From positions 1 to 28,436 of IMG/VR virus record IMGVR_UViG_3300030329_004692: a stretch of 28,436 nucleotides of DNA; one strand, given 5' to 3'. Made by a program: the position numbers and the translations under genes. Below are positions 1 through 28,436 of this stretch, in pieces. This DNA comes from a virus. The notes beneath the pieces were generated by a model, which saw only the letters and a list, made by a program, of their open reading frames with translations, was not told the origin of the DNA and searched no databases. How positions within the stretch are numbered: the first letter of the stretch is position 1; every line of letters starts with the position of its first letter.

Positions 1-192
1 AGTGTGATTGGGCACCATCGCGCCCGGGTCTAGTTTATTGATTGCCGCGTTCGCGCCCGTCTGGTCGGCGCTTTCGATAACTTGCCCAGCCTTATAACTG
101 AGCTGCGCCGCGGTCCCCGCGCCGCTTCGTAGGTGCGCCATCATCTCGTCAACTACGCGCTTTTCTTCGTCGGTCAGGTCGTCGTATTGCAT
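1..192 (-). CDS. Partial phage protein, C-terminus beyond window
   Basis: The reading frame starts with ATG at 192 and runs off the left edge without a stop, giving 64 residues that begin MQYDDLTDEEKR and end MVPNHT. A good ribosome binding site (GAGG about 8 bases ahead of the ATG) decides the start. The visible part is acidic and helical at first, then Ala/Gly-rich; I recognise no domain. It follows the 101-residue beta-rich protein in the late operon, so it is probably a tail-end or lysis-module protein. The function is unknown, but the coding call is well supported by the binding site, direction and spacing. Confidence 0.6.
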   Translation of the reverse strand, partial: MQYDDLTDEEKRVVDEMMAHLRSGAGTAAQLSYKAGQVIESADQTGANAAINKLDPGAMVPNHT

Positions 193-202
193 GTTTTTTT
201 CC

Positions 203-508
203 TCACTGGTGATATCGTGCGATGACGGGCAACCGCCGGAAACCGTCCCGGCCGCTACTCGCTGCGGTAATTTCTAATACGTACTCAGTACCGGCGGAGA
301 GGGTCGCCGCGTCGGTCTTGCCGTAGACCCCTTGGTATTTGCCACTTGACGCGCTGACATAGGACAGGGACCCGGTGCCCTTCGACACGTCGGCCAAGTC
401 CTTGACGGCAAACGTAACCGTTGCGTCGTTTACGTAACTGCCATCGGTTCCGTCGGTCATTGCGTCCCACTGGAACACGTTGTCTTCATCTATATAGATA
501 TACTCCAC
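203..508 (-). CDS. Small beta-rich phage structural protein
   Basis: This 101-residue protein starts with GTG at 508. A strong AAAGGAG site about 9 bases upstream lies inside the last codons of the nuclease gene and decides the start. The sequence is rich in short beta-type segments with aromatic and Gly turns (DGSYVNDATVTFAV, GKYQGVYG, GTEYVLEIT), the look of a single immunoglobulin-like or jelly-roll domain as found in small tail or head decoration proteins. There is no signal peptide or membrane segment. Its position in the tail-distal part of the late operon suggests a virion or host-contact role, which is inference. No named family is recognised. Confidence 0.7.
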   Translation of the reverse strand: MEYIYIDEDNVFQWDAMTDGTDGSYVNDATVTFAVKDLADVSKGTGSLSYVSASSGKYQGVYGKTDAATLSAGTEYVLEITAASSGRDGFRRLPVIARYHQ

Positions 509-510
509 TT

Positions 511-837
511 CTAGTACTCCTTTCTAATCGCGTGACCGGCCGCCACCAGCCAGTCGTTGACGTTCTCCCCGGCGGCGTTCTCGATCGTCCCTAGCCAGCG
601 GCCGAACTTGCCCGTTTTATACGTCGCGACGGTCCAGGGTCCGGCCGTTTGTAGTTTGGCGATCAGGGCCCGCGTCGCGGCCCGCCCTTTATGCTTTTCC
701 GGGCCCCGCATTTCCCACGCGTCGACCCCGGCCAGCCTGATTCGTTGAACGGTGTACATGCGGAACCCCAAGTCAATACGCGCGTCGATCGTGTCGGCGT
801 CCACAACCCGCAAGACTTCGATTTTATAGCTGTACAC
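511..837 (-). CDS. Thermonuclease-like (SNase family) nuclease
   Basis: The 108-residue product matches the staphylococcal nuclease OB-fold. VVDADT (Asp13, Asp15) corresponds to the calcium-binding DGDT loop. RIRLAGVDAWE carries the equivalents of Arg35, Asp40 and Glu43 (here Arg34, Asp39, Glu42), and KFGRWLG carries the second catalytic Arg (Arg80). These would cleave DNA or RNA phosphodiester bonds with calcium. The GTG at 837 is preferred because it follows the upstream TAG directly (GTGTAGCGTG) and the domain begins there; a longer in-frame extension to 918 lies inside the hydrolase gene and has no domain similarity. There is no secretion signal, so it probably acts in the infected cell or on entry. 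It sits among late tail-end genes, which is unusual. The family call is confident; the role is open. Confidence 0.85.
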   Translation of the reverse strand: MYSYKIEVLRVVDADTIDARIDLGFRMYTVQRIRLAGVDAWEMRGPEKHKGRAATRALIAKLQTAGPWTVATYKTGKFGRWLGTIENAAGENVNDWLVAAGHAIRKEY

Positions 838-838
838 G

Positions 839-1423
839 CTACACCACCCCCGCCGCTGTGATTGCGCTGTCGTGGAACGCGCGCAAATCGTCAATGTATG
901 TATGATCGACTTTGACAACCTCCGGCGGTTCTATTGTTGTCGCGTCGGGGTCTTCCGCGACCAGATCATGCCCGCGCGGGCGGCTAACTGTTTGCCGGAA
1001 CCAGTCGACCCGGCGGACGTTATGCGGTACGACAATCCGCGACCACGGGACGAGCGCCCGCCAGTTGCCGCACCAATAGCCGTGGCGGTAGACCGGGTCG
1101 GCTAAAACCATCCGGTCGACTATAAGGCCGCGGCGGCCTAGTTGCTTCGCTAGGTTCTGGGCGCTCGCACCGCCCCACGAATAGGCGCAAATTACAATCT
1201 GGGGCCGCGCTTCCGCTGGTCGTAGGCGCCAGATTAATTCCGCCAGCGACCGTGCCCGGTCATTCCACGCGCGAAACTCTACGCGAACGTCCGGCGCGGC
1301 GTGTAGCCGGTGCAGTTCGCGCCAGACCGCGACCAGCCCGCCGGGGGTTCCTTCGTCTTGCAGGAAGCCCGCAATACAAACGACCCATTTTCGGATTGGT
1401 GGCATCCCTGCCATTTTCACCAT
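839..1423 (-). CDS. Alpha/beta-hydrolase (lipase/esterase-like)
   Basis: With the ATG at 1423, which overlaps the stop of the preceding gene (ATGGTGA), the product has 194 residues. It shows the layout of a small alpha/beta hydrolase: an early beta strand with a glycine turn (WVVCIAGFLQ), a nucleophile elbow CAYSWGG with Ser82, a following strand and acid VLADP (Asp109), and a late VDHTYIDD with His174. Such enzymes cut ester bonds in lipids or acylated polymers. Phages use members for envelope degradation (LysB of mycobacteriophages is one example), but I see no specific LysB similarity. No signal peptide is visible. It lies between a zinc-ribbon protein and a nuclease at the tail-distal end of the late operon. 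An ATG at 1414 is an alternative start, and an upstream in-frame ATG at 1453 is less likely. Confidence 0.7.
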   Translation of the reverse strand: MVKMAGMPPIRKWVVCIAGFLQDEGTPGGLVAVWRELHRLHAAPDVRVEFRAWNDRARSLAELIWRLRPAEARPQIVICAYSWGGASAQNLAKQLGRRGLIVDRMVLADPVYRHGYWCGNWRALVPWSRIVVPHNVRRVDWFRQTVSRPRGHDLVAEDPDATTIEPPEVVKVDHTYIDDLRAFHDSAITAAGVV

Positions 1424-1791
1424 TTCCCTATAGGGCAATGTTCCGTGTTCCACGCTAGTTTATCACCAAACGCGGTAGGCGATCCAACCGCACAACCGCA
1501 GCCGCGATGACTACACGCTTTCCCGTCCGGGTCGTACCAGTCGCACGCGAAACAGACGGCGCGCAGCCGGTCCACTTCGTCCGGTTCGCGGACCGGGCAC
1601 CCGGCCGCCGTCCACTTGGCGAGTGCCGCCGTATAGTTCACCAGTTGCCGCCCCAGTCCCGGGGGCGCGGGCTTTGGCGCGGTGCCGGCGTCCGACGCGT
1701 CGGCGTAGCGCGTCCCGCAACGGCAGACGAGCGGCCACACGACCCCCGCGACGGGTTGCGAAAACTGGCAATTTGTACAGCTGTGAATCAT
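1417..1791 (-). CDS. Cysteine-rich zinc-ribbon-like phage protein
   Basis: The 124-residue protein starts at the ATG at 1791, which overlaps the upstream TGA as ATGA. It has two cysteine clusters. The N-terminal one is HSCTNCQFSQ...VCRCG (CxxC plus CxC). The C-terminal one is CFACDWYDPDGKACSHRGCGC, followed by a closing motif EHCPIGKW. The arrangement suggests at least two structural zinc sites, and short proteins ending in CP(I/L)GKW recur in phage tail-end gene clusters in my recollection. A Pro-rich linker (APKPAPPGLG) joins the halves. Function is unknown. Possible roles are a tail-tip accessory or a small enzyme partner of the adjacent hydrolase; this is inference from position. Confidence 0.65.
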   Translation of the reverse strand: MIHSCTNCQFSQPVAGVVWPLVCRCGTRYADASDAGTAPKPAPPGLGRQLVNYTAALAKWTAAGCPVREPDEVDRLRAVCFACDWYDPDGKACSHRGCGCAVGSPTAFGDKLAWNTEHCPIGKW

Positions 1792-2249
1792 AACGCCGTG
1801 ACCAGTGCGGACCCGATCGTCGTTCCGCAACTAAAGCTAGACGAAGTGTACGACAGTGCCAAACTAGAAAACGCGCCGCAATCCGGCAAACCGCTTTGGA
1901 ACGTCTGGTATTGTGGCGACAACCCCGACATTCCCGGCGCCATTGAGTTTATCCACCAGATAGACGCCCAAAACACGGGCGAAAATGCCGAGCCCGTTTT
2001 TTTGAATTCCATTTTCAACGAATACGTTGTCCCCGTCCCGCATGTGATCGAAACCGGGACCGACCATTGGCAAGAGTCGGAAAAATAGAGCCGATTTGAC
2101 AGGGTATAAGTTCCCGCGCCGAAGTCGCCCGACGGGATCACTACGCGATACGTCTCGGTCGGCTGGCCGTCGCTGGCGCACGCGTGGCACGGCGTCGCGT
2201 GCGTGCAACACGTACAATCGGCCGTCGCTCGTGGACCGTACCATCCCAC
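1788..2249 (-). CDS. Cysteine-containing beta-rich tail-associated protein
   Basis: The 153-residue protein begins with GTG at 2249, four codon-lengths or less from the upstream TAG, with a GGGGTG stretch ahead of it. A short N-terminal knot CTCCTHATPCHAC is followed by beta-rich, Ser/Thr/Gly-rich sequence with further cysteines (DSCQW, ITCG, PDCG, FSCG). These could form disulfides or bind metal. This pattern suggests an extracellular or virion-surface protein such as a fibre accessory. The stop overlaps the next gene by ATGA. I recognise no named family and assign it to the tail-distal module from context. Confidence 0.6.
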   Translation of the reverse strand: MGWYGPRATADCTCCTHATPCHACASDGQPTETYRVVIPSGDFGAGTYTLSNRLYFSDSCQWSVPVSITCGTGTTYSLKMEFKKTGSAFSPVFWASIWWINSMAPGMSGLSPQYQTFQSGLPDCGAFSSLALSYTSSSFSCGTTIGSALVTAL

Positions 2250-2252
2250 GCA

Positions 2253-2987
2253 CTAACACCCCGCTTGTATCACGAAGTACCGGTCGCCGACCAGCAACGC
2301 CAGCCCGGTGTCCCCACTTTCCAGCGTCGAAAAGATCCCCTCTGGATCCCGCACGGTAAACGTTCCCGTAACGGTGTCGCCGTCCATGTTTTTGATCGTC
2401 GCGCCGGCGCTGCCGCTGGACAGGTTCGCGGTTAATGCAAAGCGCCATAGGGTCGTCCCGCCCGACCCAGGAAACTGGACCAGCCCCCACTTATCCGTCC
2501 CGGTGCCGCTTTCCTTCCACAGTATCCGGGCGTGACCTATCCCGGTTAGCAGCATGCCATCGTCGGAAACGTAAACATTGATATCGCAAAATAAATCGGT
2601 GTCCCGTTCAATGTACAACTTGACGGGCGACACGCCCGCGACCATTACGCGGCCGATCGCGCCGTTGGCGATCGGTTCTTGCGCGATAACGAACCCGCCC
2701 GCGTCGGCCTCCGTCGGCGTGCGAAGTGTGATAGACGGGTCGTTTTTGAACTCGTCCGCGTTATCGGTCGGGCTTATGACAATCGAAAGGACACCCATCG
2801 GCGCGAACCTGTCCACGTCCGCGCCGGTCCCGTTCTTTGCCCAGAGGCAACCGGCGGGCAGGTCGTCGTCACCGCCCGGCGTAAATTGCAAAGACCCGCG
2901 GTTCGCGGCCGCGTCTTCCGCGGCGCGGTTCATGCGGTGAAACGTTTCCGCCGTGGGGACAATCACCGGCGTGTTAGGCTGCGCCAT
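2253..2987 (-). CDS. Probable tail/fibre structural protein
   Basis: The 244-residue protein starts with MAQPNTPVIVPTAETFHRM. A short helix (about residues 13-29) is followed by long beta-rich sequence with many Gly and Asp turns. Three sections can be seen: an N-terminal part with PAGCLWAKNGTGADVDRF and VLSIVISPTDN, a middle part with GRVMVAGVSPVKLYIERD, and a C-terminal part ending GLALLVGDRYFVIQAGC. This resembles phage proteins that line a fibre or tail tip, but I do not recognise the family. The ribosome binding site is weak; the start is supported by its close spacing (5 bases) to the preceding stop. It is part of the block between the tape measure and the hydrolase. Confidence 0.65.
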   Translation of the reverse strand: MAQPNTPVIVPTAETFHRMNRAAEDAAANRGSLQFTPGGDDDLPAGCLWAKNGTGADVDRFAPMGVLSIVISPTDNADEFKNDPSITLRTPTEADAGGFVIAQEPIANGAIGRVMVAGVSPVKLYIERDTDLFCDINVYVSDDGMLLTGIGHARILWKESGTGTDKWGLVQFPGSGGTTLWRFALTANLSSGSAGATIKNMDGDTVTGTFTVRDPEGIFSTLESGDTGLALLVGDRYFVIQAGC

Positions 2988-2991
2988 GTTC

Positions 2992-3819
2992 TTAAATACT
3001 CAAGTCGGAAAAATCGCCCGCTTCGTACACGCGTTCTACGTTCGCTTGTAGCGGCTGGGCCACTAGCTTCTTTGCGGTTGTGTCTTCTTGCTTATCGTAA
3101 AACACCCAAAGATAGTCATGGGCGTTCTTCGCGGGTACTGTGATACTGGGCCCGACGGTTAGGTTGGTGACGTTGGGCCCGGCCGAAAAATAGTAGGTGA
3201 TTTCCGGGTCGGCGGCGCTTTCCTGTTTGCCGCGCGCGCCCAGGAAGAGAACTTCGCCCGCGTTCCAGGTCAAGAACGTGTCGTCGTTGGTCTTCCCTGT
3301 CAACGCGGCCAGCGTCTGGACGTACGACATAGCAACCGTCGCGTTCGGTTGCCGTTTCTGGATCTGGAATTGTAGCTGCGGGATAGTGATATCAACGCCC
3401 GCCGCTTTCTTGCCGTCGTAGTTGATCAACCCTTTAAAATCCGCCGCCGTCGCGCCCGTTTTCGCCGTACTGCTAACGGTCGCCAGCGAAGCGATCATTT
3501 TTTCCTTTCCGCCCATCGTGTCGAAGGAAAAAACATAACTGCCCGTATCGACGTCTTCTTCCCGGCGGTCCGGGTGGATATAGTTTGCAACGAACTTGTA
3601 AACGTCGGGCCCTTCCCGGGTCCACGTCAGGTCTTGCTTGTACAGGTAGCCGGGTCCGCCCGTGATGGCAATGGTTCCGGGGACGCTACTATCTACCGCC
3701 GCCTTGGCCGTCGTTTCCGTGGTATAGCCGACCGTGTACCACGACAGCGTCCGCGTAGAACTTTTGTCGGTCCCGTCCTTGCCGTTTCCGTAGTCGTACG
3801 CTTGGAAGACTCCAGCCAT
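2992..3819 (-). CDS. Probable tail protein downstream of tape measure
   Basis: The 275-residue product starts at ATG 3819, overlapping the tape measure stop as TAATG, so the two are translationally coupled. The sequence is beta-rich, with aromatic strands (TLSWYTVGYTTE, DVYKFVANYIHP) and a C-terminal half with YLWVFYDKQEDTTAKKLVAQPL. There is no enzyme motif, signal peptide or membrane segment. In siphovirus gene order the gene directly after the tape measure usually encodes a distal tail or tail-tip component (lambda M/L or Dit position), so a tail-tip role is inferred. Sequence similarity to Dit is not apparent, so another virion protein is possible. Confidence 0.65.
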   Translation of the reverse strand: MAGVFQAYDYGNGKDGTDKSSTRTLSWYTVGYTTETTAKAAVDSSVPGTIAITGGPGYLYKQDLTWTREGPDVYKFVANYIHPDRREEDVDTGSYVFSFDTMGGKEKMIASLATVSSTAKTGATAADFKGLINYDGKKAAGVDITIPQLQFQIQKRQPNATVAMSYVQTLAALTGKTNDDTFLTWNAGEVLFLGARGKQESAADPEITYYFSAGPNVTNLTVGPSITVPAKNAHDYLWVFYDKQEDTTAKKLVAQPLQANVERVYEAGDFSDLSI

Positions 3820-5558
3820 TAGGCGGTCCCCAGGTTTGCGTTGAGTGCTTCGCCCGCTTGCGCGCCCTTCGCCGTGTTCTCTGCGATCACTTGCAAGTGG
3901 TCAATCTGTTGCTGCCGCCAGTTGCCGCCGCGTTCGCCTAGCATTACGGCACCGATCGCGGAGAACGTGCCGGCCGCGGTCCCTTCCCCGATACCGCGTG
4001 TTGTCGCGGCTGTCGCGGCCGGGGCCGTCGGGGTCGGCGCCGCCGGGGCCGCCGCTGCCGCTTCCGCTGCCGCTTGTTTCGTATCGGCCACAAGCTGGTC
4101 CTGTAACGCGGCCAGCCGCTGGCGGGCCGCCGCCATAGCCGCGTCCCCTTCTTTGCGCCGCTGTTCAATCCGCTGTTGCGTTTGCCCTTCCAGATCGTCC
4201 GCGAACCGCTGCTGGTCTTCGGTAATGATTGCGATAGCCGCTTCACTATCAACCAGCCCGATCCAGTCGGCGACCATTAACAACCCCTTGGCAATATTGG
4301 ACACCGCGTCGTTCCACACGGTCCGGATTTTGCCGATCGCCACGTCAAAAATAGTGAACAGGGAATTGCTGAAGTCGTGCCAGTGCCCGCGAAGTGTCAT
4401 CGTACCGGCCAAGAATGCCGCTTCGATCCCCGCGAACGCAATCTGGGCCGCCAATCCCAGGTTGCCCGCCGCTAGTGCGTTTTGGATGCCGTCAATGACT
4501 GGCTTGACAACCGCCAGCAACCCCGCGAACCGTTCCTTAAGCCATTCCAGCGCCGCCCCGCCGGCGTCCGTGAAGTGGACCAGCGCCGCACCGGCGGCCA
4601 CGACGGCCGCGATTAATAGCGTGACCGGGTTGGCTAGGAACCCGACAGCCGCCGCCATGACGCCGACGGCAATTCCCGTGGCCATTAGCGTTGCCCCCAG
4701 CGCCAGCAGCGCGGACACCACGCCAAACACAACCATTACAACGCCCTTGTTTTGGGCGATCCAGCGTCCGGCGGTTGCCGCGAATTGTACGAACCACGCA
4801 ACCAGCGGAGTCACGACCGGCAACAACACGCCGCCAATCGCGGCCGCCAGGTCGACGACTTGCCCGTGGGCCGCCTTCATCTGGTTAGCGAAACTGCCCG
4901 CGGACCGGATCGCGTCGCCCTGCGCCGCCGTCGTCCCGGCCAGAATGATATTGTACCTCGCTTGCGCTTTCTGGGCGTTTGTGGCCCGCTTGGGGTCAAT
5001 TCCCATGTTTAATAACTCTTGCTTTACGCCGGCCTCGTTCAACACAACGCCATATTTCTTCATGACTTCGCCCGACCCGGTGAGCGCCGCTTGCAAATCG
5101 TCCAGCGCTTGCTGGTCGCTTATCTTTTCGTTAAAGGACGCCAGATCAATTGCCAACCCGGTCACGCTTTTGGACATGTCCGTGGCTTGTTTCGGATCGA
5201 ATCCCAGCGGGACGAACAGATCTTGCGTTGACGCCAGAAAATCCGCGATTTGCGCTTTCGATCGTCCAACCTGCCCCGCGAAATCGTCCCCCCAGGACTT
5301 GACCGCCGCCGCGTTCGCGCCGAACACAACGTTGAATTTGTTCATAGTCTCTTCTAATTCACTGGCCGCGTTAACGGCCGCCGCCAGTGGTGCCGCGGCA
5401 ATTCCGCCAATCCCCAGCAACTGCGCACCCATTGAGCGGACACTGCCGCCGAAATTGCGCAGCCGCCGCTGGGCGGTGCGTAGCCCCCGTATCAGCCGGG
5501 TATTATCGGCGAATATTTCGACAAACGCGCGACCCGCGCGAATAGCACCACCAGCCAT
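3819..5558 (-). CDS. Tail tape measure protein
   Basis: This 579-residue protein sets tail length and helps DNA delivery. The N-terminus (about 1-60) has the usual ADNTRLIRGLRTAQRRLRNFGGSVRSMGAQL repeat-like helix in interrupted form. Residues 60-230 contain the tape-measure core (MNKFNVVFGANAAAVKSW, LASTQDLFVPLGF, QALDDLQAALTGSGEVMKKYG). Residues about 270-345 are long hydrophobic helices of the kind that insert in the host membrane. Residues about 460-500 are a charged coiled coil, followed by an Ala/Pro linker near 500-520. By the usual ratio of about 0.15 nm per residue, the tail would be near 85-90 nm. Both ends overlap neighbours as TAATG. A long frame on the opposite strand is a compositional shadow. 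Confidence 0.93.
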   Translation of the reverse strand: MAGGAIRAGRAFVEIFADNTRLIRGLRTAQRRLRNFGGSVRSMGAQLLGIGGIAAAPLAAAVNAASELEETMNKFNVVFGANAAAVKSWGDDFAGQVGRSKAQIADFLASTQDLFVPLGFDPKQATDMSKSVTGLAIDLASFNEKISDQQALDDLQAALTGSGEVMKKYGVVLNEAGVKQELLNMGIDPKRATNAQKAQARYNIILAGTTAAQGDAIRSAGSFANQMKAAHGQVVDLAAAIGGVLLPVVTPLVAWFVQFAATAGRWIAQNKGVVMVVFGVVSALLALGATLMATGIAVGVMAAAVGFLANPVTLLIAAVVAAGAALVHFTDAGGAALEWLKERFAGLLAVVKPVIDGIQNALAAGNLGLAAQIAFAGIEAAFLAGTMTLRGHWHDFSNSLFTIFDVAIGKIRTVWNDAVSNIAKGLLMVADWIGLVDSEAAIAIITEDQQRFADDLEGQTQQRIEQRRKEGDAAMAAARQRLAALQDQLVADTKQAAAEAAAAAPAAPTPTAPAATAATTRGIGEGTAAGTFSAIGAVMLGERGGNWRQQQIDHLQVIAENTAKGAQAGEALNANLGTA

Positions 5559-6145
5559 TAGAAAGACCGATCTGGCAAAATGCCCTGAAATAGTTGGGGA
5601 AACTTCTTGGCCGCTTTTTCAAGTCCCTTGTCCATGTACGGACGCGGCGCGATATAGGCCCGGCCCCGCTTCCAGCGCGGGCGACCGTCCCGGCCCGGCT
5701 TAGCCTTTACCCACGTGGTAGTCTCCCCGCCGAACTGGAGAATTTCCGGGACGCGTTTGTTGGTGAACTTGACCGGGCCCACGATTACCATCAAACGCGC
5801 TTCGTCCAGCGAAAATAGAATCGTCCGGATTCCCTTGTCGCCCTTCGAACCACGCGACCGGGCCAGCGGCGGTTCCCCGGGTTTGCTGTGCCGTTGCATT
5901 TTCTCGCGGATACGGGCCGCCGCTTTTCGCCGTTCCGCCCGCGTGCCGCGGTACAACTTTTGAATCTGTAGCTTTGTCGGTTCCTTGACCTTGATCAGTC
6001 GGCGGGTTGCGTCGCGGACTTTGCCGCCGATCTTGTAGAGCCGCTTATACTCTTCCTTTTCGACTAGCCGCTGGACCCGTTCCCGGTCAAAAAACAGGTC
6101 GACGACTTCGTAAGACGGTTTGAAAACTAGCTGCAGTTGTGACAT
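5558..6145 (-). CDS. HK97-gp10-like tail completion/neck protein
   Basis: The start is taken at ATG 6145, overlapping the previous stop as TAATG, which gives 195 residues (MSQLQLVFKPSYEV...). The sequence shows the layout of HK97 gp10-type tail completion proteins: FDRERVQRLVEKEEYKRLYKIG helix, GGKVRDATRRLI, a central KPGEPPLARSRG loop, a strand GIRTILFSL, then PEILQFGG and a terminal IAPRPYM...L. It is strongly basic. It lies immediately before the tape measure, where neck proteins are less usual, so a minor tail role is also possible. Earlier in-frame starts reach back into the chaperone gene and carry no conserved sequence. Confidence 0.6.
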   Translation of the reverse strand: MSQLQLVFKPSYEVVDLFFDRERVQRLVEKEEYKRLYKIGGKVRDATRRLIKVKEPTKLQIQKLYRGTRAERRKAAARIREKMQRHSKPGEPPLARSRGSKGDKGIRTILFSLDEARLMVIVGPVKFTNKRVPEILQFGGETTTWVKAKPGRDGRPRWKRGRAYIAPRPYMDKGLEKAAKKFPQLFQGILPDRSF

Positions 6146-6447
6146 TAGAAACCACCCCCCGCCGCCGCGTCGAACATGCCGCGCAAAATGCGCCGGTTCT
6201 TCTTGGCCAGCCGTACGCCCGGTTTTTTCTGCCGCGTTTCGAACGGATGAAAATCGGCGATTGTAAACGGCTGCCGCTTGCGTTTCGGGTCGCGTATCCC
6301 GTTGTAAAGCGCGCACGCTAACAGGGCGGTCTGGTCCCACTCCGCTTTGCTTCGGCCGTCTGCCATTTGGCAAAGTTCCCGCAGTTTGTAGGGGCCGGGG
6401 TCAACACCCGCCCGGCCGGCGGTTTCGAATACTAAACGCCAATAGCT
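6145..6447 (-). CDS. Tail assembly chaperone, second frame (GT-like), lacks own start
   Basis: The frame from about 6447 to the stop at 6145 encodes a conserved-looking domain (YWRLVFETAGRAG, LRELCQMADGRSKAEW, ALLACALYNGIRD, FTIADFHPF) typical of proteins that follow the first tail chaperone. It has no ATG, GTG or TTG near the beginning of this domain. The frame stays open upstream to 6654, but there it is only Gly/Ser/Arg-rich alternate-frame translation of the overlapping gene. It is in the -1 frame relative to that gene. This is the classical lambda G/GT situation, so it is probably made as a -1 frameshift fusion. No canonical slippery heptamer is visible; a GGGG run at 6549-6552 is the best weak candidate. 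A non-standard start or a sequencing error are alternatives. Confidence 0.6.
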   Translation of the reverse strand, partial: SYWRLVFETAGRAGVDPGPYKLRELCQMADGRSKAEWDQTALLACALYNGIRDPKRKRQPFTIADFHPFETRQKKPGVRLAKKNRRILRGMFDAAAGGGF

Positions 6448-6911
6448 TTCGCAATCTCGCTTGCCGCCGCCGCTTCCGCTTTGTCCATCTGTTGACGCAT
6501 CGCCGCCGCGGTTGCGTCGCTCTGGATCACTCTGACTGCCCGCGCCGTCCCCTCTTCTTGTAGGTTGTTTACCTTGTTCCATAGCGCCCAAAGTGCCGGC
6601 CGGCGGGCCGGCGCTGTAAAATCTATCAGCGCCAGAACGAGCGATTGCTGACACTCCGCGAACCGTTCCGCGTCGATACCGCGGCCGAAATCTTCGTCGG
6701 TGATCCCGCGGGCTTTGGCTTGATCCTCACACAACACCCACAACGCGTCCACGCACAACGCCACGTCGTCGGCCAGCCGCGCCAGCGTTGCTTCCTGGTC
6801 CGTCAACAAGTGGAACGGGTCCAGGTTCAGTTCGCGTTTAAGTCGTCGCCCGGTCCACGCGTTGCAATCCGGCTGCCACGTGTGGCCGTGTCGGTCGGTA
6901 AACTCTGGCAC
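6432..6911 (-). CDS. Tail assembly chaperone (lambda G position)
   Basis: The 159-residue protein starts with GTG at 6911, supported by GGGGGA about 8 bases upstream. It opens with FTDRHGHTWQPDCNAWTGRRLKREL, then LTDQEATLARLADDVALCVDALWVLCEDQAKARGITDEDFGRGI, a pattern I associate with tail assembly chaperones in phages of planctomycete-like hosts. Such chaperones bind the tape measure protein and keep it soluble while the tube assembles. The C-terminal 30 residues are an Ala-rich helix. The -1 frame takes over where this gene stops. Its position between the tail tube and tape measure genes fits lambda G. Confidence 0.75.
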   Translation of the reverse strand: MPEFTDRHGHTWQPDCNAWTGRRLKRELNLDPFHLLTDQEATLARLADDVALCVDALWVLCEDQAKARGITDEDFGRGIDAERFAECQQSLVLALIDFTAPARRPALWALWNKVNNLQEEGTARAVRVIQSDATAAAMRQQMDKAEAAAASEIAKAIGV

Positions 6912-7099
6912 TGTAAATGGTCCCCCAAAGCGTTTGCGAAGTGCGCCACGTCGGCTAGTGAAAAAACTAAGCCCGGATCATGTGCCCATTTCAGGGCCTG
7001 CAATAGCGCCCGCCATTCCCCGCCCGCGGTCCAGGCAAAATGGAACACATGGCCGCCGCTGTTCAACTCGGAGTAGTACATTTGGTCGGGTTCAATCAT
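6827..7099 (-). CDS. Small protein between tail tube and chaperone genes
   Basis: The ATG at 7099 overlaps the upstream stop (GATGATTGA) and gives 90 residues beginning MIEPDQMYYSELNSGGHVFHFAW. The first 65 residues look like a folded alpha/beta unit (WRALLQALKWAHDPGLVFSLADVAHFANAL). The last 25 are Thr/Arg-rich and overlap the start of the chaperone by 85 bases, so they may be poorly conserved. No family is recognised. The place in the tail operon suggests a tail assembly role by inference only. Confidence 0.5.
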   Translation of the reverse strand: MIEPDQMYYSELNSGGHVFHFAWTAGGEWRALLQALKWAHDPGLVFSLADVAHFANALGDHLQCQSLPTDTATRGSRIATRGPGDDLNAN

Positions 7100-7409
7100 C
7101 CGCGGCCTTTTCTGCCTGTTGCTTGGCGACGCGCAACACGTCGCACGCTTGCCAGTACACACGGTCCACGCCGGCCGATTTGGCGACGCCCGCGCGTAGT
7201 GCGTTGGCTACGTCGTCGTCCTTGTCCGCCGCTTGCAACAGCGAGACCGCTTCCGCGTGCCCCAGCGCGACCAGCCCGCGCGTCGGGTCAATGGCCGCCA
7301 TGTTGGCCAGTTCCGCCGCGTGGGCGACTTCGTCCAGGTCGGCCATTGTGTCCGCCTTCCACGCTTCGCCCCGCTGGATTGCCAGCCGCGCGCGTTGTGT
7401 AACGTCCAT
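7092..7409 (-). CDS. Helical tail-module protein of unknown function
   Basis: The start is ATG 7409 because AGGGAG lies 8 bases before it; an upstream in-frame start at 7454 falls inside the tail tube gene. The 105-residue product is almost wholly helical and Ala-rich (DVTQRARLAIQRGEAWKADTMADLDEVAHAAELANM, AVSLLQAADKDDDVANALRAGVAK, VYWQACDVLRVAKQQAEKAADD). It has no enzyme or DNA-binding motif. It sits directly after the tail tube gene, where some phages keep an assembly factor. It is translationally coupled to the next small gene. Confidence 0.6.
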   Translation of the reverse strand: MDVTQRARLAIQRGEAWKADTMADLDEVAHAAELANMAAIDPTRGLVALGHAEAVSLLQAADKDDDVANALRAGVAKSAGVDRVYWQACDVLRVAKQQAEKAADD

Positions 7410-7425
7410 GCGTTGCGCTCCCTGG

Positions 7426-7893
7426 TTAACTTGCCGTGTACCACGTCGGGACAATCAGCGTTGAGCTATCCTCAAACCAAACGGGCCGGCACTCGTTATC
7501 GCTGGTGACCGCGTCTTCAAGGGACTGGTTGATTGTCTGGGTGAAGATCTGGCAGTGGGCCCGGACCCCTTCCGCGCCCGTTTCCGTGGCGGCGGCGTCC
7601 AAAAACAGAAACTCTGTCACGGTGCCCGCGAAGTACGCGGCCCGCAGCGCGTCCCAGACGGTGTCGGCGCCTTGCTTCATCAGATACCCGAACGAGAACG
7701 ACAGTTCCCGCAACCCTTGCCGCGACAGTTTCCAGCCGCTGGCGCGGGCGTTGGTTTCTACCTCGTTCGCGCTCAGGTTGATAGTTACGTCGCGGGCGTT
7801 GGCGATATTCACCCACGTTGGCGACGAATAAGTGCCGCTGTTGTAGTACGCGAAACCTTCAGCGCCAGCGATGGGGGTTTCTGTAAGGGCCAT
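7426..7893 (-). CDS. Major tail (tube) protein
   Basis: The 155-residue protein begins MALTETPIAGAEG, with AGAGGA-type binding sequence about 9 bases before the ATG. It has the features of siphovirus tail tube proteins: WVNIANARDVTINLSANEVETNARAS (the start of the tube domain with a charged loop), ELSFSFGYLMKQGADTVWDALRAAYFAGTVTEFLFLD, and a C-terminal beta half ending LIVPTWYTAS. These proteins form hexameric rings around the tape measure. Own ribosome binding site and position after the tail terminator agree. A single tail-structural gene with no sheath supports a non-contractile tail. Confidence 0.82.
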   Translation of the reverse strand: MALTETPIAGAEGFAYYNSGTYSSPTWVNIANARDVTINLSANEVETNARASGWKLSRQGLRELSFSFGYLMKQGADTVWDALRAAYFAGTVTEFLFLDAAATETGAEGVRAHCQIFTQTINQSLEDAVTSDNECRPVWFEDSSTLIVPTWYTAS

Positions 7894-7911
7894 TTTGTCA
7901 AGTCCTCTTGT

Positions 7912-8355
7912 CTAAGTGAATAGCTGATAAGTCAACCTGATTAGCTTGCAAAACTGCGGCAGTGTGACGCCGCCCAGCCGGTCCGCGTCGGTCAGTTCGT
8001 GGCGCATATAAACCGCGTTGTCCGGTCGTTGCGGCGGACTGGACCCGGTCACGCCGACGAAGTCGGAAACTTCCTCCGCGAAATAGTCCAGCGCGTCGGC
8101 GTCGCTGGTCGTGGTCGCTTGTTTCTGCACGCTGATAACTACCGCCAGTTCTCCGCGGTTCGCGTCGCGCGCTACGCGTTCAAAATTCACCGGGCCCGGT
8201 ATCACGCGAATCTGTAGCGTTGACAGGTCCGCCAGATCGACGACCGGTTGCCAGTCGCGGCGGCAGTTGAACGTCGTAATACTGAAACCAGACGCGGCCG
8301 CGTTGATCGCGCTGACAAGTGCGTCGGCAACTTTTACGGCTCGCGAGTCGGTCAA
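7912..8355 (-). CDS. Tail terminator / head-tail joining protein
   Basis: The 147-residue protein starts MTDSRAVKVADALVSAINAA, followed by a DLADLSTLQIRVIPGPVNFERVARDANRGELAVVISVQKQ core. This alternation of an N-terminal helix, a strand with a PG loop, and a long central strand is typical of the lambda gpU/tail terminator fold. The C-terminal third (RHELTDADRLGGVTLPQFCKLIRLTYQLFT) ends in a strand. It would cap the tail tube on the head side. Position just upstream of the tail tube gene supports this. It overlaps the small membrane protein gene by four bases (ATGA). Confidence 0.65.
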   Translation of the reverse strand: MTDSRAVKVADALVSAINAAASGFSITTFNCRRDWQPVVDLADLSTLQIRVIPGPVNFERVARDANRGELAVVISVQKQATTTSDADALDYFAEEVSDFVGVTGSSPPQRPDNAVYMRHELTDADRLGGVTLPQFCKLIRLTYQLFT

Positions 8356-8582
8356 GGGTCGCCCCCCATCCGGTCCAGTTTCTGTTCGATCCGGTCTAGC
8401 TGTTTATGGATACTGTCCGTGGTGCGTTCGTATTCCGCCGCCCGCACCGCGCCCGCGTGCGTCCCGGCCGCGTGACTTTGCCAGTTAACAACGCCAATAC
8501 CTATTAGCCCCGTCGCAACCGACAGCCCGGTGACTAGGTACTCTTTCCAAGTAACATATTTGTTACCATTGCTTAGGGTCAT
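8352..8582 (-). CDS. Small single-span membrane protein (holin-like?)
   Basis: This 76-residue protein has one clear hydrophobic segment, about residues 14-33 (YLVTGLSVATGLIGIGVV), preceded by WK. A C-terminal heptad pattern follows (IHKQLDRIEQKLDRM) that could form a coiled coil. The start ATG at 8582 overlaps the previous stop as ATGA. Size and layout recall small phage holins or XhlA-like proteins, though XhlA has the order coiled coil then membrane segment. Being embedded in head-tail genes is odd for a lysis protein, so a virion or superinfection role is possible. I assign only a membrane topology. Confidence 0.6.
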   Translation of the reverse strand: MTLSNGNKYVTWKEYLVTGLSVATGLIGIGVVNWQSHAAGTHAGAVRAAEYERTTDSIHKQLDRIEQKLDRMGGDP

Positions 8583-8965
8583 GCCGTTGCCGTCAACTTG
8601 CTATGTACCCGGTAACGCGTACGCGTCCCGCGGTCCAGATATTGGAAAACCGGCAACCCGGACGGGCTGCAAACGGTGTAGGTGTATGTCGTGCCGTTGA
8701 TCGTTTGCGTTATCGTGTCGCCCTTGGCGGGTGTCACCGACGCCGCGGCGATCACTAGCCCGGCAACCGGCACAATCCAGTCGGTTGATTCCCATCGCTC
8801 GGCTAGTCCGTTTTCTGTTTCCAGGTCCCAGTCGGTATTCCCGCGGATCACCGACCCGGCCAGCGTCACGCTCCCCGCGCCGGTCGTATACGTGACCGAC
8901 ACGCCGGCCAAGCGGCCGGCGGCGGTCAGCGCAGCGGTGACAGCGTTCTGGTAGGCGGTTGCCAT
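8579..8965 (-). CDS. Head-tail connector/head completion-like protein
   Basis: The 128-residue protein begins MATAYQNAVTAALTAAGRLAGVSVTYTTGAGSVTL and continues with beta-rich sequence (VIRGNTDWDLE, DWIVPVAGLVIAAASVTPAKGDTITQTINGTTYTYTV). A gap-type D-x-G close follows (FQYLDRGTRTRYRVHSK). The GDxI motif followed by a strand is typical of small head completion/stopper proteins that join portal and tail. It is the first gene after the capsid gene, the position of lambda FII or equivalent. No strong ribosome binding site is visible. Function is inferred from pattern and position. Confidence 0.6.
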   Translation of the reverse strand: MATAYQNAVTAALTAAGRLAGVSVTYTTGAGSVTLAGSVIRGNTDWDLETENGLAERWESTDWIVPVAGLVIAAASVTPAKGDTITQTINGTTYTYTVCSPSGLPVFQYLDRGTRTRYRVHSKLTATA

Positions 8966-8981
8966 GCGTCAAGCCCCGGCT

Positions 8982-9917
8982 CTAGGTAACTTGCGTTTCG
9001 GCAGCGCCCAGTCCGTTTGAAACGATAATCGGGATCCCAAACGCGCCGGTCTGGGTTGGCCATTCGGCGGGCGTTCCGGTTGACGTTGTCGCGGTCCGCG
9101 ACTGTTGCAACTGGCGGGCCGATCGCGGCGACATTACCCACGCGTTAGGCCACGCGTTGCCGGGGAATTGTTCCAGCAGGCTAGACAGCAGGTTGTCGGT
9201 TAGTTTGTTGGATCCGTCGTCAATATTGGCGATACGGCCCACGGAGTATTTGCCGTAAGCAACCATCCCGGCCCACGCGTCGATCGGCGTGATGTAGGAG
9301 TTAAACGCTTTCGACGAACTGTCCAGGGTCTGTTCTTCACGGGTCGCCCCGATCCTGATTTCCCCCTCGTTACCGACCAGCAAGTTGACGCCGTCACGGT
9401 CCATGCGGACGCCGTACACGCTGGAAAGTGCAGTACTTCCGCCGGCGTCGACACACATGTCGTCCGCCAGCGCATCCATATATTCTGAGTTAGGGAACCC
9501 CGCGAACCCGTCCGCGTCGGACGCGGTGCCGCTCAAAATCTGGGTTTCGATCGTGAAGAACGCGTCACGAAGTGCGCTGGCTGCCCGCTGGGCGATCAAC
9601 GCTTCCGGGCCGTAGATATACGCATCTGCGACCTGCTTGTCGTACTTCACTGACGCGTCCAGGTATTTCAACGTGACGGTTTTCAAAACGTCCGTCTGGG
9701 CGGCGTAATCTTTACCGGCATTCGCGGCCCGGAAAACTGCGGCGCTGTTCGCGGACTCGGCGGCGTATTTGTGGGAGTCGCCCAGGCTGGCAACTGTCGC
9801 GGGGAGCGCGGCAACCAGTGGGGACCCTTGCAATAGCAAACTAATATCCACGTCGCTGTCGATGTCGCGGCTATTGATCGTGGCGAGGTTCGCGAGTGTA
9901 AGTAAACTGTCGGCCAT
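8982..9917 (-). CDS. Major capsid protein (HK97 fold)
   Basis: The 311-residue protein has AAAGGA about 9 bases upstream of its ATG. Sequence features match HK97-fold capsid proteins: an N-terminal arm with long E-loop-like stretch (YAAESANSAAVFRAANAGKDYAAQT), a central spine helix (PEALIAQRAASALRDAFFTIETQIL), and an A-domain close with WVMSPRSARQLQQSR followed by TGAFGIPIIVSNGL. That last pattern, GxPIxxS followed by a short strand, is characteristic near the C-terminus. It is preceded by protease/scaffold and followed by a connector gene, as expected. Length is normal for the family. Confidence 0.88.
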   Translation of the reverse strand: MADSLLTLANLATINSRDIDSDVDISLLLQGSPLVAALPATVASLGDSHKYAAESANSAAVFRAANAGKDYAAQTDVLKTVTLKYLDASVKYDKQVADAYIYGPEALIAQRAASALRDAFFTIETQILSGTASDADGFAGFPNSEYMDALADDMCVDAGGSTALSSVYGVRMDRDGVNLLVGNEGEIRIGATREEQTLDSSSKAFNSYITPIDAWAGMVAYGKYSVGRIANIDDGSNKLTDNLLSSLLEQFPGNAWPNAWVMSPRSARQLQQSRTATTSTGTPAEWPTQTGAFGIPIIVSNGLGAAETQVT

Positions 9918-9962
9918 GGTTCAGAATCCTTTGCTGGGTGGTTCCGTTTAAGTCTGGTGGTT

Positions 9963-10460
9963 TCAGTTGTTGAGCGATTGCCGCCGCTGGCGCTGGCGGG
10001 TTGGGATATCGATAAATTGCTGTAACGGGTGAACGTTGGCGGCGGGTTGCTTTGCCGGTCCGTCGAACGAGACCGGGTGTTCTTCGCCCCGATCAAAAGC
10101 GGCCACTTTCGCGCCCGCTTCCTTCGCTTGTTCCGCAGCCGAAGCGGCGAACGTTTCCAGCTGCCGCGTATATTCCAGCGTCGCGCCGGTCAGGTCGGCA
10201 CCGTTGCCAGCCGTCGCAACGATGAACGCGTTAACGTCGAACCCTTCCGGGGCGTTGCTGCAAAGTTTTTGCAGGTCACTAACGGACGCGGCGGCCGGTT
10301 CGCTAAACTGGGCGACCGGTTCCGGTTGCGGTTCCGGTTGCGGTTCTGGCTGCGGTTGCGGTTCCGCGGCGGCCGCTACTTCGTCGGCCTTCACGTCGAA
10401 AGCGGCGGACAATTCCGCGGCCGGTTGGGCTTCCTGGTTGGTCGTTTTTTCGTCGGTCAT
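9963..10460 (-). CDS. Nested scaffold protein (in-frame internal start)
   Basis: Inside the protease gene an ATG at 10460 begins MTDEKTTNQEAQPAAELS and is preceded by AGAAAGG at about 8 bases, one of the best ribosome binding sites in this region. Translation from it would give a 165-residue, acidic, helical protein sharing the C-terminus of the protease, as Nu3 does within lambda C. Such scaffolds fill the prohead and are removed by the protease. The Pro/Glu repeat lies in the first third. Existence of the separate product is inferred from the binding site and from the lambda parallel. Confidence 0.6.
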   Translation of the reverse strand: MTDEKTTNQEAQPAAELSAAFDVKADEVAAAAEPQPQPEPQPEPQPEPVAQFSEPAAASVSDLQKLCSNAPEGFDVNAFIVATAGNGADLTGATLEYTRQLETFAASAAEQAKEAGAKVAAFDRGEEHPVSFDGPAKQPAANVHPLQQFIDIPTRQRQRRQSLNN

Positions 10461-11063
10461 GCTGTGTGCCTTTCTGATGACTTGCACGGGCGTGGTGGTT
10501 GGTGTCGATTCTGAAAATTGCGACGCGGTCCCCGGGTCCGCGCCGAATGGGACGATTGCGACGGACCGAAGCGGCCAAGACCGGACGACAAAACCGGGGC
10601 CGGCAAATTGCTTGCCGTTCACTTCGGCGACCTCGTCTTCCGCTAGTTCCTCTAAGACGGTGCCGGGTCCGTTCCAATCGATGGACGCTTCCCACGGGAT
10701 CCCGGCGGCCGCTTTGGCCATGATCACGGCGGCCCGGTCGCCCGGTTGCGTGCTGATAAGTTCCGCGTCGACTTCCAGCCCGCGTTCGGTGGTTTCGTGG
10801 TTGTCGGAATAGCCGATCGGTTCGCCGTCGTGTAAATAGTCGATGGGGGTCCGTGCCTTGCGCGGGATCATGCCGGACAGGTCGTGGACAATTTCGCCCC
10901 AGTAGGGGTGGGTGATGGGGTCCGCCGTACGGGCCAGGATCCGGACCGGCACCGACGACACTTCGCCCGATTCCTGTTGCACTTTCCCGGCCAGCGCCAG
11001 TTCCGCAGACATGCGGAGCGCGCTGGTGGGTACGTCCCGAAATTGCTTGTCGCTGTCGTTCAT
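9963..11063 (-). CDS. Prohead protease with C-terminal scaffold domain
   Basis: The 366-residue protein combines a serine protease of the S49/S78 (U35) prohead type and a scaffold tail, like lambda C. Residues 20-135 form the protease: VPVRILARTADPI, DYLHD with His78, and PWEASIDW with Ser127. From about residue 200 the sequence is acidic and contains a Glu/Pro/Gln repeat (EPQPQPEPQPEPQPEP) followed by helical sequence (LETFAASAAEQAKEAGAKVAAF). The protease trims scaffold and perhaps the capsid arm during prohead maturation. Start ATG at 11063 overlaps the portal stop as ATGA. The scaffold part has its own start signals. Confidence 0.88.
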   Translation of the reverse strand: MNDSDKQFRDVPTSALRMSAELALAGKVQQESGEVSSVPVRILARTADPITHPYWGEIVHDLSGMIPRKARTPIDYLHDGEPIGYSDNHETTERGLEVDAELISTQPGDRAAVIMAKAAAGIPWEASIDWNGPGTVLEELAEDEVAEVNGKQFAGPGFVVRSWPLRSVAIVPFGADPGTASQFSESTPTTTPVQVIRKAHSMTDEKTTNQEAQPAAELSAAFDVKADEVAAAAEPQPQPEPQPEPQPEPVAQFSEPAAASVSDLQKLCSNAPEGFDVNAFIVATAGNGADLTGATLEYTRQLETFAASAAEQAKEAGAKVAAFDRGEEHPVSFDGPAKQPAANVHPLQQFIDIPTRQRQRRQSLNN

Positions 11064-12541
11064 GCGTCACTTTCTTCGTCGATAGGTTCCGGCGCGACGG
11101 GCGCGGCGTCGCTTTCAAAGTTCAACGCCAGCGGCTGGCCGATTTCTTCCAAGCCGCGCTGGCGTGCGTACTTGATCGCCATTAGCGTGGAATCAACGTT
11201 TTGTTCGAACGTCCCCTGGCCGCGCTCACGGCAGACGCGGTAGGGGTTGCTGAACCCGGCGCCGATTGCTTGGATGTCCCCCGCGATTTCCTGGTCCGGT
11301 CGCCACCACGGTTGGCCACGGTGGACCCATTCCCAGGACACGTCTTGCACGGTCCAGCCGCGCGGCAGTTCCAGTTCGCCGTCGATCGCGGCCAGCGTTA
11401 GGCGCCACGCCGTCCACTTGTTGCGCAGTTCCTTTTGATCGTTCCGGGCGTCTATACAAGAGCGCTCATAATGCAATTGGGCGGACCGTGACCCGTGCCA
11501 AGTTGCCGTCGTCGGGTCGTAGGCGGTTATGTCCAGGTTCAGCGCCTTAAGCGCCGCCGTGATCGTGTGATCCATGTACGCGCGGAATTCGTTGCTCGGC
11601 GATTTACTTTCCAGGAATTCCGCCCGGTCGCCCGGGTCCAGGTCCAGCGAAATGGGACCGGTTCCCATATCGACGTCGTAGCCGGCTTTGTCTTCCGGGT
11701 CCCCGCCAGCGCCGCCGCCGGTCACGTCCCCGACTGCTTCGTCCCCGCCGCGGGAAAAAACCATCGCGAACATAGCCTGCGCTTTCGCTTTTAGCGCCGC
11801 GTAGGTTTGCGCTTCATGGCAGTCCTGTAGGCTGTTCATCGCGGACGCCAGCGGCGACACGCCGCGAACTTGATCGAACCGCCACGTGGAATCGAAGAAC
11901 CCGTAGAGCCACAACCGGCCGGCGCGGATATCACGCGGCGCGGTAAAGTTCGGCCCGCCGTCCTTGCGTTGCCAGATGTTGTAGGCGAGCGGCCGCCCGG
12001 CTTCGGTGACCTTGACGCCGTTGACCCACTTCCCGCGGGCGTTGGGCTGCCGCGGGTTCGTGACGAAGTTACGCACGCTGGCCGGGTTGCGGATCCGGTC
12101 GGACTCGATCGCCTGGACCCGTCCGTCGCCCAGTTTCAGCAGCCCCACGTCGCCGTCGATCACCCGGCGGGCTTCCGCCATTCGCCAGAAATGGTCCGCC
12201 CGGTGCCGTCCGGCCGCGTCAAAATTCGTCGCCCGGCCGTAGTAGTCGACCACGTCGGCCAGATAGGCGTTCAGCCCTTTATCGGCCGTGGTGAACTGGA
12301 TATCAAACGTGGAACAGTACGCCAGGTGCTGGCTTATCATCCACTTAGCAACCGACATATTCCGGATCAGATCGCGCGTTGTCGCGTTCAGCGTCTGCCG
12401 CCCTTGCGGGTCTAACAGTTTGCCTTCGGCCTTCGTCTGGTTGGACGGCGGCCGGCGGCGCCCCTTCGACGTAATGGCGTCGTATCCGAATTGTTTTGAC
12501 TTGTCCGGGCCCCAGCCGGGGTCGAATGTCGTTTGCGACAT
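11060..12541 (-). CDS. Portal protein (lambda B type)
   Basis: The 493-residue protein forms the dodecameric DNA entry ring. It opens MSQTTFDPGWGPDKSKQFGYDAI and shows typical family blocks: TRDLIRNMSVAKWMISQHLAYCSTFD, RRVIDGDVGLLKLGDGRVQAIESDRIRNP, LWLYGFFDSTWRFDQVRGVSPLASAMNSLQDCHEAQTYAALKAKAQAMF in pieces, and a helical C-terminus. The VRGVSPLA motif and the DGDV turn are hallmarks of the lambda portal family. The start ATG overlaps the gpW stop as TAATG and the stop overlaps the protease start as ATGA. The order TerL, W, portal, protease is that of lambda. Confidence 0.92.
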   Translation of the reverse strand: MSQTTFDPGWGPDKSKQFGYDAITSKGRRRPPSNQTKAEGKLLDPQGRQTLNATTRDLIRNMSVAKWMISQHLAYCSTFDIQFTTADKGLNAYLADVVDYYGRATNFDAAGRHRADHFWRMAEARRVIDGDVGLLKLGDGRVQAIESDRIRNPASVRNFVTNPRQPNARGKWVNGVKVTEAGRPLAYNIWQRKDGGPNFTAPRDIRAGRLWLYGFFDSTWRFDQVRGVSPLASAMNSLQDCHEAQTYAALKAKAQAMFAMVFSRGGDEAVGDVTGGGAGGDPEDKAGYDVDMGTGPISLDLDPGDRAEFLESKSPSNEFRAYMDHTITAALKALNLDITAYDPTTATWHGSRSAQLHYERSCIDARNDQKELRNKWTAWRLTLAAIDGELELPRGWTVQDVSWEWVHRGQPWWRPDQEIAGDIQAIGAGFSNPYRVCRERGQGTFEQNVDSTLMAIKYARQRGLEEIGQPLALNFESDAAPVAPEPIDEESDA

Positions 12542-12741
12542 TAGAACCCCGCTAGATTGATGGTTGCCGCGGCGGGCCGCTTGCGTCGCTGGATAGAATC
12601 CGCCGCTTGTAGTCGGCGTAGTTCTTTTCGCACGCTGTCCAGATCGATTGACACGCTAACGCCGTCAACGTTAACGCTATTCGCGCCGGACTGGAGAAGC
12701 GTTTCAAGTTCCGTGATTTTCGCGCTGTTGTCCGTGTCCAT
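12541..12741 (-). CDS. gpW-like head-tail joining protein
   Basis: The 66-residue protein (lambda gpW has 68) starts MDTDNSAKITELETLLQSG. It has the gpW order: a first helix, a short hairpin NVDGVSVSI, a second helix LDSVRKELRRLQAADSI and a basic tail RRKRPAAATINLAGF. In lambda, gpW sits on the portal and allows tail attachment. It is directly before the portal gene, as in lambda, with TAATG overlap. No clear Shine-Dalgarno sequence is seen; ATG at 12741 is the only reasonable start. Confidence 0.75.
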   Translation of the reverse strand: MDTDNSAKITELETLLQSGANSVNVDGVSVSIDLDSVRKELRRLQAADSIQRRKRPAAATINLAGF

Positions 12742-12829
12742 GCGTTGGACTATGGCGAACCGTCCGCGCGGGAAACAGAACCGAAAAGCGCGTCGCGTTT
12801 TTTACTGGGCGCGCGGCAGGTCGTGGCGC

Positions 12830-13159
12830 CTACGTTTCCCAGTACTTGTCGAACCGCGCCTGCCCGCAGTCCTTGCAACTTGTCCGCCGCAGCACCACCC
12901 GAGAGAACGGCAACTCATACCGGCCGCCGCACCCGCAATCGCGCCCTTTCGGCCCGGTCAACGGGCAGCGTAGACAACGCACCGCGGAGACGTCCACGGC
13001 GTGGCTGTTGGCGTAGGGCGTCCGCTTCTCGCTGCCACACTTGCGGCACCGCGTGTGATCGGCCGCGACCACGTCCCGTTCTTTTGTCTTGGATCCCTTG
13101 GGGCGTCCGCGTCGCTTCGTCGGCTTGCGTTTCGGTTTGCGTTCTTCGTCAACCATCAT
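12830..13159 (-). CDS. Zinc-finger protein with AT-hook-like N-terminus
   Basis: The 109-residue protein starts at ATG 13159, which overlaps the TerL stop (CTATGATGG). The first 30 residues are very basic and include RRGRPKGSK, an AT-hook-like minor-groove motif. Four cysteine pairs follow (CRKCGS, CLRC, CGCGG, CKDCG), consistent with two zinc knuckles or one zinc ribbon pair. It would bind DNA. Placement next to the terminase suggests a packaging or small-terminase-like job, perhaps replacing TerS, which is not otherwise seen. That idea is inference only. An 88-base gap with a short hairpin (about 12784-12803) separates it from the gpW gene. Confidence 0.7.
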   Translation of the reverse strand: MMVDEERKPKRKPTKRRGRPKGSKTKERDVVAADHTRCRKCGSEKRTPYANSHAVDVSAVRCLRCPLTGPKGRDCGCGGRYELPFSRVVLRRTSCKDCGQARFDKYWET

Positions 13160-15240
13160 AGATATTTCACTTTCTGCCGCTGTCGGCGGCGGCCCGTCGG
13201 GGTTGGCGTGGTCTGGTCCAGGGAAAGCCCGCAAATACTCGCGGCAACCGCCGCGCCAACCTGACAATCTAGCCAGTGGTTGTCCGGTCGTCCGGGGTTG
13301 ATTCGCCAGTCGTCCGTTGTGCCGTACGGCCCGCTGACTTCGACCCGCGTCTCCGCGGTCAAGTGGTCCGCGAATAGTCGGTGGGTGCGGTTGCCCTCCG
13401 GCGTGAAAAGTGCCAGCGCGCCCTTGTCACCGGCTGCCGTTGCCAGCCGCCGGACTAGGTACGACTTCCAGAAATTGACGTCCACCAACACGTGACGGAC
13501 TTCCCCGCGTTCCGGTCGCGGGCTGCGCCAGTGCGCCGCTTCCGCGGCGGTCCGCCGCGCCAACCGCGTGGGCAGGTCGCCCGGTTTGAACGTCCACGCC
13601 CGCATGGGTTTCCTACCGGGTCCGATATACCGGCCATGACTGGGCCAGAATTCCGGCCGCCCTGCGCAAAAATCATAGACCGTGTCACGCGACAACCCCC
13701 AAGCGGCATCGACCAGCCCGCGGTTGATCTGGTAGGCGCTCGACAATTCCCCGACCAGATCGACCAGCCCGGCCCGCAGCCGTCCTTCCAATTGCCGGCC
13801 CGGGTATTTCTTGGTTAACGTGTTTCGCAAGTTGGACAGGCTGAAATAATCGGCCCGCTGCCGCGGCCACGTCCCATAATCGACCGTGTGGCCGGTCATA
13901 TTTTCGCCCCACGCGGTGACCACGTAGAAAAGAACCTCTTTCTGAACGTCGATATAACAGGTGGTCGCCAGCGTCCCCGGCGGCACCGTGCCGCGTGCGT
14001 AGCTACCGACCTTGGCGGCGATCGCGGCCGGCCGCAGTTCGTCCGCGGCGTTGTCCCGGTCCGCCCCGCCCGGGTCGTTCTGCGCTTCGGCAAAGAACGC
14101 GGGCCGGTCCCGATAATACTTATTCATCGCGCTTTGCAGGGCGCTCAAGTCCCCTTCGTCGATCTGTTCCGGCCAAGCAACCTCTGCGCCCCGGTCCATG
14201 GCCTTACGGTGTTTCCTGTAGAACGCCTTAGCCTTCTTACCCGTGCCGCCCGCGATTAGGTCTTCGTGCCGTAGCTGGGCGTATTCGTCCCATTTGTCCG
14301 TGTCGGCAGGCATGGCATAGACCAGCGGCGCGCGGATGCCGCGCCATTCGGGGTTCTTGGTTGGGTCTAGCATCCTGTCCGCCATGTCGTCCGGCTGCAC
14401 AACTGTGCACGGCATAACGGCGGCTATTTTTTTTCCCGGTCCTGGTAGATACAAAATCTCGCTTTGCAGGATCCGTTCCCGTTCGTCGCACTGTTGCGGG
14501 GACGATGCCGACCGGCGCGTCTGCGGGTCGTCGATCAGCGCGAAACTGGGCCGCGTGACTTCCCCGTCTTGCGTTGCTAGATTCATGCCACGCACCGCGC
14601 CCAACAACCCGGCGGACTCCAGGCAGCCGCCAGAACACGGGCTGCCCGGTATCGACGGGAAAACAATTCGTTCCGATTCCCAGCGGATGTCGGTCGGTTT
14701 CCCTTCGCAGCGTTGCCCGCGTGCCCGTTGCGTGATGTTCTCTAGCTTCCGGATCGGGAAAACCGCTTCGGGAAAATCGGCCGCCAGCTTGGCGTTGTGG
14801 CGTAGTTCCATTTTCGCGGACTCGATCCGTTTACGTGCGTGCTGCTGGGTGGCGGCGATCAACGCGACGTAATCATGCCAGCCCCAGAGCGCGACCAGTA
14901 GCGCGGCACACTCACAGATGGTCGTTTTCCCGGACCCACGCGGCAAGGCAAACGCCAGCAGCATTCCATCCTGTGCCGCGGTCTGGATCGACTCAATCAC
15001 CCGGACGTGATCCCGCGAAAACGGCAGCGGGAACCGCCGCGGAAAATAGATTTTTAGCGCCCGCTGCAAATCCTTTTCGCACTGGGCCCGGCGGCGTTTA
15101 TTCTTTACCGGCGGAATGGGGCCGATTTCGTTTCCGGCTTCGGTTAGCGCGGCGTCACGGGCCCGCCACGCCGCTTGGCGCTTAGCCCGCTTGGCCTTCT
15201 TTTCTTCCAGTGTGTCGGGGTTAGCCGGGGCGGGCGTCAT
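13156..15240 (-). CDS. Terminase large subunit (GpA type)
   Basis: The 694-residue protein is the packaging ATPase and nuclease. A basic N-terminal stretch is followed by the ATPase with Walker A LPRGSGKTT (about 99-107) and Walker B FALIDD (233-238). The C-terminal half holds the nuclease-type fold, with CYIDVQKEVLFYVV and DYGTW near 440-470 and further acidic residues towards the end. Overall it fits the lambda gpA/GpA family in length (lambda A has 641). ATGA overlaps exist at both ends, linking it to the methyltransferase and the zinc-finger gene. A separate small subunit is not recognised. Confidence 0.92.
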   Translation of the reverse strand: MTPAPANPDTLEEKKAKRAKRQAAWRARDAALTEAGNEIGPIPPVKNKRRRAQCEKDLQRALKIYFPRRFPLPFSRDHVRVIESIQTAAQDGMLLAFALPRGSGKTTICECAALLVALWGWHDYVALIAATQQHARKRIESAKMELRHNAKLAADFPEAVFPIRKLENITQRARGQRCEGKPTDIRWESERIVFPSIPGSPCSGGCLESAGLLGAVRGMNLATQDGEVTRPSFALIDDPQTRRSASSPQQCDERERILQSEILYLPGPGKKIAAVMPCTVVQPDDMADRMLDPTKNPEWRGIRAPLVYAMPADTDKWDEYAQLRHEDLIAGGTGKKAKAFYRKHRKAMDRGAEVAWPEQIDEGDLSALQSAMNKYYRDRPAFFAEAQNDPGGADRDNAADELRPAAIAAKVGSYARGTVPPGTLATTCYIDVQKEVLFYVVTAWGENMTGHTVDYGTWPRQRADYFSLSNLRNTLTKKYPGRQLEGRLRAGLVDLVGELSSAYQINRGLVDAAWGLSRDTVYDFCAGRPEFWPSHGRYIGPGRKPMRAWTFKPGDLPTRLARRTAAEAAHWRSPRPERGEVRHVLVDVNFWKSYLVRRLATAAGDKGALALFTPEGNRTHRLFADHLTAETRVEVSGPYGTTDDWRINPGRPDNHWLDCQVGAAVAASICGLSLDQTTPTPTGRRRQRQKVKYL

Positions 15241-15968
15241 GAAAATAGCACCCCTTGCCGCAACCGCTCCGCGGCCGTTTCGCAGTGTCGTTCGCTAACG
15301 TCGATTCCCACGGCCCCGATACCCAGATCGGCCGCCGCGCGTAACGTCGCGCCCGCACCGCAACAGGGGTCCAGTACACGGCCGCCGACCGGCGCCACAA
15401 CTTCCAGAATTTCCGACATTAGTTTTAGCGGTTTCATTGTCGGATGCAGGGAGTTGTCGTCCCGTTTGTGTTGTATTACGTTCCCCTTGCTGCGGTTGTA
15501 CACTTCCAGCGTGCCGCGGGAACTCACCAGCGCTAGTTCGTGCTGCGACCGAAAACCGTTCCCCAGCCCGGCTGAAATTTTATCCCAGACCAACATTCCA
15601 GAAACACGCAAGTTGCACGACTCGACAGCGCCGACAAGGTTGGGCCATTGTCGCCAGTCGATAAAGGATACAAACGCCCCGCCGATTTCTAACAGTGGGA
15701 CACACTCCAGACACAGTTCGCGCATAAACCAGACAAAACCGGTCGTTGTCATCTGGTCGTTCTCGATCGGGTTCTTGTTGAACCGCGACCCGGTCCCCTT
15801 CCAGCCGCCCGCCGTTTGTTTGCCGGCGTCGGTCCGCGCCCCGGACGCGTACGGCGGGTCAGTGACGACAGCGTGGAACGGTCCAGGGATGACGCCCGCC
15901 CGCAGTAGTTGCAAGCAGTCGCCGTGATAGATTTCTATTCCGCCGTGGCTGTAGTACGGCTTCGTCAT
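15237..15968 (-). CDS. DNA methyltransferase (N6-adenine or N4-cytosine, beta class)
   Basis: With the ATG at 15968 (overlapping the upstream TGA as ATGA) the protein has 243 residues. The catalytic motif TDPPY (Asp37-Tyr40) comes first. The target recognition part follows, then HPTMKP (175-180) and the AdoMet-binding motif VLDPCCGAGATL (198-209). This order defines beta-class amino-methyltransferases, which methylate adenine N6 or cytosine N4. No restriction partner is adjacent, so it is probably an orphan phage enzyme that protects phage DNA or marks it for packaging. Its coupling to the terminase gene favours a late role. The longer upstream in-frame extension overlaps the neighbouring gene and has no domain sequence. 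Confidence 0.88.
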   Translation of the reverse strand: MTKPYYSHGGIEIYHGDCLQLLRAGVIPGPFHAVVTDPPYASGARTDAGKQTAGGWKGTGSRFNKNPIENDQMTTTGFVWFMRELCLECVPLLEIGGAFVSFIDWRQWPNLVGAVESCNLRVSGMLVWDKISAGLGNGFRSQHELALVSSRGTLEVYNRSKGNVIQHKRDDNSLHPTMKPLKLMSEILEVVAPVGGRVLDPCCGAGATLRAAADLGIGAVGIDVSERHCETAAERLRQGVLFS

Positions 15969-16423
15969 TCGAGAAAACGCAAGGTGTTTTGCGTGTCCGT
16001 ATCGGTCGCGGCCGGCGGCGCGACTTGCCGCGTTAACAGTGCGTGTGCCGCGTAGCCCGACAGACCGCCGCCGCCAGCCAGCGCCAGCGCCGCCGCCACT
16101 AGCCAACCGCCGCCCGCTTTCGACGCCGGCGGCTGGTAGTGGTGGTGCGTCGTCGTCGTCGGGCTGTTGTCCTGGTAGTGGATCACGTCGTCATCTTGGG
16201 GCGGCGTGAAGTGGTTGAAATGCTCAGCCAGTTGCGCGTTGCCCATCGCTTCCGCCCGTTTGTGGTTCCGCTCTTGTGTCCGCATCCCCGCCAGATACGA
16301 CAGCACCGCCAGCGGAGAACGTGCCGCACCACTGGCGCCAGCGTCGTTGCCACCGTCCGGGGTCGCCCCGTTCCGCGGCGTACGCTTGCCGCTGTTCGAT
16401 CCAGGGAAATTCTGGTCGGTCAT
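15965..16423 (-). CDS. Membrane-anchored small protein of unknown function
   Basis: The 152-residue protein has one hydrophobic segment, about residues 104-129 (GGGWLVAAALALAGGGGLSGYAA). The N-terminal 100 residues are hydrophilic, with an acidic and His-rich stretch (DDDVIHYQDNSPTTTTHHHYQPP). Topology is probably N-terminus inside. It precedes the methyltransferase in the first third of the late operon. Function is unknown. A holin, a virion membrane factor or a superinfection factor are all possible, and none is supported by a motif. Confidence 0.6.
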   Translation of the reverse strand: MTDQNFPGSNSGKRTPRNGATPDGGNDAGASGAARSPLAVLSYLAGMRTQERNHKRAEAMGNAQLAEHFNHFTPPQDDDVIHYQDNSPTTTTHHHYQPPASKAGGGWLVAAALALAGGGGLSGYAAHALLTRQVAPPAATDTDTQNTLRFLE

Positions 16424-16432
16424 CGTCGCCCA

Positions 16433-16750
16433 TTATTTAGCCGGGTTATTCGGCGGCAGGTAGCCCGGGAAAATGCCGGCGGTCTTGGCTTGCAATGTCT
16501 GGTCGGCTAGTCCGTCCTTTTCCATTTGGTTGGCCGCGCTGGCGTAAACGATCGCGGAACTGTGCAAGAAATGTTGTTTTGACTCTTGGCTCACAAACGC
16601 GGCGCCATCGTTGAACCGTTCCGCGGTTTGGCTAAGTCGTTCGTGACGGGTCGCGAAATTCTGGTCCATCGACTTGCTGATAATATCGTCCACGGCAACA
16701 ACTCCCGGGGGGTTAGCGGATAGGGTGGTCGTGTTAACGTCCGGCGGCAT
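16433..16750 (-). CDS. Small helical protein of unknown function
   Basis: The 105-residue protein starts at ATG 16750 inside the 3' end of the protease gene (17-base overlap), with GGGGC about 7 bases ahead. Residues about 25-95 look helical (DDIISKSMDQNFATRHERLSQTAERFNDGAAFVSQESKQHFLHSSAIVYASAANQMEKDGL in interrupted form). The ends are Pro-rich. No membrane segment or metal motif is visible. It lies between a secreted protease and a membrane protein, which may form a small unit together. No family recognised. Confidence 0.6.
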   Translation of the reverse strand: MPPDVNTTTLSANPPGVVAVDDIISKSMDQNFATRHERLSQTAERFNDGAAFVSQESKQHFLHSSAIVYASAANQMEKDGLADQTLQAKTAGIFPGYLPPNNPAK

Positions 16751-17777
16751 TGAGCGCCCCGGTTACTTCTATTTTGATGGGCTGGCCTAGCGGCCGCGAT
16801 TGGCGGTAGACCGTGCCCCGGTCGTGAATTTCCAGGACAACGGGCGGCAGGTCGGACAGTTTCGCGGGCGGTCCGGCGGGCCCGGTCGGCCCGGTCACGC
16901 CGCGGAACGGTGCCGGGTTGTTCTGCATGCGTACAAATATACGGGCGGCGATCTTTTCCAGGTCGGCGTCGGTCAGTGTGACGGCTGCCGCTGCGGGCGG
17001 CGTTGGCGTTGGCGTTTCCGCTTCCGGTACGGGAACGGGTGTCGGGCGTCCGTTGCTGGGTACGGTGACCGCGGACCCTTTGCCGCTGCCCCAACTGGGC
17101 GGACACCAGCCGCGGGCTAGTGCCGCATGCCAGCGCGCCAGCCGGGCGTTGTGTGGCAATAAGAACCTATGCAAGCGGCCCGGCATTAAGAACGTGGTCG
17201 ACTGTCCATCGGATCCCCAGAGGTTCCCGCACAACTCCCCGGCCGCGGTAAAAACCGGGCCGCCACTGTCGCCCGACTGGGCGGACCCGTGGCCGGTCCG
17301 TTCCATTTGTCCCCAGTCCAACATGTGGCCCCCGGGGCGGCCCACGGTACGCCGGAATAGTCCGGCCCGGAAGCCGGCGCGACCGGTCGACCAGCCGGCC
17401 ATATACAGCCGCTGCCCGCGGGTCGGGTTATTGCGGGCGATCCGGACACCACGCAAGCGGACCGGGCGGGCGGAAAATTCAATCAATGCGGCGTCCCATT
17501 CAGACAGCAACGCGCGAAGGGTCCAGCCGTACCGGCGGCCGTCGGGGAACGTGGCCACGCCGGCCCGGTTCCCTTCTCCGTCGAATAGGTGGCGACACGT
17601 CAGCGCCAGCCCGTCGCCCAGATAGCAACCGCTGCCAACACTGCTCCCACACTGGACGCGACACACGGCGGCCGCGTTTCGCATAACGGCGGCCGGGATC
17701 GCGGCCCGCGGCGAACTGCCCGCGGTGTCCTCCTGACCTGCGAACAGCGCCGCCGCGAACACTAACCGGGCAAGCAT
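16734..17777 (-). CDS. Secreted trypsin-like serine protease with collagen-like segment
   Basis: The 347-residue protein has a signal-peptide-like N-terminus (MLARLVFAAALFAG). The chymotrypsin-type catalytic triad is complete: His63 in LTCRHLF, Asp95 in WDAALIEF, and Ser171 in SAQSGDSGGPVF. After the protease domain (about 25-215) come a Pro/Thr-rich linker, a helix (LTDADLEKIAARIFVRMQ) and four Gly-X-Y triplets (GVTGPTGPAGPP), then a short beta-rich end. An AGGGA site 8 bases upstream supports the start. It is the first gene of the late operon. A secreted protease here is unusual for a phage. It may work on the host surface, on virions or on lysis proteins; the target is unknown. Host-derived acquisition is possible. 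Confidence 0.85.
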   Translation of the reverse strand: MLARLVFAAALFAGQEDTAGSSPRAAIPAAVMRNAAAVCRVQCGSSVGSGCYLGDGLALTCRHLFDGEGNRAGVATFPDGRRYGWTLRALLSEWDAALIEFSARPVRLRGVRIARNNPTRGQRLYMAGWSTGRAGFRAGLFRRTVGRPGGHMLDWGQMERTGHGSAQSGDSGGPVFTAAGELCGNLWGSDGQSTTFLMPGRLHRFLLPHNARLARWHAALARGWCPPSWGSGKGSAVTVPSNGRPTPVPVPEAETPTPTPPAAAAVTLTDADLEKIAARIFVRMQNNPAPFRGVTGPTGPAGPPAKLSDLPPVVLEIHDRGTVYRQSRPLGQPIKIEVTGALNAAGR

Positions 17778-17797
17778 CTTGCATTCCCTGAAATGTA

Positions 17798-17828
17798 ATT
17801 AGAACCCCGGCGGCCCGTGGCATCTCAA
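17798..17828 (-). promoter_or_regulatory. Candidate late-operon promoter
   Basis: On the minus strand TTGAGA (17828-17823) and TCTAAT (17803-17798) are each one mismatch from the sigma-70 boxes. Their 19-base spacer is longer than ideal. They lie 21 bases before the first late gene start. An 8-bp inverted repeat (17806-17813 with 17834-17841) encloses the site and could regulate it. A late activator-dependent promoter is equally possible. Confidence 0.35.
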
Positions 17829-17853
17829 ACGGACCGCCGGGAAGCGGCCGGGC

Positions 17854-17877
17854 AAAAACCGCGCTAGAATTCTAGCG
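17854..17877 (-). terminator. Terminator at end of early operon
   Basis: A perfect 16-bp palindrome CGCTAGAATTCTAGCG (17862-17877), which contains the stop codon of the PD-(D/E)XK-like gene, is followed on the minus strand by CGG and five T (17858-17854). It has the form of a short rho-independent terminator. It separates the early operon from the late one. Confidence 0.5.
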
Positions 17878-18259
17878 TTTTCTGGTCGTTTGATAAATCA
17901 CTTCTCTTTATGGGAACAATGCGCGGACGCCAGCGGCGGCCGATAAAGTCCCCCTCCATGGCTGTTTTGTCGTACTCTTTCCAGCCCCAGACCTCTATCA
18001 GTCCGCCGAAGTCAATCCACTTCAGGGCAATCCGGCGGCGTATGGTCTTTATCTTTTTGACGCGGGCCGCAATGTTGCTATAGCTGGTTACCTGCAAAAT
18101 CATGAGCCGGTGCCGGTCTTCGTCGAAGACCACGACGTCCCCAAACCCCAAAAAATCGTGGCTTTGTTGGGCCGCCGCGTTCCAAAATTCGACCTTTTCG
18201 GCGTCCCACTCTTTGCGTCTAAAGTGTGCCAACGTCCGCTTCGTCGGGCTTGTCCCCAT
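17864..18259 (-). CDS. PD-(D/E)XK-like nuclease/resolvase-type protein
   Basis: The 131-residue protein shows the order of a small PD-(D/E)XK fold: an N-terminal helix TLAHFRRKEWDAEKVEFWNAAAQQ, a strand with FLGFGDVVVFDED (candidate catalytic Asp), then LMILQVTSYSNIAARVKKIKTI, then GLIEVWGWKEYDK. The usual E-x-K is replaced by Q-V-T-S. In related phage proteins I recall this position as Q-x-T-S too, so it may be a family trait. Activity is therefore uncertain: nuclease, Holliday junction resolvase-like or DNA-binding only. An AAGGA site 9 bases before the ATG lies inside the preceding gene, with 41 bases of overlap. It is the last gene of the early operon. Confidence 0.6.
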   Translation of the reverse strand: MGTSPTKRTLAHFRRKEWDAEKVEFWNAAAQQSHDFLGFGDVVVFDEDRHRLMILQVTSYSNIAARVKKIKTIRRRIALKWIDFGGLIEVWGWKEYDKTAMEGDFIGRRWRPRIVPIKRSDLSNDQKTLEF

Positions 18260-18785
18260 TGTGTGGCGTCCTTGCTAGTCGGTCGGCGTCAATTTGCCGC
18301 CATATTTCTTCTGCCCGTTCTGATACGTAGCGGCCCCGCGGCGTCCGGTGTCCGCTGGGATAGTAGCCGCCCAGGTCCCCGGGGAACTTCTCGGCGCTTT
18401 CTTCCCAGATTTCCGCGATTTGCAGCATGGCGCGGCGACTGGTCCCCGGTGCCGCTTGCCGTTCGTTCCGGTCCTTGCGCTGGGCCTCAAACGCGACCCG
18501 CAGCCGCTGCCGCTCTTCGTCCGTCGGTCCCGCTTCCCGGTACTGGATCGCCTGCGCCTTGCGCAACAGTTCCGGAATTACGCTGGAATAAGTGGGCAAC
18601 TCCGGCGCCGCTACCATTTCATCCACGGCGGCGGACACGTACGCCCGCGGCAACGGTTTGACCGCTCGCGAATATTCGGCGAACGTTGCTTGCGGGTTGG
18701 CGCTCTTGTTCTGGACCCAGACGTCCCAGGCAGGGAACGCGGCCCGCATGCGGTTAACTAGTTCTAACGCGTGTTCTGGTGTCAT
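18219..18785 (-). CDS. Protein in helicase-loader position
   Basis: The ATG at 18785 overlaps the stop of the replisome organizer gene (TAATG), giving 188 residues starting MTPEHALELVNRMRAAFPAWDVW. It is helical, with LPRAYVSAAVDEMVAAPELPTYSSVIPELL in the middle and a charged coiled coil (EERQRLRVAFEAQRKDRNERQ). It has no Walker motif. In many phages the gene after the initiator encodes a helicase loader or replication adaptor of this size (lambda P position). Function is inferred from that position. Longer in-frame extensions upstream fall inside the initiator gene. Confidence 0.5.
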   Translation of the reverse strand: MTPEHALELVNRMRAAFPAWDVWVQNKSANPQATFAEYSRAVKPLPRAYVSAAVDEMVAAPELPTYSSVIPELLRKAQAIQYREAGPTDEERQRLRVAFEAQRKDRNERQAAPGTSRRAMLQIAEIWEESAEKFPGDLGGYYPSGHRTPRGRYVSERAEEIWRQIDADRLARTPHNGDKPDEADVGTL

Positions 18786-19675
18786 TAGTCGGACTCCGCG
18801 ATGGCTGCCAAGATTTGCTTTTCGTCCAGCTGGAACGCGACGCGGCCCCGGGTCCCGCCGCTGTTCGGCGGCCGGTGGTCCTCTTCGAATTTCCGCCGGA
18901 TCCACTGTTCCACGTTTTCGGGGCGCAGCCCATTCTCTGAACCACGCACCCACGCCGCCAGCTTCACTAGCTGCCGTCCGGTTTCGTCTGCGCCATAGGC
19001 GACGTGTAAATCGCTTAACAGTGCGTTGCTTAATTTGGTTTCTTTAATCCGTCCCAATGGAAACAGGACCGGGGGGAAGGGCGCGTCCCCTCCTTCCTCC
19101 TGGTCCCTTCCTTGATCCTCTTTCCTTGATCCCTTCCCCCTCCCTTCCCCTCTGTCGTCGAACGTTCGCGGATCGTTCGTCGATCGTTCGTCGATCGTTC
19201 GCGGATCGTTCGTCGATCGTTCGTCGATCGTTCGTCGATCGTTCGTCGAATCGGGCGGCGGATCGTCCACAATTCCCATTTTGATCTTGAGCGCTTGCAG
19301 GTCGGCAAAGAACAGCCGCCAGCGGGCGGGCAGGTCCTGGTCGCTGTTGTCCGGCGTCGGTTCCGGCCAGCGGGCCGGCTGTCGACGGTCGACCCGCTGA
19401 TGCCGCAAGAATCCCAGAATTTGCACAAACGGCCCCGCGTCGGTGGTATATACGCCCCACAATCCGGCGGCGGTCAGTTCTTCCGCCAGTTGCGCGACGT
19501 CTACCGCGTCGCCCGGGAAAACCGCTAGTTTTATTTCCATCGGGTCCAGCGGATGGCGGCCCCAGTCGTCCGCAAAATTCAACGTTCCCACGAACAGCAA
19601 CCGCGCCGGGAGCGATACCCGGCAAAATCGCGCGTTGCGCCATAGTTCAGGCTTGACCGTCCGTATGCGGGTCAT
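18785..19675 (-). CDS. Phage replisome organizer / replication initiator
   Basis: The start is ATG 19675, with TGGGAAT and GGGGG sequence ahead, giving 296 residues. The N-terminal domain (about 1-110) matches phage replisome organizers: MTRIRTVKPELWRN, LPARLLFVGTLNFADDWGRHPLDPMEIKLAVFP in pieces, LAEELTAAGLWGVY, PFVQILGFLRHQRVDR. This winged-helix domain binds the origin. The middle (about 143-180) is an 11-residue repeat (STND-RRTIDER) encoded by 11-bp DNA repeats, then a charged stretch. The C-terminal 100 residues (WVRGSENGLRPENVEQWIRRKFEED) resemble the helicase-contact part of DnaD/O-type proteins. Like lambda O, the gene seems to contain its own origin. Confidence 0.82.
   Translation of the reverse strand: MTRIRTVKPELWRNARFCRVSLPARLLFVGTLNFADDWGRHPLDPMEIKLAVFPGDAVDVAQLAEELTAAGLWGVYTTDAGPFVQILGFLRHQRVDRRQPARWPEPTPDNSDQDLPARWRLFFADLQALKIKMGIVDDPPPDSTNDRRTIDERSTNDPRTIDERSTNDPRTFDDRGEGRGKGSRKEDQGRDQEEGGDAPFPPVLFPLGRIKETKLSNALLSDLHVAYGADETGRQLVKLAAWVRGSENGLRPENVEQWIRRKFEEDHRPPNSGGTRGRVAFQLDEKQILAAIAESD
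19160..19247. repeat. Eight 11-bp direct repeats (iteron-like, candidate origin)
   Basis: Units of GATCGTTCGTC are packed head to tail from 19160 to 19247. Five are identical to one another apart from neighbours ending in CG at 19193-19203, and the first (19160-19170) reads GAACGTTCGCG. The array sits within the coding sequence of the replisome organizer, where three units encode 11 residues. A pyrimidine-rich tract (about 19085-19150) follows it downstream in the gene. Lambda O and several other phage initiator genes carry their origins as iterons in this way, so this is a strong origin candidate. Confidence 0.65.
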
Positions 19676-19934
19676 ATTCCCAGCCCCCAGAGTGTAATAG
19701 TTCGAACCCGTACCGCAGCCGCGCGGTAAATGGCGGCTGTACTTCCTGCCCCAGTTCCTGCCCGCGGCCATGCTTCCCGGCGTCGTGTTTGGCCCGGCAG
19801 TGGTGATTCGCGGTTGTCCAGTCGGGGCGCCGGTGTTCAATCGGCCGGCCACAAGACACGCAAAGCCACGGTCGTGTCTTTTTCAGCCGGTGCCACACGT
19901 CGCCCACGCGAACGAACCGCGGCGCGTCATCCAT
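19647..19934 (-). CDS. Small Cys/His-rich putative zinc-binding protein
   Basis: The 95-residue protein starts at ATG 19934, which overlaps the end of the upstream gene by 8 bases. It contains WLCVSCGRPIEHRRPDW then ANHHCRAKH, i.e. C-x2-C with a later H-H-C-x3-H, a plausible single zinc site. It has some likeness to truncated HNH or treble-clef proteins, but no complete HNH motif is seen. The end overlaps the replisome organizer start by 29 bases. Function unknown. Confidence 0.55.
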   Translation of the reverse strand: MDDAPRFVRVGDVWHRLKKTRPWLCVSCGRPIEHRRPDWTTANHHCRAKHDAGKHGRGQELGQEVQPPFTARLRYGFELLHSGGWEYDPHTDGQA

Positions 19935-20340
19935 CGCCCGACCCTTCCGCCGGCGGCGGCGTCAGCGTGACCGGTTGGTCGTGTTCGTCGATCACAATTT
20001 CCGGCGGGACTTCGTCCGGATGTGACACGCGGACCCCCGGACACGGGCGCCCCGCGTAGCTGGTCCGCGTCCGGTATAGCAACAGTTTTTTCCCCGGCCA
20101 CGTTAGCCCGTTGGTCGTGTAAAGTGCCATGACTCGCTTTTTATTGACGGTGCGCAGCACCAGATCGCCGTCGGGGATCTCGTGGAAATTCAACACGCGA
20201 ACCGGATTCGCCGCCCAGGTCCCGGTGTCCCAATAGTGAACCTCGCTGATTGTGACAACCTGCGCCGGGCCGGGCAGGTTCTCTGGCTTGATAAAGAACG
20301 AGTCGCCCAGCGCCATGTTTTCCAGATGTTCGCGTCCCAT
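19927..20340 (-). CDS. Conserved phage protein of the early operon
   Basis: The 137-residue protein begins MGREHLENMALGDSFFIKPENLPGPAQ, with AAGGCG about 7 bases before the ATG. A central block (VRVLNFHEIPDGDLVLRTVNKKRVMALY, GLTWPGKKLLLYRTR, CPGVRV) matches a pattern I know from many phage early regions: a strand, a line of 'L-x-L-N-K' type, a helix, then W-x-G-K-x-(I/L)-x-L-Y. Those proteins usually lie beside recombination or single-strand-binding genes and are uncharacterised. It follows the RecE-like exonuclease here, which fits. Specific function is not assigned. Confidence 0.65.
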   Translation of the reverse strand: MGREHLENMALGDSFFIKPENLPGPAQVVTISEVHYWDTGTWAANPVRVLNFHEIPDGDLVLRTVNKKRVMALYTTNGLTWPGKKLLLYRTRTSYAGRPCPGVRVSHPDEVPPEIVIDEHDQPVTLTPPPAEGSGDG

Positions 20341-20359
20341 TGTTGCGCCTTGCTTCGTG

Positions 20360-21349
20360 TTAGTTTTCGGGTTCCGGATTTTCCCACACTGGCGGGTCCG
20401 TTTGGCCGTCCTGCGCCCACGGGGGTAACTCCCAGATTCCCGGGTCGAGGTATCCGGGCCAGTGGTCGCGGATCCGGCATTCCTGTAGCTGGATCATCAA
20501 CCGCTTAATTTCGCGCTGCCCCTGCCCCAGGGACTGCAAGGACAGTTCCGCGGCGGCGACCCCGTGCGGCGGTTCCGACTCCACGGCGACAATCGCGAAC
20601 CGTCGACAGTCCAGCCGGCACCGCTGCGCCGCTTCCAGGTAATGCGCTGCCTGTCTGTAGTATCCAAAGTTCGCCAACGACTTGGCAAAGTCGATCGGGT
20701 CGGCGCTGCGGGTCGTCTTCAGATCGACCACGCGTTCCCCACGCTGGACGAAGTCTAGACGCGCTTTGCACCAGATCCCCGTGGTAACGTCTTGCCAAAC
20801 GCAAGTTAGCTCTGACACCCCGGACCCCGTCGCCAGAAATTGTTCGGCCCGCGGACTGGTCCGCAAACTGTTAACAATCGCCAACATGCGGTAATACTCT
20901 TGCGCGGTAATCACTTCCTTTTCCGCGTGTTTCGCTTTGAAGCGGGCCAACACGGCGCGCCCCTCGTTCGTGGCGGCCGGGTTGGCCGGTTTGCGGCCCG
21001 TCTTCGTGCGGACCTTGTCGTACAGGTCGCCCGGCGGGTAAATGTAACGCCCGGCCACTGCGCCCGCTTCCAGGATCCCGGTGTGGCATAGCGTCCCGAA
21101 ACGCATGGCCGGCGTGGGGTCGGTCGCGCCCGCCAATAGATGGGCGTGATAATGGGCCGGACTCCGCGCCAAGAACTTTAGGCTGGACGCGTTGACCAGC
21201 GGCCAGCCGTCGGGATCAACCAGGGACTGGTACTGCTCAAATGTCAGGTCTTCGTGGATCCCGGCGGTGGGGACGTTGTTGTCCACGTAGGCGGATTTGA
21301 TATCCCGCGACGTCCGGACGCCGTGGTGCTCATACTCGCTGTAAGTCAT
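20360..21349 (-). CDS. RecE/YqaJ-type exonuclease (PD-(D/E)XK)
   Basis: The 329-residue protein matches the C-terminal nuclease of exodeoxyribonuclease VIII (DUF3799 type). It has MRFGTLCHTGILE with His89, SELTCVWQD with Glu180, the catalytic set CKARLDF (Asp199) and VVDLKTT (Asp209, Lys211), and FGYYRQAAHYLEA with the Q-x3-Y signature. It would resect double-stranded ends 5' to 3' for phage recombination. GGAGG about 9 bases before the ATG gives a strong start, inside the previous gene's last codons. A RecT-type annealing partner is not found in the window. The neighbour downstream may play that part, but nothing in its sequence shows it. Confidence 0.85.
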   Translation of the reverse strand: MTYSEYEHHGVRTSRDIKSAYVDNNVPTAGIHEDLTFEQYQSLVDPDGWPLVNASSLKFLARSPAHYHAHLLAGATDPTPAMRFGTLCHTGILEAGAVAGRYIYPPGDLYDKVRTKTGRKPANPAATNEGRAVLARFKAKHAEKEVITAQEYYRMLAIVNSLRTSPRAEQFLATGSGVSELTCVWQDVTTGIWCKARLDFVQRGERVVDLKTTRSADPIDFAKSLANFGYYRQAAHYLEAAQRCRLDCRRFAIVAVESEPPHGVAAAELSLQSLGQGQREIKRLMIQLQECRIRDHWPGYLDPGIWELPPWAQDGQTDPPVWENPEPEN

Positions 21350-21695
21350 TGCCGCGCGCCTCCGTGCGTCGCTGTCTTCGTGGTGTTTCGGTTCCCCCAG
21401 CCATGGCGACCCGCAGTAAAAACACGTCGACTTCCGCCGGCCGGTAGAACCGCGAACGGCCCAACTTGAAACTGCCCTCTAATTTGATGTATTGCGTTTT
21501 GCCGTCGGCACCGCGTACGGGCTTGCCGGTGTTGCGCCAGCGGCAAAGCGTGCCGCGGCAGGGCCCGCGCGGTTTGCCGTCCCGGTCGCGTCCCCAGACG
21601 AAGGGCAACATATGGTGATTTAGAAAGTAGTCGCCGATTTCCTTTTCTCCCAGCGCCGGCCGTTCGTTTTGCGGGTCGTGTCTGGTCACTTGCAT
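21330..21695 (-). CDS. DUF1580-like DNA-binding protein (excisionase/regulator type)
   Basis: The 121-residue protein is the first gene of the early operon, with a purine-rich GGGGGCGGAA just before the ATG. The core LCRWRNTGKPVRGADGKTQYIKLEGSFKLGRSRFYRPAEVDVFLLRV has the form of a MerR/Xis-like winged helix: a helix ending in RW, a Gly wing, a second wing around KLEG...GRSRF, then a helix. DUF1580 proteins of planctomycetes share this layout. A role in excision or in early control (Cro/Xis) is likely by position and fold. Which one is open. Confidence 0.6.
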   Translation of the reverse strand: MQVTRHDPQNERPALGEKEIGDYFLNHHMLPFVWGRDRDGKPRGPCRGTLCRWRNTGKPVRGADGKTQYIKLEGSFKLGRSRFYRPAEVDVFLLRVAMAGGTETPRRQRRTEARGNDLQRV

Positions 21696-22076
21696 TTCCG
21701 CCCCCGATAATCTCTAGCGTTTTGTCTTACTGCGCAACCTTGCGTCAATTTCCTTTGCTTTTAATTTACACCCCAGAAAACGCCGGCGTTTAAAATCAAC
21801 TCATAAAAGCGCCTAGATTTATTGTTATTTCGGCGCAAACTATTAAACGGTGGGCGGTTGTGGAGACTGTTTTTTTCTTGTCTAATGTTGCGCAGTGCTG
21901 CGCGTTATTGTGGAATTTCCGTCGACGAATACCAACTGACAAACGGGCGGCGTTTTCTTTTCCTTTGTCCCGTGTCTGTATTTCGCGGCGTTCGTTATAC
22001 GCTCCGCCGTTAGCCGGGCAGCCGGCACCGATCCCAACAACGCGACCGGCCCGCGCCGGTCCGAAAGTGTCGCGCC
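21696..22076. promoter_or_regulatory. Divergent control region between early operon and plus-strand gene
   Basis: This 381-base stretch has no convincing gene and is AT-richer than the rest (most clearly 21720-21880). It contains a perfect palindrome AAACGCCGGCGTTT (21778-21791), two 10-bp units AATGTTGCGC and AGTGCTGCGC (21884-21903), and an inverted relative of the unit at 21732-21741. On the minus strand TTGACG (21748-21743) could be a -35 box for the early operon, but its -10 is poor. It is the best place for early promoters and repressor operators. Confidence 0.5.
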
Positions 22077-22349
22077 GTGTCGAAAGCAAAACAGTTTACA
22101 ACCCCCTTTAACGCGGCCGATTTGCGACGGTTCGAACAGCGGCTGGAACGGGTAACGCGGCGGCTGGCCGATATCCGCCGGCAAGTGGAAGAGGGCGACC
22201 TGGAACCGCTCTATCTATTCAATTCGCCTAGCTTCGCACTCGGTGTCAGCAACTGCGAACGGTTCAGCGTGGCGGCCGAACTGAGTCTGGACGCGTCCCA
22301 GCGCGGGGAACCCTACACGGAGAAAACCAGCAAAGCGGATCTAGACTAA
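22077..22349 (+). CDS. Small helical plus-strand protein
   Basis: The 90-residue protein starts with GTG at 22077, read divergently from the early operon. Residues 14-45 form a charged coiled-coil-like helix (LRRFEQRLERVTRRLADIRRQVEEGDLE), followed by a short beta or loop part with NSPSFALGVSNCERFSVAAEL. No helix-turn-helix or other motif is visible. In this position a repressor would be expected, but I cannot support one. The start lacks a strong binding site. It is a plausible lysogeny-side gene of unknown function. Confidence 0.5.
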   Translation: MSKAKQFTTPFNAADLRRFEQRLERVTRRLADIRRQVEEGDLEPLYLFNSPSFALGVSNCERFSVAAELSLDASQRGEPYTEKTSKADLD

Positions 22350-22425
22350 CCGCAGCCCGCCGCACGGCGCCGCGTAATTGCCACACCGTTTGTGACAATG
22401 CCACAAGAATTGTGCGCGGGCCCCA

Positions 22426-22494
22426 TATCCCCGATTCGGCCGAATCAGGGATAACGCACGGGCTGCCAATCCCTGGTTAAGGTTGACCAGGGAT
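22426..22494. repeat. Two strong inverted repeats downstream of the small plus-strand gene
   Basis: A 28-bp palindrome spans 22426-22453 with one mismatched pair; its core is GATTCGGCCGAATC. A second inverted repeat has 9-bp arms ATCCCTGGT (22469-22477) and ACCAGGGAT (22486-22494) around 8 bases. The CAGGGATAACGC sequence occurs in both (from 22446 and from 22488). No T-run follows, so these are more like operators or a factor-dependent terminator than an intrinsic one. Confidence 0.5.
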
Positions 22495-22506
22495 AACGCG
22501 CGGCAG

Positions 22507-22631
22507 GGTCCGATTTGGTCCGATCGTGGTCCGATTGCGTTTGCGCCGCGTCGCATGACGTCGCACGGCGTCGCATGGTTGGTCCGATTGTGGTCCGATT
22601 GTGGTCCGATCGTGGTCCGATTTGGTCCGAT
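22507..22631. repeat. Helically phased array of GGTCCGAT repeats
   Basis: Eight copies of GGTCCGAT begin at 22507, 22517, 22528, 22581, 22592, 22603, 22614 and 22624, so neighbours are 10 or 11 bp apart. The gap between the two clusters holds three CGTCGCA units at 10-bp pitch (22549, 22559, 22569), and the clusters are about five helical turns apart. All copies thus face one side of the DNA. No gene is seen here. It may bind an initiator, the integrase or a regulator. Confidence 0.6.
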
Positions 22632-22695
22632 TCTGCGGCTTGGCGGATCGTAACCCCCAGGACAACCCCACGTGTCCCCGATGCAAAATAGCATC

Positions 22696-22732
22696 TAGCG
22701 CGCGCGAAACTACGCGCGTAGCGCGCGCGAAA
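22696..22732. repeat. Direct repeat of TAGCGCGCGCGAAA
   Basis: The 14-bp sequence occurs at 22696-22709 and again at 22719-22732, separated by CTACGCGCG. CTACGCGCGTAG forms a short palindrome across the middle. It lies between the GGTCCGAT array and the integrase terminator. Alternating CG makes this GC-rich stretch unlike its surroundings. Confidence 0.45.
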
Positions 22733-22767
22733 ATGCCCGCCTACTGCGCGCCTACTTACACGGGCCT

Positions 22768-22797
22768 TGTCGGTGGTTGTCGGTGGTTGTCGGTGGT
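22768..22797. repeat. Three 10-bp tandem repeats TTGTCGGTGG
   Basis: Three perfect head-to-tail copies of TTGTCGGTGG lie just after the transcription stop of the integrase gene as read on the minus strand. The pitch equals one helical turn. No coding function is apparent. Confidence 0.6.
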
Positions 22798-22808
22798 TGC
22801 CGCGCACG

Positions 22809-22843
22809 AAAAAACCCCGGCGGGACCGCTAGGACGCCGGGGT
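22809..22843 (-). terminator. Rho-independent terminator of the integrase gene
   Basis: On the minus strand a 9-bp stem ACCCCGGCG/CGCCGGGGT (22843-22835 with 22822-22814) closes a 12-base loop and is followed by a run of T (22814-22809). It is 75 bases past the integrase stop and is the clearest intrinsic terminator in the window. Confidence 0.85.
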
Positions 22844-22917
22844 CGGCAACCGGTGGCAACCCGGTAAACACCCGCCGCCAGTCTAGCGGCCGGCGGCGGC
22901 CGGGCAACCCGGGCGGC

Positions 22918-24123
22918 CTAGCATATTTCCCGGGCTAGTTCCTTCGCCAGATTGTTGTCGGGCAGGATATAGCGTTCCGTGGTCGTGTGGCTGCGGTGCC
23001 CCAGCTGTAACATAGCCGCGGCGATCGGCCGCCCGGAATTGTAGATTTCCGTCGCGCACGAGTGCCGCAACTGGTGCGGCGTCCAGCGGGGTATCCCGTT
23101 GCGTTCGCAGACGCGGCGAATGAGCCCGCCAAACGCGCGCCGCTCCCAGGGTTTGCCGACGGTCGCCCGGTTCCGGTTGCGCGGGTCGTCCCACTGTGGC
23201 CGGACAAACACATGGCCCGACGCGCTGCCGCGGTTGATCCACTTGCGCAGAATGGGAATCGTCCGCTTGGAAAAGTACACTTCTTGACAGTCGTGACCTT
23301 CGGCCGCTTCTTCCAGGTAGGTCAACTTGTGTTTAGGCCGATAGACCCATAGGTCGTCGGATTCCTGGTCAATGTCATCGGCTTTCATGGCGTAGATTTC
23401 GCCCGACCGGCGGCCGAGTGCCCGCATGATTCGGACCATATCGGCGGCGACTTCCGGCAAGTGTTCCAGCGTGGCCTCGATAATGTGATCCGGGACTGGC
23501 TTTACCTTCGGTCGGTCGCGGGCCCCGCGGCTGTCGACCTTCCGCAGCGCCTTAACGATCGTCAGGGCGGCGGGCACTTCGTCGGGAATGGTCCCCCGCT
23601 GAGCGGCCCGGGAAAAACAACCTTTGATACGGTTTATGTTCTTGTTGATGTACCCGCGGCAGTTGCCGCGCTGGATCATACTCTCGCGGACCAGATCCAG
23701 TTCGCGGCGTCCGAACTTGTAGGCGGACAGGTCGCCGTAACAGCGCCGCAGATGGGCCAGCGCGTACTTGAGAGATTCCGCCTCCCCGGCTGAATAATGC
23801 CCGTCATAGAATTCCTGGTAATGGTCGGCAATGTCGTTGACCGTCGGCCCGTATTCGGGCAGGTCCGCCAGCGTGCGGGCCGGTTGCTTGCGGCGTCGGC
23901 TGCGGCGTTTGTTGCCGACCCACGGCGGCACCGTCTTTTCGGTGAGCCAGTGCCCCATGCTCTTGTTGTAGGCTTCCAGCATTTCGCCCGATTCGTACGC
24001 GCCGGGCAGATATTCGACCGGCCGCCGTCCGTCCGGCTGCCGCGGATATGAAATGTAGCCGCATCCCCTCGACTTGTGTTTCGCGTATTTAAGAATCCCG
24101 GCGCGCGCTTTTCTTCCTGCCAT
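22918..24123 (-). CDS. Tyrosine integrase
   Basis: The 401-residue protein is a phage-type tyrosine recombinase. Residues about 1-65 (GYISYPRQPDGRRPVEYLPG and following helix) look like an arm-binding domain. Residues 90-210 form the SAM-like core-binding domain. The catalytic domain has Arg239 (LGRRSGEI), His350 and Arg353 (HQLRHS), His376 (LGHRS) and nucleophile Tyr385 (TTERYI). AAGGG about 6 bases ahead supports the ATG. It would integrate phage DNA at the tRNA-Leu site whose 3' fragment lies 150 bases upstream of the gene. An inverted repeat at 24164-24190 lies in its promoter region and may allow self-control. Confidence 0.93.
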   Translation of the reverse strand: MAGRKARAGILKYAKHKSRGCGYISYPRQPDGRRPVEYLPGAYESGEMLEAYNKSMGHWLTEKTVPPWVGNKRRSRRRKQPARTLADLPEYGPTVNDIADHYQEFYDGHYSAGEAESLKYALAHLRRCYGDLSAYKFGRRELDLVRESMIQRGNCRGYINKNINRIKGCFSRAAQRGTIPDEVPAALTIVKALRKVDSRGARDRPKVKPVPDHIIEATLEHLPEVAADMVRIMRALGRRSGEIYAMKADDIDQESDDLWVYRPKHKLTYLEEAAEGHDCQEVYFSKRTIPILRKWINRGSASGHVFVRPQWDDPRNRNRATVGKPWERRAFGGLIRRVCERNGIPRWTPHQLRHSCATEIYNSGRPIAAAMLQLGHRSHTTTERYILPDNNLAKELAREIC

Positions 24124-24163
24124 GGTTTGCCCTTATCTTGCGGTTTTAGATGCCCGGCCGCCC

Positions 24164-24190
24164 ATTGTGTTGTACTAGGTACAACACAAT
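24164..24190. repeat. Perfect inverted repeat, candidate integrase arm site (left)
   Basis: Two 11-bp arms ATTGTGTTGTA and TACAACACAAT enclose CTAGG. The same arms recur at 24456-24489 on the other side of the tRNA fragment. Placement between the integrase start and the att core fits arm-type binding sites. It could also be an operator for the integrase gene. Confidence 0.55.
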
Positions 24191-24274
24191 TGCCACCGTT
24201 TGACGTGGGCCAGATCTTAGCGGGCCGGGCGGCCGCGCGCCAATACCACTGGAAAACAAGGGGTTTGCCGCCAG

Positions 24275-24332
24275 TGCGGATGAAAGGATTCGAACCTTCA
24301 CTCCCTTAACGGGAACTGGGTCCTGAAACCAG
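24275..24332 (-). other. 3' half of a tRNA-Leu(CAG) gene, probable attP core
   Basis: Read on the minus strand, 24332-24275 holds an anticodon arm CTGGTTTCAGGACCCAG with anticodon CAG (24325-24323), a long variable arm with CCC/GGG pairing (24315-24301), a TpsiC arm with GGTTCGAATCC (within 24299-24283), and a 3' acceptor strand ending CATCCGCA (24282-24275). This is class II tRNA-Leu structure. The 5' half is missing: upstream sequence has no D-loop pattern and pairs with the acceptor strand at only four of seven positions. Phages that integrate in a tRNA gene carry just such a 3' part as attP core. CCA is not encoded. Confidence 0.75.
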
Positions 24333-24414
24333 ACCGCGCGGACCGCGTAGAAGCGGACCAGACGCCGCAAACCACTATAAAACAAGGCTAAAACCGCGGC
24401 GGCGCCCGTGTCCG

Positions 24415-24444
24415 AATGTTGCGCAATGTTGCGCTGTGTTGCGC
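24415..24444. repeat. Three 10-bp tandem units AATGTTGCGC
   Basis: AATGTTGCGC occurs at 24415-24424 and 24425-24434, followed by TGTGTTGCGC at 24435-24444. Two related units lie in the early control region (21884-21903). The shared motif near attP and near the early promoters suggests one protein binding at both places, such as an excisionase, integrase or repressor. Confidence 0.55.
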
Positions 24445-24455
24445 CGCGTTTCGTC

Positions 24456-24489
24456 ATTGTGTTGTCAGCGGCACTTAGTACAACACAAT
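24456..24489. repeat. Inverted repeat, candidate integrase arm site (right)
   Basis: Arms ATTGTGTTGT (24456-24465) and ACAACACAAT (24480-24489) enclose 14 bases. They are the same sequences as the arms at 24164-24190, so the att core is bracketed by two matching inverted repeats at about 85 and 125 bases distance. Confidence 0.55.
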
Positions 24490-24626
24490 AGAAACAGACA
24501 GCGGGGACCGTCGACCGAACGGCCACGCAACGCAACGACAACGGCACGTATGTACTGACAGACAAGCGCCAACCGCAACCGCAACGCAACGCGCACGCAA
24601 CGCGGGGGGCGTTTTTGGCGGCGGGC

Positions 24627-24635
24627 TGGTATAAT
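24627..24635 (+). promoter_or_regulatory. Extended -10 promoter
   Basis: TGGTATAAT holds a perfect sigma-70 -10 hexamer (24630-24635) with the extended TG motif. No good -35 box is present at 16-18 bases. It faces a terminator 80 bases downstream. Confidence 0.6.
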
Positions 24636-24641
24636 GTCGGG

Positions 24642-24721
24642 CGTCTCTGAAAGACACCCTTCTTTTGTCGCTTGGGGAAGGGTCGCGAACGTCCGCCGGT
24701 CACAGCTGGCGGGCGTTTTTT
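24642..24721 (+). ncRNA. Candidate small RNA of about 80 nt
   Basis: Between the extended -10 promoter and a rho-independent terminator lies about 80 bases without a start codon and binding site. Three stems can be drawn: GTCT/AGAC (from 24643), a 7-bp stem ACCCTTC/GAAGGGT (24656-24662 with 24677-24683), and the terminator stem. The loop of the second stem is pyrimidine-rich then GG-rich. No known RNA family is recognised. It lies between the att region and the hairpin-rich region; a regulatory role in lysogeny is only a guess. Confidence 0.5.
24690..24721 (+). terminator. Rho-independent terminator after small RNA
   Basis: CGTCCGCC (24690-24697) pairs with GGCGGGCG (24708-24715), with one G-T pair, and is followed by six T (24716-24721). 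AA before and TT after extend the stem by two pairs. Confidence 0.75.
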
Positions 24722-24817
24722 ATTGTCCACGTTCGCGAATACGGCGGGCGCCGTCGTTTGCGCGGGGCGCGGCCCCGGTTATAGATAATCGCCCGGCCAG
24801 TTTCCAGGCTACCGGGC

Positions 24818-25160
24818 CGGCCAGCGCGACGCGGCGCGACTATGACAAATAGCGTTGTCAGAATGTTAGAACAATTAGTTAGAAGTGCGCCACGCCGCGC
24901 GGAGTGTTCGACATAATGCCGAACGTTCGGTAGGTGCTCCATCGTTCCACGCGATATGTGGAACAGTTGCCGCGGTCTGATGTAACACCTAGAACGCGCG
25001 CCGCTGCGGTGTCAGCTGTTACACGCGGTTGTATATGTAACGATGTAACGCGCGACCTGGAACACTTGCGGGCCGTGCGATCGTTCGACACGGCCAGCAG
25101 CGGCGCGACGCGGCGCGACTGTGACAAAGTTGTCGGAATTTGTCCGAACAATTTGTCCGC
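24818..25160. repeat. Pair of imperfect ~70-bp direct repeats
   Basis: Copy one (about 24818-24885) and copy two (about 25091-25160) share an exact 18-bp block GCGCGACGCGGCGCGACT (24824-24841; 25103-25120). After it come TGACAAA, GTTGTC, and GAACAATT in the same order with small insertions. Copies are about 275 bases apart. They may be old duplications of a control element. Confidence 0.5.
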
Positions 25161-25303
25161 GCCATTTGTTCGAATTGCGCGGGGCCGCGCTGGAATAATT
25201 CCCCGCAATTATTCCCACCCCGCCGCCGCCGCGTTATTCCGCGCAACGGTGGGGCAACATTCGCGAATGTTCGCGAACGGCCGCAGGCTATGGGCTGGGC
25301 GAA

Positions 25304-25371
25304 GGTGGGCAAAGGTGGGGAAACGGTGCCGAAACGGTGCCGAAACGGTGGGCAAAAGTGGGCAAGTAGTG
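25304..25371. repeat. Helically phased GGTG array
   Basis: Seven GGTG or AGTG cores start at 25304, 25314, 25325, 25336, 25347, 25357 and 25368, spaced 10, 11, 11, 11, 10 and 11 bp. The middle three share the unit GAAACGGTGCC or close variants. An A-rich step precedes each core, so A-tracts are also phased, which would curve the DNA. Confidence 0.6.
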
Positions 25372-25670
25372 GCGGCGAAAGAAGGCAAGTGGTGGAACTT
25401 GCCTACTTTTTCGACCGACCGACCGAGCGAGCAAACAACCGACAGTTCCGACAGTTTCCAACCGAGAAAACCGAGATCTCTGTTAATCCGCGTAAATCTC
25501 GGTTTCCGTAAGTCGTTGCCCGCGTGGCGGTTGGAACAGAGAAAACCGAGATCTCTACCGACAGTTTGCCGACAGTAAACTGTCGGTTTCCCAGAATCCG
25601 ACCGAACAAACCGCAAAACAACCGACCAGACGCAAGGCTATGGGCTGGGCGTCCTCTGGGATTCGCTAGC

Positions 25671-25717
25671 GTTTTCTTTTCTTTTGTCTTCTTTTTCCTT
25701 CTTTTTCCTTTTCTCTA
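25671..25717 (+). other. Polypyrimidine tract before the plus-strand genes
   Basis: Nearly 47 bases of T and C with one G follow CTAGC. Runs of T up to five occur. It directly precedes the leader of the first plus-strand gene. It could end transcription arriving from the hairpin-rich region or form an unusual DNA structure. A TACAAT at 25741-25746 could be a -10 box for the downstream genes, though the -35 is poor. Confidence 0.4.
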
Positions 25718-25777
25718 CTGTTCATGGTATTTGTACACGATACAATAAAGGGCATGGCAGTTACAAACAACACAACG

Positions 25778-25810
25778 AAAGGGCAAGACATGACAACGAC
25801 AGCAACAGAC
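25778..25810 (+). repeat. Start-associated 33-bp repeat, copy 1
   Basis: This 33-bp sequence spans the ribosome binding site (AAAGGG), the ATG and the first six following codons (MTTTATD) of the 66-residue gene. The identical 33 bases occur at 26050-26082 at the start of the next gene. A shortened copy of its first part (AAAGGGC followed by ATGGCAG) lies at 25747-25760. Confidence 0.85.
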
Positions 25811-25990
25811 AGATACCAGCCGAGAATCAGCAAGGACGCCGACGGCAGTTTTTACGCCCTAATCGTTAGGGTTGATTATGACGGCTGCGAAGAAGTCATC
25901 TACGGCTACGACGGCCGCCACTTCAAGACACTGAAAGCCGCCACAAAATCGACAACTAATTACATTACAAAACACAACCTGAACGACTGA
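25790..25990 (+). CDS. Small acidic/aromatic protein of unknown function
   Basis: The 66-residue protein starts at ATG 25790, chosen because AAAGGG lies 7 bases ahead and because the same start context is used by the next gene. In-frame earlier starts at 25724 and 25754 have no good binding site. The sequence DGSFYALIVRVDYDGCEEVIYGYDGRHFKTLKAATKSTTNYI (in parts) suggests a single small beta-beta-alpha unit. No family is recognised. A hairpin terminator follows the gene, so it may be expressed more strongly than the genes after it. Confidence 0.6.
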   Translation: MTTTATDRYQPRISKDADGSFYALIVRVDYDGCEEVIYGYDGRHFKTLKAATKSTTNYITKHNLND

Positions 25991-26001
25991 CCCCACCCCA
26001 C

Positions 26002-26035
26002 GCCGCCCGGGCCAGCCCCGGGCGGCTGTTTCTTT
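26002..26035 (+). terminator. Terminator/attenuator between two plus-strand genes
   Basis: A perfect 10-bp stem GCCGCCCGGG/CCCGGGCGGC (26002-26011 with 26017-26026) with a 5-base loop is followed by TGTTTCTTT. It would stop much of the transcription between the two genes that share the 33-bp start repeat. Confidence 0.7.
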
Positions 26036-26049
26036 CCACCACCAACAAC

Positions 26050-26082
26050 AAAGGGCAAGACATGACAACGACAGCAACAGAC
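26050..26082 (+). repeat. Start-associated 33-bp repeat, copy 2
   Basis: It is identical over 33 bases to 25778-25810 and again covers the binding site, ATG and first codons. The proteins then diverge completely. This resembles start-associated sequences described in some mycobacteriophages. Confidence 0.85.
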
Positions 26083-26646
26083 CGCACGGGCGATTTATGC
26101 GACGCGGAAACGGGCGAATTGATCGGCCCCGCGACATTCCAACAAATCACCGACAGCCGCTGGGCGGCAACCACGGACGGCGGGCCGGGCGTGATCGACG
26201 TTGACGGCCGCCGCTGCTATGTGGAGGGCGACGACGACCCCGCCTTGGAAATATGCATGTCCCAGGAATGGGTCAGGGAATGGCTGGAAGGACACGCCGA
26301 TTTAACCGGCATCGATGACGTCGACAAGGACTGGGCCGCGGACGAAGCAACGAACGACATTGGCGACCGGCTGACGGCCGCCGGGTTCGCTGTCGGGCCC
26401 GCGAAGTCCGGCCGATATTCGTTTTCCCAGTGGAACGGCTGCCGCTTGTTTTCGTACCGCTCTGGACCCGTTGCCACGTTCGCCACGCTGGCCGAATGGG
26501 AACAAGTCGCCATAGACAAGACAGTTGCCGAAGCGGCCGCCGCCGCGCTGGCCGATATCGTGGCCGAAGTCCAACACGCGCCCGGCTGTTCCTGCGGCGC
26601 GCCGTGGTGTTCGGAACATATCGCCGCCATGCGGGGGGCCGAATAA
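26062..26646 (+). CDS. Acidic protein of unknown function
   Basis: The 194-residue protein starts in the second 33-bp repeat. It is acidic, with an N-terminal part containing CDAETGELIGPATF and DVDGRRCYVEGDDDPALEI, a middle VREWLEGHADLTGIDDVDKDWAADEATNDI, and a SGRYSFSQWNGCRLFSYRSG strand region. An Ala-rich helix precedes a C-terminal CSCGAPWCSEH, which could bind a metal. No known domain is recognised. Its stop overlaps the Prim-Pol start as TAATG, so both are probably co-translated. Some DNA-mimic likeness is only compositional. Confidence 0.65.
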   Translation: MTTTATDRTGDLCDAETGELIGPATFQQITDSRWAATTDGGPGVIDVDGRRCYVEGDDDPALEICMSQEWVREWLEGHADLTGIDDVDKDWAADEATNDIGDRLTAAGFAVGPAKSGRYSFSQWNGCRLFSYRSGPVATFATLAEWEQVAIDKTVAEAAAAALADIVAEVQHAPGCSCGAPWCSEHIAAMRGAE

Positions 26647-27149
26647 TGGACCGCTGGAAACTTGCGCACCACTTGTACCGACTGGGTTTCTCCGTCATTC
26701 CGCTGCGGGCGGACAAGCGGCCCGCCGTCCGCTGGAAGCGTTACCAGCACGAACACGCGACGCCGGCCGACCTGGACCACTGGTTCGGCCTTGAAGACTT
26801 CCGGCCCGGTATCGTCTGCGGTGCCGTGTCCGGTCTGGTCGTGGTGGATTGTGACGACGCCGCCACGGCCGCCAGTTTCGCCGCTAGTGCGTCCAGCAGT
26901 CCGTTGCGGCAACGTACCCGCCGCGGCGTCCACCACGTCTATAGACACCCACACGGCGACCAGCCACGCAACCAGCAACGGGTTGCTGGCCAGCCAATCG
27001 ACGTTCGGGCAAACGGCGGCTATGTCGTAGCCTACCCCGACGCGGCAACCTGGACACCGGAATTGATCGCAACTGCCCCGGACTTTGTCCCGCTGTTGAT
27101 CGAACCGCCGGAAGTCGTCGACCCGTTCCCATTAGAGGTGATCGCATGA
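26646..27149 (+). CDS. Stand-alone Prim-Pol domain protein
   Basis: The 167-residue protein matches the N-terminal bifunctional primase-polymerase (AEP) domain. It has LGFSVIPLRADKRPAVRWKRYQ, VSGLVVVDCD with the metal-binding Asp68 and Asp70, RGVHHVYRHP with His97, and PIDVRANGGYVVAYP, the nucleotide-binding part with Asp119. Prim-Pol domains synthesise primers and can extend DNA. Most phage versions are fused to a helicase; here the protein ends after the domain. An ATGA overlap links it to the ribbon-helix-helix gene. It lies away from the early replication operon, on the opposite strand. Alternative: a remnant of a longer protein. Confidence 0.85.
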   Translation: MDRWKLAHHLYRLGFSVIPLRADKRPAVRWKRYQHEHATPADLDHWFGLEDFRPGIVCGAVSGLVVVDCDDAATAASFAASASSSPLRQRTRRGVHHVYRHPHGDQPRNQQRVAGQPIDVRANGGYVVAYPDAATWTPELIATAPDFVPLLIEPPEVVDPFPLEVIA

Positions 27150-27343
27150 CCGACCCAAAACAGGAAACACGCGGCCGCCCGGCAACGCATCCGGAAGGAA
27201 ACACGCGTAGCATATCTATAACGGTGCCGGCGTCCCAACTGGACAAACTGGCGCAACTGGCCGCGGCGGATAAGGTGTCGCGGTCCCAGCTGATTACGCG
27301 TGCCATCCGCGACTATGTCGCGTCCCGCCAGCGGGCCCTGTAG
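27146..27343 (+). CDS. Ribbon-helix-helix DNA-binding protein
   Basis: The 65-residue protein has a GRPATHPEGN start, a beta strand RSISITVPAS, helix QLDKLAQLAAADK, the turn VSRSQ, and helix LITRAIRDYVASRQ, which is the CopG/Arc pattern. The strand would lie in the major groove of DNA as a dimer. It is a candidate regulator of this plus-strand operon. Its last 31 bases overlap the end of the convergent HNH gene. Confidence 0.75.
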   Translation: MTDPKQETRGRPATHPEGNTRSISITVPASQLDKLAQLAAADKVSRSQLITRAIRDYVASRQRAL

Positions 27344-27654
27344 CGGTCCGACCGGCTGCGCCGCCGCCGCTGGTGTGCCTTCCGCCGCCGTCGTTTCCTT
27401 GCGTCCGCGGTCCGCACCACGTCGCGGCAAAGTTGCAAGAAGTCCTCCGCGTCCATCGCACCCTTGGCCCGGTTCGCTTCAGCGGTGACTAGCTGCACGT
27501 TGTCCAGCCGGTGACCGTCACGGCCGGTCCGGGACAGCGGGACCACGTGGTCCAGCGACACGGTTTGCGGCGTTAGTTTCCGATTCGTCAACGCGCACCG
27601 GTAACGCTGTTTGCGGATCAGCTGTTCCAGGGCGGCGCGGTTAACTTTACTCAC
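27313..27654 (-). CDS. HNH endonuclease
   Basis: With GTG at 27654, overlapping the upstream TGA (GTGA), the product has 113 residues. The core RYRCALTNRKLTPQTVSLDHVVPLSRTG with Asp35-His36, then LDNVQLVTAEANRAKGAMDAEDF (Asn52 and Asn61), matches a compact HNH domain. Only one N-terminal cysteine of the usual zinc set is present. The C-terminus is highly basic. Similar genes sit beside phage packaging or replication modules. An earlier in-frame start at 27879 lies inside the neighbouring gene and is unlikely. Confidence 0.8.
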   Translation of the reverse strand: MSKVNRAALEQLIRKQRYRCALTNRKLTPQTVSLDHVVPLSRTGRDGHRLDNVQLVTAEANRAKGAMDAEDFLQLCRDVVRTADARKRRRRKAHQRRRRSRSDRYRARWRDAT

Positions 27655-27920
27655 TGTCGCGGGTCCCCGCAGACGTTGGCGCGGCGGGTTTCCATTCGGG
27701 CCATGTTCGCGAATTTTCGCGACCAGTCGCCCGCGGTTGCCGTGGCTGCCGCGGCACCGCTTAGAACCCGGGACCACGCCCGCGGCCACGGGTCCCGCTG
27801 CCGTTCCGCCATGCGGGCCAACCGGTTGTTCCACGGGTCCGAATGCCGTGACAAACGGCGGGCCGCAGTCCGTTGACACCGTTGCCAGGCTGCTCGGTAG
27901 TCGTCGCCGTCGGATGTCAT
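27651..27920 (-). CDS. Small basic Trp-rich protein
   Basis: The 89-residue protein starts at ATG 27920, overlapping the metalloprotease stop as ATGA. Its sequence has W at regular points (AAWQRC, DPWNNRLARMAERQRDPWPRAWSRVL, DWSRKFANMAR), with alternating basic and aromatic residues. No domain is recognised. It is coupled to the HNH gene on one side and the metalloprotease on the other, so it may be their partner. Its basic nature suggests nucleic acid contact. Confidence 0.6.
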   Translation of the reverse strand: MTSDGDDYRAAWQRCQRTAARRLSRHSDPWNNRLARMAERQRDPWPRAWSRVLSGAAAATATAGDWSRKFANMARMETRRANVCGDPRQ

Positions 27921-28339
27921 TTGCGCCAGCCTAGCTGCAATAGTGCCCGCGTAATTTCGTCCGCTACCGATAGCGTCCAGTCGCTGTCGGGGTCCAGGTC
28001 CGGCCGCGCTAGGCGTAGTGTCTGCTGGAGCGTTGCCCGCATTACGGCACCGCCGGCCCGCGGCCCGGGGTCGCGACGGCTACGACACCCGGCCAGCCGC
28101 AACAAAACCGCCGCCGCGCTAGACCACGTCTGGATCCAGGATTCCCCCGTTTCCCAGTCCAGGGCGTGGGCTATTTCGTGCAGCGTTGTTTCTTCCCGGC
28201 GTTCCGGCGTTAGTCCACGCCGGACCAGAATTTCCCGCCGCGGATCGATCACGCACAACCCATCCACGGCGCGACCGTCGCACGTTAGCCGCCGCGGTTC
28301 GCTGTAGTTCCAATAGGATCCGGCCAAGTGCAGACGCAT
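27917..28339 (-). CDS. HExxH metalloprotease-like protein
   Basis: The 140-residue protein has TTLHEIAHALDW, a zinc metallopeptidase motif (His54, Glu55, His58, with Asp61 as a possible third ligand). A strand-rich N-terminus (GLCVIDPRREILVRRGLTPERREE) and a helical C-terminus (VADEITRALLQLGWR) frame it. This is close in layout to small ImmA/IrrE- or SprT-like phage proteins. ImmA-type proteases cut repressors, so a role in lysogeny control is possible but not shown. The ATG at 28339 has no obvious binding site. Confidence 0.65.
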   Translation of the reverse strand: MRLHLAGSYWNYSEPRRLTCDGRAVDGLCVIDPRREILVRRGLTPERREETTLHEIAHALDWETGESWIQTWSSAAAVLLRLAGCRSRRDPGPRAGGAVMRATLQQTLRLARPDLDPDSDWTLSVADEITRALLQLGWRK

Positions 28340-28436
28340 AACAACAACACCGACGGCGGGGCCGCATCGCGTATTAACCGCCGCCGCCGGTGACAGGGTC
28401 CCCCGTTGGGTGGGTGTGTTGGTTCGAAATCGTGCA
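28340..28436. other. Short unassigned end of window
   Basis: No gene can be supported in these 97 bases. They may hold the leader of the metalloprotease gene or the end of another minus-strand gene beyond the window. Confidence 0.3.

Follow-up and report, generated by a model that had tools for sequence, protein, structure and literature searches.

The region 24164–24489 is very probably, judging from sequence comparison, the attP with which a temperate tailed phage inserts itself into the tRNA-Leu(CAG) gene of its host. As an attP, it is of a known and ordinary type; the new part is an inverted pair of repeats on each side, putative as arm-type sites. The site is set apart as a variant because it fits known attP types and yet is flanked by inverted pairs on both sides. 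The window, i.e., the whole stretch of DNA that was analyzed, is the entire IMG/VR virus record IMGVR_UViG_3300030329_004692 (28,436 bp; classed as linear). It encodes a tailed phage gene set on the minus strand (terminase, portal, head protease, major head protein and tape measure), and this structural run is followed by a tyrosine integrase on the same strand, approximately 1.6 kb without an assignable gene and an early block on the plus strand (Table 1). An N6/N4 DNA methylase gene (15237–16106) lies within the structural run; no counterpart of it was found in the related phage G001, introduced below. Beside the integrase, a plus-strand gene of 90 amino acids (22077–22349) runs opposite to its neighbours; it is 58% conserved in G001 and its function is unassigned. 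The gene at 21330–21695, also kept in G001, is a candidate excisionase or recombination directionality factor without a domain match, and its AlphaFold model was too poor for a structure search.

Table 1. Features of the putative attP and its surroundings in the window. L005 is the attP-region locus of G001; L018 and L019 are loci used for tRNA comparison.
Feature	Position	Strand	Basis and remarks
Tyrosine integrase (int), 401 aa	22918–24123	−	PF00589, PHROG, catalytic residues
Integrase-proximal inverted pair, ATTGTGTTGTAC tag GTACAACACAAT	24164–24190	.	41 bp upstream of the int start codon; counterpart at L005:2233–2265; candidate arm-type pair and/or int operator
17-nt direct repeat, copy 1, ACCACTGGAAAACAAGG	24245–24261	+	Repeat search; motif present once in G001; may be a second kind of binding site
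tRNA-Leu(CAG) 3' part (anticodon stem-loop, variable arm, T arm, 3' acceptor strand, discriminator A)	24275–24332	−	Candidate attP common core
Anticodon stem-loop, CTGGT-TTCAGGA-CCCAG	24316–24332	−	Predicted crossover region; aligned with the tRNA-Leu of L018 and L019
17-nt direct repeat, copy 2, ACCACTATAAAACAAGG	24371–24387	+	
Distal inverted pair, ATTGTGTTGTCA (10-nt gap) GTACAACACAAT	24456–24489	.	
TAGAAACAGA, directly after the distal pair	24489–24498		Same order in G001
Phage early block (small ORF, 26062–26646, Prim-Pol primase, ribbon-helix-helix protein)	25724–27343	+	

The candidate core of the site is TTCAGGACCCAGTTCCCGTTAAGGGAGTGAAGGTTCGAATCCTTTCATCCGCA, a phage-borne tRNA-Leu(CAG) remnant from the 3' side of the gene. 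Read on the minus strand, the anticodon stem-loop is followed by the variable arm, a GAAGG/CCTTT T arm with GTTCGAATC and then CATCCGCA, so that the fragment runs from the anticodon stem as far as the discriminator base and lacks the 5' half. It aligns with annotated tRNA-Leu genes of other phages at 79.6% identity over 54 nt (E = 8e-4; 2.3 Gb searched). Placed behind a generic tRNA-Leu 5' half, it is called tRNA-Leu(cag) by ARAGORN, as were none of 200 shuffled fragments; because this 5' half was picked to pair with the acceptor strand of the fragment, the call is a consistency check and not proof of the target. RNA folding of the fragment gave no signal, as expected of half a tRNA. The integrase lies downstream, with 151 bp between the 3' end of the fragment and its start, which bears out the sequence-only reading of a 3' tRNA half upstream of an integrase. 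The anticodon stem carries one mismatch (T31/C39), which suggests that the bases 5' of the anticodon loop are phage-derived and that the host has G31. No match to the 53-nt fragment, exact or degenerate, was found in the genomes searched (one each from 84,980 species), and a BLAST search of plasmids with the attP region gave no match either. The host may be a planctomycete, a hunch prompted by integrase N-termini.

The inverted repeats reported in the sequence-only reading are present on either side of this fragment. The proximal one has perfect 12-bp arms with a gap of 3 nt and is the sole perfect 12-bp inverted repeat with a gap of at most 20 nt in the window. The distal one has perfect 10-bp arms with a gap of 14 nt; taken as 12-mers, its left half is imperfect (2 mismatches) and the gap is 10 nt. 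Both share the arm ATTGTGTTGT, of which the 28.4 kb contain four exact copies, all at this site, and when the window was shuffled 300 times with dinucleotides preserved, no shuffle contained two inverted repeats with a common 10-mer arm. At these four places, three match the half-site GTAnnACACAAT with at most one mismatch, as does nothing elsewhere in the window, and the fourth has two mismatches. The midpoint between the inverted pairs (24324.75) falls less than 1 bp from the center of the anticodon loop (24324), a coincidence spotted after the fact. A 17-nt direct repeat, absent from the sequence-only reading, also stands on either side of the tRNA fragment, and with it the 15-bp motif CACTRKAAAACAAGG.

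A single relative allows these elements to be compared. G001 (IMGVR_UViG_3300030329_004907; 29,919 bp) is syntenic with nearly all genes of the window. Upstream of its integrase, a distal inverted pair, ATTGTGTGTTAC-N10-GTAACACACAAT (L005:1958–1991), and a proximal one, ATTTTGTGATAC-N9-GTAACACACAAA (approximately 16 bp from the int start codon), are made up of the only four GTAnnACACAAT half-sites that occur in its 29.9 kb at one mismatch or less. The presence in G001 of two inverted pairs, built from almost the same half-site and placed alike, settles that the repeats belong together and strengthens the case that those of the window are part of the attP. The gaps inside the pairs differ, being 3 and 10 nt in the window and 10 and 9 nt in G001. 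The 15-bp motif has one good copy in G001 (L005:2058), and TAGAAACAGA lies next to the distal pair in both phages, G001 having CACTGTAAAACAAGG as well. No tRNA fragment was found in the attP region of G001, and the midpoint of its inverted pairs falls at no evident core. Across 2.9 million viral contigs, scanned with the window's own record excluded, G001 is the only match to the full palindrome pattern. The pattern is drawn from two phages (n = 2). L003 was set aside as a further relative for being too short and L004 for lacking an integrase match.

The two phages also differ in arrangement. Seen from int, G001 carries the 15-bp motif and TAGAAACAGA the other way round. They are turned together with the early block, which lies at 28045–29915 of G001:C1 and whose direction with respect to the integrase and structural genes differs between the phages. 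Proteins of shared genes are approximately 34–78% identical, except for that of the left-end gene (1–192), which is 98% identical to its G001 counterpart. The stretch without an assignable gene (24500–25720) contains the short repeats GTGCCGAAACGGTG, TTCGCGAATGTTCGCGAACG and AGGCAAGTGG...CTTGCCTACTTTTT, some of which are found again in G001 between the integrase and the structural genes; it is a candidate replication origin near the primase. Within it, a TATAAT-like box is followed by approximately 90 nt that close with a strong terminator-like hairpin and a T run (24630–24725). This segment resembles a small RNA gene; its best Rfam match, below threshold, is a plasmid copy-control antisense RNA, and a similar hairpin with a T run lies near L005:3906–3941 in G001.

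The integrase belongs to the tyrosine family (Pfam PF00589, E = 1.1e-20; PHROG class integrase) and looks intact, with R239, H350-x-x-R353, H376 and Y385 conserved in the alignment with the G001 integrase. Identity between the two proteins is approximately 43% overall and unevenly spread: 70% in the putative arm-binding region (residues 1–70), 30% in the core-binding region (71–205) and 43% in the catalytic region (206–401). This pattern is consistent with common arm sites and a different target. In lambda-type integrases, the N-terminal domain binds arm-type sites (PMC2951348), and such a division of labour fits here because the N-terminus and the flanking sites are conserved while the core-binding region and the cores have diverged. 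Queries of the viral contigs with the integrase alone, with an alignment of the two integrases and with a degenerate N-terminal motif returned only G001 as a relative. The structure model of the integrase (pLDDT 37.8) was unusable for a search and lends no support to an arm-binding fold.

Repeated sites thus stand on both sides of the core, are confined to the int-attP region and are conserved along with the integrase N-terminus. We tentatively propose, as a reading that is quite possible, that the N-terminal domain binds inverted-pair arms on both sides, with two protomers head to head on each pair, and that the proximal pair doubles as an operator of int. In the main reading of the site as an attP, the catalytic and core-binding domains would exchange strands within the anticodon loop (24321–24327), and at the int-side junction the 3' part brought by the phage would make the host tRNA whole again. 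Meanwhile, the N-terminal domain would hold the GTAnnACACAAT half-sites, arranged as inverted pairs approximately 148 bp to each side of the crossover, and the 15-bp CACTRKAAAACAAGG repeats would form a second class of site. Occupancy of the proximal pair should also repress int, since this pair sits just upstream of it. Several observations weigh against this picture: the host gene was not matched in the genomes searched, the gaps inside the pairs vary, the 15-bp motif and TAGAAACAGA are turned round in G001, which has one good copy of the motif and no evident core at its midpoint, and the pattern comes from two phages.

A serious competitor, which we consider plausible but on the doubtful side, keeps the attP and assigns the palindromes to a dimeric regulator of int (a ribbon-helix-helix protein, an excisionase or a repressor), leaving the 15-bp repeats as the true arms. 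A symmetric dimer would go well with palindromes that have 12-bp arms. In both phages, the proximal pair closely precedes int (41 bp and approximately 16 bp from the start codon, respectively), and both encode a ribbon-helix-helix protein. Known arm sites, moreover, are direct repeats around the core, like the 15-bp motif in the window, and the distal pair coincides in part with a weak promoter-like match, although such matches occur at the rate of chance. Yet the gap from half to half varies (3, 9, 10 and 10 nt), which is awkward for a rigid dimer, and the pairs stand on both sides of the core and nowhere else, with no early promoter included. In addition, with one good copy of the 15-bp motif, G001 could not have arms of this kind on both sides.

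That the site is an uninterrupted attP, rather than an attL or attR, follows from the phage DNA on both flanks, with the integrase and structural genes to the left and the early genes to the right, as judged from synteny with G001. The sequence-only reading of a complete attP is therefore supported. Where it had allowed for host genes to the right of position 24490, the genes are those of a phage: the homologues of 26062–26646, the Prim-Pol primase and the ribbon-helix-helix gene adjoin the integrase in G001. It had further suggested a circular or unintegrated form. A non-integrated form is implied by the unbroken attP, the molecule being unsplit at this site, whereas for circularity the record, which is classed as linear, showed no terminal repeat. 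It is very unlikely that the fragment is instead the attR of an integrated prophage, or the relic of an old event, on a contig that joins the phage to its host or to another element. A tRNA part limited to the 3' side would be expected in an attR as well, the host tRNA gene was not found in the genomes searched, and the far-right genes (27313–28435) are without a homologue in G001. However, an attR would have host DNA to the left, beyond the 3' end of the tRNA, where the integrase and the full structural module lie instead; the early genes on the right have their homologues next to int in G001, and the repeats are symmetric around the fragment. Finally, it is extremely improbable that the phage encodes a whole tRNA here, with the fragment joined to a 5' half of unusual form, since the 123-nt path that Rfam weakly threads using GCGGTTTTAGC at 24397 (18.1 bits against a gathering threshold of 29; E = 1.8) is far under threshold, lacks a D arm and has poor acceptor pairing, and was rejected as chance, while ARAGORN finds no complete tRNA, with both halves, in this stretch or anywhere in the window.

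Among known systems, the layout can be likened to that of the Cluster J mycobacteriophages (Omega, BAKA), whose attB lies in a tRNA-Leu gene, its left end falling within the anticodon loop, and whose core is flanked by direct-repeat pairs of putative arm sites (approximately 10 bp; PMC3706429). The type of target and the putative arm pairs around the core are shared; however, both pairs of the window are inverted, and its attP lies 5' of int instead of 3'. Inverted arm-like sites also occur in Cluster J, at the int start, where they were proposed as regulators of int (PMC3706429). Cluster K1 (CrimD) has two pairs of 11-bp putative arm sites, P1/P2 being inverted relative to P3/P4, and targets the tmRNA gene (PMC3203893). 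The window shares with it two flanking pairs and a core 5' of int, but its inversion is within each pair rather than between pairs, and its target is tRNA-Leu. In the mycobacteriophages compared here, documented arm-type pairs are mostly direct repeats, a point against the proposed inverted arms. As in phage lambda, a tyrosine integrase is combined with a core and candidate arm sites on both sides, while the inverted pairs and the second, 15-bp repeat set the window apart. Its attP measures 326 bp; the lengths listed in PMC4111918 range from 220 to 450 bp. In the KplE1 IntS/argW system, the tRNA gene sits immediately before int on the same strand, so that attL covers part of the int promoter region and self-repression by Int becomes possible; autoregulation is often predicted for integrases in this position (PMC2951348). 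The int gene of the window is likewise downstream of and parallel to its tRNA part, and its autoregulation is a prediction. In arm layout, the window resembles G001, with two inverted GTAnnACACAAT pairs upstream of int, but G001 differs from the window in having no tRNA fragment between the pairs, an inverted early block and a core-binding region of 30% identity.

The study of Cluster J left open whether tyrosine integrases use inverted arm-type sites (PMC3706429). Since two divergent phages have inverted pairs on either side of the entire attP, a single protein and two DNA fragments would suffice to put this question to a direct test. If binding by the N-terminal domain proves true, the two phages would represent an integrase family whose arms are laid out symmetrically rather than as direct repeats, and such integrases would keep their arm specificity while switching integration target. 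The phage pair would then be a natural example in which arm recognition is conserved although the integration target has changed.
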